Below, one piece after another: positions 1 to 64,000 of a stretch of DNA of 64,000 bases. The DNA lies in NCBI GenBank assembly GCA_018057705.1, contig JAGPDF010000012.1, positions 25,415-89,414 of the forward strand, written 5' to 3'. How positions within the stretch are numbered: the first letter of the stretch is position 1; each line of letters begins with the position of its first letter. The notes below the pieces were generated by a model that searched no databases, was not told where the DNA came from, and saw nothing but the letters and a program-made list of their open reading frames with translations. The translations under genes were made by a program, and so were the position numbers. This DNA is from Thermoanaerobaculia bacterium. GTDB taxonomy: Bacteria > Acidobacteriota > Thermoanaerobaculia > Multivoradales > JAGPDF01.

Positions 1-206
1 ACCCGCGGCTGCTCTTCGGCCTGGCCGGAGGCTCCGACCTCGAGGCGGTGGAGGTCACCTGGCCCGACGGCCGCGCGGAGCGCTTCCCGCCCCCACCGCT
101 GGGCGCTTACGCCACCTTGCGGCGCGGTCAGGGACGGATCGGGGAAGCGACGACCGGCGCACCTCCTCCTGCCACCGTGCCCCCAGGGCCGCCCGGACGC
201 CGGTGA
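1..206 (+). CDS. ASPIC/UnbV-domain protein, C-terminal end (partial)
   Basis: Only the last 67 codons are present, read in the frame that begins at base 3. The visible part contains LFGLAGGSDLEAVEVTWPDG, which matches the ASPIC/UnbV repeat that closes CRTAC1-like, FG-GAP/VCBS-repeat secreted proteins (glycine-rich stretch, then a WPDG turn). It ends in a proline-rich tail. The stop at 204-206 overlaps the GTG start of the next TPR gene by 4 nt, so the two are probably co-transcribed. In this family a TPR protein is a frequent neighbour. The N-terminal beta-propeller lies outside the window, so the family call rests on this short tail only. Confidence 0.7.
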   Translation, partial: PRLLFGLAGGSDLEAVEVTWPDGRAERFPPPPLGAYATLRRGQGRIGEATTGAPPPATVPPGPPGRR

Positions 207-1150
207 CACGGCGAGGCATCCAGACGCTGCTCTGCGCTCTCGGGCTGCTCACACCGGCGGCCGTCGCGGCGCAGCCAGCGCCCGCGGCGGGTGCTGCGCA
301 GTCACCCGCTGCCGCCACCCGCGAGGCGTCACGCGCGCCGCTCCGGACGGTGCCATGGCCCAACCTCGCCGGCCTCGAGCCAGCGGTTCGGCAGGCGTTG
401 CAGCGCGCCTCCACAACGCTCGCCACCGGGACGTCGGACGGGGAGGCGCACGGCGAGCTCGGCCGGCTCTTCCATGCCCACGGTTTCCCGGCCGCCGCCC
501 AGGTCTGCTACGCCAATGCCGCCGACCTTCAGCCGGACGACTTCCGCTGGCCGCACCTGCGCGGGCTGGCGCTCATCGAGGAGCAGCGCCTGGAGGAGGC
601 CGGGGACGCGTTCGCCGAGGCCTTCTCGCGACGGCCGTATTACCCCGCGCTGCTGCGTCAGGCGCGCGTCGCACAGGAACTCGGCGACTTTGCGCAGACG
701 AAAGCCCTGCTCGCGGTCGCCCTCGCGCACTCACCCAACGATCCGGCCCTGCTCGCCCTCCTCGGCGAGCAGGCGGCGCTCGAAGGCGACGATCGCGCCG
801 CGGTCGACCAGCTGTCGCGCGCCCTCGCCGGAGCTCCGGGCGCAACTCGACTGCACTATCCGCTGGCGCTCTCCTATCGTGCGCTCGGCGATGTCGCGGC
901 GGCCGACCGTCATCTCGCGCTGGCCGGGCGGGTCGGTATCGTGCCGCTCGATCCGCTCGCCGACGAGGTGCGCGCCCGACGCGTCGGCGCCACGGCCTGG
1001 GACCTCGAGGGACAACGGGCCCTCCAGGCCGGCGACGCTGCCGCCGCGGCGAAGGCCTTCCGCAAGGCGCTCGAAGCCCGTCCTGACGACCCGGAGCTGC
1101 GCAACCGCCTGCGCGCCTCCGAGGCCGCGATCCCCGGGGAGAAGAGATGA
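203..1150 (+). CDS. Secreted tetratricopeptide-repeat protein
   Basis: A 315-residue protein starting at GTG 203, which overlaps the upstream stop by 4 nt (GTGA). Residues 1-23 form a signal peptide (RR near the start, LLCALGLL core, cut near AAVAAQ). From about residue 70 the protein consists of TPR-like helical pairs (for example LGRLFHAHGFPAAAQVCYAN, and a last one ending KAFRKALEARPDDPELRNRL). It is probably a periplasmic scaffold that works with the upstream ASPIC/UnbV protein. No catalytic motif is visible. The stop overlaps the ATG of the HIT gene (ATGA). The specific role is unknown. Confidence 0.75.
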   Translation: MTRRGIQTLLCALGLLTPAAVAAQPAPAAGAAQSPAAATREASRAPLRTVPWPNLAGLEPAVRQALQRASTTLATGTSDGEAHGELGRLFHAHGFPAAAQVCYANAADLQPDDFRWPHLRGLALIEEQRLEEAGDAFAEAFSRRPYYPALLRQARVAQELGDFAQTKALLAVALAHSPNDPALLALLGEQAALEGDDRAAVDQLSRALAGAPGATRLHYPLALSYRALGDVAAADRHLALAGRVGIVPLDPLADEVRARRVGATAWDLEGQRALQAGDAAAAAKAFRKALEARPDDPELRNRLRASEAAIPGEKR

Positions 1151-1587
1151 ACGGGAACCTGATCCACGAATCCACGCACTTCACGACCCGTCAGGCATCG
1201 GACACGCGCGTGCCGGGTCATCTCATCGTCGCGAGCCGCAACGAGTGCACGTCGCTCGACGGATTCACCCCGGACCAGGCCGCCGATCTCATGCGATGTC
1301 TCGTGCGGGCCGAGGCCCTCCTGCAGCAGATTCTCCAGCCCGAGAGAATCTACATTCTCAAGTTCGGCGAGGCGGTGCCGCAGATTCACTTCCATGTCTT
1401 TCCCAGAACCGCCCGACTCCTGCAGGCGTACCTCACCGAGGTCGTCGACCGGGAACCCTACAGTGGCGCACGCATCATGGACTGGGCGTGGACGCACCGC
1501 GAGTCTGCCGGCTTCGCCGACGAGGAGATTCAGTCCTTTGTCGACGCGGCCAGGGCCCGCCTGGGACCCGGAGGCGAGATCCGTTGA
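1147..1587 (+). CDS. HIT-family hydrolase-like protein
   Basis: A 146-residue protein of typical length for one HIT domain. The nucleotide-binding signature is AVPQIHFHVFPR near residue 80. Compared with the usual His-x-His-x-His pattern, the first histidine is Gln and the last position is Phe, while the central pair His-Phe-His remains. HIT proteins hydrolyse or transfer nucleotidyl groups, and the middle histidine is the nucleophile. The substrate cannot be told. The ATG overlaps the TPR stop by 4 nt, so it is translated as part of that operon. A LuxR-type HTH remnant begins at its own stop codon. Confidence 0.75.
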   Translation: MNGNLIHESTHFTTRQASDTRVPGHLIVASRNECTSLDGFTPDQAADLMRCLVRAEALLQQILQPERIYILKFGEAVPQIHFHVFPRTARLLQAYLTEVVDREPYSGARIMDWAWTHRESAGFADEEIQSFVDAARARLGPGGEIR

Positions 1588-1715
1588 CCGCCGGCGATGC
1601 ACTCGGCATCTCCGTGAACACGGTGCGCAAGCACATCCGCAATCTCTACGAGAAGCTCGAGGTCCATACCCGCTCGGAGGCGGTCGGCAAGGCGCTTCGG
1701 GGCGGCTGGATCTGA
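1584..1715 (+). pseudogene. LuxR-type HTH C-terminal remnant
   Basis: Starting at TTG 1584, which overlaps the HIT stop as TTGA, there are 43 codons containing GISVNTVRKHIRNLYEKLEV and then HTRSEAVGKAL. This is the recognition helix and last helix of a LuxR/FixJ DNA-binding domain. The first half of the domain and any receiver domain are missing: the normal LTxRE...EIA segment is reduced to LTAGDA. It is most likely the tail of a deleted response regulator. A real 43-residue DNA-binding microprotein coupled to the HIT gene cannot be excluded. Confidence 0.6.
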
Positions 1716-1725
1716 CGGGCGCGCC

Positions 1726-3177
1726 TCAGCCGGCTTCGGCGCGCCCGGCGAGCCGGCGCACGAGGCCGCTGAAGATCAGGGCGTGCACGGGGTAGAGGGC
1801 GTACCAGTAGAGCAGGCCCGCGAGGCCTTTGGGCGCGAAGAAAGCGGTCTGTGCCAGAACGGTCGAGCCGTCGGCTTCGCGGATCTCGAACTGCAGCCAG
1901 GCGCGGCCCGGCACCTTCATCTCGGCGCGCAGGCGCAGGAGCGTCGGCGCCTCCACCGTCTCGACGCGCCAGAAATCGAGCGCGTCGCCCGGCCGCAAAT
2001 CGTCGGGATCGCGCCGGCCACGCCGCATGCCGACGCCCCCCACCAGGCGATCGATGGCACCGCGCACACGCCAGGTCCAGTCCATGAAGAGCCAGCCGCG
2101 GCGGCCGCCCAGCTGCAGCACCGACGCGAAGACCCTTTCCGCAGGCGCGGCGACGCGCAGCTCGCGGCGCTCGAGGATCATCCCTTCGCGGTTCTCCAGC
2201 CGCACCACCGGGCGGTCTCCCTGACTCGAGGCCAGGGCGTCGCTCCAACTGGTCTCGACCTCGCCGGCGTCGAGCTTCGCCAGGGCGCGGCGCACCGCTT
2301 CGGGGTAGCCGACCGGGACGATTCCCGGAAAGAGCCGGCGCGCCGTCGTGTCTCGCACCACGACCTCGTTCTTCAAGCCGTCGATGAGCGGCCGCGCGAT
2401 CGCCGCCGGAATCGGCGTCACCAGATGGACCCAGAACGAGGAGAGCCGCGGGGTCAGCACGGGCACCGGCAGGAGCCAGCGCCGCAGCCCGCGCTCGGCG
2501 GCATAACCGGTCATCATCTCGCCGTAGGTGACGACGTCGGCGCCACCGATCTCGATCACCTCGCCGGCGCTCTCCGGAGTCGTGAGCGCGGCGACTAGAT
2601 AGTCGAGGACGTTGCGGATCGCGATCGGCTGGGTGCGGGTGAAGACCCAGCGCGGGCAGATCATCACCGGCACGCGCTCGGCGAGGTAGCGGATCATCTC
2701 GAACGACAGGCTCCCCGAACCGACCACGACTCCGGCCCGCAGCTCGGTCACCGGCACCCCCGCCTCGCCGAGCGCCGCGCCGGTCTCCTGGCGCGACCGC
2801 AGATGGTGCGAGAGCGCCGTCTCCGGGTCGCCCAGCCCGCCGAGATAGACGATGCGCCGGACACCGGCGGCGCGCGCTGCGGCGCCGAACGCCGCGGCGG
2901 CCTCGCGATCGCGCCGGGCGAACTCCTCGCCCGTCCCGAGACTGTGGATCAGGTAGTAGGCGACATCGACGCCGGCGAGCGCCGGCACCAGGGTCGCGGG
3001 CACCATCGCATCGCCGCCCACGACCTCGACCCGCCCGCGCCACGGCCGCCCCTCGAGCCGCCCGGGGTCGCGCGCCAGACAGCGCACTGCGAAGCCCGCC
3101 TCGAGCAGGCGCGGCACCAGCCGGCCGCCGACATAGCCGGTGGCACCGGTGACCAGGATCCGCTGAGGATTCGTCAT
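1726..3177 (-). CDS. SDR-family NAD(P)-binding protein with DUF2867 C-terminal half
   Basis: A 483-residue protein from ATG 3177. The N-terminal nucleotide-binding motif is ILVTGATGYVGGRLVPRLLE (residues 6-25), followed by an atypical short-chain dehydrogenase/NmrA fold to about residue 290. The C-terminal part (about 340-483: LFMDWTWRVRG, DALDFWRVE) matches the DUF2867 domain that follows such SDRs. Substrate unknown; these proteins are thought to act on NAD(P)-linked or quinone-like substrates. An in-frame ATG at 3249 would add 24 residues that lie upstream of the conserved start, so I prefer 3177. It is divergent from the ThiO-like gene and convergent with the LuxR remnant. Confidence 0.8.
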   Translation of the reverse strand: MTNPQRILVTGATGYVGGRLVPRLLEAGFAVRCLARDPGRLEGRPWRGRVEVVGGDAMVPATLVPALAGVDVAYYLIHSLGTGEEFARRDREAAAAFGAAARAAGVRRIVYLGGLGDPETALSHHLRSRQETGAALGEAGVPVTELRAGVVVGSGSLSFEMIRYLAERVPVMICPRWVFTRTQPIAIRNVLDYLVAALTTPESAGEVIEIGGADVVTYGEMMTGYAAERGLRRWLLPVPVLTPRLSSFWVHLVTPIPAAIARPLIDGLKNEVVVRDTTARRLFPGIVPVGYPEAVRRALAKLDAGEVETSWSDALASSQGDRPVVRLENREGMILERRELRVAAPAERVFASVLQLGGRRGWLFMDWTWRVRGAIDRLVGGVGMRRGRRDPDDLRPGDALDFWRVETVEAPTLLRLRAEMKVPGRAWLQFEIREADGSTVLAQTAFFAPKGLAGLLYWYALYPVHALIFSGLVRRLAGRAEAG

Positions 3178-3332
3178 GTGGAGAGTACGCTCCGCGGAGG
3201 CGTCCGGACCGATCGGTCCCAGGTGCGCGAGAGATCGGATCCAGAGCATACTGCCTCGCCGGGCAGGGAAGGGCGCCGGGCGGAACCGCTATCGTCGTGG
3301 CGGACAGGGCGCAGCTCGAACGGAGACAGGAA

Positions 3333-4460
3333 ATGACCACCGACATCGTCGTGATCGGCGCCGGAATCCACGGCTGCGCCACCGCCCTGCGCCTCGCCCG
3401 GGCGGGCGCGCGGGTGACGGTCCTCGAACGCAGCGTTCCCGGAGCCGAGGCGTCGAGTGCCGCGGCAGGGATCCTCTCGCCCGGCGTCGAGGCCCAGCAC
3501 GGCGGACCTCTCCTCACCCTGGCCCAGGATTCGATGCGCCGCTGGCCGCGCTTCGTCGAGGAGCTCGAGGCGGCGACCGGGATCGACCTCTTCTTCCGCG
3601 CCAACGGCACGCTGCGCATCGTTTTCAGCGCCGCCGAAGCAGCGGCCTGGCGCGCCGACCTGCCGCGGCTGGTCGCCCTCGGCGTCGCCGCCGAGTGGCT
3701 CGACGGGCCGGGTCTCTGCGCCCTCGAACCAGCTCTTGCCGCGAGTGTCCAGGGTGGCTTTCTCTTCCGGGGCGAAGCGTGCCTCGATCCGAAACCGCTG
3801 CTGCGCGCGCTCGCCCTCGCGGCGGCCGGCGCCGGGGCCCGCTTCGTCACTGGTCGGGTGCGGCGCATCACGATCGAGCGGGGCCGGGTCGCCGGCGTCG
3901 ACCACGACTCGGGACACATCCCCGCCGGCGCCGTACTGCTCGCCGCGGGCGCCTGGGCGGGCCTCGTCGAAGGCAGTGGCCTCCCCGCTGGCGCCGTGCG
4001 CCCGGTACGCGGCCAGATGGTCGTCCTCGAAGGTCGTGCGCCGGGACCACCGGTCCCTGCGGCCCCTGCGATCGCCTCGCGTGTGGTCTTCTCACCCAAG
4101 GGCTATCTGGTACCGCGACCCGACGGGCGCGTGCTCTGCGGCTCGACGATGGAAGAGGCCGGCTTCGAGAAGGCCGTGACCGCCGGCGGCCTGCTGCACA
4201 TTCTCGGGATGGCCGTGGAGACCGCTCCCCGCCTCGCCACGGCGCCCTACCTCGAGTCGTGGTCGAACTTCCGACCGGCCACCGCGGACGGGCTTCCCGT
4301 CCTCGGTCCGGGCGCGGTGCCCGGCCTCTTCTACTCGACCGGACACCACCGCCACGGCATCCTGCTGGCGCCGGCGAGCGCCGATCTCGTCGCCGCGTGC
4401 CTCCTCGGCGCGGCGCCGGAGCTCGACCTCACGCCCTACTCGGCGGCCCGGCTCGGCTGA
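3333..4460 (+). CDS. thiO: FAD-dependent glycine oxidase-like (DAO family)
   Basis: A 375-residue FAD oxidoreductase. The dinucleotide-binding motif VVIGAGIHGCATALRLARAG is at residues 6-25 and the C-terminal DAO signature ending in YSTGHHRHGILLAPASADL is near residue 340. Length and order of motifs fit ThiO, which oxidises glycine to iminoacetate for the thiazole of thiamine. Other D-amino-acid or sarcosine oxidases of the same family are possible because no thiamine gene is nearby. The start at ATG 3333 has a GGAGACAGGAA ribosome site. A GTG at 3297 would add 12 residues without a motif. The 3' end overlaps the opposite-strand TPR gene by 25 bp. Confidence 0.75.
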   Translation: MTTDIVVIGAGIHGCATALRLARAGARVTVLERSVPGAEASSAAAGILSPGVEAQHGGPLLTLAQDSMRRWPRFVEELEAATGIDLFFRANGTLRIVFSAAEAAAWRADLPRLVALGVAAEWLDGPGLCALEPALAASVQGGFLFRGEACLDPKPLLRALALAAAGAGARFVTGRVRRITIERGRVAGVDHDSGHIPAGAVLLAAGAWAGLVEGSGLPAGAVRPVRGQMVVLEGRAPGPPVPAAPAIASRVVFSPKGYLVPRPDGRVLCGSTMEEAGFEKAVTAGGLLHILGMAVETAPRLATAPYLESWSNFRPATADGLPVLGPGAVPGLFYSTGHHRHGILLAPASADLVAACLLGAAPELDLTPYSAARLG

Positions 4461-6196
4461 GCGCCGCCCGACATTCCTGCGCCGCGGGCGCCGCCGGCGC
4501 TGGCGGCGGCGAAGGCCCGCTCCATGCGCTGCGGCGCGGCGAGGCGGTCGAGCTCGAGATCGGCGCGCGACCAAGAAAAGGCCAGCCGGCGGTCGACGGC
4601 TGCGGCCTGGATCTCCTTGCCCTGCCGGCGCAGCGCCGCGGCGAGGCCGGTGAGCGCCCAGCCGTTCTCCGGGTTGCGCTCGAGGTCGGCGCGGAAGTGC
4701 GCCTCCGCTGCCTCGTTCCGACTGGCCTCGAGCAGCAGCGGGCCGAGCATGTGACGCACCGGGAAGTACCAATCGCTCGGCTCGTTGTAGCGCAGCCCGT
4801 CTTCGACCGTCACGGCTTCCGCGAGCTTCGCGACTGCGGCGTCCCAGTCGCCGCGCGCGCGCGCCAGTTCGGCGGCGGCCAGGCTGCGCGCGATCTGCGC
4901 CAGGGCGGTCACCGGATTGAAACCCTGGAACGCCTCCGCTGGCAGAAGGGCATATAGGCGTTCGGCCTCGGCGCTCTCCTTCCCGGACTCCTCGAGGTTG
5001 CCGAGACGCGCCTGGGCGATGGCGCGCGCCACGTGGGTCACCGCCGTGGCGTAAGCGAACTCGGCGGGCGGCATCGGCTCGGCGAGGACCCCCTGCCAGC
5101 GCCCGAAGCGCACCAGCGTCCAGACCGGGTAGGCGAGCCAGCCGTCGTAGCCCGGCATGGCGCGCAGCATCTCGGCCGGCAGGCGCGCCGCGGTGTCGCG
5201 AGCGGCGCCGTAGGCTGTCGCGCTCCTGCCCTCCATCTGCGCCGCGAACCAGAGGAACTGATGATTGTGCGCGGCATACATCGGATAGATCATGAAGTTC
5301 CCGGCTCTGGGCAGGTAGGCGCCGTCGGCGGCCACCGCGCGCTCGTTGGCGAGCGCCGAGTCGGCGTAGCGACCGACGCGCTGGAAGATGTGCGACGGCA
5401 TGTGCACGAGGTGGCCGGCGCCCGGCATTCGCGTGCGCAGGCGCTCCGCCGCCGCCACCGCGCGCTCGGGAGTCTTCGACGCCTCGACCGCGTGAATATA
5501 GAGATGGCAGAGACCGGCATGATCCGGCGCTTTCGCGAGCGCGCCCTCGAGCAGCGCCACGATCTCCGGGGTCCACTCCTTGGGCTCGCCGCCGGTCGTG
5601 TAGAGATCCCAGGGATGCAGGTTGAGGAGCGCCTCGGCGGCGAGATAGGCGACGTCGACATCGTTCGGGTGAGACTTCGCCACGGCGCGCATCGCGTCGG
5701 CGTACGCCAGGTCGAGTGCCGCCTGGCCTTCGGGCGTCGCGGGCGCAGGGTCACTGTAGCGCCGGGTGACCGCCTGGATGAGCGCGCGTTCGACCGGCGT
5801 CGCCGACCCGGCGCGTCGCAGCCCCTCCGCCGCCGCGGCGGCGGCCGCCACGGTGCGCTCCGGCGTCGCCGGGAAGTTGATGTGCGGCCCCAGCGCCATG
5901 GCGACTCCCCAGTTGCACATGGCGCAAGTGGGGTCGATCTCCACCGCGGCCCGGAACGCCCGCTCGGCCTCCTCGACGTTGAAGGCGAACATCAGCCGCA
6001 ACCCCTGGTCGAAATAGCGCTGCGCCGCGGGCAGGTAGGTGGAGATCGTGCGATGGTGGTCGCCGAGGTTGTCGAGGATCGGGGCCGTCCGAGACTCCCC
6101 GGTGCCCGCCAGCGAGCCGTTGGCGTGACCCTGGGCAACGGCGGCGAGGCAGGACGCGATAGAGAGAAGGGCGAGAAGAGCGCAGTGTCGGCGCAT
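4436..6196 (-). CDS. Exported tetratricopeptide-repeat protein
   Basis: A 586-residue protein from ATG 6196, preceded by a strong AGGAGGTG ribosome site. Residues 1-23 are a signal peptide (HCALLALLSIASCLAAVAQG). The mature part begins with a conserved block, HHRTISTYLPAAQRYFDQGL, followed by FAFNVEEAERAFRAAVEIDP and a CAMCNWGVAMA segment typical of a widespread family of periplasmic TPR proteins. Paired Cys (CAMC) might bind a metal or form a disulphide, which is inference. The function of the family is not established. It is transcribed alone, divergent from the helicase gene. Confidence 0.75.
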   Translation of the reverse strand: MRRHCALLALLSIASCLAAVAQGHANGSLAGTGESRTAPILDNLGDHHRTISTYLPAAQRYFDQGLRLMFAFNVEEAERAFRAAVEIDPTCAMCNWGVAMALGPHINFPATPERTVAAAAAAAEGLRRAGSATPVERALIQAVTRRYSDPAPATPEGQAALDLAYADAMRAVAKSHPNDVDVAYLAAEALLNLHPWDLYTTGGEPKEWTPEIVALLEGALAKAPDHAGLCHLYIHAVEASKTPERAVAAAERLRTRMPGAGHLVHMPSHIFQRVGRYADSALANERAVAADGAYLPRAGNFMIYPMYAAHNHQFLWFAAQMEGRSATAYGAARDTAARLPAEMLRAMPGYDGWLAYPVWTLVRFGRWQGVLAEPMPPAEFAYATAVTHVARAIAQARLGNLEESGKESAEAERLYALLPAEAFQGFNPVTALAQIARSLAAAELARARGDWDAAVAKLAEAVTVEDGLRYNEPSDWYFPVRHMLGPLLLEASRNEAAEAHFRADLERNPENGWALTGLAAALRRQGKEIQAAAVDRRLAFSWSRADLELDRLAAPQRMERAFAAASAGGARGAGMSGGAQPSRAAE

Positions 6197-6375
6197 GGAA
6201 CACCTCCTGGAGGTGAATCCTAGGCAAGCCCCCGCCGGAGGCAATACTCACTTTCGTGAGCTGCGGGCTCTGACCATCGTGGGACCGAACCCTTGCAGGA
6301 CGAGGTTCGAGGGGTCGACTCCCGCCGGCGCGCGGTCCGGACCGATGAAGGCACCGGCTGGTAAAGTGGCGGCGA

Positions 6376-8574
6376 ATGCCGACTGCTACCCCCATCGATT
6401 TCGCCAAAGAGCTCAATCCGGATCAGTTCGCCGCCATCACCCACGGGGATGGGCCGCAGCTCGTCCTCGCCGGCGCCGGCTCCGGGAAGACCCGCGTCAT
6501 CACCTATCGCGTCGCCTGGCTCGTGCAGGAGCGCGGTGTCGACCCGGCCTCGATCGTCGCCGTCACCTTCACCAACAAGGCGGCGGGCGAGATGCGCGAC
6601 CGCGTCGAGCGGCTGGTCAACGTCTTTCCCCTGCCGACTTTCGTCGGCACCTTTCACCGCTACGCCCTGACGCTGCTGCGCCGTTACGGCGAGCGCGTCG
6701 GGTTGCCGCGCGATTTCGCGATCCTCGATACCGACGACCAGAAGCGCCTGGTGGTTCAGGCGATGGCCGCCGAAGGGGTGTCGGAGACGAGCTTCCCGCC
6801 GCGCACGATCCTCGCGGCGATCTCGGGCGCCAAGAACCGCCTGCTCTCGCCGGCTCAATACGAACGTGAAGCGAAGGACTTCTTCGAGCAGCGCGTGGCG
6901 CGCGTTTACCGCCGCTACCAGTCTCTGGTCGCACAGGCCTCGGGCGTCGACTTCGACGACATGATGAGCCTCGCGGTGAAGCTCTTCACCGAGCACAAGG
7001 AGATCGCCGACCGCCTGCGGCAGCGCACCCGCTACCTGCTGGTCGACGAGTTCCAGGACACCAACCAGGCGCAGCTCACCCTGGTCTCCGAGCTCGCCGG
7101 GGCGAACGGCAACCTGACCGCCGTCGGCGACGAGGACCAGGGCATCTATCGCTGGCGCGGCGCTGACCTCACGCACATCCTCGAGTTCGAGCGCCACTTT
7201 CCCGGCGCCGCGGTGCGCAAGCTCGAGCGCAACTACCGCTCGACCGGCATCATCCTGGATGCCGCCAACGCCGTGGTCTCGAACAATCAGCTGCGGCGGG
7301 GCAAGAAGCTCTGGACGGCCGCGGGCCGCGGCCAGCCGATCGCCCTTCATCGCGCCGGCGACGAGCTCGAGGAGGCGGCCTGGGTGGTCGAAACCCTGAC
7401 CCGCCTGCGCGGCCAGCACGCGCTCTCGGACATGGCGATCCTGGTGCGCACCAACGCCCAGACGCGAGCTTTCGAGGACGAGTTCTTCCGCCACCGGATT
7501 CCGTACACCATGGTCGGCGGAGTGCGCTTCTACGAGCGCGCCGAGATCAAGGACCTGGTCGCCTATCTCCGCCTGCTGCGCAATCCGCGCGACAGCTTCT
7601 CGCTGTCGCGGATTCTCAACGTTCCGCCGCGCGGCATCGGCAAGACCACCGCCGCCATGCTCGACGAGCGGGCGGCGAAGCTCGGCGCCACTCTCTGGGA
7701 CGTTCTCGAGGTCGATCCGCTCGAGAGTTTCCCGGCTCGCGCCACGACCGCGCTGCGCGCTTTTCGGGCGCTCATCCACGAGCTTCGCGCGACCGCCGAG
7801 GAGCTCCCGCTGCCGGCGCTCCTCGACGAGCTGCTGGCGAAGACCGGCTTCACCGACATGTTCCGGCGCGACAACGAGGAGGAGCAGGCCAAGCTCGAGA
7901 ACATCCGCGAGTTCCTCTCGGCGGCACAGAACTTCACCGAGTCGAAGAGCTACGGCAGCGGCGAGGACGAGGACCTTCTCACCGCTTTCCTCGATCACGT
8001 CGCCCTGGTCTCCGACCTCGACGCCTGGGACGGCGAGCGCGGCGTCAGCCTGATGACGCTGCACAGCGCCAAGGGTCTCGAGTTTCCGGTCATCTTCCTG
8101 CCCGGTCTCGAGGACGGCCTCCTGCCACACTGGAATTCCCAGGGCAAGAGCGAAGACCTCGAGGAGGAACGGCGGCTCTTCTACGTCGGCATGACGCGGG
8201 CCAAGGAGCGCCTCCACCTCTCCTGCTGCCGGCGCCGCCGGATCGCCGGCGTCTACCAGGACCAGCGCGAGTCGCCGCTCCTCGCCGAGGTGCCGGAGAG
8301 CCTCCTTCAGGCTTCCGCGAGCCCCCGGATCTACCAGACGGAGCGCACTCGGCCGATCGAGGAGTTCTACGGCCGGCCGGCGGCCGCCCCCCCTCTGCCG
8401 GCCGCCGGCACTCGCGGCCCCAAGCGCGGCAGCCGCGTCCGCCATCCGACCCTCGGCCAGGGCGTGGTGCTCGAGCTCGAGGGCGAGGGCGACGACGCCA
8501 AGTTCACGATCTTCTTCGAGCGCGCCGGCAAGAAGAAGCTGATCGCCCGCTACGCCACGCTCGAGCTGCTCTAG
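6376..8574 (+). CDS. pcrA: UvrD/PcrA-type superfamily 1 DNA helicase
   Basis: A 732-residue ATP-dependent 3'-5' helicase of normal family length. Visible motifs in order: Q motif LNPDQFAAI (13-21), Walker A AGAGSGKT (32-39), VTFTNKAAGEM, GTFHRYAL, Walker B LLVDEFQDTN, motif III GDEDQGIYRWRGA, LERNYRST, MTLHSAKGLEFP, and motif VI RLFYVGMTRAK. The C-terminal 50 residues (GSRVRHPTLGQGVVLELEG) form the tudor-like domain that links PcrA/UvrD to RNA polymerase. It should act in nucleotide-excision repair and removal of stalled complexes. PcrA and UvrD cannot be separated by sequence reading alone. It stands alone, with the acetyltransferase convergent 16 bp away. Confidence 0.93.
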   Translation: MPTATPIDFAKELNPDQFAAITHGDGPQLVLAGAGSGKTRVITYRVAWLVQERGVDPASIVAVTFTNKAAGEMRDRVERLVNVFPLPTFVGTFHRYALTLLRRYGERVGLPRDFAILDTDDQKRLVVQAMAAEGVSETSFPPRTILAAISGAKNRLLSPAQYEREAKDFFEQRVARVYRRYQSLVAQASGVDFDDMMSLAVKLFTEHKEIADRLRQRTRYLLVDEFQDTNQAQLTLVSELAGANGNLTAVGDEDQGIYRWRGADLTHILEFERHFPGAAVRKLERNYRSTGIILDAANAVVSNNQLRRGKKLWTAAGRGQPIALHRAGDELEEAAWVVETLTRLRGQHALSDMAILVRTNAQTRAFEDEFFRHRIPYTMVGGVRFYERAEIKDLVAYLRLLRNPRDSFSLSRILNVPPRGIGKTTAAMLDERAAKLGATLWDVLEVDPLESFPARATTALRAFRALIHELRATAEELPLPALLDELLAKTGFTDMFRRDNEEEQAKLENIREFLSAAQNFTESKSYGSGEDEDLLTAFLDHVALVSDLDAWDGERGVSLMTLHSAKGLEFPVIFLPGLEDGLLPHWNSQGKSEDLEEERRLFYVGMTRAKERLHLSCCRRRRIAGVYQDQRESPLLAEVPESLLQASASPRIYQTERTRPIEEFYGRPAAAPPLPAAGTRGPKRGSRVRHPTLGQGVVLELEGEGDDAKFTIFFERAGKKKLIARYATLELL

Positions 8575-8590
8575 CGCGGCAAGTGCCGGC

Positions 8591-9148
8591 TCAGTGCGCG
8601 GTGCGCGCCAGGAACTCTTCGCGCAGCAGGGCGTAGAGGTAGTTGTCGATCCGGCTGCCGTGGAGCGAGAAGTAGCTGCGCAGACGCCCTTCGCGGAGAA
8701 ATCCGAGCCCCTCGAGGACGCTCGCCGAGCGCTCGTTCTCGACCGAGCAGCGGGCTTCGAGACGCTCGATGCCGACCGCCACGAAGAGCTCCGGGAGGAG
8801 CTGACCGAGCGCTTCCGACATCAGACGCATCCCCTGATACTCGGTGGCCAGGGCGTAGCCGATCTCGGCCAGGCCGTGCTCCCAGGAGAGGATCGCGAGC
8901 GTGATCCAGCCGGCGGACTCGCCGTCGACCAGAACGATCCACTGGAAGCGCTCCCCCCGCCCGCGGTAGAGATCCTCCATGCGCTGGCGCGCGAGGTCCG
9001 CCCGCAGCTCGCCGACGGACGACTCCTGCAGCGGCTGGTGGCGCCGCACCGACTCCTCCGCCCGCCAGGCGAAGAGACTCCCGGCATCGCCGGGCAGCGC
9101 CGCACGCAGGGCCACGCGGCGTTGACGGGGTTCGCGGTTGGCCACCAT
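8591..9148 (-). CDS. GNAT-family N-acetyltransferase (RimJ/RimL-like)
   Basis: A 185-residue GNAT protein. The acetyl-CoA region is around EIGYALATEYQGMRLMSEAL and the last strands read RLEARCSVENERSASVLEGL, followed by LGFLREGRLR, the classic Asn-Glu-x-S-x-x-V-L-E-x-x-G-F pattern of RimJ/RimL-type acetyltransferases. It probably acetylates the N terminus of a ribosomal protein or a small amine, but the substrate is not readable. The start is ATG 9148. It ends 16 bp from the end of the convergent helicase gene, and its upstream side faces a cluster of palindromic repeats. Confidence 0.8.
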   Translation of the reverse strand: MVANREPRQRRVALRAALPGDAGSLFAWRAEESVRRHQPLQESSVGELRADLARQRMEDLYRGRGERFQWIVLVDGESAGWITLAILSWEHGLAEIGYALATEYQGMRLMSEALGQLLPELFVAVGIERLEARCSVENERSASVLEGLGFLREGRLRSYFSLHGSRIDNYLYALLREEFLARTAH

Positions 9149-9187
9149 GGGGAGATCCTATCCAAGCGCGCGTTCGGCTTCGGTGGT

Positions 9188-9216
9188 GGGGGCACTCCGG
9201 CACTCGGGAATCCAGG
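9188..9216. repeat. 29-bp dispersed repeat, copy 1
   Basis: This stretch begins GGGGGCACTCCGGCACTCGG and recurs in reverse orientation at 14754-14782 with 28 of 29 bases identical. In both places it borders a palindromic repeat cluster. It is intergenic, just upstream of the acetyltransferase gene and directly abutting the inverted repeat at 9217. Confidence 0.75.
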
Positions 9217-9306
9217 AAAAATTGGTGACAGTTACCAATTTCCTGTAGTTGGGCGCGAAGACCCCGCCACGGTGAGTCTGGAAATTGGAAACTGTCACCA
9301 ATTTTT
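9217..9306. repeat. Inverted repeat with 27-bp arms
   Basis: The left arm (9217-9243) starts AAAAATTGGTGACAGTTACC and the right arm (9280-9306) is its reverse complement with one mismatch. The spacer is 36 bp. Each arm is itself near-palindromic around the GACAG centre. The AT-rich arms stand out from the very GC-rich surroundings. The arrangement resembles a BIME or MITE pair of REP-like units. No transposase is present in the window. Confidence 0.8.
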
Positions 9307-9334
9307 CCCCGAGCGCCCCTGACCGGCGAAAGTT

Positions 9335-9400
9335 GGGGACATATTGCGGCCGCTCGGGAGCTTGGGCGGCCCACGGACAGCGAAGCCGCTATGTGTCCCC
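9335..9400 (-). repeat. 66-bp palindromic repeat, copy 1 (inverted)
   Basis: On the minus strand it reads GGGGACACATAGCGGCTTCG at one end and GCGGCCGCAATATGTCCCC at the other, so its ends form a 16-bp imperfect inverted repeat. The same 66-bp unit, with the same ends and length, occurs at 14598-14663 and 14802-14867. An in-frame ATG for truA exists inside its last bases, but it is probably not the natural start. Confidence 0.85.
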
Positions 9401-9426
9401 GGCCGAGAGTGAGGGATGATCCGGCG

Positions 9427-10233
9427 GTGCCGAGTCTGCCGCCCTTCGTCGACGACCGTCCCCGCGACCACGCGGTGCCGGAGGGTCACCTGCGCTATCG
9501 CCTCGACATCGCCTACGTCGGCGCCGGCTACGGCGGCTGGCAGCGCCAGCCGAACGCCGACACCGTGCAGGCGCGCGTCGAGGCTGCGGTCGGGGAGCTC
9601 GTCGGCGAAGAGGTCGCCGTGGTCGGTGCGAGCCGGACCGATGCCGGCGTCCACGCCCGTGCCCAGGTGGCGCACGTCGATCTCGGCCGGCCGTTCTCGC
9701 TCCGGGGGCTGGTCCACGGCACCAATCACCTGCTGCCGGCCGGCATCCGGATTCTCGCCGCGCGAGTGGCGCCCGAGGGCTTCCACGCCCGCTTCTCGGC
9801 AACCGCCAAGGAGTACGCCTACCGCATCCGGCCGGGACGCTTCTTGCCGCCGGCGCTCGCGCCGTTCGTTCTCGCCGTCCCCGCTCGGCTCGACCTCGAA
9901 CGCTTGCAGGCAGCGACGCTGCGCCTGCCGGGGAGGCACGACTTCTCCTGCTTCGCTCTCGCCGGTGGCAGCCACCGCTCCCCCGTGCGCACGCTCTTGC
10001 GGGCCGCCTGGGAGGAGGAGGACTCCGGCCTCACGCTGCGAATTACGGGCGACGGCTTTCTGCGCGGCATGGTGCGGAGCCTCGTCGGCACCCTGCTCGA
10101 GGTCGCCCTCGGCCAGCGCTCCCCGGACGGCCTCGCGGCGCTGCTCGAGGGCGGCGACCGCGGCGCCGCCGGACCGACCGCCCCGGCGCACGGACTGACG
10201 CTCGAACGGATCGACTACCGGGCCGGGGGATAG
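9427..10233 (+). CDS. truA: tRNA pseudouridine(38-40) synthase TruA
   Basis: About 268 residues, within the normal range for TruA. The enzyme converts uridines 38-40 of tRNA anticodon arms to pseudouridine. The conserved start of the fold, YRLDIAYVGAGYGGWQRQPN, and the catalytic block GASRTDAGVHARAQ with the nucleophilic Asp are clear, followed by FHARFSATAKEYAYRI and GDGFLRGMVRSLVGTLLEV. I place the start at GTG 9427 because an in-frame ATG at 9391 lies inside the 66-bp repeat. A GTG at 9475 is a further option. The next gene, uppS, follows after about 50 bp in the same direction. Confidence 0.9.
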   Translation: MPSLPPFVDDRPRDHAVPEGHLRYRLDIAYVGAGYGGWQRQPNADTVQARVEAAVGELVGEEVAVVGASRTDAGVHARAQVAHVDLGRPFSLRGLVHGTNHLLPAGIRILAARVAPEGFHARFSATAKEYAYRIRPGRFLPPALAPFVLAVPARLDLERLQAATLRLPGRHDFSCFALAGGSHRSPVRTLLRAAWEEEDSGLTLRITGDGFLRGMVRSLVGTLLEVALGQRSPDGLAALLEGGDRGAAGPTAPAHGLTLERIDYRAGG

Positions 10234-10281
10234 GGCCGGCGCGAGGGTCCGGCGACCACACGCTGTGGTAGCTTGGATCGA

Positions 10282-11187
10282 ATGTCCGAGCCGCTGCTGC
10301 GGGTAGAACCCGGATCGCTGGAAGAGACCCTGCTGCGTCAGGTCGACCGCAGCCGGTTGCCGCGCCACGTCGCCATCATCATGGACGGCAACGGACGCTG
10401 GGCCGGCAAACGCTTCCTGCCGCGCATCGAGGGTCACCGCGCCGGCGTTCAGGCGGTGCGCGAAACCGTCGAGAGCGCCGCCCGCCTGGGGGTCGAGGTC
10501 CTGACCCTCTACGCCTTCTCGATCGAGAACTGGAAGCGGCCGCGGCACGAGGTCTGGACGCTCATGAACCTCCTCAAGGAGTTTCTCCGGCGCGAGATCC
10601 GCACTCTGGTCGACAACGACATCCGGCTGCACATCGTGGGCCGCTGGCGCGAGCTCGACCCGTCGGTCGTCGCCACTCTCGAGGAGGCGCTCGCCCGGAC
10701 CGCCGGGGGCAGGCGCATGGTGTTCAACATCGCGCTCAACTACTCGGGCCGCTGCGAAATCGTGGACGCCTGCCGGAGGCTCCTCGACCGGCGAGCGGCG
10801 GGGGAAGCGATCGAGCTCGACGAGGCCACGCTTTCGGGCGCGCTCGAGACCGCCGGGCAGCCGGACCCCGATCTGCTCATCCGGACCTCGGGCGAGATGC
10901 GGGTATCGAACTTTCTGCTCTGGCAGATCGCCTACTCCGAGATCGTCGTCACTGCGACCCTCTGGCCCGACTTCCGGCTGCGCCATCTCCTCGAGGCGAT
11001 CGTCACCTTCCAGGGACGCGAACGCCGTTTCGGAGGCCTCGATGCCCCCCCCGGCCCGGCCGCGGAGAACGGCCGCAGCGATGGCAGGGATGGCAGCGTC
11101 GCCGGCGCAGAACGCAGCGAGCGCTCCGGGGAGGCGGCGACGCCGAATCCCTCCGCCGCCACCGCGCAGACCTCCAACCCGAGCTGA
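10282..11187 (+). CDS. uppS: Undecaprenyl diphosphate synthase (cis-prenyltransferase)
   Basis: A 301-residue protein. UppS adds isopentenyl units to farnesyl diphosphate to make the lipid carrier for peptidoglycan. Signature VAIIMDGNGRWAGKR carries the catalytic Asp, followed by HRAGVQAVRE, TLYAFSIENWKRP, and the C-terminal LLIRTSGEMRVSNFLLWQIA. The catalytic core ends near residue 245. The last 55 residues (SVAGAERSERSGEAATPNPS) are a low-complexity Ser/Ala/Gly tail not normal for the family. I chose ATG 10282; a TTG three codons earlier (10273) is possible. cdsA, dxr and rseP follow, a common arrangement. Confidence 0.93.
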   Translation: MSEPLLRVEPGSLEETLLRQVDRSRLPRHVAIIMDGNGRWAGKRFLPRIEGHRAGVQAVRETVESAARLGVEVLTLYAFSIENWKRPRHEVWTLMNLLKEFLRREIRTLVDNDIRLHIVGRWRELDPSVVATLEEALARTAGGRRMVFNIALNYSGRCEIVDACRRLLDRRAAGEAIELDEATLSGALETAGQPDPDLLIRTSGEMRVSNFLLWQIAYSEIVVTATLWPDFRLRHLLEAIVTFQGRERRFGGLDAPPGPAAENGRSDGRDGSVAGAERSERSGEAATPNPSAATAQTSNPS

Positions 11188-11210
11188 CACCGAAAGAGCG
11201 GAAGCCATCG

Positions 11211-12041
11211 ATGAAACGTCTCCTCACGGCCGCCATCGGCGTGCCTGCCGCCCTCTTCGCCGTCTTCCGCTTTCCCGAGTGGGCCTTCCTCCTCCTGCTG
11301 CTGGTGGTCTTCGAGTGGGCGGCGATCGAGTTCCTGGCCATGGTGCGGCCGCTCGCGCCGCAGGCCCCCTGGCGCCTCCTCTTGGTCACCGCCCCGCTCG
11401 CTGCGGTGGCGGTCGAGCGGGCGCTTGCGAGCGGCCTCGCCCAGGGCTCGCGGCTCGACGCGCACTGGCTGCTGGCGCTCGCGGCCGCGATCGCGATCGT
11501 GCCGCCGGTGGCGGTCCTCGTCACCCGCACACCGATCGAGCAGGCGGTGCCGGCGTCGGCCATCCTGGGCTGGGCCACGCTCTACTTCGCCGCGCCGGTT
11601 GCGAGTCTCGTCCTCCTGCAGCAGCGCGACCCATGGATCTTCTTCCTGCTGCTCGCTATCGTCTGGCTCGGCGACACCGCCGCCTACTACGTCGGCTCGA
11701 CCTGGGGAAGGCACCGCCTGGCGCCGGTCGTCTCTCCGAAGAAGTCGTGGGAGGGGGCCATCGCCGGGCTCGCGACCTCGCTCGCTGCGACCGCCATCTG
11801 GTCGCTCTGGCGGCAGGGGGCCGTCGATCCGGCGCTCCTCGCCGTCGGCCTGGTGACGGCGATCGCGAGCCAGTTCGGCGATCTCGTCGAATCGCTGGTC
11901 AAACGAGCCGCGAACGTCAAGGATTCTGGCGCCATCCTGCCCGGGCACGGCGGTATGTTCGACCGCTTCGATGCCATGTTCCTCGCGGCACCGGTCATGC
12001 TCCTCGCGCTCTGGGCGGCTCGCGTCGAGCTCACGCGATGA
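11211..12041 (+). CDS. cdsA: Phosphatidate cytidylyltransferase
   Basis: A 276-residue integral membrane protein with about 7-8 hydrophobic segments. CdsA makes CDP-diacylglycerol from phosphatidic acid and CTP, the precursor of all membrane phospholipids. The C-terminal signature is present: SPKKSWEGAIAG, then QFGDLVESLVKRAANVKDSG, and HGGMFDRFDAM, with the metal-binding Asp residues. It lies 23 bp after uppS, and its stop overlaps the dxr ATG (ATGA), so it is translationally coupled to the isoprenoid gene downstream. Confidence 0.93.
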   Translation: MKRLLTAAIGVPAALFAVFRFPEWAFLLLLLVVFEWAAIEFLAMVRPLAPQAPWRLLLVTAPLAAVAVERALASGLAQGSRLDAHWLLALAAAIAIVPPVAVLVTRTPIEQAVPASAILGWATLYFAAPVASLVLLQQRDPWIFFLLLAIVWLGDTAAYYVGSTWGRHRLAPVVSPKKSWEGAIAGLATSLAATAIWSLWRQGAVDPALLAVGLVTAIASQFGDLVESLVKRAANVKDSGAILPGHGGMFDRFDAMFLAAPVMLLALWAARVELTR

Positions 12042-13201
12042 TTCAGCGCCTCGCGCTGCTCGGCGCCACCGGCTCGATCGGCGACTCCACGGTCGAGGTC
12101 GTCCGGCATCATCCCGGGCGCCTCGCGATCTCGACCATCGGCGCCCTGGGCAGGAATCCCGAGGCGCTGCTCGCGCTGGCACGGGAGTTTCGCCCGCGGC
12201 TCATCGCGGTCGTCGACCCGAAGGTAGCGCGCGACATCCGGCCGGAGCTGCCTCCCGGAGTCGAGATCGCCGCCGGGCCCGAGGCCCTCGTCGCCGCCGC
12301 CACGCACCCCGCGGTCGACAAGGTCGTGGCGGCCATCGTCGGGGCCGCGGGCCTTCCTCCGGTCGCCGCGGCGCTCGCGGCGGGCAAGTCGGTCGCCCTG
12401 GCCAACAAGGAGTCGCTGGTCGTCGCCGGCCGGCTGCTGACCGACCTCGCGCACGCCAACGGCGTCGAGATCGTGCCGATCGACAGCGAGCACGTCGCCC
12501 TTCACCAGGCTCTGCGTTGCGGCACCCGCACGGAGGTTCGGCGGCTCGTCCTGACGGCCTCCGGTGGACCGTTCCTGCATCGCGATCCGGCGACCTTCGC
12601 GTCCATCGGCAGAGAGGAGGCGCTGCGGCATCCGACCTGGTCGATGGGCGCCAAGATCAGCATCGACTCCGCGACCCTGGTCAACAAGGGGCTCGAGCTC
12701 ATCGAAGCGTCGCACCTGTTCGGCGTCCCGCCCGAGGCGATCGACGTCGTCATCCACCCGCGCTCCCTGGTGCACTCCATGGTCGAGTTCCGCGACGGCT
12801 CCTGGATGGCGCAGCTCTCGGTCAACGACATGATCTTCCCGATTCAATACGCGCTCGCCTATCCCGAACGTTGGCCGAACGAGTTCCCGCGCCTCGCGCT
12901 CGCCGAGCTCGGCACGCTCGAGTTCCTGCCGCTCGACAACCGGCGCTTCCCGGCGGTCCAGATGGCGCGCGCAGCGCTCGCCGCGGGCGAGAGTGCGCCG
13001 GCCGTCCTGAACGCCGCCAACGAGGTGGCCGTCCACGCCTTCCTGGACGGCCGGATCGGCTACACCGACATCCTCGCCATCATCTCGGACGTCCTCGAGA
13101 GCCATCGCCCGGCGGGGGTCGCCGACCTCGAAGCGGCCCTCGAGTGGGATCGCTGGGGACGCGAGCGCGCCGCCGGGGCGCTTTCCAAGCGCTCGCGGTA
13201 G
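12038..13201 (+). CDS. dxr: 1-deoxy-D-xylulose 5-phosphate reductoisomerase
   Basis: A 387-residue protein, standard length. It converts DXP to 2-C-methyl-D-erythritol 4-phosphate with NADPH and a divalent metal, the committed step of the MEP isoprenoid pathway. Visible: NADPH-binding LLGATGSIGDSTVEV (residues 7-21), ALANKESLV, metal and substrate residues in IPIDSEH-type segment VPIDSEHVALHQ, ASGGPF, and SMGAKISIDSATLVNKGLEL. The ATG at 12038 overlaps the cdsA stop. The product feeds the substrate of UppS, which is encoded two genes upstream. Confidence 0.95.
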   Translation: MIQRLALLGATGSIGDSTVEVVRHHPGRLAISTIGALGRNPEALLALAREFRPRLIAVVDPKVARDIRPELPPGVEIAAGPEALVAAATHPAVDKVVAAIVGAAGLPPVAAALAAGKSVALANKESLVVAGRLLTDLAHANGVEIVPIDSEHVALHQALRCGTRTEVRRLVLTASGGPFLHRDPATFASIGREEALRHPTWSMGAKISIDSATLVNKGLELIEASHLFGVPPEAIDVVIHPRSLVHSMVEFRDGSWMAQLSVNDMIFPIQYALAYPERWPNEFPRLALAELGTLEFLPLDNRRFPAVQMARAALAAGESAPAVLNAANEVAVHAFLDGRIGYTDILAIISDVLESHRPAGVADLEAALEWDRWGRERAAGALSKRSR

Positions 13202-13220
13202 AGATAGTCTCCAGCGCCCC

Positions 13221-14522
13221 ATGCTCCACCTCCTATCCAATACCGCCGCCTTCATCTTCGCCCTAGGCGTCATCATCTTCGTCCACGAAGCCGGCCACCT
13301 CCTGGTCGCCAAGGCCTTTGGAATGAAGGTGCTCGCCTTCTCTCTCGGCTTCGGGAAGCGCCTGTTCGGCTGGCAGATCGGCGAAACCGAGTACAAGGTC
13401 TCGCTGGTGCCCCTCGGCGGCTACGTCAAGCTCTCGGGCGAAGAACCCGGGGAATCGACCGACGACCCGCGCGACTTCCTCAACCAGCCGCGCTGGCAGC
13501 GCATCCTGGTCTATCTCGCCGGCCCACTGATGAACGGCGTGCTCTCGATTCTGCTGATCGCCGGGCTGTTCATGGTGGGCATCGAGGTGCCGGCGCTGCA
13601 GAGCGTGCCGTCGGTCATCGGCACGGTCGAGCCGGACTCGCCGGGCGCCGATGCCGGCCTCCTGGCCGGCGACGAGATCGTCGCCATCGACGGCCAGAAA
13701 GTGAGCCGCTGGCAGGACGTGGCGTTCACCGTCCTCACCGGCATCGGCAAGCCTCTCGAGTTCGAGATCGAACGCGATGGCGAGCGCAGCAAGGTCCGCG
13801 TCACGCCCGAGAAGCCCGCGGACTTCGACTTCGGCGACGCCGGCATCTACCCGAAGCTGCTGCCGCGGATCGGCGACATCGTCGCCGGCGGGCCCGCCGA
13901 GGCCGCCGGATTCCGCCTCGGTGACGAAGTGCGAAGCCTCGATGGGCGCCCCCTGGGAAGCCCCGCCGACTTCGTGGACTACATCGAGAAACACACCGGG
14001 ACGGCGGTCGTGGTGGAGGTCCTGCGCGCCGGCGCGCTCACCCACCTCTCCGTGGTGCCGGCGGATCAGGGCGGCAAGGGGCGCATCGGCGTGCGGCTGA
14101 CCGTCGCGCAGCGCTATCCACCGCTCGCGGCGCTGCGCGAAAGCGTGCGCTTCAACTACGACATTGCCAAGCAGACGCTGGCGGTCATCGGCAAGATCTT
14201 CAAGCGCGAAGTGGCGGCGAAGAGCGCGCTCGCAGGGCCGATCGAGATCGCCGCCCAGTCCGGCGCCGCGGCGCGCACCGGGTTCAAGAACCTGCTCTAT
14301 CTGATGGGGGTTCTGAGCCTCTCCATCGGACTGTTGAATCTCTTCCCGATCCCGGTGCTCGACGGCGGTCAGATCACCATCCTGCTGATCGAGAGCGTGA
14401 TGCGCCGCGATCTCTCCATGGCCGTCAAGGAGCGCATCGCCCAGGTGGGGCTCGCGCTAGTGGTGCTCTTGATGGTCACCGTTCTCTACTTCGATCTCTC
14501 CAAGAACCTGCTCGGCAAGTAG
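13221..14522 (+). CDS. rseP: RseP-family site-2 zinc metalloprotease
   Basis: A 433-residue inner-membrane protease. The zinc motif HEAGH is at residues 22-26 in the first membrane helix and the second conserved motif, NLFPIPVLDGG, is near 373-383. Between them are two PDZ-like domains (about 125-200 and 210-290, for example DSPGADAGLLAGDEIVAIDG and GPAEAAGFRLGDEV). The family cleaves membrane-spanning anti-sigma factors and remnant signal peptides. It lies 19 bp after dxr and ends the uppS-cdsA-dxr-rseP group. It is followed by a repeat-filled gap. Confidence 0.93.
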   Translation: MLHLLSNTAAFIFALGVIIFVHEAGHLLVAKAFGMKVLAFSLGFGKRLFGWQIGETEYKVSLVPLGGYVKLSGEEPGESTDDPRDFLNQPRWQRILVYLAGPLMNGVLSILLIAGLFMVGIEVPALQSVPSVIGTVEPDSPGADAGLLAGDEIVAIDGQKVSRWQDVAFTVLTGIGKPLEFEIERDGERSKVRVTPEKPADFDFGDAGIYPKLLPRIGDIVAGGPAEAAGFRLGDEVRSLDGRPLGSPADFVDYIEKHTGTAVVVEVLRAGALTHLSVVPADQGGKGRIGVRLTVAQRYPPLAALRESVRFNYDIAKQTLAVIGKIFKREVAAKSALAGPIEIAAQSGAAARTGFKNLLYLMGVLSLSIGLLNLFPIPVLDGGQITILLIESVMRRDLSMAVKERIAQVGLALVVLLMVTVLYFDLSKNLLGK

Positions 14523-14597
14523 TTCCGCGCGTTTTCAACTCGGCGCCCGACAGGCCTCTTGCCCGGGGTCCTGTCTGGCCAGCTTCCCGGCGTTTCC

Positions 14598-14663
14598 GGG
14601 GACACATAGCGGCTTCGGCGCCCGTGGGCCGCCGAAGCGCCTGAGCGGCCGCAATATGTCCCC
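14598..14663 (+). repeat. 66-bp palindromic repeat, copy 2
   Basis: Begins GGGGACACATAGCGGCTTCG and ends GCGGCCGCAATATGTCCCC. It has the same length and ends as copies at 9335-9400 (inverted) and 14802-14867. This copy also has a strong inner stem in which GGCTTCGGCG pairs with CGCCGAAGC across GCCCGTGGGC. It lies 75 bp after the rseP stop. The gap from 14523 to 14877 holds no plausible gene and is made mainly of these repeats. Confidence 0.85.
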
Positions 14664-14708
14664 AACTTTCACCGGAAAGAAGAGCTGCCGACCAGGGGCG
14701 CTCTGGCG

Positions 14709-14767
14709 CTCGGGAACCCAGGGTGGGCGACCACGCTTCAAATAGGAGCCCGCCCTGGGTTCCCGAG
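14709..14767. repeat. Inverted repeat with 20-bp arms
   Basis: The left arm 14709-14728 reads CTCGGGAACCCAGGGTGGGC. The right arm 14748-14767 is its reverse complement with one mismatch. The loop is 19 bp. The outer part of each arm, CTCGGGAACCCAGG, is the same motif that ends the 29-bp dispersed repeat. No T-run follows, so I see it as a repeat unit between two 66-bp copies and not as a clear terminator. Confidence 0.7.
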
Positions 14768-14782
14768 TGCCGGAGTGCCCCC
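14754..14782. repeat. 29-bp dispersed repeat, copy 2 (inverted)
   Basis: The reverse complement begins GGGGGCACTCCGGCACTCGG and matches 9188-9216 at 28 of 29 positions. It overlaps the right arm of the neighbouring inverted repeat and lies 19 bp before the third 66-bp unit. Confidence 0.75.
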
Positions 14783-14801
14783 GCACCGCTGCTCGACGGG
14801 A

Positions 14802-14867
14802 GGGGACACATAGCGGCTGGAGATCCCGCTGGCCGCCACGGAGTTCGAGCGGCCGCAATGTGTCCCC
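14802..14867 (+). repeat. 66-bp palindromic repeat, copy 3
   Basis: Begins GGGGACACATAGCGGCTGGA and ends GAGCGGCCGCAATGTGTCCC plus one C. Same length and ends as the other two copies, but the central 25 bp differ and lack the long inner stem of copy 2. It lies 10 bp from the nfo stop codon on the other strand. Confidence 0.8.
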
Positions 14868-14877
14868 GAATGCCTAC

Positions 14878-15771
14878 CTAGATCAAACCGCGCAGGATCG
14901 CGAGGTCGCGCGCGTGCCCGAGCTCGTCGTCCCCGAACGGCGTCTCGAGGATCATCGGTGCGTGGCGCAGACGGGGCTCGGCAAGCAGACGTCGGAACGG
15001 CTCGACCCCGAGACAGCCTTCTCCGAGGTTGGCGTGGCGGTCCTTGTGCGACCCCAACGCTCCGACCGAATCGTTCAGGTGGACCCCGCCGACGAGGTCG
15101 AATCCGAGATGAGCGTCGAGCTCGGCCAGGAAGTCGTCCCAGCCGGCAGCGCTGTCGATGGCGTAGCCGGCGGCGAAGGCATGACAGGTGTCGAGGCAGA
15201 TGCCCAGCCGATCCCGGCTCGCGGCGCGCGACCGGATCGCCCCCAGATGCTCGAGCCGGCTGCCCAGTACCGTCCCCTGCCCGGCCGTGATCTCGAGCAA
15301 CACACGGGTGGGGCAGTCGCCGAGCCCGGCGTCCACGGCATCGAGCGACCGGGCAATGGCCGTCAGGCCCTCCTCGACCCCGGTTCCGAGGTGCGCCCCG
15401 GGGTGCACCACCAGCGCCGGGACACCGAGCGCCGCACAACGACGCAGCTCGTCGGCGAGGGCGGCGCGCGACTTCGCCAGGATCTGCGGATCGGGTGCAG
15501 CGAGGTTGATGAGATAGGCCGCGTGCGCGACGACCGGCCCGATCGCGCTCGCTGCGTGCGCGGTGCGAAAGGCCAGGGCGTCCTCCGGCAGCAGCGCTTT
15601 GCTCTGCCACTGGCTCGGGCTCTTGACGAAGATCTGGAGCGCCTCGCAGGCCAGATCGGTGCCCCGCCGCACGCCTTCGGCGAGCCCCCCGGCTACCGAG
15701 ACGTGCGCGCCGAGAAGCGGGGACTGTCCCCGCTTCTTTGGGGACTGTCCCCGATTCTCTGTCGTCTTCAT
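14878..15771 (-). CDS. nfo: Endonuclease IV (AP endonuclease)
   Basis: A 297-residue protein. Endonuclease IV cuts DNA 5' of abasic sites using three zinc ions. The core begins LLGAHVSVAGGLAEGV and shows the zinc-ligand blocks VVHPGAHLGTG, ICLDTCHAFAAGY, GGVHLNDSVGALGSHKDRHA and ILETPFGDDE. The family normally starts at or just before the LLGAHVS segment. Here about 18 extra residues (with RGQSP twice) are encoded by two copies of a GGGGACTGTCCCC palindrome placed between ATG 15771 and the core. No ATG, GTG or TTG lies closer to the core in frame, so the repeat seems to be translated. Confidence 0.9.
   Translation of the reverse strand: MKTTENRGQSPKKRGQSPLLGAHVSVAGGLAEGVRRGTDLACEALQIFVKSPSQWQSKALLPEDALAFRTAHAASAIGPVVAHAAYLINLAAPDPQILAKSRAALADELRRCAALGVPALVVHPGAHLGTGVEEGLTAIARSLDAVDAGLGDCPTRVLLEITAGQGTVLGSRLEHLGAIRSRAASRDRLGICLDTCHAFAAGYAIDSAAGWDDFLAELDAHLGFDLVGGVHLNDSVGALGSHKDRHANLGEGCLGVEPFRRLLAEPRLRHAPMILETPFGDDELGHARDLAILRGLI
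15713..15752. repeat. Paired GGGGACTGTCCCC palindromes inside the nfo 5' end
   Basis: A perfect 25-bp palindrome centred on GGGGACTGTCCCC spans 15713-15737 (outer bases AGAAGC and GCTTCT), and a second GGGGACTGTCCCC lies at 15740-15752. Both are inside the nfo reading frame, in its first 20 codons. Their GGGGAC...GTCCCC ends resemble those of the 66-bp repeats. Confidence 0.8.
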
Positions 15772-15835
15772 GACCCCACTCTAGCTGCAAGGCACCTCGG
15801 TTCGATCGGCGGGCGCCTGCTAGACTGCGCTCACC

Positions 15836-16582
15836 GTGGCTGGGCGTTTCGTGCGGCTCGTACAAAGTCTGCTCTGGGGAGTCGTGCTGCTGGCGGTTTT
15901 CGGCGCCACGGCCTATCTCTCGTTCAACCTGTTCGTTCGGCGGGGGGCGATGACCGTGCCGGAGCTCGCCGGCCTCACCGCCGAGGAGGCCTCCCGTCTG
16001 CTGGTGGACCAGGGTCTGCTCTTCCGCGCCGCCGAACCCGCCGGGCGCTGGAACGCCGAGGTCGCTGAGGGCCGGGTCATCGAGACCCGTCCCCGCGCCG
16101 GCGGCTTCGTCAAGCGCGGCAGCGCGGTGGAAGTCGTGCTCTCCCTGGGAGTGCGGCAGGCCAGTGTGCCGAATCTCGCCGGCAAGGCGATGAGCGCTGC
16201 CCAGCTCACTGTCCAGTCCGAGGGGCTCGTGCTCGGCGACACGCTCTCGATCGCGAGCTCAGCGGGTGAGCCCGGAACGATCGTCGGCCAGGACCCGCCT
16301 CCCGGAGCGAGCGTCCCCGCCGGCACCCGGATCGACCTGCTGGTTGCGCTGGACGCTCCGGCCGACACCTTCGTCATGCCGGATCTGGTCTATCGGCGCT
16401 ACGAACCGGTGCGCAACTACTTCGAGGGCGGCGGCTTCCGCATCGGCGCGGTCAAGTTCGAGCCCTACGAAGGCATCTCGGACGGCACGATCCTGCGCCA
16501 GAATCCCCTGCCGGGGCACCCGCTCCGTCGGCGGGACGTCATCTCGCTCGTCGTCGCCGCCGCCCAGGGAGCCCTGCCGTGA
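15836..16582 (+). CDS. Membrane-anchored PASTA-domain protein
   Basis: A 248-residue protein from GTG 15836. One membrane segment (about 11-32, LLWGVVLLAVFGATAYLSFN) is followed by three PASTA domains: about 38-103 (MTVPELAGLTAEEASRLLVD), 105-170 (VPNLAGKAMSAAQLTVQSEG) and 174-243 (VMPDLVYRRYEPVRNYFEGG). PASTA domains bind peptidoglycan fragments and usually belong to PrkC-type kinases or PBPs. This protein has no kinase or transpeptidase part. It is probably a murein-binding envelope protein facing the periplasm. Its stop overlaps the rpe start (GTGA). Confidence 0.85.
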   Translation: MAGRFVRLVQSLLWGVVLLAVFGATAYLSFNLFVRRGAMTVPELAGLTAEEASRLLVDQGLLFRAAEPAGRWNAEVAEGRVIETRPRAGGFVKRGSAVEVVLSLGVRQASVPNLAGKAMSAAQLTVQSEGLVLGDTLSIASSAGEPGTIVGQDPPPGASVPAGTRIDLLVALDAPADTFVMPDLVYRRYEPVRNYFEGGGFRIGAVKFEPYEGISDGTILRQNPLPGHPLRRRDVISLVVAAAQGALP

Positions 16583-17241
16583 TCGAAATCGCCCCTTCTC
16601 TCCTCGCTTCCGACCTCGCGGATCTCGCCGGCGCTGCCCGGATCTGCGAGGCCGGCGGGGCCGACGTTCTCCATGTGGATGTCATGGACGGGCATTTCGT
16701 GCCCAACCTGACGATCGGTGTCCCGGTGGTCGCGGCGCTGCGCCGCCACACCCGTTTGCCGCTCGACGTCCACCTGATGGTCGCCAATCCGGAGCGTCTC
16801 CTGGGCGATTTCCTGAAGGCCGGGGCTGACCGGATCAGCGTTCACTGGGAGGCCGCGACCCACCTCGACCGCCTGCTCGCCCAGATCCGGGAAGGCGGCG
16901 CCCAGGCGGGGATCGCGCTCAACCCGGCGACGCCGGTCGAGCTCCTTTCCGATATCCTGCCGTCGGCCGACTTCGTGCTCCTCATGTCGGTCAATCCGGG
17001 ATTCGGCGGTCAGGCGTTCCTGCCTTACGTGCTGGACAAGGCGCGGCGCTTGCATTCGTCGATCCTGGCGCGCCGACTCGACCTCTTCCTGGAGATCGAC
17101 GGGGGCATCGGGCCCGCCAACATCCGCTCCGTGGCCGAAGCCGGGGTGCGCACGCTGGTGGCAGGATCGGCGGTTTTTGGCGCCCCCGATCCGGTCGCCG
17201 CACAACAGCAGCTGCGAAAGCTCGCGGAGGGTAGCGCTTGA
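16579..17241 (+). CDS. rpe: Ribulose-phosphate 3-epimerase
   Basis: A 220-residue TIM-barrel enzyme of standard length that interconverts ribulose 5-phosphate and xylulose 5-phosphate in the pentose phosphate pathway. Visible: IAPSLLASDLADL, ADVLHVDVMDGHFVPNLTIG with metal-binding His and Asp, LDVHLMVANPER, MSVNPGFGGQAFLP, and LEIDGGIGPANI followed by the phosphate-binding VAGSAVFG. Start GTG 16579 overlaps the PASTA stop, and its stop overlaps the next start (TTGA), so it sits in a four-gene coupled operon with envelope genes. Confidence 0.95.
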   Translation: MIEIAPSLLASDLADLAGAARICEAGGADVLHVDVMDGHFVPNLTIGVPVVAALRRHTRLPLDVHLMVANPERLLGDFLKAGADRISVHWEAATHLDRLLAQIREGGAQAGIALNPATPVELLSDILPSADFVLLMSVNPGFGGQAFLPYVLDKARRLHSSILARRLDLFLEIDGGIGPANIRSVAEAGVRTLVAGSAVFGAPDPVAAQQQLRKLAEGSA

Positions 17242-18005
17242 ACTCAAATCTGATCCGGCGGCTCACGGCGCTGGCCATCGTCCCGGTCCTCTCGGTCCTG
17301 GCGGTTTCCTGCAAGTCGAACATTCAGAACGACCCGATCCTCCGGCTGTCAGCCGCCGAATCGCTGGCCGAGGGCAAGCGGCTGTTCGAGCTCGAGAAGT
17401 TCGAGAAGGCGCGGCCCTATTTTTCGCACGCCTTCGAAGTCGAGCCCAATTCGAGCTCGGGCCGCGAGGCCCTGCTGATGGTCGCGGACTGCTACTCCCT
17501 CACCGGCAGCACGGCCGACCTGATCCAGGCGGAGGCCAAGTACCGGGACTTCCAGAACCGCTTCCCGACCAGTGACCGCGCCGCGTACGTGCAGTTCCAG
17601 ATCGCTTCGTCTCTCGCACGTCGGATCGAGCGCGCCGACCGCGACCAGGCGGCGACGGTCAAGGCGCGGGAGGCGCTCGAAGAGCTGATCCGCCTCTATC
17701 CGACCAGCGAATACGCCGAGAAGGCCCGCGCCGAGCTGGTGATCGTGATCGACCGGCTGGCCGAGCACGAGTTCGTCGTCGGACGGTTCTACCAGCGCTA
17801 CGGCGTTCCGGGAGCCACGGTGGCCCGCATCGAAGGCCTGCTCAAGAACTTTCCGGGCTACTCCGGTACCGACGCCGCGCTCTACTACCTCGGCCTCGCC
17901 TATATCGACCTGGCCCGCCCGGAGGACGCCGCGACGACGTTCGCCCGGCTGCGGGAAGAGCACCCCGAGAGTCGCTACGTCCGGAAAGCCTCGAAGCAGG
18001 GCTGA
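17238..18005 (+). CDS. bamD: BamD-like outer-membrane assembly lipoprotein
   Basis: A 255-residue lipoprotein from TTG 17238, which overlaps the rpe stop. The signal peptide ends with lipobox LAVSC (Cys near residue 25). TPR-like repeats follow (AEGKRLFELEKFEKARPYFS, ARKA-type segment EELIRLYPTSEYAEKARAEL, and a last YYLGLAYIDLARPEDAATTF). BamD is the essential TPR lipoprotein of the BAM complex that inserts beta-barrel proteins. Length and repeat count fit BamD/YfiO, though a general TPR lipoprotein is possible. The TTG start reduces certainty of the exact N terminus, but the signal peptide supports it. Confidence 0.75.
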   Translation: MNSNLIRRLTALAIVPVLSVLAVSCKSNIQNDPILRLSAAESLAEGKRLFELEKFEKARPYFSHAFEVEPNSSSGREALLMVADCYSLTGSTADLIQAEAKYRDFQNRFPTSDRAAYVQFQIASSLARRIERADRDQAATVKAREALEELIRLYPTSEYAEKARAELVIVIDRLAEHEFVVGRFYQRYGVPGATVARIEGLLKNFPGYSGTDAALYYLGLAYIDLARPEDAATTFARLREEHPESRYVRKASKQG

Positions 18006-18007
18006 CC

Positions 18008-18826
18008 TTGAAGACCCGTCGGAGGCTCGCCCGCCTTTGCGCCGCGACCCTGCTGGTGATGGCGGGCGGCTGCGCGGGCAGCGGGCCCTACTGGAGCCGC
18101 GAGGATCGGGGTGCGGCCCAGGCCCAGGAACGGGAAGAGCGCATTACCCGCCTCGAATCGCAGCTCGCCCAGGAGCAGGGGCGAAACGCCGCCCTTCAAG
18201 CCGAGGTCGATCGGCTCGGTCGCGAAGTCGCGCAGTTGCGGCGACCGGAGGCGCCGGAAGCGGCTCCTCGCGCGGTCCCGCCGCCTTCGGGTCTGGAGGC
18301 CGTCGAAATGGCGCCCGTTCCCGGAATCGGGGAGCGCCAGGAGATCGAACAGAGCGACCTCGAGCTCCCCGTTGAGCCAACTGCGGCCGCCGAGGAGCCG
18401 GGCAGCCCCGTCCCTGCCCCTGCCGCGACGTCGGCGACTGCCCTTCCCGCCGATGCGTCGAGCGCCGGCCTCTACGAGCGCAGCCTGGAGCTGCTCGAGC
18501 AGGGGCGCTCCGCAGAGGCCGAAGCGGGGTTCACCCGGTTTCTCGTCGCGAATCCGGTCTCCGACCTGGCGGACAACGCCCAGTTCTGGCTCGCCGAATC
18601 GGCGCTGCGGCGGATGGACACCGCCCTCGCGCTCGCCGGGTTCCGGGCCGTCGTCGAGAATTACCCCGAGGGCAACAAGATTCCGGACGCCCTGCTCAAG
18701 GTCGGATTCTGCCTCGCCGAGCTCGGCGACCCGGAGTCGGCGGCGACGGTTTACCGCGAGCTCCTGGAGCGCTTTCCCGAGACCACCGCAGCTGACACTG
18801 CGCGGCAACGGCTCGGCCCCCGCTAG
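18008..18826 (+). CDS. CpoB/YbgF-like periplasmic lipoprotein
   Basis: A 272-residue protein from TTG 18008, two bases after the BamD-like gene. The signal peptide ends in lipobox VMAGGC (Cys near 22). Residues 35-75 form a coiled coil (ERITRLESQLAQEQGRNAAL and following), then a Pro/Ala linker, then a TPR domain at about 150-272 (LYERSLELLEQGRSAEAEAG, FTRFLVANP, LLERFPETTAADTA). Coiled coil plus C-terminal TPR is the layout of CpoB/YbgF, which coordinates murein synthesis with the Tol system and outer-membrane constriction. It normally lies beside pal/tol, which are not here. CpoB is usually soluble, so a lipobox is a difference. Confidence 0.7.
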   Translation: MKTRRRLARLCAATLLVMAGGCAGSGPYWSREDRGAAQAQEREERITRLESQLAQEQGRNAALQAEVDRLGREVAQLRRPEAPEAAPRAVPPPSGLEAVEMAPVPGIGERQEIEQSDLELPVEPTAAAEEPGSPVPAPAATSATALPADASSAGLYERSLELLEQGRSAEAEAGFTRFLVANPVSDLADNAQFWLAESALRRMDTALALAGFRAVVENYPEGNKIPDALLKVGFCLAELGDPESAATVYRELLERFPETTAADTARQRLGPR

Positions 18827-18884
18827 GGCAGTTCCGGCGCGCAGCTAACCTCAAGAGGATACGTGGGTTCCGTGGAGAAAGCAC

Positions 18885-18913
18885 TTGACACTGTGCACAC
18901 CCGCGAGTACCCT
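18885..18913 (+). promoter_or_regulatory. Sigma-70-type promoter for the LysM gene
   Basis: A perfect -35 TTGACA at 18885-18890, a 17-bp spacer, and -10 TACCCT at 18908-18913, lying 57 bp before the LysM start. The -10 matches TATAAT at 3 positions, including the two key A/T ends. Confidence 0.5.
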
Positions 18914-18969
18914 TCGGGCAAGTCTTGGACGCAACGCGCCAGCTGGAAACGGCTTCTGGAGGTCGACCC

Positions 18970-20211
18970 GTGGCAAACCGCCATCTAACGGTATTCGCGC
19001 TGCTCGGTACTGTCGTATTCGCTGGCGTGGCTTTGGAGGCGGCGGACACCCCGCCGGCCAACCTCAAGCTGGTGAACGGACACTGGACGGCCTGGGATCC
19101 GCCGCCGACGCCCGAGGGCGCAAGAGTCCACATCGTCGTGCCGGGAGATACCTTCTGGGGTCTCGCGGCGACGAATCTCGGCAATCCCTATCTCTGGCCG
19201 CAAATCTGGGAGAAGAACCAGTATGTTCGCGACGCCCACTGGATCTACCCCGGCGACCCCCTGATCCTCGACCTCTCGGTCTCGGGGGCGGAGGCGGTCG
19301 GAGCCGTGGCGACCGATGAAGGAGCGACCGAAGAGGTGGCCGGGATGGGCGAGGGAGCCGAGGCGGAAGCCTCGGCGGCGGACGGGAGTCCGGCGGGCAC
19401 GGGCGCAGCGGCGACGATTCGCGGCGTCGCTCCGGCCGGTAAAGGATCCGTTCCGGTGCCGCTCGGCAGCCAGGATGACATCTACTGTTCGGGTTTCATC
19501 GGCGCGCCGGACGAGGTCTTCGGCTACTCGGTGATCGGGTCCGAGTACCAGGTGCTCTCGCCGCAGCTCAAGAACCCGGTCTACGGCCAGGTCGAAGGGC
19601 TCTACGGGACTGTCGATGCCGTCAAGTACAAGCTGACCGCGGGCGACATCATCTACATCGACGGCGGCCGGGCAGCCGGCCTCTCTGCGGGCATGCAGTT
19701 CACCGCGGTCGGCAGCGGCAGGATCGTCCGGCATCCGGTCTCGAACGACGAGCTCGGCCGCCAGTACAGCTACGCCGGCCGCATCCGCGTGCTCTCCGTG
19801 CAGGAGAACTCGGCGATCGCCGAGATCACCCAGAGCTGCGACGGCATCCTCGTCGGAATGGCGCTCAAGCCCTTCGAACAGGAGCCCGTGCCGCTTGCGC
19901 GGCGCAGCCCGACGCGACCAGCCAGTGAGCCGGCGAGCGCCGAGGCTCTGGCGAGCGCGGCGGTGATCGTCTCCTCGCCGGTCGATCTCGTGACCCTGGG
20001 GCAGGACCATCTGGTCTTCATCGACCGCGGCGAGGACGACGAGGTCCTGCCCGGCGACATCTTCACGATCTACCGCATGAACCGCCCGGCGCATCCGCCG
20101 GTCGTTCTGGGCGAGCTCGCGGTCCTGTCCGTGCGGGCCCACACGGCGGTCGCCAAGATTCTCGAGTCGCGCTATCCGGTCTATGTCGGAGATCGTCTCG
20201 AGCGCAAGTGA
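18970..20211 (+). CDS. Exported LysM-domain protein
   Basis: A 413-residue protein. Start GTG 18970 has a GGAGG ribosome site 8 bp upstream; a TTG at 18925 would add 15 residues before the signal peptide. Residues 1-25 are a signal peptide (LTVFALLGTVVFAGVALEAA). The LysM domain lies at about 52-100 (VPGDTFWGLAATNLGNPYLW, IYPGDPLIL) and binds murein. The rest contains two similar beta-rich modules with YIDGGRAAGLSAGMQFTAVG and FIDRGEDDEVLPGDIFTIYR, which resemble flagellar/export-type beta folds. Probably a periplasmic wall-binding protein. It has its own promoter. Confidence 0.85.
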   Translation: MANRHLTVFALLGTVVFAGVALEAADTPPANLKLVNGHWTAWDPPPTPEGARVHIVVPGDTFWGLAATNLGNPYLWPQIWEKNQYVRDAHWIYPGDPLILDLSVSGAEAVGAVATDEGATEEVAGMGEGAEAEASAADGSPAGTGAAATIRGVAPAGKGSVPVPLGSQDDIYCSGFIGAPDEVFGYSVIGSEYQVLSPQLKNPVYGQVEGLYGTVDAVKYKLTAGDIIYIDGGRAAGLSAGMQFTAVGSGRIVRHPVSNDELGRQYSYAGRIRVLSVQENSAIAEITQSCDGILVGMALKPFEQEPVPLARRSPTRPASEPASAEALASAAVIVSSPVDLVTLGQDHLVFIDRGEDDEVLPGDIFTIYRMNRPAHPPVVLGELAVLSVRAHTAVAKILESRYPVYVGDRLERK

Positions 20212-20276
20212 GTGCCGCCGCGGCTGCCGCCCGCCCGTCGCCCCGCTGACTGCCGGACCGGCGGGGGGGTGTCGGC

Positions 20277-20305
20277 TTGCGGGCAGGGACGATTTGCGAT
20301 AGATT
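20277..20305 (+). promoter_or_regulatory. Possible promoter for the Fis-like gene
   Basis: TTGCGG at 20277-20282, a 17-bp spacer, and TAGATT at 20300-20305, with 4 of 6 consensus matches in each element. It lies 26 bp before the GTG of the Fis-like gene. Confidence 0.4.
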
Positions 20306-20331
20306 TCCCGCTCTCGCAGGGTGAATCAGCT

Positions 20332-20613
20332 GTGAACCGACAAAACTACAACGGCAGACTCAACCAGATCGTCGATGAGTTGGTAAGCCAGGGACTCACC
20401 CTGGAGCAGGCTCGTCAGGAATTCGAACGGCAGTTCATCACGGCCTCCCTGCGGTCCAACGACTGGAACTACTGTCGCTCGGCGCGCAGCCTCGGAGTCC
20501 ATCGCAACACCCTGCGCAACAAGGTTTCTCACTTGGGCATCAGCGGCACCGAAGGCAAGGGGAAGGCCTCCACTCCCCGCGTCGGCTTGCGGCGACAGTT
20601 CCCCAAGGTCTGA
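20332..20613 (+). CDS. Fis-type helix-turn-helix protein
   Basis: A 93-residue protein. The start at GTG 20332 follows an AGGGTG ribosome site. Residues 22-70 match the Fis/NtrC-C HTH: LEQARQEFERQFITASLRSN then NYCRSARSLGVHRNTLRNKV. In NtrC-type activators this module follows an AAA domain; here it stands alone as in Fis, a nucleoid-bending regulator. The long upstream in-frame extension is intergenic-like and carries the promoter, so I reject it. Likely a small DNA-binding regulator; targets are unknown. Confidence 0.8.
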   Translation: MNRQNYNGRLNQIVDELVSQGLTLEQARQEFERQFITASLRSNDWNYCRSARSLGVHRNTLRNKVSHLGISGTEGKGKASTPRVGLRRQFPKV

Positions 20614-20656
20614 CCCGAAACACCCGAAAAAACCAACCACACACGACATGAACCAT

Positions 20657-20682
20657 GGCCGCTCCCCTCGCGGGAAGCGGCC
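20657..20682 (+). terminator. Hairpin after the Fis-like gene
   Basis: GGCCGCT at 20657-20663 pairs with AGCGGCC at 20676-20682, with three more inner GC pairs around a TCGC loop. No T-run follows, so intrinsic termination is uncertain. It lies between the Fis-like gene and the transglycosylase gene. Confidence 0.3.
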
Positions 20683-20733
20683 CATTCGTGGCCATTACCG
20701 GCCGCGCCTGCCCGTTCCACACGGAGGCGACTC

Positions 20734-21498
20734 ATGCCCACATCTCCATTCAGACGATTGACCCGCCGCATGATCTGGAGTGCCAGCGCTTCGATCACTT
20801 TGCTGTTCCTGACCTCCACCTCGAGTCTGCCGTCGGTTCCGGTGCCCCCGACCGGTTACTCGCTCGACCTCGACACGATCTTCGCCCGCCCTGCCGGTCT
20901 GGATCTCGCCGCGGCGACTGTGCCGCCCGCTCGCCCCGCGAGCTCCGACCAGTTCCATCTGAATCCGCGCGGCGAGCGCAGCCGTCCAGCCTCGGATCTC
21001 TACCTCGATGGGTTGCCATTCGGACGCGAGATCCGCGGCGCCGCGCAGCGCTACGAACTGGATTCGCTTCTGCTCGCTTCGATCGTCGAGGCGGAATCGA
21101 GCTTTCGCGCCGACGCCGTCTCCGTCAAGGGCGCCCTCGGTCTCATGCAGCTCATGCCGCTGCATTTCGCCCCGCTCGATCCGGCGATCGCCCCGATCGA
21201 CCCGCTCGACCCGGCGGTGAACCTGAATCTGGGGGCGCGTTATCTGCGCGATCTGCGCAAGCGCTACGACGGCGACCTGGAGCTCGCGCTGGCGGCGTAT
21301 CACGCCGGCCCTGGAACGATCGATCGATTCGGTGGATTTCCGCCCTACCGTGAAACCGAGGCCTATGTCGGCCGGGTGCTCAAGCTCTACAGCGAGCACC
21401 AGCGGGAAGCTGGCGCCGCGACCTCCGCCGGGTCTTCCTCCGCGTCATCTGCGGGCAGTCTGCCGCGGACGCGGCCGGAAACCCGGCTCGGCTCCTAG
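20734..21498 (+). CDS. Lytic transglycosylase (SLT family)
   Basis: A 254-residue protein with a clear GGAGG ribosome site. An N-terminal membrane or signal segment (about 12-30) is followed by the SLT domain at about 100-220. The catalytic Glu lies in [20 protein letters not shown] near residue 120, followed by GLMQLMP, then [16 protein letters not shown] and [20 protein letters not shown]. The enzyme cleaves murein glycan strands to 1,6-anhydro products. The stop at 21496-21498 shares a CTAG with the stop of convergent tatA. Confidence 0.9.
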
Positions 21499-21671
21499 GC
21501 CCGTTTCCCGGTCTCGGAGTCGGTTCCGTCTTCGTCGCCCTTGAGGCCCTTCTTGAAGTTCTTGATCGCCTCGCCGAGTCCCTTGCCCAACTGCGGGATC
21601 TTCGAGGCGCCGAACAGCAGCACGAGGATGACGAAAATCACCAGCAACTCAGGAACTCCGAGCGATCCCAT
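21495..21671 (-). CDS. tatA: Twin-arginine translocase subunit TatA
   Basis: A 58-residue protein from ATG 21671, with a GAGGAGG ribosome site upstream. One membrane helix ([20 protein letters not shown]) is followed by the amphipathic helix [17 protein letters not shown] and an acidic tail, the normal TatA/E plan. TatA forms the pore that exports folded proteins with twin-arginine signals. An in-frame ATG at 21728 would add 19 unconserved residues. tatB and tatC are not nearby. It overlaps the transglycosylase stop by 4 bp (CTAG). Confidence 0.9.
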
Positions 21672-21739
21672 CGCGGGAACCTCCTCGATGCCGAGCGCGC
21701 GACGAAGCGTTCGCCGCGCGCCGGTCAACTGCTTTCACT

Positions 21740-22729
21740 TTAGCAGAAGCGCCCGGAAGCGGGCCCGGTGGCCCACCACCCGCGCAACGGGGGGACGCTC
21801 GCGGCCGTCTCCGGCAAAAGCTCGAGATGCGGCAGGGCGCGCGCCAGGGTCGGCGCGATCAGCGGTACGTGCCGCGGATTGCCTTGCGCCGCGAAGCGCG
21901 CGAACGTGCCCGCGGCCTTGAGCGTGCGCTGCACGACCGCCCGCGAGTAAGCCTCGTGCCCCGGGCTGCCTCGCCAGCGGTGCGGCAGGATCGCCGCCTC
22001 GCGGGCCGGATCGGGGAAGAAGCTGTCGTTCAGCAGCGAGGCCAGATCGTAGGCGGGGGGCCCCAGCCGAAGATCCTGGAAGTCGATGACCGCGACGCCC
22101 TCCACCACAGGCATGAGATTGCGCGCCATGTAGTCGCGGTGGCAGGGCACGAGCGGATCGCCCCCGAGGCGCGCGCAGAGCTCGTCGAGCGCGGCGCGAA
22201 AATCGCGCCGCGCTCCGGGAAGCGCCGTGAGGCCTGCGGGATCGAACAGGAACTCGAACGTCGGCTCGAGCTCGCGGCGCAGCAAGGCGCCGTCGAGGGG
22301 GGGGCACCCGAGGCGTGCCACCTCGCCCGGGTCCAGCCCGGCGATCCGCTCCGCGCTCTGCGCCGCGGCGACGAAACCGGCGGTCTGCTCGTCCGCGCTG
22401 CGGTCGCCGACCTCGAACAGTGTCGCGGCGCCCAGATCCTCGACCAGCATCCAGCCGCGCCCGGGGCTCGACCCGCGAATCTCCGGCACGCGCACCCCGG
22501 CATCGGCGAGAAGCGTCCGCGCGGCGACGAAGCGCGCCATCGTCGCGCGGAGGCTTTCGGGGTAGTACGCCGCGAGCAGCGAAGCGCCCCCTTCGAGGAC
22601 GATCCGGAAGTAGCGCCGCTGCGAGAGGTCGCCCGCGAGCGCGGTGGAGCTGCGCGCGCCGATTCCCAGCTCGTCCAGCCAGTCGTCGAGATCCTTTGCG
22701 TTCACGGGCCGGAAAGGTAGCACAAGCAT
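21740..22729 (-). CDS. Aminoglycoside-phosphotransferase-fold kinase, AmgK-like
   Basis: A 329-residue APH-fold kinase. The catalytic loop CHRDYMARNLMPV and the metal-binding VAVIDFQDLRLGPPAYDLAS are nearly as in AmgK, the anomeric MurNAc/GlcNAc kinase of cell-wall recycling. The N-terminal region shows the Gly-rich DLSQRRYFRIVLEGG and EDLGAATLFEV. AmgK is normally followed by murU (an uridylyltransferase), but the downstream neighbour is tatA, so the pathway assignment is open. A GTG at 22705 is an alternative start. It is divergent from a strong promoter for the small gene and rlmN. Confidence 0.75.
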   Translation of the reverse strand: MLVLPFRPVNAKDLDDWLDELGIGARSSTALAGDLSQRRYFRIVLEGGASLLAAYYPESLRATMARFVAARTLLADAGVRVPEIRGSSPGRGWMLVEDLGAATLFEVGDRSADEQTAGFVAAAQSAERIAGLDPGEVARLGCPPLDGALLRRELEPTFEFLFDPAGLTALPGARRDFRAALDELCARLGGDPLVPCHRDYMARNLMPVVEGVAVIDFQDLRLGPPAYDLASLLNDSFFPDPAREAAILPHRWRGSPGHEAYSRAVVQRTLKAAGTFARFAAQGNPRHVPLIAPTLARALPHLELLPETAASVPPLRGWWATGPASGRFC

Positions 22730-22733
22730 CCGT

Positions 22734-22763
22734 TTGACAGCGCTTTCTGGCGCGCCCGATAAT
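22734..22763 (+). promoter_or_regulatory. Strong sigma-70-type promoter
   Basis: TTGACA at 22734-22739, an 18-bp spacer, and GATAAT at 22758-22763 (5 of 6 consensus). It lies 31 bp before the 112-residue gene and should drive that gene and rlmN. It starts only 4 bp from the start codon of the divergent kinase gene. Confidence 0.6.
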
Positions 22764-22794
22764 CCAACCCGATTCGGAGAGGATCGTTACCTGA

Positions 22795-23133
22795 ATGGAC
22801 GAGCGACGCCGCACCTTCATGCGCGAACTGGAGCGCGCGCTTCTCGAGGCGATCTCGGAATCGGCCGAGGTCCATCGCACGCTGCATCGGATGCACAGCG
22901 AAGGTTATACGCTGCAGCTGTTTCTCGACTGTCAGCCGGCCGGCGCCCCCGAATCCACGACTGCCGATCCTGCCGCCGACCGCGACCCCTGCAATACCCT
23001 CGTGCCGGCAAGGACCGGGAACCGTGCCGAGACCGGCGTGAAGGAGCCAGCATTCCGCATCAACAGCGAAGACCTCACCCTCCTGCGGGCACTCGGGATC
23101 GATCCGACGCGCAAGAGCCGCGCACGCAAGTAG
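22795..23133 (+). CDS. Small conserved-looking protein of unknown function
   Basis: A 112-residue soluble protein. The N-terminal half is a helix with many acidic and basic residues (FMRELERALLEAISESAEVH, RTLHRMHSEGYTLQLFLDCQ). A Pro/Ala linker follows, then a C-terminal helix ending in a basic tail (LLRALGIDPTRKSRARK). I do not recognise the family. It is 10 bp upstream of rlmN and shares its promoter, so a role in translation or RNA handling is possible but is only inference. The coding nature is supported by the strong promoter and a lack of competing frames. Confidence 0.6.
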   Translation: MDERRRTFMRELERALLEAISESAEVHRTLHRMHSEGYTLQLFLDCQPAGAPESTTADPAADRDPCNTLVPARTGNRAETGVKEPAFRINSEDLTLLRALGIDPTRKSRARK

Positions 23134-23143
23134 AGTCCAGAGC

Positions 23144-24232
23144 GTGACCGTGGACGACTCCACCCCCGAGCCGCTCGTCGGACTCGATCGTCCGGGACTC
23201 GGCGAGCGTCTGGGCGCGCTCGTCACGCGTTCCTTTCAGATCGACCAGATCTACGACGCGCTCTACCTGCGCGGCGTCACCGACTTCTCCGAGATGACCA
23301 ACCTCTCGCTCGCGCTGCGCCGCGAGCTCTGCTCAAAGTTCTCGCTCGGGCTCCCCGAGGTCGCCTCGCGGCAGGCCGGGGCCGACGGCACGACGAAGTT
23401 TCTCCTCCGCCTGCGCGACGGCGCTTCGATCGAGACCGTCGACATTCCGGACACCAAGCGGCGAACGCTCTGCATTTCGAGTCAGGCCGGGTGCGGACTC
23501 GCCTGCGCCTTCTGCGTGACGGGATACTGGGGAGCGGGAAGGAATCTCTCGGCGGGCGAGATCGTCGGCCAGGTCCAGCTCGTGCGCAGGCTCCAGGAAC
23601 TTCCCGACACCCTGAATCTCGTCTTCATGGGCATGGGCGAGCCGCTGCTGAATCTTCCGGCAGTGCACACCGCGCTGCGACTGCTCTCCGAGCGTATCTC
23701 CTGGCGACGGATGACCGTCTCGACCGCCGGGGTGATACCGGGTATCGACGCAATCGGAACCTGGGAGCGCCGCCCCAACCTCGCCATCTCTCTGCATGCG
23801 CCCGACGACGCGCGGCGCAGCGAGATCATGCCGATCAACCGCAGCTATCCGTTGGCGGACCTGCTCGACGCGCTGCGCCGGTTTCCGCTCGAACCGCGGC
23901 GCCGGATCACCGTCGAGTACATCCTGCTCGCCGGCTTCAACGATCGTTCCGCCGACGCCGTCGCGCTCGCCCAGCTGCTGCGCAAGATACCGGTCAAGGT
24001 CAACCTCATCCCGTTCAACGCCGATCCGGTGCTCGGCGACCGATTCGAGCGCCCGGACGACACGGTCGTGACCCGCTTCCAGGAGACACTCATGGCGCGC
24101 AACCTGACGGCGACGGTTCGCCGCACCCGGGGGGAAGATGTCGGTGCCGCCTGCGGCCAGCTCCGCGCCTTCGCCCGGCCGCCCCGCGCCCAGACGGTGC
24201 GTCCCGGCGGCGGCAGTCGTCAGACCTCCTGA
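23144..24232 (+). CDS. rlmN: Dual-specificity 23S rRNA/tRNA adenine C2-methyltransferase RlmN
   Basis: A 362-residue radical SAM enzyme, GTG start. It methylates C2 of A2503 in 23S rRNA and A37 of some tRNAs. The iron-sulphur motif GCGLACAFCVTG (CxxxCxxC) follows LCISSQA. Other blocks are LVFMGMGEPLLN, RRMTVSTAGVIPGI, AISLHAPDDARRSEIMPINR, and the C-terminal RRTRGEDVGAACGQL, which carries the methyl-accepting Cys. Length fits RlmN. Its last 13 bp overlap the 3' end of the convergent pgeF. Confidence 0.93.
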   Translation: MTVDDSTPEPLVGLDRPGLGERLGALVTRSFQIDQIYDALYLRGVTDFSEMTNLSLALRRELCSKFSLGLPEVASRQAGADGTTKFLLRLRDGASIETVDIPDTKRRTLCISSQAGCGLACAFCVTGYWGAGRNLSAGEIVGQVQLVRRLQELPDTLNLVFMGMGEPLLNLPAVHTALRLLSERISWRRMTVSTAGVIPGIDAIGTWERRPNLAISLHAPDDARRSEIMPINRSYPLADLLDALRRFPLEPRRRITVEYILLAGFNDRSADAVALAQLLRKIPVKVNLIPFNADPVLGDRFERPDDTVVTRFQETLMARNLTATVRRTRGEDVGAACGQLRAFARPPRAQTVRPGGGSRQTS

Positions 24233-24948
24233 TCCGACTCGCCGTCCCTCCGCCAGATCAGGCTCAGATTGCGGCCCGCGGCTTTGCCCTCGCGGCGATA
24301 GCTCTCGAGTGTCCCAGGGTGGCACGCGGTGCAGGCGGCGAGCGTTCGCACTTGTGCGACGCCGCCGCGGGCGAGCTCCGCCGCGGCCGCGAGCTGCAGG
24401 TCGAGGTGCGGCCGGCCGCGCGGTCCGGGGGAACGCACGGCCTCCGAGCTTCGGGCGACGACCGCATCCGCCACCTCGTCTCCTACCTCGTAGCAGCAGG
24501 GGCCGATCGCCGGACCGATCCAGGCGACGACCCGGCCGGGGTCGTCGAACCCCGCCAACGCCGCCGAGATGATGCCGCCCACGAAGCCCCGCCAGCCGGC
24601 GTGAACGGCGGCGACGCGACCGCTCCCGGCGAGCAGGATCGGCACGCAGTCGGCGGTGACGACGACCAGCACGAGGCCGGCCTCGGTGGTCTCCAGAGCG
24701 TCCCCCTCGCCGCAGGAACCGGCGTGCGCGGCGAGAACGGTCGCGCCGTGAACCTGGCGCATTCGGGCCGCGCGACGGTTTGCTCCGACCCAGGCCGCGG
24801 GGAGTGTCGCTCCGCGCCCGCGGTCGGCGCTGCGCCCGACGAACCGAACCTCCGCCGAAGGTGAGCTGTCGCGCCAGCCGGGGATTCCAGCGACGCATTC
24901 CGGCTCGACCGCGAAGCGGCGCCCACCGTTGCGATCGGCCTCTCCCAT
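24220..24948 (-). CDS. pgeF: Polyphenol oxidase-fold purine nucleosidase PgeF (YfiH)
   Basis: A 242-residue laccase-domain protein. The three metal/active-site blocks are visible: RMRQVHGATV (His), VVVTADCVPILL (Cys) and AAVHAGWRGFVGG (His), followed by WIGPAIGPCCYEVGDEVADA. YfiH-family proteins act on purine nucleosides or clear mis-edited murein precursors (UDP-MurNAc-Ser). With mpl, murI and several murein genes in this window the second role is attractive, but this is inference. It is convergent with rlmN and overlaps it by 13 bp. Confidence 0.88.
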   Translation of the reverse strand: MGEADRNGGRRFAVEPECVAGIPGWRDSSPSAEVRFVGRSADRGRGATLPAAWVGANRRAARMRQVHGATVLAAHAGSCGEGDALETTEAGLVLVVVTADCVPILLAGSGRVAAVHAGWRGFVGGIISAALAGFDDPGRVVAWIGPAIGPCCYEVGDEVADAVVARSSEAVRSPGPRGRPHLDLQLAAAAELARGGVAQVRTLAACTACHPGTLESYRREGKAAGRNLSLIWRRDGESDQEV

Positions 24949-24991
24949 CGCGCGATTCTAGCCACTTCGAACGCTGCGATACACTCGCGCC

Positions 24992-26452
24992 ATGCTTGCT
25001 TGGGAGCCGGTCATCGGGCTGGAGGTGCACGTCCACCTCTCGACCCGAAGCAAGATCTTCTGTCGTTGCGAGAACCGTTTCGGCGCCGATCCCAACACCC
25101 TGGTCTGCCCGGTCTGTCTCGGCTATCCCGGCACTCTGCCGGTCGTCAATAGCCACGCGATCGAGCTCGCGGCGACGTTGGCGCTCGCCCTCGACTGCGA
25201 GGTCCACGGAGCTTCGGTTTTCGCGCGCAAGAACTACTTCTACGCCGATCTGCCCAAGGGCTACCAGATCAGCCAGTTCGACCGGCCGCTCGCCGAGCGC
25301 GGCACGCTTCCGCTCACCGATCACCCGCGCTCCATTCGAGTCCATCGCCTGCATCTCGAGGAGGACGCCGGCAAGCTCCTGCACGAATGGCCCGGCGGCG
25401 GCCGCCTCGAGGACGCGAGCCTCGTGGATTTCAATCGCTGCGGCGTGCCGCTCGTCGAGATCGTCTCCGAGCCCGAGATCGCGAGCTCTGCGGAGGCCGA
25501 GGACTACCTGCGCAGCCTCCATCAGCTCCTGATGTTCACCGGCGCGAGCGACGGCAACATGGAGGAGGGCTCGCTGCGCTGCGACGCCAACGTTTCGCTC
25601 CGGCGCCCCGGGGACGACCGTCTCGGAACCAAAGTCGAGATCAAGAACCTGAACTCCTTCAAGAATGTCGCGCGCGCCATCGAGTACGAGATCGGACGGC
25701 AGGCCGCTCGCCTCGACGAAGGCCTGGATGTGGCCCAGGAGACGCGCGGATTCGACGCCGACGCCGGCCGGTCGCGCTCGCTGCGCGGCAAGGAGGCCGC
25801 CCACGACTATCGCTATTTCCCCGAGCCCGACCTGCCCGCGCTGCACCTCTCGGCCGAGCGTCTCGCTCGGCTGCGCGCGGCGCTTCCCGAGATGCCGTGG
25901 AAGCGCCGCGAGCGGTTCGTGCGGGAGCTCGGTCTCTCTCCGGCGGAGGCCCGCGACCTGATCGCGGCCCGCGAGCTCGCCGACTACTTCGAAGCCGTGG
26001 TCGCGGGCTGCCCGGGTTCGGCGCGCGCCGCCGCCAACTGGGTTCGCAACGACCTCGCGCGCGAGCTCAACGAGCGCCGCGCGGGACTCGAGTTGGCGAT
26101 CGAGCCGGCGCGACTCGCGGAGATCGTGCGGTTGGTCGAGAATGGCGAGCTCTCCTCGAGCGGCGCGCGCGACCTGCTGGGCGTGATCTGGACGACGGGC
26201 GAGGGGGCCCGCGAAGCGATGGACCGGCTCGGCCTCGCCCAGGTACGCGACGAATCGCAGCTCGCCGCGTGGGTGAACGCAGTCGTGCGCGAGAGCCCCC
26301 AGCAGGCTGCCCAGTTCCGCGCCGGCAGGACACAGGTGCTCGGATTCCTCGTCGGCCAGGTGATGAAGCGCTCGGCAGGCAGGGCGGAGCCCCGGCGGGT
26401 CCAGGAGCTCCTCACCGCGGCGCTCCTCGAGGAGACGACCCCTGGGACCTGA
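24992..26452 (+). CDS. gatB: Asp-tRNA(Asn)/Glu-tRNA(Gln) amidotransferase subunit B
   Basis: A 486-residue protein, full family length. GatB binds the mischarged tRNA and activates the side-chain carboxylate before amidation. The N-terminal signature is VIGLEVHVHLSTRSKIFCRC (residues 7-26), with a zinc-type Cys set (CRC and CPVC). Further blocks: YFYADLPKGYQISQFDRPL, LHLEEDAGKLLHE, DFNRCGVPLVEIVSEPEI, and the C-terminal YqeY-like domain about residues 335-486. gatA and gatC are not in this window. ATG start at 24992. Confidence 0.95.
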   Translation: MLAWEPVIGLEVHVHLSTRSKIFCRCENRFGADPNTLVCPVCLGYPGTLPVVNSHAIELAATLALALDCEVHGASVFARKNYFYADLPKGYQISQFDRPLAERGTLPLTDHPRSIRVHRLHLEEDAGKLLHEWPGGGRLEDASLVDFNRCGVPLVEIVSEPEIASSAEAEDYLRSLHQLLMFTGASDGNMEEGSLRCDANVSLRRPGDDRLGTKVEIKNLNSFKNVARAIEYEIGRQAARLDEGLDVAQETRGFDADAGRSRSLRGKEAAHDYRYFPEPDLPALHLSAERLARLRAALPEMPWKRRERFVRELGLSPAEARDLIAARELADYFEAVVAGCPGSARAAANWVRNDLARELNERRAGLELAIEPARLAEIVRLVENGELSSSGARDLLGVIWTTGEGAREAMDRLGLAQVRDESQLAAWVNAVVRESPQQAAQFRAGRTQVLGFLVGQVMKRSAGRAEPRRVQELLTAALLEETTPGT

Positions 26453-26506
26453 CTGTCAGCGCGCACCCGGCGGCCTGGCCTTCCCCGCCGCCGGAGGACT
26501 CCGGGC

Positions 26507-27259
26507 GTGATCCAGTTCTTCGGCGTCTCGAAGCGATTTCCGACCGGACAATCGGCGCTCGATGGCATCAATCTCGAGATCGCCCGCGGCGAGTTCTGTT
26601 TCATCACCGGCGCGAGCGGGGCCGGCAAGACGACCCTGCTCAAGCTGATCTTCCGCGAGGACGTGCCGAGCTCCGGCCAGATCCTGGTCAACGGGCGCAA
26701 CGTCTCCCTGATCCCGCGCGGCAAGATCCCGTTTCTCCGCCGGACGATCGGCGTGGTCTTCCAGGACTTCCGCCTCATCGAGAGGAAGACGATCTTCGAG
26801 AACGTCGCCTTTCTGCCCCGTATCCTGGGACTCGATCACGGCCGGCAGAAACGCGTCGCGTTCGAGGCGCTGCGCCGCGTCGGACTCTCGCACCGCATGG
26901 CGAGCTTCCCCAGCCAGCTTTCGGGAGGAGAGAAGCAGCGGGTCGCCATCGCGCGCGCGCTGATCAACGAGCCCGAGATCCTGATCGCCGACGAGCCGAC
27001 CGGCAATCTCGACAACGATCTCTCGCAGGAGATCGTCCGTCTCTTTCTCGACATCCACCTGCGCGGCACCACCGTCCTGTTCGCCACCCACGACCGGGCA
27101 CTCATCGAGAGCGTCGGGCACCGTGTGTTGACACTCGCGCAAGGCAAGGTCGTCGACGATCGGCCCTCGCGTCGCAGCAGCGCGCCGCGCGCAGAGGAGC
27201 CCCCCGGAGCGACGGCGGAAGTCACTGGCGAGGGAGCGGCGTCCGGGGACGGCAGTTGA
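26507..27259 (+). CDS. ftsE: Cell division ATP-binding protein FtsE
   Basis: A 250-residue ABC ATPase from GTG 26507. Walker A TGASGAGKTT is at 34-43, the signature LSGGEKQRVAIARAL near 135, and Walker B ILIADEPTGNLD near 160. The core ends by about residue 215, and the last 30 residues are a Pro/Glu/Ala-rich tail. FtsE works with FtsX to activate murein hydrolases at the division site. The stop overlaps the TTG of ftsX (TTGA), which confirms the pair. gatB ends 54 bp upstream. Confidence 0.93.
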   Translation: MIQFFGVSKRFPTGQSALDGINLEIARGEFCFITGASGAGKTTLLKLIFREDVPSSGQILVNGRNVSLIPRGKIPFLRRTIGVVFQDFRLIERKTIFENVAFLPRILGLDHGRQKRVAFEALRRVGLSHRMASFPSQLSGGEKQRVAIARALINEPEILIADEPTGNLDNDLSQEIVRLFLDIHLRGTTVLFATHDRALIESVGHRVLTLAQGKVVDDRPSRRSSAPRAEEPPGATAEVTGEGAASGDGS

Positions 27260-28167
27260 GTTTTCTGCAGGCGCTCGGATACTTCCTGCGCGAGGCCGCC
27301 ATCGGGCTCGTGCGCAGCCTGCGCGTGAGCCTGCTGGCGATCCTCACCATCGCGGTGAGCCTCTTCCTGTCCGGAATGGTCCTCCTGGTGAGCAAGAACC
27401 TCGCGCGCACCGTGCACGAGTGGCGCGCCGAGGCACGCTTCGTCGTCTACCTCGCGCCCGAGGTCGACGCCTCCTCGAGGGCCGGCCTGCGCGCGCTGAT
27501 CGAACAGGCGCCGTGGACCCGCAGCCTCGAGGAGATCACTCCAGAAGCGGCTCGGACACGCTTCGAGCGCTCCTTCCCGAGCCTCGCGGAGCTCGTCACC
27601 GAGCGCGGCGAAGGGGCGCTGCCGTACTCGTTCGAGGCGGTGCTCGAAGCCGTTCCTTCGGGCGAGAGCGCGCGCTTCTCTGCCTGGGTCGAGGAGCTTC
27701 GGGCGCGACCGGAGGTCGCCCTGGTCGACGCCGATCAGGACTGGATCAGCCAGATCGAGACCCTGCTCGCCCTGATTCGCGGCCTGGGGATCACCCTGGC
27801 GGCGATCCTGCTCGGCGCCTCGGTATTCACGATCGCGAGCGTCGTCCGGCTGACCTCCTTCCTTTATCGCGAGGAGATCGCAGTGATGCGCCTCGTCGGC
27901 GCCACCGAGTTCTACATCCGCGGCCCGTTCTACTTCGAGGGTATCCTGCAGGGCCTGCTCGGCGGACTGATGGCGGCGGGCGCGCTCGGCGCGGTTCATC
28001 TGATGATCGAACCCAGGGTCGCGAGCTCGATGGTCGCCGGCGCCCTCGGCGCCAACTTCCTCAGCCCGGGCGAGCTCGTCGCACTGGTCGCCTTCGGAGC
28101 GCTCGCCGGATGGGCCGGCGCCGTCGTCTCTCTCTCCCGCGAAAGCCTCGAAGCCCCCGGCAGCTGA
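27256..28167 (+). CDS. ftsX: Cell division protein FtsX
   Basis: A 303-residue membrane protein from TTG 27256. The first helix (SLLAILTIAVSLFLSGMVLL) is followed by an extracellular domain (about 50-165: EARFVVYLAPEVDASSRAGL, and a ...EITPEAARTRF block) and three more helices (about 180-300) with YREEIAVMRLVGATEFYIRG, the coupling segment common in FtsX. It is the membrane partner of FtsE and relays ATP binding to periplasmic murein hydrolase activators. The start is coupled to the ftsE stop. Two GGGCGAGGC palindromes and a terminator follow the gene. Confidence 0.9.
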   Translation: MSFLQALGYFLREAAIGLVRSLRVSLLAILTIAVSLFLSGMVLLVSKNLARTVHEWRAEARFVVYLAPEVDASSRAGLRALIEQAPWTRSLEEITPEAARTRFERSFPSLAELVTERGEGALPYSFEAVLEAVPSGESARFSAWVEELRARPEVALVDADQDWISQIETLLALIRGLGITLAAILLGASVFTIASVVRLTSFLYREEIAVMRLVGATEFYIRGPFYFEGILQGLLGGLMAAGALGAVHLMIEPRVASSMVAGALGANFLSPGELVALVAFGALAGWAGAVVSLSRESLEAPGS

Positions 28168-28171
28168 ATCC

Positions 28172-28191
28172 GGGCGAGGCATGCCTCGCCC
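28172..28191. repeat. 20-bp perfect palindrome
   Basis: GGGCGAGGCATGCCTCGCCC, 5 bp after the ftsX stop. A related 26-bp palindrome lies at 28258-28283 on the other side of the terminator. Confidence 0.75.
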
Positions 28192-28213
28192 ATGGAATCA
28201 CGAGGACAAAGAA

Positions 28214-28245
28214 AAACCCCGCGGCACAGTGGCTCCGCGGGGTTT
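28214..28245 (-). terminator. Rho-independent terminator between ftsX and the OmpA-like gene
   Basis: An 11-bp perfect stem (AAACCCCGCGG with CCGCGGGGTTT) closes a 10-nt loop. On the minus strand it is followed by TTTTTCTTT, so it should stop transcripts of the OmpA-like gene. On the plus strand it is followed only by CCC, so it may act weakly for ftsX. Confidence 0.85.
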
Positions 28246-28257
28246 CCCTCCACATCT

Positions 28258-28283
28258 GACGGGCGAGGCGCGCCTCGCCCGTC
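28258..28283. repeat. 26-bp perfect palindrome
   Basis: The centre is GGGCGAGGCGCGCCTCGCCC, extended by GAC and GTC at the ends. It is 12 bp from the OmpA-like stop and mirrors the palindrome at 28172-28191, differing in the two central bases and by the outer GAC/GTC. Confidence 0.75.
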
Positions 28284-28294
28284 GGCGATTCGAC

Positions 28295-29647
28295 TTACGG
28301 CAGGGTGACCACGATCACGACGCGCCGGTTCTGCTCCCGTCCGGCCTCGGTGTCGTTCGCGGCGATCGGTTCGGCGCTGCCCCGACTCTCGACCGCGATG
28401 CGACTGCCGTCGATCTGGTGGCGGGTCACCAGGAACGCCTTCGCTGCTTCGGCGCGGCGCAGGCCGAGAGCCTGATTGACCGCGTCGCTGCCCTGGTTGT
28501 CCGCGTGACCGATGATGAGCGCGGTGGCTGCGGGGCTCTGCTTGAGGCGCAGCGCGACCTCGTCCAGCTTGGCCTTGGCGATGTTCGACAGGCGCTCACT
28601 CGAGCTCGGGAAGGCGATCTCTTCACGAACCTCGGTCGGAGCCGGCGGCGGCGGCGGAGCCGGTGCGGGCGCGGGCGCCGGTGCGGGCGCGGGCGCCGGT
28701 GCGGGCGGCGGCGGCGGCGGCGCCGGAGCCGGTGGCGGCTCGACGACCGGGACGAACCGGGCCGGCATCAGCGTGAGGCCGACGAGGCCGCCGACCGGGC
28801 AGTGCTCGTCCGTGTCGGAGAGCTGGTTCAGCTCGAGGCGGAGTCCGAAGTTGACCGCCCAGGTGTGGTTCTCGCCGAACCAGTAGCGTCCGCCGGTGGT
28901 GAGGTCGAAGGCGTCGTCCGCATTCGAGTCGCCACCCTGATAGAAGGTCGCGGCGAGCTCGGTGATCCAGTCGAAGCGATCGTTGATCGCGGCCGCGTAG
29001 CCGACGCCGGCCAGAAGCTCTTCGGAGACGTCGAAGTTGTTGGCGTCACCGGCATCGCGATAGCCGACGTTCGCCAGCCAGTTGTGAGCGAAGTTCCAGT
29101 TGAAACCGACGCCGTAACCGGTGTCGCCGGTGACGATGCCTTCATCCTCGTCGCCCGTCGGCAGCTCGACGAACGCGTTCATGGAGAACGCCTTGCCTGC
29201 ATCCGCGTCGCCGAAGAACTGGTACTTGGCGCCGACCCGGACATTGCCGATGCCGCTGCCCTCGATGTCATCGGCGAAGGCGCGGCCGTTGACGAAGCCA
29301 CGGTGACGGTTGTCGGAGGCCGAGTAATCTTCGTACGGCACCATCAGCGAGAGCTCGAACCGGTCGGAGAGACCGTAGCCGACGCTGGCACCCAGCCGGT
29401 TCCAGTCGTAGTCCCAGTCGTCGGTGAGCGGCGCGGCGACGCCGCCCGGCACCGGCGCCACGAGACGATCCCAATTGTTGTACTGGAAGCCGAGCGACCA
29501 TTCGCCGCGCGGCAGGGTCCAGCCGTCGATCAGGGTGAACAGTCCCGTCTCACCGGTCGCGGTGGGGGCCGACGACACCTGTGCGAGGGCCGGAAGGCCA
29601 GCCACGCAAGAGCCGACCAGGAGCAGAATCATGGGTAATTTCTTCAT
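28295..29647 (-). CDS. OmpA-family outer-membrane protein
   Basis: A 450-residue protein with a GGAGG ribosome site. Residues 1-23 are a signal peptide (LPMILLLVGSCVAGLPALAQ). Residues about 30-300 are rich in alternating aromatic/polar residues and look like a beta-barrel (for example GFNWNFAHNWLANVGY). A Pro/Ala linker spans about 302-336. The C-terminal OmpA domain (about 341-450) contains GHADNQGSDAVNQALGLRRA and ESRGSAEPIAANDTEAGREQ, which include the murein-binding Asp and Arg of NxxLSxxRA-type domains. It links the outer membrane to murein. It is monocistronic, with its own terminator. Confidence 0.88.
   Translation of the reverse strand: MKKLPMILLLVGSCVAGLPALAQVSSAPTATGETGLFTLIDGWTLPRGEWSLGFQYNNWDRLVAPVPGGVAAPLTDDWDYDWNRLGASVGYGLSDRFELSLMVPYEDYSASDNRHRGFVNGRAFADDIEGSGIGNVRVGAKYQFFGDADAGKAFSMNAFVELPTGDEDEGIVTGDTGYGVGFNWNFAHNWLANVGYRDAGDANNFDVSEELLAGVGYAAAINDRFDWITELAATFYQGGDSNADDAFDLTTGGRYWFGENHTWAVNFGLRLELNQLSDTDEHCPVGGLVGLTLMPARFVPVVEPPPAPAPPPPPPAPAPAPAPAPAPAPAPPPPPAPTEVREEIAFPSSSERLSNIAKAKLDEVALRLKQSPAATALIIGHADNQGSDAVNQALGLRRAEAAKAFLVTRHQIDGSRIAVESRGSAEPIAANDTEAGREQNRRVVIVVTLP
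28662..28724. repeat. 18-bp tandem repeat in the linker of the OmpA-like gene
   Basis: Unit GGTGCGGGCGCGGGCGCC occurs at 28662-28679 and again exactly at 28680-28697, with a third degenerate unit to 28724. It encodes the Ala-Pro dipeptide run of the linker between barrel and OmpA domain. Confidence 0.7.
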
Positions 29648-29733
29648 TCGTCCTCCAGAAAACAGCGGGAAAGTGCATCGTTCGAGAGACTGCCAAGGCG
29701 AATTGAGCCCCTGGGATCTGCCGACGTCGAATT

Positions 29734-29739
29734 ATTGTA
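29734..29739 (-). promoter_or_regulatory. Possible -10 box for the OmpA-like gene
   Basis: On the minus strand TACAAT (5 of 6 consensus) lies 86 bp upstream of the ATG. No good -35 element stands at the right distance. The 222-bp gap 29648-29869 otherwise holds small GC palindromes and no plausible gene. Confidence 0.3.
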
Positions 29740-29836
29740 ACTCCAACTGATCCTCAAAGAGCTGCCTCTTCGGGCCATTCCGCACGAATCGTGCCCGGTG
29801 CCGGGCAACCTGGAAGGGACGGGGAAAGCAGAGGTT

Positions 29837-29858
29837 CCGGGGAATTCCGAGACCCCGG
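29837..29858 (-). terminator. Hairpin downstream of the DUF4388 gene
   Basis: CCGGGG at 29837-29842 pairs with CCCCGG at 29853-29858 around a 10-nt loop, 11 bp after the DUF4388 stop. No clear T-run follows, so it is at best a weak terminator. Confidence 0.3.
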
Positions 29859-29869
29859 GGGGAAGGGAG

Positions 29870-30691
29870 TCAAGCGGGCTGCAGGAGCTGTCCGACCCGA
29901 TCGAGGAAGGTCTTGGCCTGGTTCGGGCCGAGCTGCGCCGAAACCACCTTCTCGCAAGCGCGAACCAGGTCCAGCACGGCGTCGGCGCCGCGCCCGGACT
30001 CCATCTCGGCCCGGAACAACCGAAGCGCGCCATCGAGCTGGCCGCCGCGCTCCTGGCCGGTCATCAACTGCTGCCCGAAACGGTAGATCTGTTCCGCTAC
30101 CCGCACCTGCTCGTCGGGTGACATCCGCTGCAGGCGATCGAGCGGCAGGCGCCGGAGATCCTCGCGCAGCGCCAGCACTCCGGCGGTGAGCATGCCGTAG
30201 ATGACCTTGCAGACTTCGAAGGCGCCGTGCCCCAGGCCGGCTGCGATCTCGTCGATGTTGCGGCGCTCGTCCACCTTGGAGACCACCGCCCACTCCGAGG
30301 GCGAGAAGGAAACCGAGCTCAGCCCCTCCTGCGGAGCGAACACCGGGACCATGCGGGTCGAGCCGATCTTCTTGGAGAGAATCTTCCATTCGTCGATCTG
30401 CCGCGCTGCCTCCATGAGGAGGTTGGTGTTCGACTTGTCGATCGACTCGACTTCCGATTCGGTTCCGGGGGTGAAGAGGAACTCGCCCTGCTGCCAGCGC
30501 GCCAGCTCGTAGACCGCATGCTCCCCGACGAGCGTGCTCACGACGGCATGCACGATCTGGCCCTTGCGAAGAAAGATCTTTCCGGCCTCCGCGCCGTTCT
30601 TCAGCGTGAAGACCCCGGTCTTCCCCGATACCGCCACCAACTGAATGATGTCGGGCAGCGGCAACTCACGAAGCGAACCTTGAAAGGCCAC
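29870..30691 (-). CDS. DUF4388 (PATAN) domain protein
   Basis: A 273-residue cytoplasmic protein from GTG 30691. Residues 1-100 match the PATAN/DUF4388 domain: FQGSLRELPLPDIIQLVAVS, KTGVFTLKNG, GKIFLRKGQIVHA and AVYELARWQQGEFLF. This domain occurs in gliding, chemotaxis and two-component proteins of Myxococcota, Acidobacteriota and Cyanobacteria and is thought to mediate protein contacts. The second half (about 110-273) has helical segments and a winged-helix-like block (DERRNIDEIAAGLGHGAFEV) often seen with DUF4388. There is no kinase or receiver partner immediately adjacent. It has a good promoter of its own. Confidence 0.8.
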   Translation of the reverse strand: MAFQGSLRELPLPDIIQLVAVSGKTGVFTLKNGAEAGKIFLRKGQIVHAVVSTLVGEHAVYELARWQQGEFLFTPGTESEVESIDKSNTNLLMEAARQIDEWKILSKKIGSTRMVPVFAPQEGLSSVSFSPSEWAVVSKVDERRNIDEIAAGLGHGAFEVCKVIYGMLTAGVLALREDLRRLPLDRLQRMSPDEQVRVAEQIYRFGQQLMTGQERGGQLDGALRLFRAEMESGRGADAVLDLVRACEKVVSAQLGPNQAKTFLDRVGQLLQPA

Positions 30692-30742
30692 GATCCCCCG
30701 TCACTACGTCGGCTGCACTTGCGCCTGATCGTCGAGAGTCGA

Positions 30743-30772
30743 AGCGTAGCACAGCGAAAAAAAACCGGTCAA
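30743..30772 (-). promoter_or_regulatory. Promoter for the DUF4388 gene
   Basis: On the minus strand TTGACC (30767-30772), an 18-bp spacer that contains a run of eight T, and TACGCT (30743-30748). It lies 52 bp upstream of the GTG start. The A/T tract is conspicuous in this GC-rich DNA. Confidence 0.45.
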
Positions 30773-30804
30773 GCGCGGCGAGCGCCTAAGCACCTGAACA
30801 GGCA

Positions 30805-31311
30805 CTACTTAGGGACACCTTCAGGCTCCGTCAGGCGACGCAGACTCTGCCGTTGTGAAGAGCACAACGCCACGGCGAGGGCGTCGGTCGCATCGGCAGG
30901 AAAGGCGCCCGTCGCGACTCCGAGGAGGAGCCCGACCATTCGCGCGACCTGGCCCTTCTCGGCCCGCCCGCTGCCGGTGACCGCGCTCTTGACCTCCGCG
31001 GGGGAGTACTCCTCGACCCGCAGGCCGCCGCGCGCGAGGGTGACGAGCAGCGCGCCCCGCGCTTCGGCGAGGACGATCACCGAGCGCGAGTTGACGCCGT
31101 GGAAAGGCCGCTCCAGGGCGGCAAAGTCGGGCCGGAAACGCTGCAGCAGCTCGTCGAGACCGTCGGCGAGGATCTTCAGCCGATCGGCGACAGCGAGCTT
31201 CGGCGGCGCCGACCATCGACCCGCGGCGACCGCCCGCGCCGTGCCGGCGCGGCAATCGATGAGTCCATAGCCTGTGTGCAGGCTGCCAGGGTCGAGTCCG
31301 AGGATGAGCAT
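30805..31311 (-). CDS. ruvC: Crossover junction endodeoxyribonuclease RuvC
   Basis: A 168-residue protein from ATG 31311. RuvC resolves Holliday junctions with RuvAB. Catalytic acids are visible in LILGLDPGSLHTGYGLID (Asp7), ALERPFHGVNSRS (Glu), and the C-terminal DATDALAVAL (two Asp). Middle blocks EARGALLVTLARGGLRVEEY and SPAEVKSAVTGSGRAEKGQV are typical. An in-frame ATG at 31374 adds 21 residues before the conserved start, so I prefer 31311. ruvA and ruvB are not adjacent. It is divergent from the kinase gene. Confidence 0.92.
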   Translation of the reverse strand: MLILGLDPGSLHTGYGLIDCRAGTARAVAAGRWSAPPKLAVADRLKILADGLDELLQRFRPDFAALERPFHGVNSRSVIVLAEARGALLVTLARGGLRVEEYSPAEVKSAVTGSGRAEKGQVARMVGLLLGVATGAFPADATDALAVALCSSQRQSLRRLTEPEGVPK

Positions 31312-31421
31312 GAGATCGCGTTCGCCGGGGATCCGCCTGAGCGCCGGCAGAGGCCCTCCGCACGGAGCGATCATCCTACGCTAAACCCCTCAGGAATCAG
31401 CGGATCGCAGCGACGCGCTGA

Positions 31422-31450
31422 TTGACTCGCTGGAGTCAGAGTGTTAGAAC
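31422..31450 (+). promoter_or_regulatory. Sigma-70-type promoter for the kinase-TonB gene
   Basis: TTGACT at 31422-31427, a 17-bp spacer, and TAGAAC at 31445-31450. It lies 28 bp upstream of the ATG at 31479, which is preceded by GAGGGAG. Confidence 0.55.
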
Positions 31451-31478
31451 TGCCGCAACGTCTCTTGAGGGAGTTCCG

Positions 31479-34400
31479 ATGTCGTTGATCCTCGTCGTTG
31501 AATCGGAAGGCCGCCACGCTGAGCGCGTGCGCGACGGCCTCGGCTCGGACGGCTGGCAGGTGGAAGTCGTCTCGAGCTGTGAAGCCGCGGTGGCCGCAGT
31601 GGCGGATCGCGCCCCGCAGCTCGTCATCGTCAACGCCGAGTTGCCGGGTGCTCCAGAGATGCTGCGCAGCTTTTCGCGGGCCCAGGGCGGACCGGGATCG
31701 ATCGCGCTCCTGCCAGAGATCGTGGGCAAAGACCTGGGGCATCTCGAAGCCGACGAGTCGCTGATCAAGCCGTTCACCGAGAAGGACCTTCGGCAGCTCG
31801 CGCGCCGTGTCGCGAGCAGCGCGCGCACGCCGCGCAAGAGCGAGACCGAGGTCGATGCCGACCCGAAGAGGCTGACCTCGCACGAGCTGTTCGGCGACCT
31901 GCTCGCCGAAGTCGAAAACGAGGTCGAGGGCGTGCTGCCGGCGAAGAGCCCCGAGGCCGCCCCCCGACCGGCGCCGGCGCCGGTCGCTCCGGTTGCCGGC
32001 GCGCGATCGCTGGAGATGGAGCAGCGCCTCGAGCGCACCCTCTCCGGTTTGACGAAGGACGACCGGCCGGTCGCCGCGCCGCCCAAGAAGGCTTCGACGC
32101 AGATCGACGACATGCTGACGCGGACGCTCTCCGGTCTCGACATGCCGAAGAAGTCGATCAAGGCGGCGACCCCGGCCGCGCCGGCGAGCCCCGCGCCGGC
32201 GCCACGGCCCACGCCCGCCCCTGCGCCCCCCCCCGCAGTCACCGCGAAGCCAGAGCCGGCGCCACCCGCGCCGTCCACACCACCCGCTGCGCCGCCCGCG
32301 GCAGCCACGGCGGCGATCCCGCTCGTCCCTCCGCCGGCTGTGGTGCCCCCCCCGGCCGCCAAGCCCCCCGCTCCCACGCCGCCCGCGGCGCCCAAACCGC
32401 CGGCCACTCCGGCGACGCCCGCCATGGCCGCGCCCGCGGCGCGCAAGCAGAGCCGGGAGATCGACCTGGCCCAGCTCGATGAGCTTGCCAAGCCGCGCGC
32501 CAGGGAGAGCACGCCTTCGGCACGGCCCGCCGCCAAGGAGGGTTTCGCCACCCAGAAGATCTCCATCCAGCCCTCCTTCCTGCAGCCGCCGTCGAGTGAG
32601 TTCGGGCAGTACACGCTGCTCGAGCGGATCGCCGTCGGCGGCATGGCGGAGGTCTGGAAGGCGCGGATGAAAGGCGTCGAGGGTTTCCAGAAGACGGTCG
32701 CGATCAAGAAGATCCTGCCCCACCTCACCGACAGCTCCGACTTCGTCACGATGTTCATCGACGAGGCGAAGCTCGCCGCCCAGCTCAATCACAACAACAT
32801 CATCCACATCTACGACCTCGGCAAGATCGGCGACGACTATTTCATCGCAATGGAGTTCGTGGACGGCAAGGACCTGCGCTCGATCCTGAACAGCGCGCGC
32901 GCCGAAAGCCGCCCGCTGCCGCTCGGCCTGGCTCTGCTGGTCGGTTCGCGGCTCGCCTCGGCGCTCGATCATGCGCACCGGCAGAAGGACTTCGAAGGCC
33001 GGGCCCTGGGCCTCGTGCATCGCGACGTCTCGCCCCAGAATGTCCTGATCAGTTACGAAGGCGACATCAAGCTCTGCGACTTCGGGATCGTCAAGGCGGT
33101 CACCAAAGCGTCGAAGACCCAGATGGGCGCTCTCAAAGGCAAGCTCCAGTACATGTCCCCCGAGCAGGCCTGGGGACGCCCCGTCGATGCGCGTTCCGAC
33201 ATCTTCTCGCTCGGCTCGCTGCTGTTCGAGATGCTGACCGGCAGGAGGCTCTTCTCCGGCGAAAGCGAGATGTCGGTCCTCGACGCCGTGCGCGAGGGCC
33301 GGATCCAGGCGCCGCGGGATCTCGACCCGAGGCTGCCGCTGGAGGTGAACGCGCTGGTTCTCAAGGCACTGGCGCGCGATCCCGACGACCGCTTCTCCTC
33401 GGCCGGCGAGATGCAACGCGAAATCGACGGCATTCTCGCCTCGCTCAAGCCGGCGCCTTCGCAGGCGGACCTCGGCGTTTACCTGCACCAGCTCTTCGCC
33501 GCCGAAGCCGCGGCAGGTGCGGCTCCGGCCTTCTCGGGGGCACTGCCGTCGATCGCGCCAGCTCCCGCCGCGCGCAGCGCCGCCGCCCCCCCGTCAGCGG
33601 CGGTGCCGGGGCGGCAGCCGGAGGTCGCGGTCGTGGCTCCGACCGGCGTCTCGAAGATCGAAGAGCCCGACGCTGGACGCAGCGGCAAGATGCTCTGGAT
33701 CGCCATCGGAGGCGTCGCGGCCGCCGGCCTCATCGCCTACTTCGCGCTCGGCCGCGGTAAGGCGTCCGCACCCTCGACCCCGCCCGCGGCGACCGAGATC
33801 GCGGCGCCGACGCAGGACGTCGCGAATGCCACAGGCACTGCGGGAACCAGCGAGGCCGGCACTCCCGCGGCGCCCGCGACCACGGTGTCCGAGGTGCCGG
33901 CCGCGCCGCCGGCAGCGGCACCCGCCGCAGGACAGAACGTCGACCAGTTGGTGAGCGACGAGGTCAAGCGGCGCGAGGAAGAGCTCAAGCGGAAATACGA
34001 AGAGGAGCTCGCGCGCCGCAAGGCCGAGCTCGACAAGCTGAACACCAAGCCGCCGGCGGCCGCGCAAGCGCCGGCGACCGTCGCGGCCGCACCGCCGGTC
34101 GCGCAGGAAGTCCCGGTCGAGACGGCACCGGCACCCGCCCCGGCCGAGCCCGAGGTGGTCGCGCCGCCCGCCGCCGAGCCGGTCGTCGAAGCGCCGCCAG
34201 CGGCGCCGGCGGCGCCGCTGGTCAAGGAAGGCGATCTCGTCCGGCCGGGCGCCGGAGTGAAGCCGCCAGTTCTTGTCAGCCTCACGAAACCAGAGTATCC
34301 TGCGATGGCTCGACGCATGAAAGTGGAGGGGACAGTCATCGTGTCCCTGCTGGTCGACGAGACCGGCCGAGTCGCGGAAACGCGCCTCGAAAGCGGAGTG

Positions 34401-34526
34401 TCGCAGAAGGTCGGCATCAACGAAGCGGCGGTCGCGGCAGCAAAGTCTGCGGTGTTCAGTCCCGCCACCAAGTCTGGCGTGCGGGTGAAGATGTGGTACC
34501 AACTCAAGATTCCGTTCAAGCTGTAA
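31479..34526 (+). CDS. Pseudo-receiver / Ser-Thr kinase / TonB C-terminal domain fusion protein
   Basis: A 1015-residue multidomain protein. Residues 1-120 look like a response-regulator receiver, but the acceptor Asp is Asn (LVIVNAELPG) and the acidic pair is Glu-Ser-Glu; the Lys (LIKPF) remains. A Pro/Ala linker follows. The Hanks-type kinase (about 375-660) is complete: glycine loop AVGGMAEVWKA, VAIKK, HRDVSPQNVL, CDFGIVKA and SPEQAWGRPVDARSDIFSLG. A membrane helix (about 737-758, LWIAIGGVAAAGLIAYFALG) is followed by a second Pro/Ala region with a coiled coil (EVKRREEELKRKYEEELARR). The C terminus (about 929-1015: PEYPAMARRMKVEGTVIVSL) is a TonB_C domain, presumably periplasmic. It is followed by a coiled-coil gene. 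Confidence 0.88.
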   Translation: MSLILVVESEGRHAERVRDGLGSDGWQVEVVSSCEAAVAAVADRAPQLVIVNAELPGAPEMLRSFSRAQGGPGSIALLPEIVGKDLGHLEADESLIKPFTEKDLRQLARRVASSARTPRKSETEVDADPKRLTSHELFGDLLAEVENEVEGVLPAKSPEAAPRPAPAPVAPVAGARSLEMEQRLERTLSGLTKDDRPVAAPPKKASTQIDDMLTRTLSGLDMPKKSIKAATPAAPASPAPAPRPTPAPAPPPAVTAKPEPAPPAPSTPPAAPPAAATAAIPLVPPPAVVPPPAAKPPAPTPPAAPKPPATPATPAMAAPAARKQSREIDLAQLDELAKPRARESTPSARPAAKEGFATQKISIQPSFLQPPSSEFGQYTLLERIAVGGMAEVWKARMKGVEGFQKTVAIKKILPHLTDSSDFVTMFIDEAKLAAQLNHNNIIHIYDLGKIGDDYFIAMEFVDGKDLRSILNSARAESRPLPLGLALLVGSRLASALDHAHRQKDFEGRALGLVHRDVSPQNVLISYEGDIKLCDFGIVKAVTKASKTQMGALKGKLQYMSPEQAWGRPVDARSDIFSLGSLLFEMLTGRRLFSGESEMSVLDAVREGRIQAPRDLDPRLPLEVNALVLKALARDPDDRFSSAGEMQREIDGILASLKPAPSQADLGVYLHQLFAAEAAAGAAPAFSGALPSIAPAPAARSAAAPPSAAVPGRQPEVAVVAPTGVSKIEEPDAGRSGKMLWIAIGGVAAAGLIAYFALGRGKASAPSTPPAATEIAAPTQDVANATGTAGTSEAGTPAAPATTVSEVPAAPPAAAPAAGQNVDQLVSDEVKRREEELKRKYEEELARRKAELDKLNTKPPAAAQAPATVAAAPPVAQEVPVETAPAPAPAEPEVVAPPAAEPVVEAPPAAPAAPLVKEGDLVRPGAGVKPPVLVSLTKPEYPAMARRMKVEGTVIVSLLVDETGRVAETRLESGVSQKVGINEAAVAAAKSAVFSPATKSGVRVKMWYQLKIPFKL

Positions 34527-34535
34527 GGAGAACGC

Positions 34536-34769
34536 ATGAGCCTGAACGACCAACAGCGGAAGTTCTACGAGAACACCCTCTCCGTCACCAAGCAGGAGAT
34601 TTCGGATCTCGATCGTCAGATCGAGGACGAGCTCGCCAAGGTGAAGGAGAAGCTCGCCCAGCTGCAGAACGCGAAGAAGGCCGCGCGCCAGATGTACGAC
34701 GCCGCCTGCCTTCGTCTCGGAATTCCGAACGACCTCGAGGCGGAGGAAGAGGGCGCAGCCGAAATCTGA
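34536..34769 (+). CDS. Small coiled-coil protein coupled to the kinase gene
   Basis: A 77-residue protein with an AAGGAG ribosome site, 9 bp after the kinase-TonB stop. Residues 5-50 form one long heptad-like helix (QEISDLDRQIEDELAKVKEK, LAQLQNAKKAARQMYDAACL), and the tail is acidic (EAEEEGAAEI). No membrane segment or catalytic motif is present. It might be a partner or substrate of the kinase because they share an operon, which is inference. A terminator-like hairpin follows. Confidence 0.7.
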   Translation: MSLNDQQRKFYENTLSVTKQEISDLDRQIEDELAKVKEKLAQLQNAKKAARQMYDAACLRLGIPNDLEAEEEGAAEI

Positions 34770-34811
34770 GCCCGTTCGTCTGCTAACGGGTCCGCGCATT
34801 CCGGATCCGCC

Positions 34812-34845
34812 AGGGGCGCCGATCGAATCGTCGACCGGCGCCTCT
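34812..34845 (+). terminator. Hairpin terminator after the kinase operon
   Basis: AGGGGCGCCG at 34812-34821 pairs with CGGCGCCTCT at 34836-34845 (one G-U), continued by TCGA/TCGA around a 4-nt loop after one mismatch. A short pyrimidine run (GTCGTTTCCTCC) follows. A likely intrinsic terminator between this operon and accD. Confidence 0.6.
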
Positions 34846-34920
34846 GTCGTTTCCTCCGTCAGCATTCTTGCGGCGGGTGGCCCGATCTAGCGGACCCGAT
34901 CCCCGATCCCCGAACCCGAC

Positions 34921-35766
34921 ATGGCCTGGTTCAAGAAAGACAAGAAGCCGAAAGCCGTCCGTGAATCGCGCGAGCGCAGCACGGTGCCGGAGGGTCTCTG
35001 GCTGCGCTGCGACGGTTGCCGGGAGATCGTCTACTCGAAAGAGCTCGAGCGCAATCTCCGCATCTGCCCGAAGTGCGGCTACCACTTCCGCATCGACGCG
35101 CCGGCGCGCATCGCCCTGCTGCTCGACGATCCGGGTGCGAAGACCCTCTTCGACGAGGTCGTACCCGCCGATCCGCTCGGATTCACCGACACGAAGCGCT
35201 ACGCCGACCGCCTGAAGGCCTACCAGAAGGCCCTCGGCGTCGCCGATGCCGCGATCGTCGTCGCCGGAGCCATCGAAGAGATGCCCGTGGTGCTCGCGGT
35301 CATGGACTACCGGTTCATGGGCGGCTCGATGGGCTCCGTCGTCGGCGAGAAGCTCACCCGCGCCGCCGAGGCCGCTCGTGATCGAAAGCTCCCGCTGATC
35401 ATCGTCTCGGCCTCGGGGGGGGCGCGCATGCAGGAGGGCATCCTCTCGCTCATGCAGATGGCGAAGATCTCGGCCGCCCTGATGCGCCTGCGCGAGGCCG
35501 GGGTGCCCTACATCTCGGTGCTCACCGACCCGACGACCGGCGGCGTCACGGCATCGTTCGCGATGCTGGGCGACCTGAACATCGCCGAGCCCGGCGCCCT
35601 CATCGGCTTCGCCGGACCGCGCGTCATCGAGCAGACGATCCGACAGAGCCTCCCCGAGGGGTTCCAGCGCAGCGAGTTCCTGCTCGAGCACGGCTTCCTC
35701 GACCTCGTCGTGCCGCGGCCCGAGCTCAAGGCGACGCTCGCGCGCTGCCTGCGGCACCTCGCCTGA
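34921..35766 (+). CDS. accD: Acetyl-CoA carboxylase carboxyltransferase subunit beta
   Basis: A 281-residue protein of standard AccD length. The zinc ribbon CDGC...CPKC spans about residues 30-52 (LRCDGC, ICPKCGYHFR). The carboxyltransferase fold follows with VVAGAIEEMPVVLAVMDYRF, GGSMGSVVGEKLTRAAEAA, IIVSASGGARMQEGILSLMQ, and TDPTTGGVTASFAMLGD. AccD transfers carboxyl from biotin to acetyl-CoA to start fatty acid synthesis. accA is absent here. accD-folC is a common neighbour pair, and folC follows after 29 bp. Confidence 0.95.
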   Translation: MAWFKKDKKPKAVRESRERSTVPEGLWLRCDGCREIVYSKELERNLRICPKCGYHFRIDAPARIALLLDDPGAKTLFDEVVPADPLGFTDTKRYADRLKAYQKALGVADAAIVVAGAIEEMPVVLAVMDYRFMGGSMGSVVGEKLTRAAEAARDRKLPLIIVSASGGARMQEGILSLMQMAKISAALMRLREAGVPYISVLTDPTTGGVTASFAMLGDLNIAEPGALIGFAGPRVIEQTIRQSLPEGFQRSEFLLEHGFLDLVVPRPELKATLARCLRHLA

Positions 35767-35795
35767 CGGACTTTCGCGGAGGCGAACGAGCGCCC

Positions 35796-37124
35796 ATGGC
35801 CTCGGCCCGCGAGATCCTCCTCGGACTCGAGCAGTGGGGCATCCGGCTCGGCCTCGAACACCTGCGCGAGCTCGCCGCCGCCCTCGGCCATCCCGAACGC
35901 GCGACGCCGGCGGTCATCGTCGCCGGCACCAACGGCAAGGGTTCGGTTTCCGCCCTGCTCGCCTCGATCGCCGAGGCCGCGGGCCTCCGGACCGGGCTCT
36001 ACACCTCGCCCCATCTCGAGCGGGTCGAAGAACGGATCCGGGTCGGCGGGCGAGAGATCGACGCCGCCGCGCTGGGCGATCTGCTGCAGGAGGTCCTCGC
36101 CGCCGCCGCCCGGCTCGGCCACGCGAGTCCGACCTACTTCGAGGCGATGACGCTCGGCGCCCTCCTCCAGTTCGCGCGCCAGAAGGTCGACCTCTCCGTC
36201 CTCGAGGTCGGTATGGGGGGGCGCCTCGACGCCACCAACCTCGCCGATGGGCGTCTCGCCGTCGTTACCGCCATCGCACTCGACCATCAGGAGTTCCTGG
36301 GCTCGACTCTCGACGCCATCGCGCGGGAGAAGGCCGGGGTTCTGCGCACCGGACAGCCGGCGGTCTTCTCTCCCCAGCTCCCCGACGCCGCGCGGGCGCT
36401 CGCCGACGAAGCCGGGAAGCGCGGCGCGCGGGCGCTCGACGTCGGCGACGAGGTCGTCGCGATGGCTGTGCGCTTTCGCGGCCTTGCCGGCCTGGGGATC
36501 CGCCTCACGACCCGGCAGCGCAGCTACGAGCTCGAGAGCGCACTCTCCGGACGCCATCAGGCCTGGAACGTCGCGACCGCGGTCGTCGCCGCCGAGCAGT
36601 TCGCGGCGGCCGGTCTGCCCACGCTTCCGCCCGGCGCGATCGTCGCCGGCGTCGCGGCGTGCCGGTGGCCCGGCCGGCTCGAAGCGCTGCCCGTGCCCGG
36701 CGCGGGCACGACCGTGCTGCTCGACGCCGCGCACAATCCCGCCGGTTGCAAGGCCCTGGTCGAATTCCTCGACGAGCTCGACCGCCCCTTCACCCTGCTC
36801 TTCGGCGCCCTGGCGGACAAGGACCTCGGGCAGATGCTGCCGGATCTCGCGGCGCGCGCCAGTCGCGTGGTGCTGACCCGTCCGGCCTCGCCGCGCGCCG
36901 CCGACCCGGCGACACTCGCCGCCCTCGTGCCGGCAGCGAAGAGCGTTCGCGTCGAAGCGCGTATCGAAGCGGCCCTCGAGCTCGCCCTCGCGGACGAGCC
37001 CGCACGGCCCGCGCCGCCCCACTTGGCCCATCTGCCCCACCTGGTCGTGGCGTGCGGCTCGATCTTCCTGATCGGCGAGCTGCGTACGATCCTCCTGCGA
37101 TCGCGCCCCGAACCCTCGGGCTGA
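35796..37124 (+). CDS. folC: Bifunctional folylpolyglutamate synthase/dihydrofolate synthase
   Basis: A 442-residue Mur-ligase-type enzyme that adds Glu to dihydropteroate or to folates using ATP. The P-loop IVAGTNGKGSVSALLASIAE is near residues 43-62, followed by GLYTSPHLERVEERIRV, SVLEVGMGGRLDATNL, TAIALDHQEFLG and the C-terminal VLLDAAHNPAGCKAL and FGALADKDLGQML. The start at ATG 35796 is 29 bp after accD. It is co-directional with the downstream histidine kinase. Confidence 0.92.
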   Translation: MASAREILLGLEQWGIRLGLEHLRELAAALGHPERATPAVIVAGTNGKGSVSALLASIAEAAGLRTGLYTSPHLERVEERIRVGGREIDAAALGDLLQEVLAAAARLGHASPTYFEAMTLGALLQFARQKVDLSVLEVGMGGRLDATNLADGRLAVVTAIALDHQEFLGSTLDAIAREKAGVLRTGQPAVFSPQLPDAARALADEAGKRGARALDVGDEVVAMAVRFRGLAGLGIRLTTRQRSYELESALSGRHQAWNVATAVVAAEQFAAAGLPTLPPGAIVAGVAACRWPGRLEALPVPGAGTTVLLDAAHNPAGCKALVEFLDELDRPFTLLFGALADKDLGQMLPDLAARASRVVLTRPASPRAADPATLAALVPAAKSVRVEARIEAALELALADEPARPAPPHLAHLPHLVVACGSIFLIGELRTILLRSRPEPSG

Positions 37125-37179
37125 CCGACGGCGCGACGGCGAAGCCGCGATTCTGCGAGGATGGGGTCCGGAGAGCGCC

Positions 37180-38976
37180 TTGACAGCCCGTCCCCAGGAC
37201 GCCCCGTCCGACGCCAGGTCCGTGCGGGCGATCCTCCGCCCACGCGCTCGCGATCCCATCCTGGTTTGTGGACTTGCCTTCCTGCTCGCGCTGGTCTCCC
37301 TCTACATCTTTCCGATCGTCTCTCCTGCGCGGCTCTCGGCCTGGAGCGAGGGCCCGATCTTCGTGCCGCTGCTCTTCTGGGTCGTGGCGGCCACCTTCGC
37401 CCGTTCACGGCATGCGCCCGAGCTCCAGGAACAGCGATTCTGGCGTTGGATCGCCTGCGGCTTCGCCTGTTGGCTCGCCGCCCTCCTGCTCTCTCTCACA
37501 CCGGCCTGGGGGGAGGGCTCCCTGGAGCTGCGCCTGATCTACGACGGGCTCTTCGTGGCCTTCTATCTCCAGCTCTTCCTGGCGACGACCAAGGCGCCGC
37601 ATGCCCCGAGGGCCGCCGCGCAGCGCGACGCCAGCGCGGGACTCGTCGCGCTCGGCACCGTCATCTTCGGCGTCGGGATGACGGCCTACTTCGACCTCAT
37701 TCCCTATCTGCTCGACCGCTCCGACTTCGGCAGTCGCGCCCCTGCCTTCTATCTTTTTCTCGCTCTCGACTTCGCCCTCATCGCCCGTGCGGCCACCCAG
37801 GTGCGGGCGACGAAGGACCGCAGCTGGCGTTGGCCCTACGCGCTCGTGCTGCTCGCCACGGCCCTGCTCGGACTGGGCGACCTGCTCGATCTGCTCGACC
37901 GGCTCAGGCTCCACACCTACGCCTCGGGCACGGCGACCGATTTTCTCTGGTACGGAGTGCTGATCGCGGTCGCCGTCGCGGCGAGCCTGCGCGAGTCCGC
38001 CGCGCCGCCATTGCCGGCCTCCGGACCGCCCGGCGTCCTGTTCAGCAGTCCACTGCTGACTTTCGCGTTCATCGTGCCGCTGGTGCATTTTATGTACTCG
38101 GGCGCGGGCCTTCTCGGAGCGCGTTCGCAGCACCCGCGCGAGGCCGTCGCCCTGGCGACGATGGCAGGCGTGTTGCTCGTTGCCTGGTGGCAGCAGTTGC
38201 GGCTGGAGCGAAGCCATCTCGCTCTCGAGCGCGAGCTCGATCAGGAGCGTCTTCGCGTGCGCAACGCCGAACGCCTCGAGGCGGTCGCGACGATGGCGGG
38301 AGGCGTGGCGCACGACTTCAATAACCAGCTCGCGATCGTTCTGGGGTACGCCGAGCTCCTGGAACGGGAGGCTGCAGTCCGGCCGGAGCTCCTCGAACCG
38401 GTGCGGGAGATCAGCGTCGCAGCGAGCCGGGCGGCGAGATTGACGAAAGACCTGCTCGCGGTCGGCGGCAGGCAGGCGTTGGCGAGGCGGCCCATGAATC
38501 TGAATGAGGTCGTCGGTGCGCTCGAGAACCAACTGCGTGCGCTCACGGGATCTGCAATTCGCCTGGAGCTCGCGCTCGCCCCGGAGCCTGCCACCGTGAT
38601 GGCCGATCGCGGAGAGATCGAGCGCGCCATCCTCTCCCTGGCGGCGAACTCGACGGAGGCGATGCCCAACGGCGGCCGGTTGTGCGTCAGCGTGGCCCTT
38701 TCGGAGCCTCTCGAGAGCGCCTCGGCCCCCCGACTCGTCACTCTCGAGGTTCTGGACGAAGGCCGGGGAATGCCCGCCGAAGTCCTCGCCCACGCTCTGG
38801 AGCCCTTCTTCACCACGAAGCCCTTCGGCCAGAGCGGCGGCCTCGGGCTCGCCGCAGTCCATGGCGCCGTCACGCAGCTCGGTGGAACGCTGACGATCGC
38901 GAGCGAACCGGGCAAGGGCACCCGCGTCACCATCCGGCTTCCCTACGCCGGCGAGAGCCGCGCAAACCCTCTCTAG
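37180..38976 (+). CDS. Membrane-bound sensor histidine kinase
   Basis: A 598-residue protein from TTG 37180, with a GGAG ribosome site. About eight or nine hydrophobic helices occupy residues 25-325 (for example LVCGLAFLLALVSLYIFPIV). A short coiled coil precedes the HisKA domain with VATMAGGVAHDFNNQLAIVL, in which His378 is the phosphoacceptor. The ATPase domain shows N box LSLAANSTEAMPNGG, VLDEGRGMP, ALEPFFTTKPFGQSGGLGLA and GKGTRVTIRLP. The multi-helix sensor part is not a named family I recognise. No response regulator is next to it. Its stop shares CTAG with the stop of the convergent DAHP synthase gene. Confidence 0.88.
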   Translation: MTARPQDAPSDARSVRAILRPRARDPILVCGLAFLLALVSLYIFPIVSPARLSAWSEGPIFVPLLFWVVAATFARSRHAPELQEQRFWRWIACGFACWLAALLLSLTPAWGEGSLELRLIYDGLFVAFYLQLFLATTKAPHAPRAAAQRDASAGLVALGTVIFGVGMTAYFDLIPYLLDRSDFGSRAPAFYLFLALDFALIARAATQVRATKDRSWRWPYALVLLATALLGLGDLLDLLDRLRLHTYASGTATDFLWYGVLIAVAVAASLRESAAPPLPASGPPGVLFSSPLLTFAFIVPLVHFMYSGAGLLGARSQHPREAVALATMAGVLLVAWWQQLRLERSHLALERELDQERLRVRNAERLEAVATMAGGVAHDFNNQLAIVLGYAELLEREAAVRPELLEPVREISVAASRAARLTKDLLAVGGRQALARRPMNLNEVVGALENQLRALTGSAIRLELALAPEPATVMADRGEIERAILSLAANSTEAMPNGGRLCVSVALSEPLESASAPRLVTLEVLDEGRGMPAEVLAHALEPFFTTKPFGQSGGLGLAAVHGAVTQLGGTLTIASEPGKGTRVTIRLPYAGESRANPL

Positions 38977-40316
38977 GCCGGTGGGGGGCCGATGCGTCGG
39001 GCGATGCGCATGACCATCTCGAGGGCCTGCTCGCAGTTGAGGCGCGGGTCGACCTGGGTGCGGTAGGCGAGCTCGAGGCCCGCCGCCTCGAGTCCGCGCG
39101 CGCCACCGATGCATTCGGTGACGTTCTCTCCGGTGAGCTCGAGGTGAACGCCGCCCAGCACCGAGCCGATCGTCTGGTGAATCGCGAACGCCTGCTCGAG
39201 CTCCTCGAGGATGTGCTCGAAGCGCCGGGTCTTCCTGCCCAGCTGCGTCGACTCGGTGTTGCCGTGCATCGGATCGCAGGACCAGACGACGCGGCGGCCG
39301 GCGCGCTCGACCGCCTCGACGAGCGGCGGCAGTCCGGCGGCGATCGCCCGCGCGCCGAACCGGTGAATGAGCGTCAGCCGGCCAGGCTCGTTGTGCGGAG
39401 AGAGCACATCGATGAGCTCGAGCAGCCCCTCCGCCGACGTTGCCGGACCGATCTTGACGGCGACCGGATTGGCGATGCCGCGGAAGTACTCGACATGGGC
39501 GCCGCCGAGCTTCGCGGTGCGCATGCCGATCCAGGGAAAGTGGGTCGAGAGGTTGTACCAGCCATCGCGATGCGGCACCTTGCGGGTCTGCGCCTGCTCA
39601 TAGAGCAGATGCAGGCCCTCGTGACTGGTGAAGAAGTCGACCCGGTTCATCTCCCCCACCTGCCGGCCGGCGAGGGTCTCCATGAAGCGCAGCGAGTCGC
39701 CGATACCGGCGACGATCCGCCGGTAGTCCTCGGCGAGCGGCGAGTGCTGGACGAAGTCGAGGTCCCAGTACTCGGGATGGTGGAGGTCGGCGAAGCCGCC
39801 GTCCACCAGGGCGCGGATGAAGTTGAGCGTCAGCGCGGCGCGCTCGTAGCCGCGCAGGAGGAGTTGCGGATCGCTCGCGCGGTCGGCGGCGGTGAACGGC
39901 GTACGGTTGATGAGATCGCCGCGGTAGGCCGGGAGCGCCACACCGGCCTGCTCCTCGAGGTCCGCCGAGCGCGGCTTGGCGTACTGGCCCGCGAAGCGCC
40001 CGACGCGAATGACCCGCCGTTGCGAACCGTGCACCAGCACGAGGCTCATCTGCAGCAGGACCTTGAGCTTGTTGGCGATGACCGCGGAGGTGCAGTCGGC
40101 GAAGCTCTCGGCGCAGTCTCCCCCCTGCAGCAGAAAGGCCTTTCCGGCGGCGGCGTCGGCGAGCTGGCTCTTGAGCGCTTCGACCTCCCAGGAGGTGACC
40201 AGGGGCGGCAGAGACGCCAGCTGGCGATAAACCTCCTCCACAGCTTCCGGATCCGTGTAGACCGGCTGCTGCTCGGCCGGAAGGCGCCGCCAGGAATCGG
40301 GGGACCAGCCGGTCAC
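38973..40316 (-). CDS. Class II 3-deoxy-7-phosphoheptulonate (DAHP) synthase
   Basis: A 447-residue enzyme of the plant/mycobacterial class II type that condenses PEP and erythrose 4-phosphate, the first step of aromatic amino acid synthesis. Visible: LQGGDCAESFADCT, VGRFAGQYAKPRSADLEE, DLHHPEYWDLDFVQHSPLAE, MNRVDFFTSHEGLHL and RTQVDPRLNCEQALEM. I place the start at GTG 40316 because GGGAGGG lies 6 bp before it, and the usual start of the family (TGWSPDSWR) follows. An ATG at 40379 would add 21 Pro-rich residues and overlap glyA by 47 bp. Confidence 0.9.
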   Translation of the reverse strand: MTGWSPDSWRRLPAEQQPVYTDPEAVEEVYRQLASLPPLVTSWEVEALKSQLADAAAGKAFLLQGGDCAESFADCTSAVIANKLKVLLQMSLVLVHGSQRRVIRVGRFAGQYAKPRSADLEEQAGVALPAYRGDLINRTPFTAADRASDPQLLLRGYERAALTLNFIRALVDGGFADLHHPEYWDLDFVQHSPLAEDYRRIVAGIGDSLRFMETLAGRQVGEMNRVDFFTSHEGLHLLYEQAQTRKVPHRDGWYNLSTHFPWIGMRTAKLGGAHVEYFRGIANPVAVKIGPATSAEGLLELIDVLSPHNEPGRLTLIHRFGARAIAAGLPPLVEAVERAGRRVVWSCDPMHGNTESTQLGRKTRRFEHILEELEQAFAIHQTIGSVLGGVHLELTGENVTECIGGARGLEAAGLELAYRTQVDPRLNCEQALEMVMRIARRIGPPPA

Positions 40317-40332
40317 GACGCCCTCCCGCTTT

Positions 40333-41643
40333 TCAACGAGCGGGGCTGGGGGCGTTGGCGCCAGTGGCGGCAGCGGCATCGGAGGGGGTGGCGGTGTCGG
40401 CGGGGGTGTAGAGCGGGAAGCGGGCGCAGAGCCGGCGCACGCGTTCGCGCACCGCGGCCTGCACCCCGGTATCTTCGGGCGCCGCCAGGACCTCGGAGAT
40501 CAGCCGCGCGATCTCGCCCATCTCCGGGCCCTTCATGCCGCGCGTCGTGACGGCGGCGGTGCCGACCCGGACGCCGGAAGCGACCATCGGGGACTGGGTA
40601 TCGAAGGGGATCGTGTTCTTGTTCACCGTGATCTGGGCGGCGTCGAGCGCACCCTCCGACGCCTTTCCGGTCAGACCGCGGCTGGCGACATCCATCAGGA
40701 AGAGGTGATTGTCGGTGCCGCCCGAGACGATCCGGAAGCCCTCCGCCGCGAGCGCCGCGGCCAGGGTAGCGGTGTTGGCGACGACCTGCGCCTGATAGGC
40801 GCGGAAGCCTGCGGAGAGCGCTTCCTCGAACGCCACCGCCTTGGCAGCGATGATGTGCATCAACGGACCGCCCTGAAGGCCGGGAAAGACCGCCCGGTCG
40901 ATCTCCTTGGCGAACTCCTGCCTGCACAGGATCACTCCGCCGCGCGGTCCGCGCAGCGTCTTGTGGGTCGTCGAGGTGACGAAATGGCAGTGCGGAACCG
41001 GCGAGGGGTGGAGCCCGGCGGCCACCAGCCCGGCGATGTGGGCGATGTCCGCCATGAGGAGCGAGCCGGCGCGGTCGGCGATCTCGCGAAAGCGCGCGAA
41101 ATCGATCGTCCGGCTGTAGGCCGAAGCGCCGCAGACGATGAGCTTCGGCCGGTGCTCGAGCGCCAACCGCTCGACCTCGTCGAAATCGATGCGCTCGGTC
41201 GCGCGATCGACGCCGTAGGCGACGACGTTGAAGTCGCGGCCCGAATAGGAGAGGCGATGGCCGTGGGTGAGGTGCCCGCCGCAGGAGAGGTCCATCCCCA
41301 TCAGGGTGTCGCCCGGGCGCAGCATGGCGAAGTAGACCGCAGTGTTCGCCGAAGTGCCCGAGTGCGGCTGCACGTTGGCGTGCTCGGCGCCGAAGAGCCG
41401 CTTCAAGCGGTCGATCGCCAGCGTCTCGACCCGGTCGACCACTTCGCAGCCGCCGTAGTAGCGGCGTCCCGGATACCCCTCGGCATACTTGTTGGTGAGG
41501 ACGCTGCCGGCGGCCTCCATCACTGCGCGACTGGCGAAGTTCTCCGAAGCGATGAGCTCCAGTCCGGTGTTCTGGCGCTCCTTTTCGGCGGCAATCTCGA
41601 CGGCGATTTCGGGGTCCACCTCGACCAGCGGGCGAGCGATCAT
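40333..41643 (-). CDS. glyA: Serine hydroxymethyltransferase
   Basis: A 436-residue PLP enzyme that interconverts serine and glycine and charges tetrahydrofolate with a one-carbon unit. Visible: [71 protein letters not shown], and the PLP-binding lysine in [15 protein letters not shown]. The core ends near 415, and the last 20 residues are an Ala/Ser-rich tail. The ATG overlaps the rpiB stop by 4 nt (ATGA), so it is the second gene of an rpiB-glyA pair. Confidence 0.95.
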
Positions 41644-42077
41644 CCAGGGTCTCCGTCCAGCTTGGCGACACGGCGCTGGTGGCGGCCGCCTTCGAATGGG
41701 GTGGCGAGAAAGAGGTCGACGATCGCTTCCGCGAGCGGCGGCGCGACGATGCGGCTGCCGAGGGTGAGAACGTTGGCGTCGTTGTGCTGCCGGCAGAGCC
41801 GGGCGGAATAGAGATCCACGCAGGCGGCGGCGCGGACGCCACGGTGGCGGTTGGCGGCGATCGCCATGCCGATCCCTGAGCCGCAGACCAGAATGCCGCG
41901 CTCGGCGGAGCCGGCGGCGACCGCCCGCGCCACCTCCGCAGCAAAATCCGGATAGTCCACCGAGACTTCGGAGTGGGCGCCGACGTCGTGCAGCTCGTGC
42001 CCGGCTTCCGCGAGGCGGGCACGAAGATGGTCTTTCAGGGTGTAGCCGGCGTGATCGGCACCGATCGCGATGCGCAT
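41640..42077 (-). CDS. rpiB: Ribose 5-phosphate isomerase B
   Basis: A 145-residue LacAB/RpiB-family protein from ATG 42077. It interconverts ribose 5-phosphate and ribulose 5-phosphate. Visible: [32 protein letters not shown], and the active-site block [20 protein letters not shown] with the catalytic Cys, then [14 protein letters not shown]. Length fits. Together with rpe at 16.6 kb the window has two pentose phosphate steps. It overlaps glyA downstream and follows the basic protein gene after 13 bp. Confidence 0.93.
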
Positions 42078-42090
42078 GGTGGTGCCAGGC

Positions 42091-42441
42091 TCAGCTGCCT
42101 TCCGTCTCCGGGATCGTCTCCTGGGTCGACTCTTCGGCCTTCTTGGCGGCAGGCTTCTTGGCCGGCGCCTTGCGGACCTTCTTCTCGGCGGAGTCGGAGG
42201 CCGCGGCCCCGGCATCAGCGCCAGCATCCGCGGCGGGCTTCTTGGCTGCCGGCTTCTTCGTCGCCTTCTTGTCGGCTCCGGCGGCGGCGGCGTCGGTCTC
42301 CTTCTCGTTCGGCTTCAGGGCCCGCTTCGAGCCCTCCGTCCGCGCCGTCTTGCGCTTGGCGACCTCTTCCTGATTGCGCTGTCTGAGACGCTCGAGGCGG
42401 CGTTGACGCCGCCGTCGGAGATCGCGATCTTTTTCACGCAT
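42091..42441 (-). CDS. Histone-tail-like basic protein
   Basis: A 116-residue protein. The first 35 residues are strongly basic (LRRRRQRRLERLRQRN), and the rest is Lys/Ala/Pro repeats like a histone H1 tail (KKATKKPAAKKPAAD, KAPAKKPAAKKAEE) broken by an acidic Ala/Asp patch. It ends acidic (ETIPETEGS). Its N terminus resembles short basic proteins often annotated only as hypothetical. Likely to bind nucleic acid, which is inference. It lies 13 bp upstream of rpiB on the same strand. Its own upstream region holds a TTGAA/TTCAA-rich stretch. Confidence 0.65.
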   Translation of the reverse strand: MREKDRDLRRRRQRRLERLRQRNQEEVAKRKTARTEGSKRALKPNEKETDAAAAGADKKATKKPAAKKPAADAGADAGAAASDSAEKKVRKAPAKKPAAKKAEESTQETIPETEGS

Positions 42442-42548
42442 AACGGCTTCTCCTCAACTTCAATTGTTGAATAACAGGCCCCTGCAGCTTGCCGCAGGGT
42501 GGCGCAACTGTCAAGCGAACCGGGCTTGCGGGCGCTCCCGGAGCGGCA

Positions 42549-44096
42549 TCAAAGCGGCAGATTGCCATGCTTCTTGGGCGGCAGGGACTGGCGCTTGCTG
42601 CGCAGCTGGCGCAGGGCGCGGATGAGCGCCGGCCGGGTCTTGCGCGGTTCGATGACCGCGTCGACGAAGCCCCGCTCGGCGGCGATGTAGGGGTTGGAGA
42701 ACTTCTCCCGATAGAGGGCCACCTTCTCGGCGCGTGCCTCGGCGGGAGAGTCCGCCTTCTCGAGCTCGCGTTTGAAGAGGACGTTGACCGCGCCCTCGGG
42801 ACCCATGACCGCGATCTCGGCCGATGGGTAGGCGAGGTTGACGTCCGTCCGGAGGTGCTTCGAGGCCATGACGCAATAGGCGCCGCCGTAGGCCTTGCGT
42901 GTGATCACGGTGAGTTTGGGGACGGTCGCCTCGGCGTAGGCATAGAGGAGCTTGGCGCCGTGCTTGATGATCCCGCCATACTCCTGCTGGGTGCCGGGCA
43001 GGAACCCGGGGACGTCCTCGAAGGTGATCAGGGGAATGTTGAAGGCGTCGCAAAAGCGCACGAAGCGGGCGCCCTTCAGGGAGGCGTCGATGTCGAGCAC
43101 CCCGGCGAGGTAGTTCGGCTGGTTGGCGACGATGCCGACGCTCTGGTTGGCGAGTCGCGCGAAACCGACGACCAGGTTGCGCGCGTAGGCGGCGTGCACC
43201 TCGAGGAACTTGCCGTCGTCGACCACTTCGCCGATCAGCCGATGCACGTCGTAGGGCTTGTTCGGGTCGTCCGGAATCAGCTTGGCGAGGAGCTCCGATT
43301 CGCGGTCCGGGTCGTCGTCGCTCCTGCCGGCCGGAGGGTCGTCGATGTTGTTGGAAGGCAGGAAGGAGAGCAGCTCGCGGATCCCCATGAGGCAGGCGGC
43401 GTCGTTGCCGTAGGTGAAATGCGCCACCCCGCTCTTGCCGGCGTGGGTCGCCGCCCCTCCCAGATCCTCTTTCGTCACCTCTTCGTGAGTGACGGTGCGG
43501 ATCACGTCCGGTCCGGTGACGAACATGTAGCTCGTCCCCTCGACCATCAGGATGAAATCGGTGATCGCCGGCGAGTAGACCGCCCCGCCGGCGCACGGAC
43601 CCATGATCGCCGAGATCTGGGGCACGACGCCCGAGGCGAGCGTGTTGCGGAGGAAGATGTCGGCGTAGCCGCCGAGGGAGACCACGCCCTCCTGGATCCG
43701 CGCGCCGCCCGAATCGTTGAGTCCGATGACCGGCGCGCCGTTTTCGACCGCGAGATCCATCACCTTGCAGATCTTGGCGGCGTTGGTCTCCGACAGCGAC
43801 CCGCCGAAAACCGTGAAGTCCTGGGCGAAGAGGTAGACCAGGCGGCCGTCGATCGTGCCGTAGCCGCAGACCACCCCGTCGCCGGGGATCTTCTGATCCT
43901 CCATGCCGAAGTCGCGGCAGCGGTGCGTGACCAAGGCGTCGATCTCGACGAACGACCCGGCGTCGAGCAGCAGGTCGACCCGTTCGCGGGCGGTGAGCTT
44001 GCCGTCCTTGTGCTGGCGGTCCACGCGCTCCGCCCCGCCCCCGGCGGCGGAGGCCGCGAGGCGTCTCTCGAGATCGGTCAACAGTTGCTCGCGCAC
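42549..44096 (-). CDS. pccB: Acyl-CoA (propionyl-CoA) carboxylase carboxyltransferase beta subunit
   Basis: A 515-residue protein from GTG 44096, standard length for PccB. It transfers CO2 from carboxybiotin to propionyl-CoA or a related acyl-CoA. Visible: [78 protein letters not shown], and [18 protein letters not shown] with [18 protein letters not shown]. The biotin-carrying alpha chain is not in the window. A methylmalonyl-CoA decarboxylase alpha chain has the same fold and cannot be excluded. Confidence 0.9.
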
Positions 44097-44244
44097 GAAT
44101 CGCCCTCAGTCTGCCCACAGGGAGCGTGACGGCCCGGGCGGAGTCTCCGCCCGGCGCCCCCGCCCGGTTTGCGTTCGCTGGCCAGGGGCGTGTGCGGGAA
44201 GACTATCGCCAAGCGGCAGCCATGTGCAGCAGAATCCCCCTGCG

Positions 44245-44658
44245 ATGAACCAGGACGAAGAACAGCTCCACCTGCTCTCGGTCTTCCACTACGTCCTCGC
44301 CGGCATCTGCTCGCTGGTCTCGCTCCTTCCGCTGATCTACTTCGGGATGGGCCTGGCAATGATCTCCGGCATGGGCGGCGGGCCGTCCGGCGATTTCGGT
44401 CCTCGGCTGGCCGGCTGCGTCGTGGCCGGAATGGGCGGGCTCTTCCTCGTCTTCGCGGTCGGCTACGCTCTGGCCCTCTTCCTCGCCGCCCGTTTTCTCG
44501 CCCAGCGCCGCCGGCACACCTTCTGCGTCGTCGTGGCGGCGATCTCCTGCACTTTCACGCCGCTGGGGACTGTCCTCGGCGTCTTCACCCTCATCGTGCT
44601 CTTCCGCCCCTCCGTCAAGACCCTCTTCGGTCTCGACAGCCCGCCCCCCGCTGCCTGA
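44245..44658 (+). CDS. Small polytopic membrane protein of unknown function
   Basis: A 137-residue protein from ATG 44245. Three hydrophobic segments are clear: LSVFHYVLAGICSLVSLLPL, VVAGMGGLFLVFAVGYALAL and VVVAAISCTFTPLGTVLGVF. A Gly-rich loop (GMGGGPSGDFGP) lies between the first two. I do not recognise a named family with certainty; similar short proteins with a DEEQLxLLxxFHY start are known as uncharacterised in Gram-negative bacteria. It precedes the ATP synthase operon by 160 bp, but a separate promoter lies between them, so they may be independent. Confidence 0.65.
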   Translation: MNQDEEQLHLLSVFHYVLAGICSLVSLLPLIYFGMGLAMISGMGGGPSGDFGPRLAGCVVAGMGGLFLVFAVGYALALFLAARFLAQRRRHTFCVVVAAISCTFTPLGTVLGVFTLIVLFRPSVKTLFGLDSPPPAA

Positions 44659-44695
44659 GGGGCGCGCCCCGCCCGGGCGACCCGGCCCGGGCGCC

Positions 44696-44725
44696 TTGCC
44701 CCGGGCCGTGGCCCTTTGTTAGACT
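44696..44725 (+). promoter_or_regulatory. Probable promoter of the ATP synthase operon
   Basis: TTGCCC at 44696-44701, an 18-bp spacer and TAGACT at 44720-44725. It lies 93 bp before the atpZ ATG. The upstream GC-rich CCCGGG repeats (44665-44695) can pair and may end the preceding transcript. Confidence 0.4.
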
Positions 44726-44818
44726 TTGCTGCGTCGCGGCAGATGTGCGCGATCGCAGCTCACCGAGTCGGACCCCAGTAACCAGGCGCTTGCCCTCGGG
44801 CTCAATGAATCGGGGCTC

Positions 44819-45106
44819 ATGGTCGAAGAACGCAACGACCCGCGCCGTCTTAAGGATCCCCAGGACCGGCAGCCGTGGATGCGGCTCGCGGGCACCGGGG
44901 TCGAGCTCGCCGCAGCCGTGGGCGGGTTCGCGCTCCTGGGTTACTGGATCGATCGGCACTACGATTCGAGTCCCTGGGGCCTGCTGGTCGGGGCGCTCCT
45001 CGGCCTCATTGGCGGGTTCTACAACCTGATCAAGGCGTCTCTCTCGGCCTCCCGGGAGGCTCGCGAGCTCGATCAGGAGTCGAAAGAGGAACGCGAGCAG
45101 CCGTGA
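44819..45106 (+). CDS. atpZ: F1F0 ATPase assembly/gene-1-like protein AtpZ
   Basis: A 95-residue protein from ATG 44819. A membrane hairpin of two helices (GVELAAAVGGFALLGYWIDR and GLLVGALLGLIGGFYNLIKA) and a charged C terminus match AtpZ (DUF, F0F1-ATPase gene 1 family), found at the head of many atp operons and linked with AtpI in magnesium/calcium transport or c-ring assembly. A TTG at 44726 would add 31 residues. Its stop overlaps the atpI start (GTGA), which fixes the order of the operon. Confidence 0.85.
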   Translation: MVEERNDPRRLKDPQDRQPWMRLAGTGVELAAAVGGFALLGYWIDRHYDSSPWGLLVGALLGLIGGFYNLIKASLSASREARELDQESKEEREQP

Positions 45107-45540
45107 ATGGAGCCCGGACGTCGGAGATCTGGCTGGGCTTCGCCGGTGTCGGCGCCGCGGCCACCCTCGCGCTCTGTCTTCTGGGCCAGGTAGTGGCGGC
45201 GCAGCTCGGAGTGCCGGAGGCCGGCAGCAGCATCTGGGCAGGATGCCTCGCGAGCTTCGCGGGGAGTCTCGCCGGCGCGCTGCCGCTGGCGCAGGAGATC
45301 GCCGGCAAGGCGGGGGACGGAGCCGCGGCAGCTGGCCGTGTCACCGGGTCGCCCATCGCCGCCATCGGCAAGGCGAGCCTCTTCCGGCTGCTGGTCGCCT
45401 TGACGGCAGGTTTGGGAGCGGTCCTCGCCGGCCGCTGGGATCGACGGGCACTGCTCTTCACGCTGGCCGCGAGCTACGTCGCGCTGCTCGCGGTGGAAAC
45501 CTGGTGGCTATTGAGCCGCCTGCGCGCGAAGCGGGCGTAG
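45103..45540 (+). CDS. atpI: ATP synthase protein I-like membrane protein
   Basis: A 145-residue protein from GTG 45103, which overlaps the atpZ stop. It has four hydrophobic segments (LGFAGVGAAATLALCLLGQV, WAGCLASFAGSLAGALPLAQ, KASLFRLLVALTAGLGAVL, LAASYVALLAVETWWLLSRL). The place between atpZ and atpB and the four-helix plan fit AtpI/UncI, an assembly factor for the c-ring. Sequence similarity in this family is low, so the assignment depends strongly on position. Confidence 0.7.
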   Translation: MNGARTSEIWLGFAGVGAAATLALCLLGQVVAAQLGVPEAGSSIWAGCLASFAGSLAGALPLAQEIAGKAGDGAAAAGRVTGSPIAAIGKASLFRLLVALTAGLGAVLAGRWDRRALLFTLAASYVALLAVETWWLLSRLRAKRA

Positions 45541-45571
45541 CTTTCACGAAGGACGATCGGAGACCTGCCGG

Positions 45572-46844
<1,273 letters not shown>

Positions 46845-46864
46845 CGCCCGCTGCCACCGATCGA

Positions 46865-47449
46865 ATGAAGATCGAACGCACGCTTCAGCTGGCTACCACG
46901 TTCGCTCTTTCTGCCGCGCCTCTTCTGGCGTCGGAAGAGGGCGGGCAGGGCGGGCCTTTCGAAGGCAACATCGGCAACGCCCTGTGGACGCTGGTCATCT
47001 TCGGACTGGTGGTCCTGGTGCTCGGCAAGTTCGCCTGGAAGCCGATTCTCGGCGGACTCCAGCAGCGCGAGGAGTTCATCCGCACCTCGCTCACCCAGGC
47101 GAAGGCCGACCGCGAAGCGGCCGAGGCCCGTCTCAAGGAGTACTCCGACAAGCTGGTCTCGGCGCGCGCCGAGGCCACGGCGATCGTCGAAGAGGCTCGC
47201 CGGGACTCCGAGGCGCTCAAGCGGCGCTTCCAGGAGGAGACCCAGGTGGAGGCAAACCGAACGATCGAGCGCGCCCGGCGCGAGATCAAGATCGCCCAGG
47301 AGACCGCCGTCAAGGAGCTCTACGTGCTCACGGCGCGGCTCACCACCGACGTCGCGGGCAAGATCCTCGAGCGCGAGATCAACCCCGCCGACCACGATCG
47401 GCTGATTCGCGACTCGATTCAGGCGCTCGCCGACGGAAAGAGGAACTGA
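46865..47449 (+). CDS. atpF: ATP synthase F0 subunit b
   Basis: A 194-residue protein. The N terminus resembles a signal peptide (TTFALSAAPLLAS), then a membrane helix (LWTLVIFGLVVLVLGKFAWK) and a long charged coiled coil (QAKADREAAEARLKEYSDKL and onward) that forms the peripheral stalk. The last residues (REINPADHDRLIRDSIQAL) contact the delta chain. Position between atpE and atpH fixes the identity. It starts 20 bp after atpE and is followed by atpH after 1 bp. Confidence 0.92.
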   Translation: MKIERTLQLATTFALSAAPLLASEEGGQGGPFEGNIGNALWTLVIFGLVVLVLGKFAWKPILGGLQQREEFIRTSLTQAKADREAAEARLKEYSDKLVSARAEATAIVEEARRDSEALKRRFQEETQVEANRTIERARREIKIAQETAVKELYVLTARLTTDVAGKILEREINPADHDRLIRDSIQALADGKRN

Positions 47450-47450
47450 G

Positions 47451-48071
47451 ATGGCAAGCAGCCAGGCCGAGGAACAGTCGCTCGCCCGCGTCTGGAGCGA
47501 CGCGGTCTTCAGCCTCGCCGCGAGTCGCGGCGTCGAGGACGCCATGCTCGAGGAGTGGCGCGGCCTGGTCGAGCTGCTCGACCGCGACAAGGACTTGAAG
47601 GCCGTGATGGCGAGCCCCCTCGTCAAGAACGAGGAGAAGCGCCAGCTGATCGAGAAGAGCTTTCGCGGCAAGGCGAGCGACCTGTTCGTCGATTCGCTCC
47701 AGGTGATGCGGAGCAAAGGACGGCTCGGACTGGTGCGCTTCGTCGCGGCCGCTTTTCACGACACCTGGATGACGAGCAAGAACCAGGTCGAAGTGCGGGT
47801 CACGAGCGCCGTGCCGCTCTCGCCGGAGCTGCGCCAGAACCTGGTCGCCGCGGCAGGGAAGTTCGCCGGACGCAGTGCCCAGCTCGTCGAGAAGGTCGAT
47901 CCGGCCCTACTTGGCGGCCTGGTCGTGCGCGTCGGCGACGACAAGTTCGACGACAGCGTCGCCCGGGAGCTCGAGCTGCTTCTCGGCGCCTTTGCGGCCC
48001 GCGGTTCGCGCGAGCTGCCCAGGCTTCAGGACTACATACACAACAGCGAAGAGTCTTCGCGAGGAGTTTGA
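47451..48071 (+). CDS. atpH: ATP synthase F1 subunit delta
   Basis: A 206-residue protein, slightly longer than the common 180. N-terminal helical domain (ARVWSDAVFSLAASRGVEDA, LVKNEEKRQLIEKSF) and the C-terminal conserved block DPALLGGLVVRVGDDKFDDS, then VARELELL, as in OSCP/delta. It joins the peripheral stalk to the alpha subunits. It lies between atpF (1 bp gap) and atpA (3 bp gap). The C-terminal 25 residues (RELPRLQDYIHNSEESSRGV) exceed the usual end. Confidence 0.93.
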   Translation: MASSQAEEQSLARVWSDAVFSLAASRGVEDAMLEEWRGLVELLDRDKDLKAVMASPLVKNEEKRQLIEKSFRGKASDLFVDSLQVMRSKGRLGLVRFVAAAFHDTWMTSKNQVEVRVTSAVPLSPELRQNLVAAAGKFAGRSAQLVEKVDPALLGGLVVRVGDDKFDDSVARELELLLGAFAARGSRELPRLQDYIHNSEESSRGV

Positions 48072-48074
48072 AGG

Positions 48075-49823
<1,749 letters not shown>

Positions 49824-49827
49824 GGTC

Positions 49828-50709
49828 ATGGCGAACCGCCGCGTCCTCGTCAAGCGACGCAAGTCGATCCGCAACATCCGCAAGATCACGCGGACGATGC
49901 AGCTGATCGCGACCGCCAGGTTCCAGGCGGCCTTCAACCGCGCCGTGGCCTCTCGGCCCTACACCGAGAAGCTCGCCGAGCTGGTGGCCGATCTGGCACG
50001 CGCCGGCGACGGCCTCGACCATCCGCTGCTCAAGACCCGGAACCCGTCCGCTCCGGCGGCAGTGCTCGTGCTGACCTCGAGCCGTGGCCTCTGCGGCGGC
50101 TACAACTCGAGCATCCTGCGCACCGCTCTGGGCTTCCTCGAAGAGCGCCGGCTGGGTGCTGCGCCTTCCGAGGTGTCGGTCCACGGCAAGAAGGGCCTGG
50201 CCTACTTCAAGTTCATCAAGATGGCCTTCACCCCGCCCGAGGCCGAGATCAGCGACCCGCCGCGTTTCGAGCAGGTCGAGCCGCTGGCCAACACGCTCAT
50301 CCGGCGCTTCCTGGACGGCGAGATCTCCGCGGTTCACGTGACCTACATGCGCTTCTACTCGGCCAGCAAGCAGCGGCCCGAGACGATCCAGCTCCTCCCT
50401 CTGGCCCCGACGGCCCCGCCGGCCGGTTCCGGGGGCGCCAAGGCCAGGGCGGTCGACTACGAGTTCCGTCCGGAGCCCGGAGCGCTGCTCGACGACCTGC
50501 TGCCCGCGGTGGCGCGCATCCGGCTCTTCCAGGCCTTTCTCGACGCCGCGGTCTCCGAGCAGATCGCCCGGATGGTCGCGATGAAGGCGGCGACCGAGGC
50601 CTCCGAAGAGATGATCAAGACCCTGAGCCGCCAGTACAACCGGGCGCGCCAGACGCAAATCACCATGGAACTGCTCGACATCGTCGGCGGCGCGAACGCG
50701 CTCGCCTGA
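49828..50709 (+). CDS. atpG: ATP synthase F1 subunit gamma
   Basis: A 293-residue protein forming the central rotor. The N-terminal helix RKSIRNIRKITRTMQLIATA, the middle block LVLTSSRGLCGGYNSSILRT and the C-terminal helix EEMIKTLSRQYNRARQTQIT, then MELLDIVGGANAL, are all family signatures. There is a 4-bp gap from atpA. atpD follows after 59 bp, the longest gap in the F1 part of the operon, with an AT-rich AAGAACTCGTAACGATT stretch. Confidence 0.94.
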   Translation: MANRRVLVKRRKSIRNIRKITRTMQLIATARFQAAFNRAVASRPYTEKLAELVADLARAGDGLDHPLLKTRNPSAPAAVLVLTSSRGLCGGYNSSILRTALGFLEERRLGAAPSEVSVHGKKGLAYFKFIKMAFTPPEAEISDPPRFEQVEPLANTLIRRFLDGEISAVHVTYMRFYSASKQRPETIQLLPLAPTAPPAGSGGAKARAVDYEFRPEPGALLDDLLPAVARIRLFQAFLDAAVSEQIARMVAMKAATEASEEMIKTLSRQYNRARQTQITMELLDIVGGANALA

Positions 50710-50732
50710 CGCTGTCCGGAACGACACTTTAA

Positions 50733-52217
<1,485 letters not shown>

Positions 52218-52219
52218 CG

Positions 52220-52618
52220 ATGGCCAACTCCTTTCACCTCTCGGTCGTGACACCGGAGCGCGAAGTGCTTTCTCTGGAAGCCAGATTCGTCGCCCTCCCG
52301 GCCTACGACGGTGAGATGGGTATCCTCGCGCAGAGAGCGCCGCTCCTCGCCAAACTGGGAGCGGGCCTGCTGCGCGTCGAGGAGGCCGGCGGCGCCAAGC
52401 GCAAGCTGTTCATTGCCGGCGGCTTTGCGCAGATGGTGGACGACAGACTCACCATCCTCACCGAAGAGGCACAGGAACCCGACAAGATCACCGCCGAGGC
52501 CGCGAAGAGCGCCCTCGCCGCGGCCGCGAAGCTCCCGAACGGCACCGAGAGCGAGAACCAGCGCCGCGCTCAGGCCACCGTCCGGGCGCGCGCGATGGGC
52601 CGTCTCGCCAAGGCCTGA
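52220..52618 (+). CDS. atpC: ATP synthase F1 subunit epsilon
   Basis: A 132-residue protein. The beta-sandwich domain shows FHLSVVTPEREVLSLEARFV, YDGEMGILAQRAPLLAKLGA, and KLFIAGGFAQMVDDRLTILT; the C-terminal helices (about 90-132) act as the latch that inhibits ATP hydrolysis. It is the last atp gene of the operon. A GAGGGG sequence that overlaps its stop probably serves the next reading frame, which has no standard start codon. Confidence 0.93.
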   Translation: MANSFHLSVVTPEREVLSLEARFVALPAYDGEMGILAQRAPLLAKLGAGLLRVEEAGGAKRKLFIAGGFAQMVDDRLTILTEEAQEPDKITAEAAKSALAAAAKLPNGTESENQRRAQATVRARAMGRLAKA

Positions 52619-52630
52619 GGGGCAGCAACC

Positions 52631-53341
52631 ACGTCCGAGCCGCCCCGCATCCTCGCTGCTCGGGGCGACGCGCCCTCGGAGTACGACGAGCTCTTCGCTC
52701 CGCCGGGCGAGGAGGAGCAGCGCTCGGTCGAGGTCGTCCGCCGGGCGTTCCACGCCGCCGCCGGTCCCTATCTCTCCCATCCCCTGCCCTGGTTCGCCTG
52801 GGCCTGCATCCTGCCTGCGGCGGCGCTGCTCACGCCGCTCGCCCTGGCGACGGCGCGCGAGGCCGGCGTGACGATCCTATGGTCGGTGGCCATTCTGATC
52901 GGCGGCGCGATCGAAGGACTGACGATCCTGCGTCAACAGCGACACCGCGGGCGTTCGCGACTCGGCGCCTGGGCAATGCGCGCGCAGGGGAATCTCTCGC
53001 TCGTGGCGGTCGCACTCTCAGGGCTCGTGCTCTGGCTCGACGGCGCGCGTTTCCTGCCGGGCATCTGGCTGCTTCTGCTCGGGCACAACTTCTTCGCGCT
53101 CGGAGGCCTCGCCTTCCCGCCCATGCGCCTCGCCGGGCTCTTCTATCAGGCCGGGGGCCTTGCCGCACTCGTCCCGGGCTCACGCCCGTTGTGGGCAATG
53201 GCCGCGGCGACCGCGCTCGGCAACGGCTGGATCGGCTGGGGGGTGCTTCGGGAAAGGGCGCGCGAACAGGCGAGGGCCGTGGCGCGAGAGAGCGACCGCT
53301 CCGGTCAGGCGACCGTCGAACCGGAAAACGGCGTCTCGTAG
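52631..53341 (+). CDS. Membrane protein downstream of atpC, probable ACG start
   Basis: If read from ACG 52631 the protein has 236 residues: a soluble N-terminal part (SEYDELFAPPGEEEQRSVEV, VRRAFHAAAGPYLSHPLPW) then about five membrane segments (WFAWACILPAAALLTPLALA, TILWSVAILIGGAIEGLTIL, LSLVAVALSGLVLWLDG, PGIWLLLLGHNFFALGGLAF and one further). The frame is open from the atpC stop, but there is no ATG, GTG or TTG until GTG 52868, which would cut the first membrane helix. A GAGGGG lies 8 bp before the ACG. The safe minimum is 52868-53341. The function is unknown. The 3' end overlaps the RDD gene by 37 bp. Confidence 0.6.
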   Translation, partial: TSEPPRILAARGDAPSEYDELFAPPGEEEQRSVEVVRRAFHAAAGPYLSHPLPWFAWACILPAAALLTPLALATAREAGVTILWSVAILIGGAIEGLTILRQQRHRGRSRLGAWAMRAQGNLSLVAVALSGLVLWLDGARFLPGIWLLLLGHNFFALGGLAFPPMRLAGLFYQAGGLAALVPGSRPLWAMAAATALGNGWIGWGVLRERAREQARAVARESDRSGQATVEPENGVS

Positions 53342-54093
53342 GTGCCCGAGCCGCTCAGCCGGTCGGCGAGCGAACGGCCCGAGAGGGCGAGCAATCCGGG
53401 CAGCCCGAGCAGCATCCAGGTCAGCCAGTGGCCGAGCCAGCGCAGCGCCGTCTGGCCGAACGAGAGCGGTTCCGTCTCTTCGCTGCGCGCGATCAGACCC
53501 GACCAGGCCATTCCCGGCGTCTGCCCCCAGAAGGCGAGCGAGACCACACAGTAGAGGAACGAGAACGAGAGCAGGAAGACCACCAGTGCGGGCAGCGAGG
53601 CCAGGCTGAGCTCGGCGCCGAGGAGTGTCGCCCCGACAGCGGCGACAGCGCCGACACCGAGCAGGATCGCGACATCCCCGCACGCGGCACGCAGCCGGGG
53701 CGCGATCGGAGCCGAGGGCGCCAGCGCCTTCGGGCCGTCCGCGGCCGACCCCGCGAATGCCGCCGTGGCCGCTGCGACAGCCGGCATCGCCGAAGTCGCC
53801 GATCCGCCGGTCCCGGAATTCCGAGCCGCTTCGCGCGCCGCCGGGCTTGGTACCGGAACGGGTCCGCGAGGCGCAGCGGGAGGCCTCGCCCCGTACGACG
53901 GCTCGGAGGCGACCGGCTCCGAGCCGGACGGCGGGAGCTCGTCGTCGTCGAACAGCGGCAGCGACTCCGGCCGCGCGCTGCGCCGCGATCCACGGCGCGC
54001 CGGGCTCTCACCCCGGTGAGCGTCCGCCAACGCCGGCGGTGGGCCGGAAAGCGGCAGGTCGAAGAGAAACGGTTCTTCGGGTTCGCGGCTCAT
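53305..54093 (-). CDS. RDD-family membrane protein
   Basis: A 262-residue protein. The first 130 residues are a low-complexity, acidic then Pro/Ala-rich cytoplasmic region (FDDDELPPSGSEPVASEPSY). The C-terminal RDD domain begins with PRLRAACGDVAILLGVGAVA (with Arg and Asp of the RDD motif) and has hydrophobic helices, the WGQTPGMAWSGL segment, and TALRWLGHWLTWMLLGLPGL. Such proteins are poorly known; some act in transport or fold other proteins. The ATG overlaps the stop of the TPR gene upstream (ATGA), so the two are made together. Confidence 0.82.
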   Translation of the reverse strand: MSREPEEPFLFDLPLSGPPPALADAHRGESPARRGSRRSARPESLPLFDDDELPPSGSEPVASEPSYGARPPAAPRGPVPVPSPAAREAARNSGTGGSATSAMPAVAAATAAFAGSAADGPKALAPSAPIAPRLRAACGDVAILLGVGAVAAVGATLLGAELSLASLPALVVFLLSFSFLYCVVSLAFWGQTPGMAWSGLIARSEETEPLSFGQTALRWLGHWLTWMLLGLPGLLALSGRSLADRLSGSGTYETPFSGSTVA

Positions 54094-56210
54094 CGCGCAG
54101 GGAGATTGCGGACGAAGATCTCGAACAGCAGGTCCTCGTTGCGCTGGCTGTAGACAGTGGCGAACGCCTGGAGTCGGCCGAGCGCCGCATCCTGGGGATC
54201 GAGCTCGAGCGCCTCGCGGAACTTGTCCGCAGCGGCTGCCGGATCGCCGCGCTGAAGGTCCACGATGCCGAGGTTGTAGTACGAATCCACGATCAATTGC
54301 CGGACGTCCCGATTCGCCGGTTCCGCCTCGCGGCGCCGCCAGAGTCGGTTGAGCAGGAAGTCGTAGTCGCCGTCGGCGTAGAGCTTGAGCTCTTCTGCGA
54401 GCGGCGCCAACCCCTCCTTCGCCTGGCCCTGGAGCGCGGTCAGCTCCGGCGAGAGCGGCGCGATCGCCGCCGCCTCGGTCAGCCAGCGGTCGCAGCGCAG
54501 GAGCTCGCGGTCCCGGCAGGCGCGCTCGGCACCGCCAACGAGCTCCTGGCGCTTCCGCTCGAACTCGGGGGGCAACCCCGCCGGCACCGGCTCCGCGGGC
54601 TTGATCAGAGCCTCCCACTGCGAGATGAGCGACTGGGCCTCGGCGTACTGCGGCTCTTGCGGCGGCAGGCGGCGCAGCTGCGCGATGGCGACCGCCGTCT
54701 TGCCTTCGGCCTGCAGCGTCCTGGCGCGCGCAATGACGTCGACCGCGGCCGGTGCCGCGGTCTCGAGCGGCTCCCGCGAATTCGGGAAGAGGCTCGCCCG
54801 ATTGCGCAGCAGCAGCCAGCCACCGGCCAGAAGCAGGACGAGCACGGCGCCGCCGATCCAGACGAAACCCCGCGCCGGAGCGCCGCGCCGCTTGGCCGCG
54901 AGCGCGAACCCGGGGCGCTCGCCATCGCCCCGGGGGCGGGCCGCGCCCGGCTCCGGCGGCACCAGAATCTCCCCGCTCACATTCTCGCGCGCACCGCGAG
55001 CGCCCGGCGCGCCGCTCTCGACGGCGAGACCCGGAGCCTCGCCACCGCGCAGCCCGGCCCCAGGCAGGCCGGCTACGGAGGCGAGCGGAGCGCCGATCTG
55101 GCGCTCACGGATCTTCTCCAGATACTCGAGGGCGACGAGATGACCCGGCGAAAGCTCGAGGACCTGCTTGAAGGCCGCCTCGGCGCTCTCGAAGCCGCCG
55201 CTGTCGAAGCGGGCGACGCCCTCGTGGAAGATCTCTTCCATCTCCCTCTCGCGCTCCGCCTTGAGCTGGCGCGCTTTCTCGATGCGGCGCGCCGCCTCCT
55301 GGTGGTCGATATCGATCAGGAAGATCCGTGACCAGGCGTCGATCGCGGCCTGGTACTCGCCGCGATCGCAAGCGCTCTGGCCGGTGGCGAGCAGCTCCTC
55401 GATACGTCCCGAATGCTCGCCGGAGACCTCCCCGGTGCCCGAGCCGTACCCGACTTCACCGGCGTAGGAGTTTCCCGCCGGTTCGAGTGAGTAGTTGTCT
55501 TCCGCCAGACCGGCGAACGAGAAGTCGACCTCGGGCAACTCGAGATCCACCCCTGGAGCCGCGCTGGCAGCCGGAGCCTCGGGCTCCTCGTCCATCTCGA
55601 TGCCGCGACGCCGGCCGCCCATCGAGCGCTCCGGATCGGAGTAGAACTTCTTCGCCTCCTCGAGAGCCAGGAGCTCGGGATGATCGGCGTCGAGCACCCG
55701 CGCCTTGCGGATCAGGCGGTCGGCCTCCTCGGTGTCGCCGCTCTGCAGCGCCTGACGAGCCGAATCGACGAAGGTCTTGACGTACGGGGCAGCTTCGAGT
55801 CGTGCCCGCGCCTGGTCGACCAGCTGACGGGCCTCCGCATCGGCGGCGAGCGCCTGCCGGCCCTGCTCGGCCTCGGTGAGAATGTCGCCAAAGCGGCGTT
55901 CCACGAACAGACGGGCGAAGTGCGCCCCCAGCGGGGCGCCGGCCGGCGGGGACGGCGGCGGGACCTCCAGCGGAGCGACCTCGGCGCCGCCGAAGAGTGC
56001 CGCGAGATCCGGGCCGCTGCGCCCGGCCTGGACCAACTGCTGCAGGGTGCGGGCCGGGCCGAAATGCGGATCGAGGCGCAGGATGAAGTCGCATCCCAGG
56101 AGCGCCTCCTGACGGCTTCCCTTCGTGGCCAGCTCCAGCGTCTGCCGGAAGGTGGTCAGGATGCGCTGCTTCACATCGGAAGCGAGGGCCGGATCTCCGG
56201 AATAGCTCAT
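54090..56210 (-). CDS. Large membrane-anchored TPR protein
   Basis: A 706-residue protein. Cytoplasmic N-terminal part with TPR-like helices (about 20-60, 150-200 and 265-395: FVDSARQALQSGDTEEADRL, ACDRGEYQAAIDAWSRIFLI, FDSGGFESAEAAFKQVLELS). A single membrane helix lies at about 447-468 (FVWIGGAVLVLLLAGGWLLL). The C-terminal part on the other side of the membrane has further repeats (ARARTLQAEGKTAVAIAQLR, SYYNLGIVDLQRGDPAAAAD). No enzyme motif is visible. Coupled to the RDD gene by an ATGA overlap. It looks like a scaffold that spans the membrane. Confidence 0.75.
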   Translation of the reverse strand: MSYSGDPALASDVKQRILTTFRQTLELATKGSRQEALLGCDFILRLDPHFGPARTLQQLVQAGRSGPDLAALFGGAEVAPLEVPPPSPPAGAPLGAHFARLFVERRFGDILTEAEQGRQALAADAEARQLVDQARARLEAAPYVKTFVDSARQALQSGDTEEADRLIRKARVLDADHPELLALEEAKKFYSDPERSMGGRRRGIEMDEEPEAPAASAAPGVDLELPEVDFSFAGLAEDNYSLEPAGNSYAGEVGYGSGTGEVSGEHSGRIEELLATGQSACDRGEYQAAIDAWSRIFLIDIDHQEAARRIEKARQLKAEREREMEEIFHEGVARFDSGGFESAEAAFKQVLELSPGHLVALEYLEKIRERQIGAPLASVAGLPGAGLRGGEAPGLAVESGAPGARGARENVSGEILVPPEPGAARPRGDGERPGFALAAKRRGAPARGFVWIGGAVLVLLLAGGWLLLRNRASLFPNSREPLETAAPAAVDVIARARTLQAEGKTAVAIAQLRRLPPQEPQYAEAQSLISQWEALIKPAEPVPAGLPPEFERKRQELVGGAERACRDRELLRCDRWLTEAAAIAPLSPELTALQGQAKEGLAPLAEELKLYADGDYDFLLNRLWRRREAEPANRDVRQLIVDSYYNLGIVDLQRGDPAAAADKFREALELDPQDAALGRLQAFATVYSQRNEDLLFEIFVRNLPAR

Positions 56211-56292
56211 GGGGCGCGAAAGCTCCTGACGATGCTAGCAAAGCCGGCGCTGCACGACAACGCGACCCCACGCGGACCCGGACGCATCGGCG

Positions 56293-57708
56293 TCAGCCTC
56301 CGGCGAGAACGGCGTCGGCGAGGCGGCGCGGGAGCCCCCCGAAAGAGCCCGACGACATGGTCAGGATGACGTCTCCGGACGTCGCTCCCGCGAGAACCTC
56401 CGCCAGCAGCGCATCGAGGTCTTCGGCCAGGACACAAGGCGTGCCGCCCTGCGCGAGCTCCGCCGCCAGCGCTTCGAGGTCGAGCCGGTCTCCGGGAGCG
56501 AGGCGGTCGCGATGGAAGATCGGTGCGAAGAAGGCCCGGTCGGCGACCGCGAAGGCGCGAGCGTAGCCCGCGAGCAGAAAGGCGCGACCGGCGGTGAGAC
56601 TGCGCGGCTCGAAGCAGGCGAGGAGCCGCCGACCCGGAAATCGCATCCGCATGCTGGCGAGCGTCTTCTCCACCGCCGTCGGGTGATGCGCGAAGTCGTC
56701 GATGACCACGATGCCGCGATGGTCCGCGAGCAGCTCCTGGCGGCGCTTGACGCCGCGGAAGCGCGAGAGCGCCTGGGCGAGCCTCTCCGCATCGAGGCCG
56801 TCGCGGCGCCCTGCCGCCCAGACGGCCAGGGCGTTGACAGCGTTGTGCACGCCCCAGATGGGCATCGCGAGCTCCCGCTCTTCGCCGCTCTCGTCGCGCA
56901 GTCGAAAGCGGATGCCATGGTCGTCCGCCTCGGGTACCCCGAGAAGCCGGACCGCGTTCGATTCGTCTTCGCCGTAGAAGACGACCGGGCATCGGGCGGC
57001 GCTCGCGAGCTCGCGCACCTCTGCGCTGTCGCCGCAGGCCACGATCCGGCCGGACTCGGGTACGAGCGCGATCAGCCGGGCATAGGCTGCAAGCAGCGAC
57101 TCCGGACTCGGGTAGAGATCGGCGTGGTCGTATTCGACCGAGGTCAGGAGCAGGGTCTCGGGGCGATAGTGCAGAAACTTCGCGCCGCGGTCGAAATAGG
57201 CGGCGTTGTACTCATCGCCCTCGATCACGAAACGCGCGCCACGGCCACGGCGGAAGCTCACCCCGAGGTCGAGCGGCACGCCGCCGATGAGAAAGCCCGG
57301 ATCGCGTCCGCACTCCGACCAGACCCAGGCCGCCATGGCGCTGGTCGTCGTCTTGCCGTGCGTCCCGGCAACGACCAGCGGCTCCCGGTCGGCGAGAAAG
57401 AAGCGCGCCAGGGCTTCGGGCATCGAGAGCCGCGGCAACCCGAGACGCTCGGCCGCAACCGCTTCCGGATTGTCGCGGCGGACGGCGTTGCCGATGACGA
57501 CGAGATCCGGGGCCGGCGCGAGGTGGCCGGCCTCGTACCCGACCCAGGGGAGGATCCCCGCCGCCTCGAGCAACTGGCTCATCGGCGGATAGAGCGGTCC
57601 ATCCGAGCCGGTGACCCGATGGCCCTGGGCTTGCAGAAGACAGGCGAGCGGCGCCATTCCGGTACCACCGATGGCGACCAGATGAAGGTGCAGCGGATCT
57701 TGGGTCAA
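56293..57708 (-). CDS. mpl: UDP-N-acetylmuramate:tripeptide ligase Mpl
   Basis: A 471-residue Mur-ligase-family protein from TTG 57708. Mpl links recycled murein tripeptide to UDP-MurNAc. The N-terminal block HLVAIGGTGMAPLACLLQAQ matches Mpl/MurC, the P-loop is VVAGTHGKTTTSAMAAWVWS, and IEGDEYNAAYFDRGAKFLHY is the Mpl-specific segment that differs from MurC. The C-terminal block IDDFAHHPTAVEKTL and MSSGSFGGLPRRLADAVL follow. The start is uncertain; an ATG at 57768 would add 20 residues. It is divergent from the DUF1573 gene. Confidence 0.88.
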   Translation of the reverse strand: MTQDPLHLHLVAIGGTGMAPLACLLQAQGHRVTGSDGPLYPPMSQLLEAAGILPWVGYEAGHLAPAPDLVVIGNAVRRDNPEAVAAERLGLPRLSMPEALARFFLADREPLVVAGTHGKTTTSAMAAWVWSECGRDPGFLIGGVPLDLGVSFRRGRGARFVIEGDEYNAAYFDRGAKFLHYRPETLLLTSVEYDHADLYPSPESLLAAYARLIALVPESGRIVACGDSAEVRELASAARCPVVFYGEDESNAVRLLGVPEADDHGIRFRLRDESGEERELAMPIWGVHNAVNALAVWAAGRRDGLDAERLAQALSRFRGVKRRQELLADHRGIVVIDDFAHHPTAVEKTLASMRMRFPGRRLLACFEPRSLTAGRAFLLAGYARAFAVADRAFFAPIFHRDRLAPGDRLDLEALAAELAQGGTPCVLAEDLDALLAEVLAGATSGDVILTMSSGSFGGLPRRLADAVLAGG

Positions 57709-57760
57709 CGGGCTCCGGGAGGCTGGTTGCGGGGCGTTCCGCCCCGGAAAGTGGGCGCAG

Positions 57761-57766
57761 TATAAC
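57761..57766 (+). promoter_or_regulatory. Possible -10 box for the DUF1573 gene
   Basis: TATAAC (5 of 6 consensus), 65 bp before the start of the DUF1573 gene, next to a small inverted repeat (GGGGCG / CGCCCC) at 57731-57745. No clear -35 element at 17 bp upstream. Confidence 0.3.
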
Positions 57767-57831
57767 ATCCGGTGCCGGGCCGATCGGACGACGGAGGCCC
57801 CCCCGCACGCGACAAGGAAGAGGAGTCAGGC

Positions 57832-58932
57832 ATGTCGAAGTCGATCGGAACCGCGACGCTTTCGGGGCTCCTCCTGAGCTCGCTCGTGAGCCTCGCTGCG
57901 GCGCAGCAGACCCCCCCCGCCGCGCCGCCCCCTGCTGCCGCGGCTCCCGCGGCGGCTCCGGCTGCTCCCTCTGCAATCGCCGTCGCACCGGCCCCGAAAC
58001 TCGTGCCGGTCGAGGCGATCCGGGACGTCGGCAAGGTCGCCAAGGGCGAGAAGGTGAAGGTCGATTTCGAGGTGAGGAACGACGGCCCGGCCGAGCTCGT
58101 GATCACCGACGTGCACCCGACCTGTGGCTGCACGGTGGCGAGCTTCGACGCCCGAATCGCCCCTGGCGCGGTGGGCAAGATCCACGCCGAGATGGACACC
58201 GTCGACTTCGCCGGCCCGATCGCCAAGACACTGACCGTGCTCTCGAACGATCCCGTGCAACCGCGCGTCATGCTGACGATCAAGGCGCGCGTCGAGCCCC
58301 AGGTCAACGCCTTCCCCGGCTACGCCCGCTTCGTCTTCGTGCAGAACCAGCCGCCGGTGACCGTCAAGCAGTGGCTCTGGTCCGAGAACTTCGCCGACCT
58401 CCGGATTCTCGCCGTGAAGTCGCCCTACGACTTCGTGCGCGTCGCGTTCCGCCCGGCGACCGCGGACGAACGGCGCGCCGACGCGCCGACCGTCAACCAG
58501 TGGATCGTCGAGACCACCATCCAGTCCGACGCAGAGATCGGCGCGCTGCGCGACTTCCTGATCGTCGAGACCAATCATCCCAAGCAGAAGGAGCTCCGCG
58601 TGGCGGTCACCGGTTTCGTGCGGCCGTTGCTTCAGGCGACTCCCGCGATCGCCGAGTTCGGCGCCCTCGACCTCGGCGCGGCGTCTCAGGACTTGAGCCT
58701 GGTGGTGGTGAACTTCGGCGAAGCGGCGCTCGAGATCGCGAAGGTGAGCGCTTCGGTGCCGGGGGTCGAAGCGACCATCAAGCCGATCGAGGCCGGCCGC
58801 CGCTGGGAAGTGAAGCTCGAGCTGACGGCCAAGATGCCCAAGGGCCGCGTCGACGCCACCGTCACCATCGAAACCACCAGCACCCAGCAGCCCACGCTGC
58901 AGGTGCCGCTGCGCGGCACCGTGAAGGGATGA
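57832..58932 (+). CDS. Exported DUF1573-domain protein
   Basis: A 366-residue protein from ATG 57832 with a GAGGAG ribosome site. Signal peptide at 1-24 (GLLLSSLVSLAAAQ), then a Pro/Ala linker to about residue 58. The DUF1573 domain (about 65-160: VKVDFEVRNDGPAELVITDV, HPTCGCTVASFD) contains the family's conserved CGC motif. A second, similar immunoglobulin-like module follows (about 275-366). Function unknown; the family is widely predicted to be periplasmic. The last residues are encoded by the first unit of a 31-bp tandem repeat that continues past the stop. Confidence 0.82.
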   Translation: MSKSIGTATLSGLLLSSLVSLAAAQQTPPAAPPPAAAAPAAAPAAPSAIAVAPAPKLVPVEAIRDVGKVAKGEKVKVDFEVRNDGPAELVITDVHPTCGCTVASFDARIAPGAVGKIHAEMDTVDFAGPIAKTLTVLSNDPVQPRVMLTIKARVEPQVNAFPGYARFVFVQNQPPVTVKQWLWSENFADLRILAVKSPYDFVRVAFRPATADERRADAPTVNQWIVETTIQSDAEIGALRDFLIVETNHPKQKELRVAVTGFVRPLLQATPAIAEFGALDLGAASQDLSLVVVNFGEAALEIAKVSASVPGVEATIKPIEAGRRWEVKLELTAKMPKGRVDATVTIETTSTQQPTLQVPLRGTVKG

Positions 58933-58998
58933 GACTCCGCTGCGCGGCACCGTTGCGGGAGAGAGCGCCGCTGCGCGGTACCGTCGCGGGATAGAGCG
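58906..58998 (+). repeat. 31-bp tandem repeat, three units
   Basis: Units begin at 58906, 58937 and 58968, each with CCGCTGCGCGGCACCGT (GGTACC in the third). Units 2 and 3 differ at only three positions. The first unit encodes the last residues of the DUF1573 protein (LRGTVKG) and the others are downstream of its stop. A degenerate fourth unit starts at 58999. Confidence 0.75.
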
Positions 58999-59008
58999 CG
59001 CCTGCGCG

Positions 59009-59830
59009 CTAGTAGAGTCCGCGCTCGCTGCGCGCCGGGGCGTTGCCGCGCTTCTTGCCGCGCAGCTCCTCCACCATCCGCAATTGATCGCCGAGCGCGC
59101 GCACCTGCAGCGCCGCGAGCTCGGCGATTCCGGCCAGGGCCAGGTCGAGCAGGCGGTCGAGCTCGGAACGCTCGAAGCTGCGTTGTTCGCCCGTCCCCTG
59201 CACTTCGATGAGCCGGCCGTCGGCGGTGCCGACGACGTTCATGTCGACCTGCGCGCGCTGATCCTCGCGAAAGTCGAGGTCGAGGAGGGGTGAGCCGGCG
59301 AGAAGACCCACCGAGACGGCCGCCACCTGCGACACCACCGGCCACGCTGCGAGGTCGCCCGCCATGAAGATCCGCGACAGCGCGCCGACCGCCGCCACCC
59401 AGGCGCCGGTGATCGCCGCGGTGCGGGTTCCGGCGTCGGCCTGCAGGACATCGCAGTCGATGATCAGCGTGCGCTCGCCGAGCAGCTGAAGGTCGACCGC
59501 GGCCCGCAGGCTCCGCCCGATCAGCCGCTGAATCTCGGCCGTCCGGCCGGAGGGCCGCCCCTGGGAGACCTCGCGCGCGCTGCGCGTCATCGTGGCGCGC
59601 GGCAGCATCGCGTACTCGGCGGTCAACCAGCCCTTGCCGCTGCCGGCGAGAAAGCCCGGCACCCGCTTCTCCACCGTCGCCGCGACGAGAACCCGGGTGT
59701 CGCCGGCCGAGATCAGCACGGAGCCTTCGGCGAACTTCAGCGGATCGATCTCGATCGAGACCGGCCGCAGCGCGTTCGCCGCTCGCCCATCGACCCGCAC
59801 TGGCGCTTCCCGCGACGTCTCGGTGCTCAA
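59009..59830 (-). CDS. rph: Ribonuclease PH
   Basis: A 273-residue phosphorolytic exoribonuclease that trims tRNA 3' ends. The core shows GSVLISAGDTRVLVAATVEK, GWLTAEYAMLPRATMTRSAR, LIGRSLRAAVDLQLLGERTL with QADAGTRTAAITGAWVA, and DLDFREDQRAQVDMNVV. The length is slightly above the usual 240 because of a C-terminal tail (VEELRGKKRGNAPARSERGL). The TTG start at 59830 overlaps the murI stop (TTGA) and follows GGAG. Confidence 0.94.
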   Translation of the reverse strand: MSTETSREAPVRVDGRAANALRPVSIEIDPLKFAEGSVLISAGDTRVLVAATVEKRVPGFLAGSGKGWLTAEYAMLPRATMTRSAREVSQGRPSGRTAEIQRLIGRSLRAAVDLQLLGERTLIIDCDVLQADAGTRTAAITGAWVAAVGALSRIFMAGDLAAWPVVSQVAAVSVGLLAGSPLLDLDFREDQRAQVDMNVVGTADGRLIEVQGTGEQRSFERSELDRLLDLALAGIAELAALQVRALGDQLRMVEELRGKKRGNAPARSERGLY

Positions 59831-60687
59831 GGTTCACTCCTCTCGGGAATCGTTCGCCCGGATCCTGCAGCAGAATTGCCGATATCGACCAGCTCGAGCG
59901 TGATCTTGCGACCGAGGAAATCGCCCGCGATGCGCTCGAAGCGCTGCGAGGCGTCGGTGACGCAGAAGTGATCGCCCCCCTCGGTTGCGCCGGCAGAGGC
60001 GACGGCCAGCATGCCGCGGTGGGCGAGCTCCGCCGCCACCTGTTCGGAGACCGCGGCCGCCGAATCGACCAGCAGGACACCCTCGCCGGCGATACGCGAC
60101 AGCAGCGGCGCGAGGAGCGGATAGTGCGTGCAGCCGAGGACCAGCGTGTCGATGTCGTGCGCGAGGAGCGGCTCGAGATAGCGCCGTGCGACCTCGGCGG
60201 TCACCGGATCGTCGAGCCAGCCCTCCTCGATCAACGGCACCAGCAACGGGCAGGGCTGCGACCAGATGGCGAGCTCGGGGACGATCCGCCGCAGCGCCGT
60301 GCCGTAGGCGTCCGAGCTCACCGTGGATTCGGTGGCGATCACTCCGATCCGGCCGTTCCGGGTCGCGGCCGCGGCGCGCAGGGCGCCGGGTTCGATCACG
60401 CCCCAGACCGGCAGCGCGCCCGCGGGGTGATCGAAGCTGTCGAGGGCCAGGGCGGAGGCGGTATTGCAGGCGACCACGACGGCCTTGACGCCCCGGCGCT
60501 CGAGGAACTCGAGATTCACCTGGGTGTAGCGGCGCACGGTCGCCGCGGATTTCGTGCCGTACGGCAACCGGGCGGTATCGCCGAGATAGAGCAGGCGCTC
60601 GCGCGGCAGGCGGCGCTCGAGCGCCGCGGCGACCGTCAGTCCCCCGACGCCCGAGTCGAAGACGCCGATCGGCCGCGGGTCGCTCAC
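59827..60687 (-). CDS. murI: Glutamate racemase
   Basis: A 286-residue protein from GTG 60687. MurI makes D-glutamate for murein. The two catalytic cysteines lie in VACNTASALALDS (near residue 74) and VLGCTHYPLLAPLL (near 185). The start GVFDSGVGGLTVAAALERRL is typical. The start overlaps the GerMN stop (GTGA) and the stop overlaps the rph start, so it is the middle of a four-gene coupled operon. Confidence 0.94.
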   Translation of the reverse strand: MSDPRPIGVFDSGVGGLTVAAALERRLPRERLLYLGDTARLPYGTKSAATVRRYTQVNLEFLERRGVKAVVVACNTASALALDSFDHPAGALPVWGVIEPGALRAAAATRNGRIGVIATESTVSSDAYGTALRRIVPELAIWSQPCPLLVPLIEEGWLDDPVTAEVARRYLEPLLAHDIDTLVLGCTHYPLLAPLLSRIAGEGVLLVDSAAAVSEQVAAELAHRGMLAVASAGATEGGDHFCVTDASQRFERIAGDFLGRKITLELVDIGNSAAGSGRTIPERSEP

Positions 60688-61331
60688 GAGGCCTCGAGGT
60701 CGGCGCGCAGCCGCAGGGGATGCCCCGTGTCGACATGGCCGGCGAGCGAGGACCGCTGCACACCGTTCCAGAGCAGCACGACCCGGTTGGCCTCCTCGAC
60801 GTTCCTCAGCACGGTGTGAACGACGGCGTAGATCCGCAAGAGCTCGACGGTCGACCCCGACTGCGGCGGCTCGGCGACCGGATCGCTGCGCAGATCGACG
60901 ATCACGGTGCCGTCCTCGAGCAGCAGGAGCTTGCCGAGCTTCACCTCGGGCGGAAAGACCGCCACGCGCGGCGCGACCGGCGGTACGGAGAGGAGCGCCG
61001 CGACGGCTCCAGCGGCCCGGGAACGCGCCCCGCTCCCGCTCGTCACGGGCGCCTCCTGCGCCAGCAGCCGATCGTCGCCGGAAGGAAAGAAGAGCCGCGC
61101 CGTCCAGGTCTCCTGGGCTGCCATCGGCAGGACGACCGCGGGCGCCGGCGAGACCGCCGAGCCTCCGGCGGCCGGCGCGCCCGGCGCTCCAGTCGAGCCG
61201 TCCGCGGAGGCGGAGAGCGCCATCCCGGAGTCGCCCAACGCATTCCTGCGCGTCGAGTAGAGCCAGAGGCCGGCGGCGAGTGTGATCGCCACCGCGAGGC
61301 CGACCGCCCAGGCGGCCCAGCTGCGCTTCAA
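60684..61331 (-). CDS. GerMN-domain membrane-anchored protein
   Basis: A 215-residue protein from TTG 61331. The N-terminal helix (WAAWAVGLAVAITLAAGLWL) is a membrane anchor or signal. A Ser/Ala/Gly linker follows, and the C-terminal GerMN domain (about 75-200) has TWTARLFFPSGDDRLLAQEA, LLLLEDGTVIVDLRSD and LRIYAVVHTVLRNVEEANRV. GerMN domains occur in spore germination and in envelope proteins, often beside amidases, as here. It probably helps place or regulate the AMIN/amidase encoded just upstream, with which it overlaps by 4 nt (TTGA). Confidence 0.82.
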   Translation of the reverse strand: MKRSWAAWAVGLAVAITLAAGLWLYSTRRNALGDSGMALSASADGSTGAPGAPAAGGSAVSPAPAVVLPMAAQETWTARLFFPSGDDRLLAQEAPVTSGSGARSRAAGAVAALLSVPPVAPRVAVFPPEVKLGKLLLLEDGTVIVDLRSDPVAEPPQSGSTVELLRIYAVVHTVLRNVEEANRVVLLWNGVQRSSLAGHVDTGHPLRLRADLEAS

Positions 61332-62866
61332 GGCGCGCCCGCCGCGGCGGTCGCGCCGGTTTCGTACTCGAGCTTGAAACGCCCGACCGCGCGCACCAGC
61401 GTCTCCACCAGTTGGGCGCGATACTCGGGGCTGCGCAGGCGCTGCTCTTCGTCGCGCGTGCTGATGAAGCCGACCTCCACGAGGACCGCCGGCATGGCCG
61501 CGCCCATGAGCACCCGGAACGGCGCCTGTTTGACGCCCCGGTCGCGCAGGTCGAGCGCCCGGTTGAGCTCCTCCTGGATGAGCGTCGCGAGGCGCTGCGA
61601 CGCCGCGAGGTGCTGGCTCTGTGCGAGATCCCAGAGCAGGAGCTGGAGCTCGAAGTCGTCGCTGCCGGCGGGGGCGACCGCGGCGCCGACGTAGTTTTCG
61701 ACCGCCGCGGCGTCCGCGGCCCGCTGGTCGCTCGCCTGCAGGGAGAGAAAGTAGGTCTCGGCGCCGACGGCCCCGCGGCCGACGCTCGAGTTGAGATGAA
61801 TCGAAAGGAAGAGGTCCGCCTTGTTCTGATTGGCGAGCGCCGAACGCTCGTCGAGCGCGAGGTCGATGTCTTCGGTGCGGGTGAGGACGGTGCGCACCCC
61901 GAGCGTCTGCTCGAGCCGCGCTGCGAGCGCCGTCGAGAGGAGCAACGCCAGCTCCTTCTCGGCGCTGCCGGCCGGCCCGATCGCGCCGGTCTCTTTGCCG
62001 CCGTGGCCCGGATCGATGACCACCGTCCGGATGGCCCGGCGCGCGGAGTCGCGCGGCACGATGGGCGCCGCCGGCGCCGCCGCCGCAGCTTCGCGAAAGA
62101 CGTCGAAGACCAGCCGGAACGGCGTCTGCAGGGTGTACGACTCGGCCGCGCAGTCCGGCGCGAGCTCGAGGCGGATGCGCTCCGGCGAGATCTCGATGCC
62201 GCGCACCAGGGCGTCCTGGACCTGCGGACCGGCGGCCGGCGGCACGACCCGGTCGCCGACCAGCACGACTTCGTAGAGCCCGGCGCTGCGCACGATCCGG
62301 TAACGCGGCGCCTCGGGGAACTGCAGCACGACGGTCGTCACGCCCTGCAGATGCACCAGGCCGACCTCGACCGGCAGCTCTCGTTGTTGCGGTCGCTCCA
62401 CGGCGAGGATCCCGCGCGCCTCGTCCCAGGTGAAGGTCACTCCGAGTTGGGCGCCGTAGCTCCTCTCCAGCAGCTCGAGCGGCACAAGGAGCCTCCCGTC
62501 CACGATGCCGGGCGGCTGCGAGAGCGGCTGGATCTCGGTTCCGGAGGTGATCGCGGGGCTGCCCGGGACGACGACGAGCTGCGTCTCGCCGATCGCCAGG
62601 CTGTAGCTCTGGCGGAGCGGCCCGACATCGAGCCGCCCGCCGAGACGGCTGACGATCGGTTCGAGCTCGACGAGCAGCCCGGTGGCGGTCGTGCCGAAGG
62701 CGAGCGGCGTGGCGCTGCCACTCACGACGAGGCTCCCGGTTCCGGATCCGGTCAGCACGACCGCTGCGGCGGGGTCCTTCTCCGTGGGATCTTCCTGGGC
62801 GAGGAGCGGGCCGGAGACGAGCAGCAGGAAACCGGCAAGGAGGCGGAGGGACAGGCGTCGTTTCAC
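61328..62866 (-). CDS. N-acetylmuramoyl-L-alanine amidase (AMIN plus amidase_3)
   Basis: About 512 residues. A signal peptide (LSLRLLAGFLLLVSGPLLAQ) is followed by a copper-amine-oxidase-like stretch and an AMIN domain (about 190-270: YEVVLVGDRVVPPAAGPQVQ, LELAPDCAAESYTLQTPFRL). The amidase_3 domain starts VVIDPGHGGKETGAIGPAG (first zinc His), then EKELALLLSTALAARLE (zinc Glu), LFLSIHLNSSVGRG (zinc His), and ends VLVEVGFISTRDEE with the catalytic Glu. It removes stem peptides from murein. I chose GTG 62866; GTG 62884 would add 6 residues. It heads the amidase-GerMN-murI-rph operon. Confidence 0.9.
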   Translation of the reverse strand: MKRRLSLRLLAGFLLLVSGPLLAQEDPTEKDPAAAVVLTGSGTGSLVVSGSATPLAFGTTATGLLVELEPIVSRLGGRLDVGPLRQSYSLAIGETQLVVVPGSPAITSGTEIQPLSQPPGIVDGRLLVPLELLERSYGAQLGVTFTWDEARGILAVERPQQRELPVEVGLVHLQGVTTVVLQFPEAPRYRIVRSAGLYEVVLVGDRVVPPAAGPQVQDALVRGIEISPERIRLELAPDCAAESYTLQTPFRLVFDVFREAAAAAPAAPIVPRDSARRAIRTVVIDPGHGGKETGAIGPAGSAEKELALLLSTALAARLEQTLGVRTVLTRTEDIDLALDERSALANQNKADLFLSIHLNSSVGRGAVGAETYFLSLQASDQRAADAAAVENYVGAAVAPAGSDDFELQLLLWDLAQSQHLAASQRLATLIQEELNRALDLRDRGVKQAPFRVLMGAAMPAVLVEVGFISTRDEEQRLRSPEYRAQLVETLVRAVGRFKLEYETGATAAAGAP

Positions 62867-62973
62867 CGGTCGCGACAATAACACTGGCGCTCGACGGGCC
62901 GCCGGGGTTTGTGGAATGCTATGTCGGCTATCTGCCTGCGCCCGCGCAGGGCCTCGCCGCTGGGAGACATGAG

Positions 62974-63366
62974 ATGGAAATCCGCCAGTTCCGGGTCGTG
63001 CTCAAGGCACGTGACTTCGACCGCACCTGCAGTTTCTACGGTGAGACGCTGGCGCTGCCGCGCCTGCAGAGTTGGGACCGCGAGACCAGCCGCGGCGCGC
63101 TCTATCAGGTGGGCACCGCGGTGATCGAGGTCCAGGGTCGCGCCCACGGCGCCGACGACGGCCGCGACGAGGCGTTCGACTACCAGGGCCCGCAGCACAA
63201 GTTGACCCTCGTCGTCCACGTCCCCTCGGCCGAGAAGGCCTACGAGGAGCTCATCTTCCGCAACCGCAACATCCCCGGCGGCCTCTCCACCGGCGAGGAC
63301 GGCGCCCAGATCTTCGGCACCCACGACCCCGACGGCGTCAAGATCGTCTTCCGCCAGACCGACTAG
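62974..63366 (+). CDS. VOC-family (glyoxalase/dioxygenase-like) protein
   Basis: A 130-residue protein from ATG 62974, with GGGAG upstream. The vicinal-oxygen-chelate fold is suggested by RVVLKARDFDRTCSFYGETL, GALYQVGTAVIEVQGRA and GTHDPDGVKIVFRQTD (the last with the common DPDGNxI-type end). Metal ligands are not conclusively assigned. Such proteins include glyoxalase I, fosfomycin-resistance proteins and bleomycin-binding proteins, and the substrate cannot be told. An upstream ATG at 62911 would add 21 residues with no fold. Confidence 0.82.
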   Translation: MEIRQFRVVLKARDFDRTCSFYGETLALPRLQSWDRETSRGALYQVGTAVIEVQGRAHGADDGRDEAFDYQGPQHKLTLVVHVPSAEKAYEELIFRNRNIPGGLSTGEDGAQIFGTHDPDGVKIVFRQTD

Positions 63367-63453
63367 AGCCCGCGCCGGCGCCCCCGACGGCGCCTCCGAG
63401 GAGCCGGATTTGCCGCCCGCAAGGGCGATTTGATACTCTTCCCTTCCCCATTT

Positions 63454-63529
63454 GGCGCGTTCGTCTAGGGGTCTAGGACACTGGCCTCTCACGCCGGTAA
63501 CACGGGTTCGAATCCCGTACGCGCTACCA
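63454..63529 (+). tRNA. tRNA-Glu (anticodon CTC)
   Basis: A 76-nt gene with encoded CCA. Acceptor GGCGCGT pairs with ACGCGCT (one G-U at the first pair); D arm has TCTAGGGGTCTAGGA; anticodon loop CTCTCAC with anticodon CTC; T arm CGGGTTCGAATCCCG. The structure closes well. The recombinase gene on the other strand runs into it from the right by 41 nt. Confidence 0.95.
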
Positions 63530-64000
63530 AACGTTCGCCGCTCCCCGAAGTTCCCTCGAAGTTGTTGAAATACGGACACGTTAGTGGTGTTCGAAATTCC
63601 TTTCCGTCGAAGGTGACGCCTTCCGGGAAAAAGACCTTCTGCAGCCGCTGGCGCTGGTCGAGGCCCGCCTGGATCCAGAGCCGGCTGGCGTTCGAGACCA
63701 GGTGCTCGGCGAAGGAGAGGGTCCCTTCAATGTCGAACTCGTCGATTTTCACGTCGTAGAGGTCGAGGTCGGCCAGGGTCAGCTCCTCCTCCACGCGGCC
63801 CAGGTGCCGCTGGTAGGTCTCCTTGTCGAGAGCGTTCTCGTAGAGGTACGCCTCGACCACCCGCTCCTTCCGACGCCGTAGGTCGTCGATCCGCCGCTCG
63901 ATGGCGGTGCGGCGATCGACGACGTCCTTCCGCTCCCCGTTCCAGCGGTCGAGAACCGCCGCCGACAGGAGCTTCAGAACCTCTTCCTTGGGTCGCAGGT
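63489..64000 (-). CDS. Large serine recombinase, C-terminal part (partial)
   Basis: The frame is open from base 64000 (window edge) to the TGA at 63489-63491. It holds about 170 residues typical of the C-terminal coiled coil of large serine integrases: VLKLLSAAVLDRWNGERKDV, RRIDDLRRRKERVVEAYLYE, NALDKETYQRHLGRVEEEL, ending with LWIQAGLDQRQRLQKVFFPE and VTFDGKEFRTPL. The final 13 residues (VARTGFEPVLPA) are the antisense of the tRNA-Glu gene and are not native. The catalytic N-terminal domain and the zinc ribbon lie outside the window. A GTG at 63860 is only an internal start. Confidence 0.85.
   Translation of the reverse strand, partial: LRPKEEVLKLLSAAVLDRWNGERKDVVDRRTAIERRIDDLRRRKERVVEAYLYENALDKETYQRHLGRVEEELTLADLDLYDVKIDEFDIEGTLSFAEHLVSNASRLWIQAGLDQRQRLQKVFFPEGVTFDGKEFRTPLTCPYFNNFEGTSGSGERLVARTGFEPVLPA

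Follow-up and report, generated by a model that had tools for sequence, protein, structure and literature searches.

The window analyzed here, a 64,000-nt stretch of DNA, contains an uninterrupted open reading frame on the plus strand (31479..34526) that starts with an ATG at 31479, preceded by a GGGAG sequence, ends with a stop codon at 34524-34526 and encodes a protein of 1015 aa. From N to C terminus, the protein consists of an Asp-less receiver-like domain, a Hanks-type Ser/Thr kinase domain, one membrane helix, a periplasmic helix within a Pro/Ala spacer, and a TonB_C domain. A preliminary description of the locus had proposed a receiver, a full Hanks kinase, one membrane helix and TonB_C; Pfam, AlphaFold, Foldseek and hydropathy analyses confirmed this more strongly than it had been stated. 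The best explanation is that the gene encodes a single-pass transmembrane receptor Ser/Thr kinase of an Acidobacteriota bacterium, with a topology that we infer. A Pfam scan of the 1015-aa protein revealed neither an FHA domain nor a known peptidoglycan-binding domain. Upstream and divergent to the kinase gene lies ruvC (30805..31374, minus strand; Pfam RuvC, 9.9e-39), followed by a DUF4388 gene (29870..30691, minus strand; Pfam DUF4388, 3.5e-27, and synteny). Downstream are a small gene for a 77-aa protein and accD (34921..35766, plus strand; Pfam Carboxyl_trans, 4.4e-19, and Zn_ribbon_ACC, with synteny), a neighbor kept in most loci. Also near the kinase locus is a minus-strand frame (28295-29647) whose product has an OmpA-family C-terminal domain (3.1e-18), a Pro/Ala linker and possibly a barrel-like N-terminal half.

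A scan of genome contigs yielded 79 relatives, mostly from Acidobacteriota MAGs of the Thermoanaerobaculia and Holophagae, and their frames were extracted and aligned. With a profile of the helix, spacer and TonB_C region, matches were obtained in 147 of 148 genomes of the class (at 1e-12) and, in a sample from the phylum, in 98 of 199 genomes (at 1e-25). A match to this profile is not by itself proof that the genome encodes such a kinase, and short TonB-like frames are among the matches in both sets. The preliminary description had regarded the architecture as novel provided that it was not already common. It proved common in the class and also occurs elsewhere in the phylum, which in part lowers the novelty, but our lexical search of open-access papers found none describing a kinase–TonB_C fusion.

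The pseudo-receiver domain spans residues 4-107 (31488..31799, plus strand). When the N-terminal part was scanned alone, Response_reg matched residues 4-106 with an E value of 3.7e-05 and 24.3 bits, under the cut-off of 30.2. The assignment of this sub-threshold domain is nevertheless secure, because Response_reg was matched by 39 of the 41 aligned family members (best 4e-21), the AlphaFold model of the receiver has a mean pLDDT of 88, and a Foldseek search with that model identified solved receivers at a TM of about 0.8, including the Asp-less receiver of FrzS. As the preliminary description had stated for the sequence LVIVNAELPG, the phospho-acceptor position, residue 52, is an Asn in the window protein. 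Counts of this position and of the linker motifs below were made on stop-to-stop frames, and rows truncated at a contig end were not scored as losses. Among 68 relatives, the acceptor position is Ser in 24, Thr in 23, Asn in 11, Ala in 3, Arg in 3, Gly in 1, Cys in 1 and Asp in 2. The acceptor Asp is thus absent from 66/68, and Ser or Thr is found in 47/68, a number that is an observation and not a test because the relatives are not independent samples.

The linker between receiver and kinase carries two conserved motifs. Motif 1, LTSHELFGDLL (31872..31904, plus strand), belongs to an LFGD-type class present in 67/68 relatives, compared to 0.35 expected from shuffled linkers. Motif 2, of the type TL[SA]G, was found in 66/68 relatives against 0.19 expected from shuffles and occurs twice in the window protein, as LEMEQRLERTLSGL (32010..32051, plus strand) and QIDDMLTRTLSGL (32100..32138, plus strand).

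The Hanks-type Ser/Thr kinase domain (32610..33404, plus strand; Pkinase, 6.7e-38, residues 378-642) retains intact VAIK, HRDVSPQN, DFG and SPE motifs, such that the kinase Lys, the HRD Asp, the DFG Asp and the APE Glu are all present. Its closest solved structure is that of PknB, a PASTA kinase. PASTA repeats were absent from the Pfam scan, and the model NF033483 scored 276.6 bits, below its threshold of 450. The sampled loci encode two paralogues, one an active-kinase form, with the Lys, HRD Asp and DFG Asp intact in 21/21 sampled members, and the other a pseudokinase–TonB_C form, in which the HRD Asp and DFG Asp are missing in 21/21 and the VAIK Lys is retained in one. By its catalytic residues, the window gene is the predicted active-kinase form. 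The pseudokinase form adjoins mltG in 20/21 loci, nearly always together with yqgF/ruvX. The window genome holds both paralogues, the second being a pseudokinase–TM–coiled coil–TonB_C protein (L021:11743-13698, equal to C2:95754-97688 of the window genome, minus strand; Pkinase 37.8 bits, TonB_C 3.7e-15) that lies ∼7 kb from a tonB-exbB-exbD-exbD cluster on contig C2. The query gave 89 match rows in the window genome, mostly to the kinase domain and some of them split, indicating a large kinome.

The single transmembrane helix comprises residues 739-757 (33693..33749, plus strand), is evident from hydropathy and as a modeled helix, and contains no His. Within the Pro/Ala-rich spacer that follows, residues 820-855 (33936..34043, plus strand) form a charged helix, likely a coiled coil, which corresponds to helix 85-120 of the AlphaFold model of the C-terminal part (pLDDT about 95). 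The spacer, of about 180 residues, would be long enough to cross the periplasm and reach the outer membrane. The TonB_C domain occupies residues 937-1015 (34287..34523, plus strand) and was matched by Pfam with an E value of 3.6e-15 and 56.6 bits, well over the cut-off of 24.6. Its sequence profile matches solved TonB domains (1u07, E 4.9e-14), and its fold matches 9dc4 (TMt 0.81) and the BtuB:TonB structure 2gsk (TMt 0.82). The charges flanking the membrane helix do not decide the topology; we assign the TonB_C end to the periplasmic side because the kinase needs ATP.

The preliminary description had likened this half of the protein to TonB itself. The likeness holds for the C-terminal domain and fails for the anchor, which is an internal helix without His and has a large cytoplasmic half in front of it. 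TonB_C was seen in 65/80 rows, many of the remaining rows being cut by contig ends, and His is absent from the membrane helix in all 65 of these TonB_C-bearing rows, whereas it is present in the helix of the TonB proteins from the window genome and from the linked exb modules. The His in the membrane helix of TonB is important, an H20A mutant being inactive (PMC11658791). Thus, energizing of the TonB-like kind is unlikely here. In a tree based on few alignment columns, the TonB_C domains of both paralogue forms clustered with each other and separately from eight canonical domains of the TonB type (100/99). The tree prompted us to consider concerted evolution of the kinase and pseudokinase TonB_C domains within a genome, which the data did not bear out as a general feature: identity was 0.396 for same-genome and 0.388 for same-family comparisons (within-family permutation p 0.36, 35 genome pairs). 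In one genome, G048 (L109 and L136), the kinase and pseudokinase TonB_C domains are 81% identical, compared to 26-51% in other genome pairs, likely reflecting a recent exchange in that genome only.

TonB_C is missing from at least five relatives with a complete 3′ end (L031, L042, L045, L060 and L089), which keep the kinase, membrane helix and coiled coil; four of these 3′-complete relatives adjoin exbB-exbD-tonB. L050 also ends without TonB_C but contains an N run, and a further group of relatives has a weak TonB_C. Receptor contact is therefore not needed by every member of the family, and the domain is dispensable in these relatives. A separate TonB_C gene does not replace the lost domain: at these loci, TonB_C is encoded separately only by the tonB gene of the divergent exb module, a gene also present in domain-bearing relatives. 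Two further kinase relatives are shorter, L101 ending soon after the helix and L100 before any helix. The domain is found on yet another kind of protein in the window genome. A 565-aa frame on contig C1 (L022:2661-4355, minus strand) encodes a GGDEF domain (2.4e-38) followed by TonB_C (8.6e-12), and it has a relative in G069 with a match spanning both domains. This is a third output type beside kinase and pseudokinase, and the presence of TonB_C on the pseudokinase and the GGDEF protein of the same genome suggests that the domain may serve there as a general module for envelope sensing.

The gene for the 77-aa protein (34536..34769, plus strand) starts 9 nt past the kinase stop codon with its own Shine-Dalgarno sequence, AAGGAG, and is predicted to encode a coiled-coil partner of the kinase. 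It follows the kinase gene in 67/68 loci with at least 1.2 kb of downstream DNA and is on the kinase strand in 71/71. The protein has a strongly conserved C-terminal stretch of the AARQMYDAACLRLGIPNDLE type. It could not be placed in a known family, with no Pfam match over the cut-off and no NCBIfam match.

The preliminary description had reported no exbB, exbD or receptor gene nearby. This holds for the window genome, in which such genes lie on other contigs: only two MotA/TolQ/ExbB genes (contigs C2 and C13), one of them beside tonB and the other beside tolB-pal; 12 Plug-domain matches, all on contigs other than that of the kinase; and the tonB-exbB-exbD-exbD cluster on C2. Thus, with receptors and a TonB cluster encoded, partners exist in the window genome. 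The statement does not hold for the relatives, in which TonB-pathway genes flank the kinase gene. An exbB-exbD-exbD-tonB module, which where present lies between the DUF4388 gene and ruvC, is divergent to the kinase in 21 of the 54 loci with enough upstream DNA, and linked ExbB is divergent in all 24 loci having one. On the other side, BtuF-like and BtuC-like genes are found in 25 and 23, respectively, of the 54 loci with enough downstream DNA, in the order kinase, 77-aa gene, btuF, btuC, all on one strand. The BtuF start lies on the kinase strand within 600 nt of the end of the 77-aa gene in 28/29 cases, and 26/26 BtuC matches share the kinase strand. These genes were assigned by Pfam (Peripla_BP_2 and FecCD); in NCBIfam, models for vitamin B12 transport are among their best matches, at scores below the equivalog cut-off. 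The exb and BtuF/BtuC modules occur together at 2 loci only, and neither is found at the window locus or at that of the same-genus relative L028.

At one locus, L104, the kinase and the small gene are followed by genes for a binding protein and a FecCD permease, an ORF placed where the ATPase gene would be expected, and a gene for a complete TonB-dependent receptor (Plug 5.7e-20, barrel 2e-36); from the binding-protein gene onward, neighboring frames overlap or are separated by 3 nt. At L105, a Plug-domain gene is cut by the contig end. A receptor gene does not lie near the kinase in most loci, as three window-genome receptors used as queries matched only L104 and L105. No cobalamin riboswitch reached the gathering score in eight kinase loci (L132, L135, L137-L140, L142 and L143), all with a FecCD-type permease. 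The neighbors of the kinase gene also include the housekeeping genes ruvC, accD and folC, and some of the linkage may therefore be inherited gene order.

We tentatively favor a reading in which the protein is a transmembrane receptor kinase whose TonB_C tip reads TonB-dependent uptake and reports it to the cytoplasm. The kinase and pseudo-receiver would lie in the cytoplasm, with the periplasmic helix and the long Pro/Ala tether carrying TonB_C toward the outer membrane. There the tip would contact TonB-dependent receptors, or the TonB-ExbB-ExbD assembly that serves them, in corrinoid or iron-chelate uptake, and the transport state would change the pairing or spacing of the kinase domains and thereby, we presume, phosphorylation of putative substrates. 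The Asp-less receiver, the two linker motifs and the 77-aa coiled-coil partner may set docking, autophosphorylation or output. The coupling of the kinase to outer-membrane transporters, already suggested in the preliminary description, is supported in part: exb/tonB, BtuF/BtuC and the L104 receptor genes are next to the relatives' genes, but the window locus has neither module. That description also raised a possible mechanical engagement from outside. What speaks most against uptake sensing is that several relatives have lost TonB_C; in addition, TonB_C domains may bind targets other than receptors.

The same periplasmic half could instead serve a cell-wall sensor, in which the TonB_C tip and helix attach to peptidoglycan or some other structure of the envelope and the kinase signals the state of the wall, much as a PASTA kinase does but with a different sensor. 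We consider this unlikely, though less so than the alternatives below. The kinase domain is nearest to PknB among solved structures, the pseudokinase paralogue, whose periplasmic half is of the same kind, neighbors the lytic transglycosylase gene mltG, and the small coiled-coil partner recalls GpsB, a PASTA-kinase adaptor. However, the active form in the relatives sits with uptake genes and not with wall genes, and the protein lacks any peptidoglycan-binding domain known to Pfam. Association with ExbB-ExbD, the kinase sensing or controlling motor force, appears improbable. The divergent exb modules would fit such a role, as would GltG (PglI) of the Myxococcus gliding machinery, a protein with a cytoplasmic FHA domain, a membrane span and a Pro-rich TonB_C that is linked to a TolQR/ExbBD-type motor and contacts the motor subunit AglR in two-hybrid assays, a precedent for motor contact by a TonB_C protein that has a cytoplasmic domain (PMC3169522). 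Against it, the helix His that matters in TonB is lacking throughout the TonB_C-bearing rows, and the BtuFC-type loci are mostly without an exb module. Since TonB-like energizing is unlikely, although GltG contacts a motor subunit, uptake sensing is tentatively preferred over a motor role. Comparably improbable is that TonB_C is an incidental anchor and that control of the kinase is exerted on the cytoplasmic side, through the pseudo-receiver, the linker motifs and the small partner. The linker motifs and the small gene are conserved at least as well as TonB_C, and kinase and partner persist in relatives without the domain; yet most rows retain TonB_C, many of the others being cut, and its presence on the pseudokinase and GGDEF proteins suggests a useful periplasmic module.

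The protein is best filed among transmembrane receptor kinases, as a variant. With the Hanks-type receptor kinases PknB, StkP and PrkC it shares a cytoplasmic kinase, a single membrane helix and an extracytoplasmic sensor; unlike these PASTA kinases, it has a TonB_C sensor in place of PASTA repeats, a pseudo-receiver and motif-bearing linker in front, and a Gram-negative type envelope around it. The Pro-rich spacer and TonB_C fold are common to TonB, the ExbB-ExbD-energized transducer, from which it differs in its anchor, its large cytoplasmic half and the grouping of its TonB_C with that of the pseudokinase. The likeness to GltG is one of domain layout, with a cytoplasmic signaling domain, a membrane span and a Pro-rich TonB_C in both, the signaling domain being FHA there and a pseudo-receiver plus kinase here. 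In the FecA-FecR-FecI system the output is a sigma factor, reached via FecR; to our knowledge it involves no kinase, and its inner-membrane signaler is without TonB_C. The resemblance to the proposed kinase role lies in transport-state signaling, as the state of a TonB-dependent receptor is passed across the envelope (PMC11658791). If uptake sensing is correct, protein phosphorylation would inform the cytoplasm about the state of TonB-dependent uptake throughout a whole bacterial class, and none of the open-access papers searched describes such a route. The operon of kinase, 77-aa partner, ABC importer and receptor would provide a defined system for an inner-membrane kinase reading an outer-membrane transporter.

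The receiver shares its fold and lack of Asp with aspartate-less receivers (ALR, or pseudo-receivers) such as that of FrzS, and differs from them in being fused to a Ser/Thr kinase and in having Ser or Thr at the acceptor position in most members. A survey of such receivers named Ser/Thr at the former Asp as possible Ser/Thr kinase sites, as a speculation (PMC4395418). There is a slim chance that the receiver has been rewired from His-Asp to Ser/Thr phosphorylation. In that case the attached Hanks kinase would phosphorylate the former phospho-Asp site in cis or trans, with the pseudokinase–TonB_C paralogue as partner, and the TonB_C tip, by reading outer-membrane transport, would control this step. 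A receiver with Ser/Thr for Asp fused to a Ser/Thr kinase makes the regulation of Asp-less receivers directly testable. Under this rewired-receiver reading, the lineage of the window member, with Asn at the acceptor position, would have lost or altered that phosphorylation.
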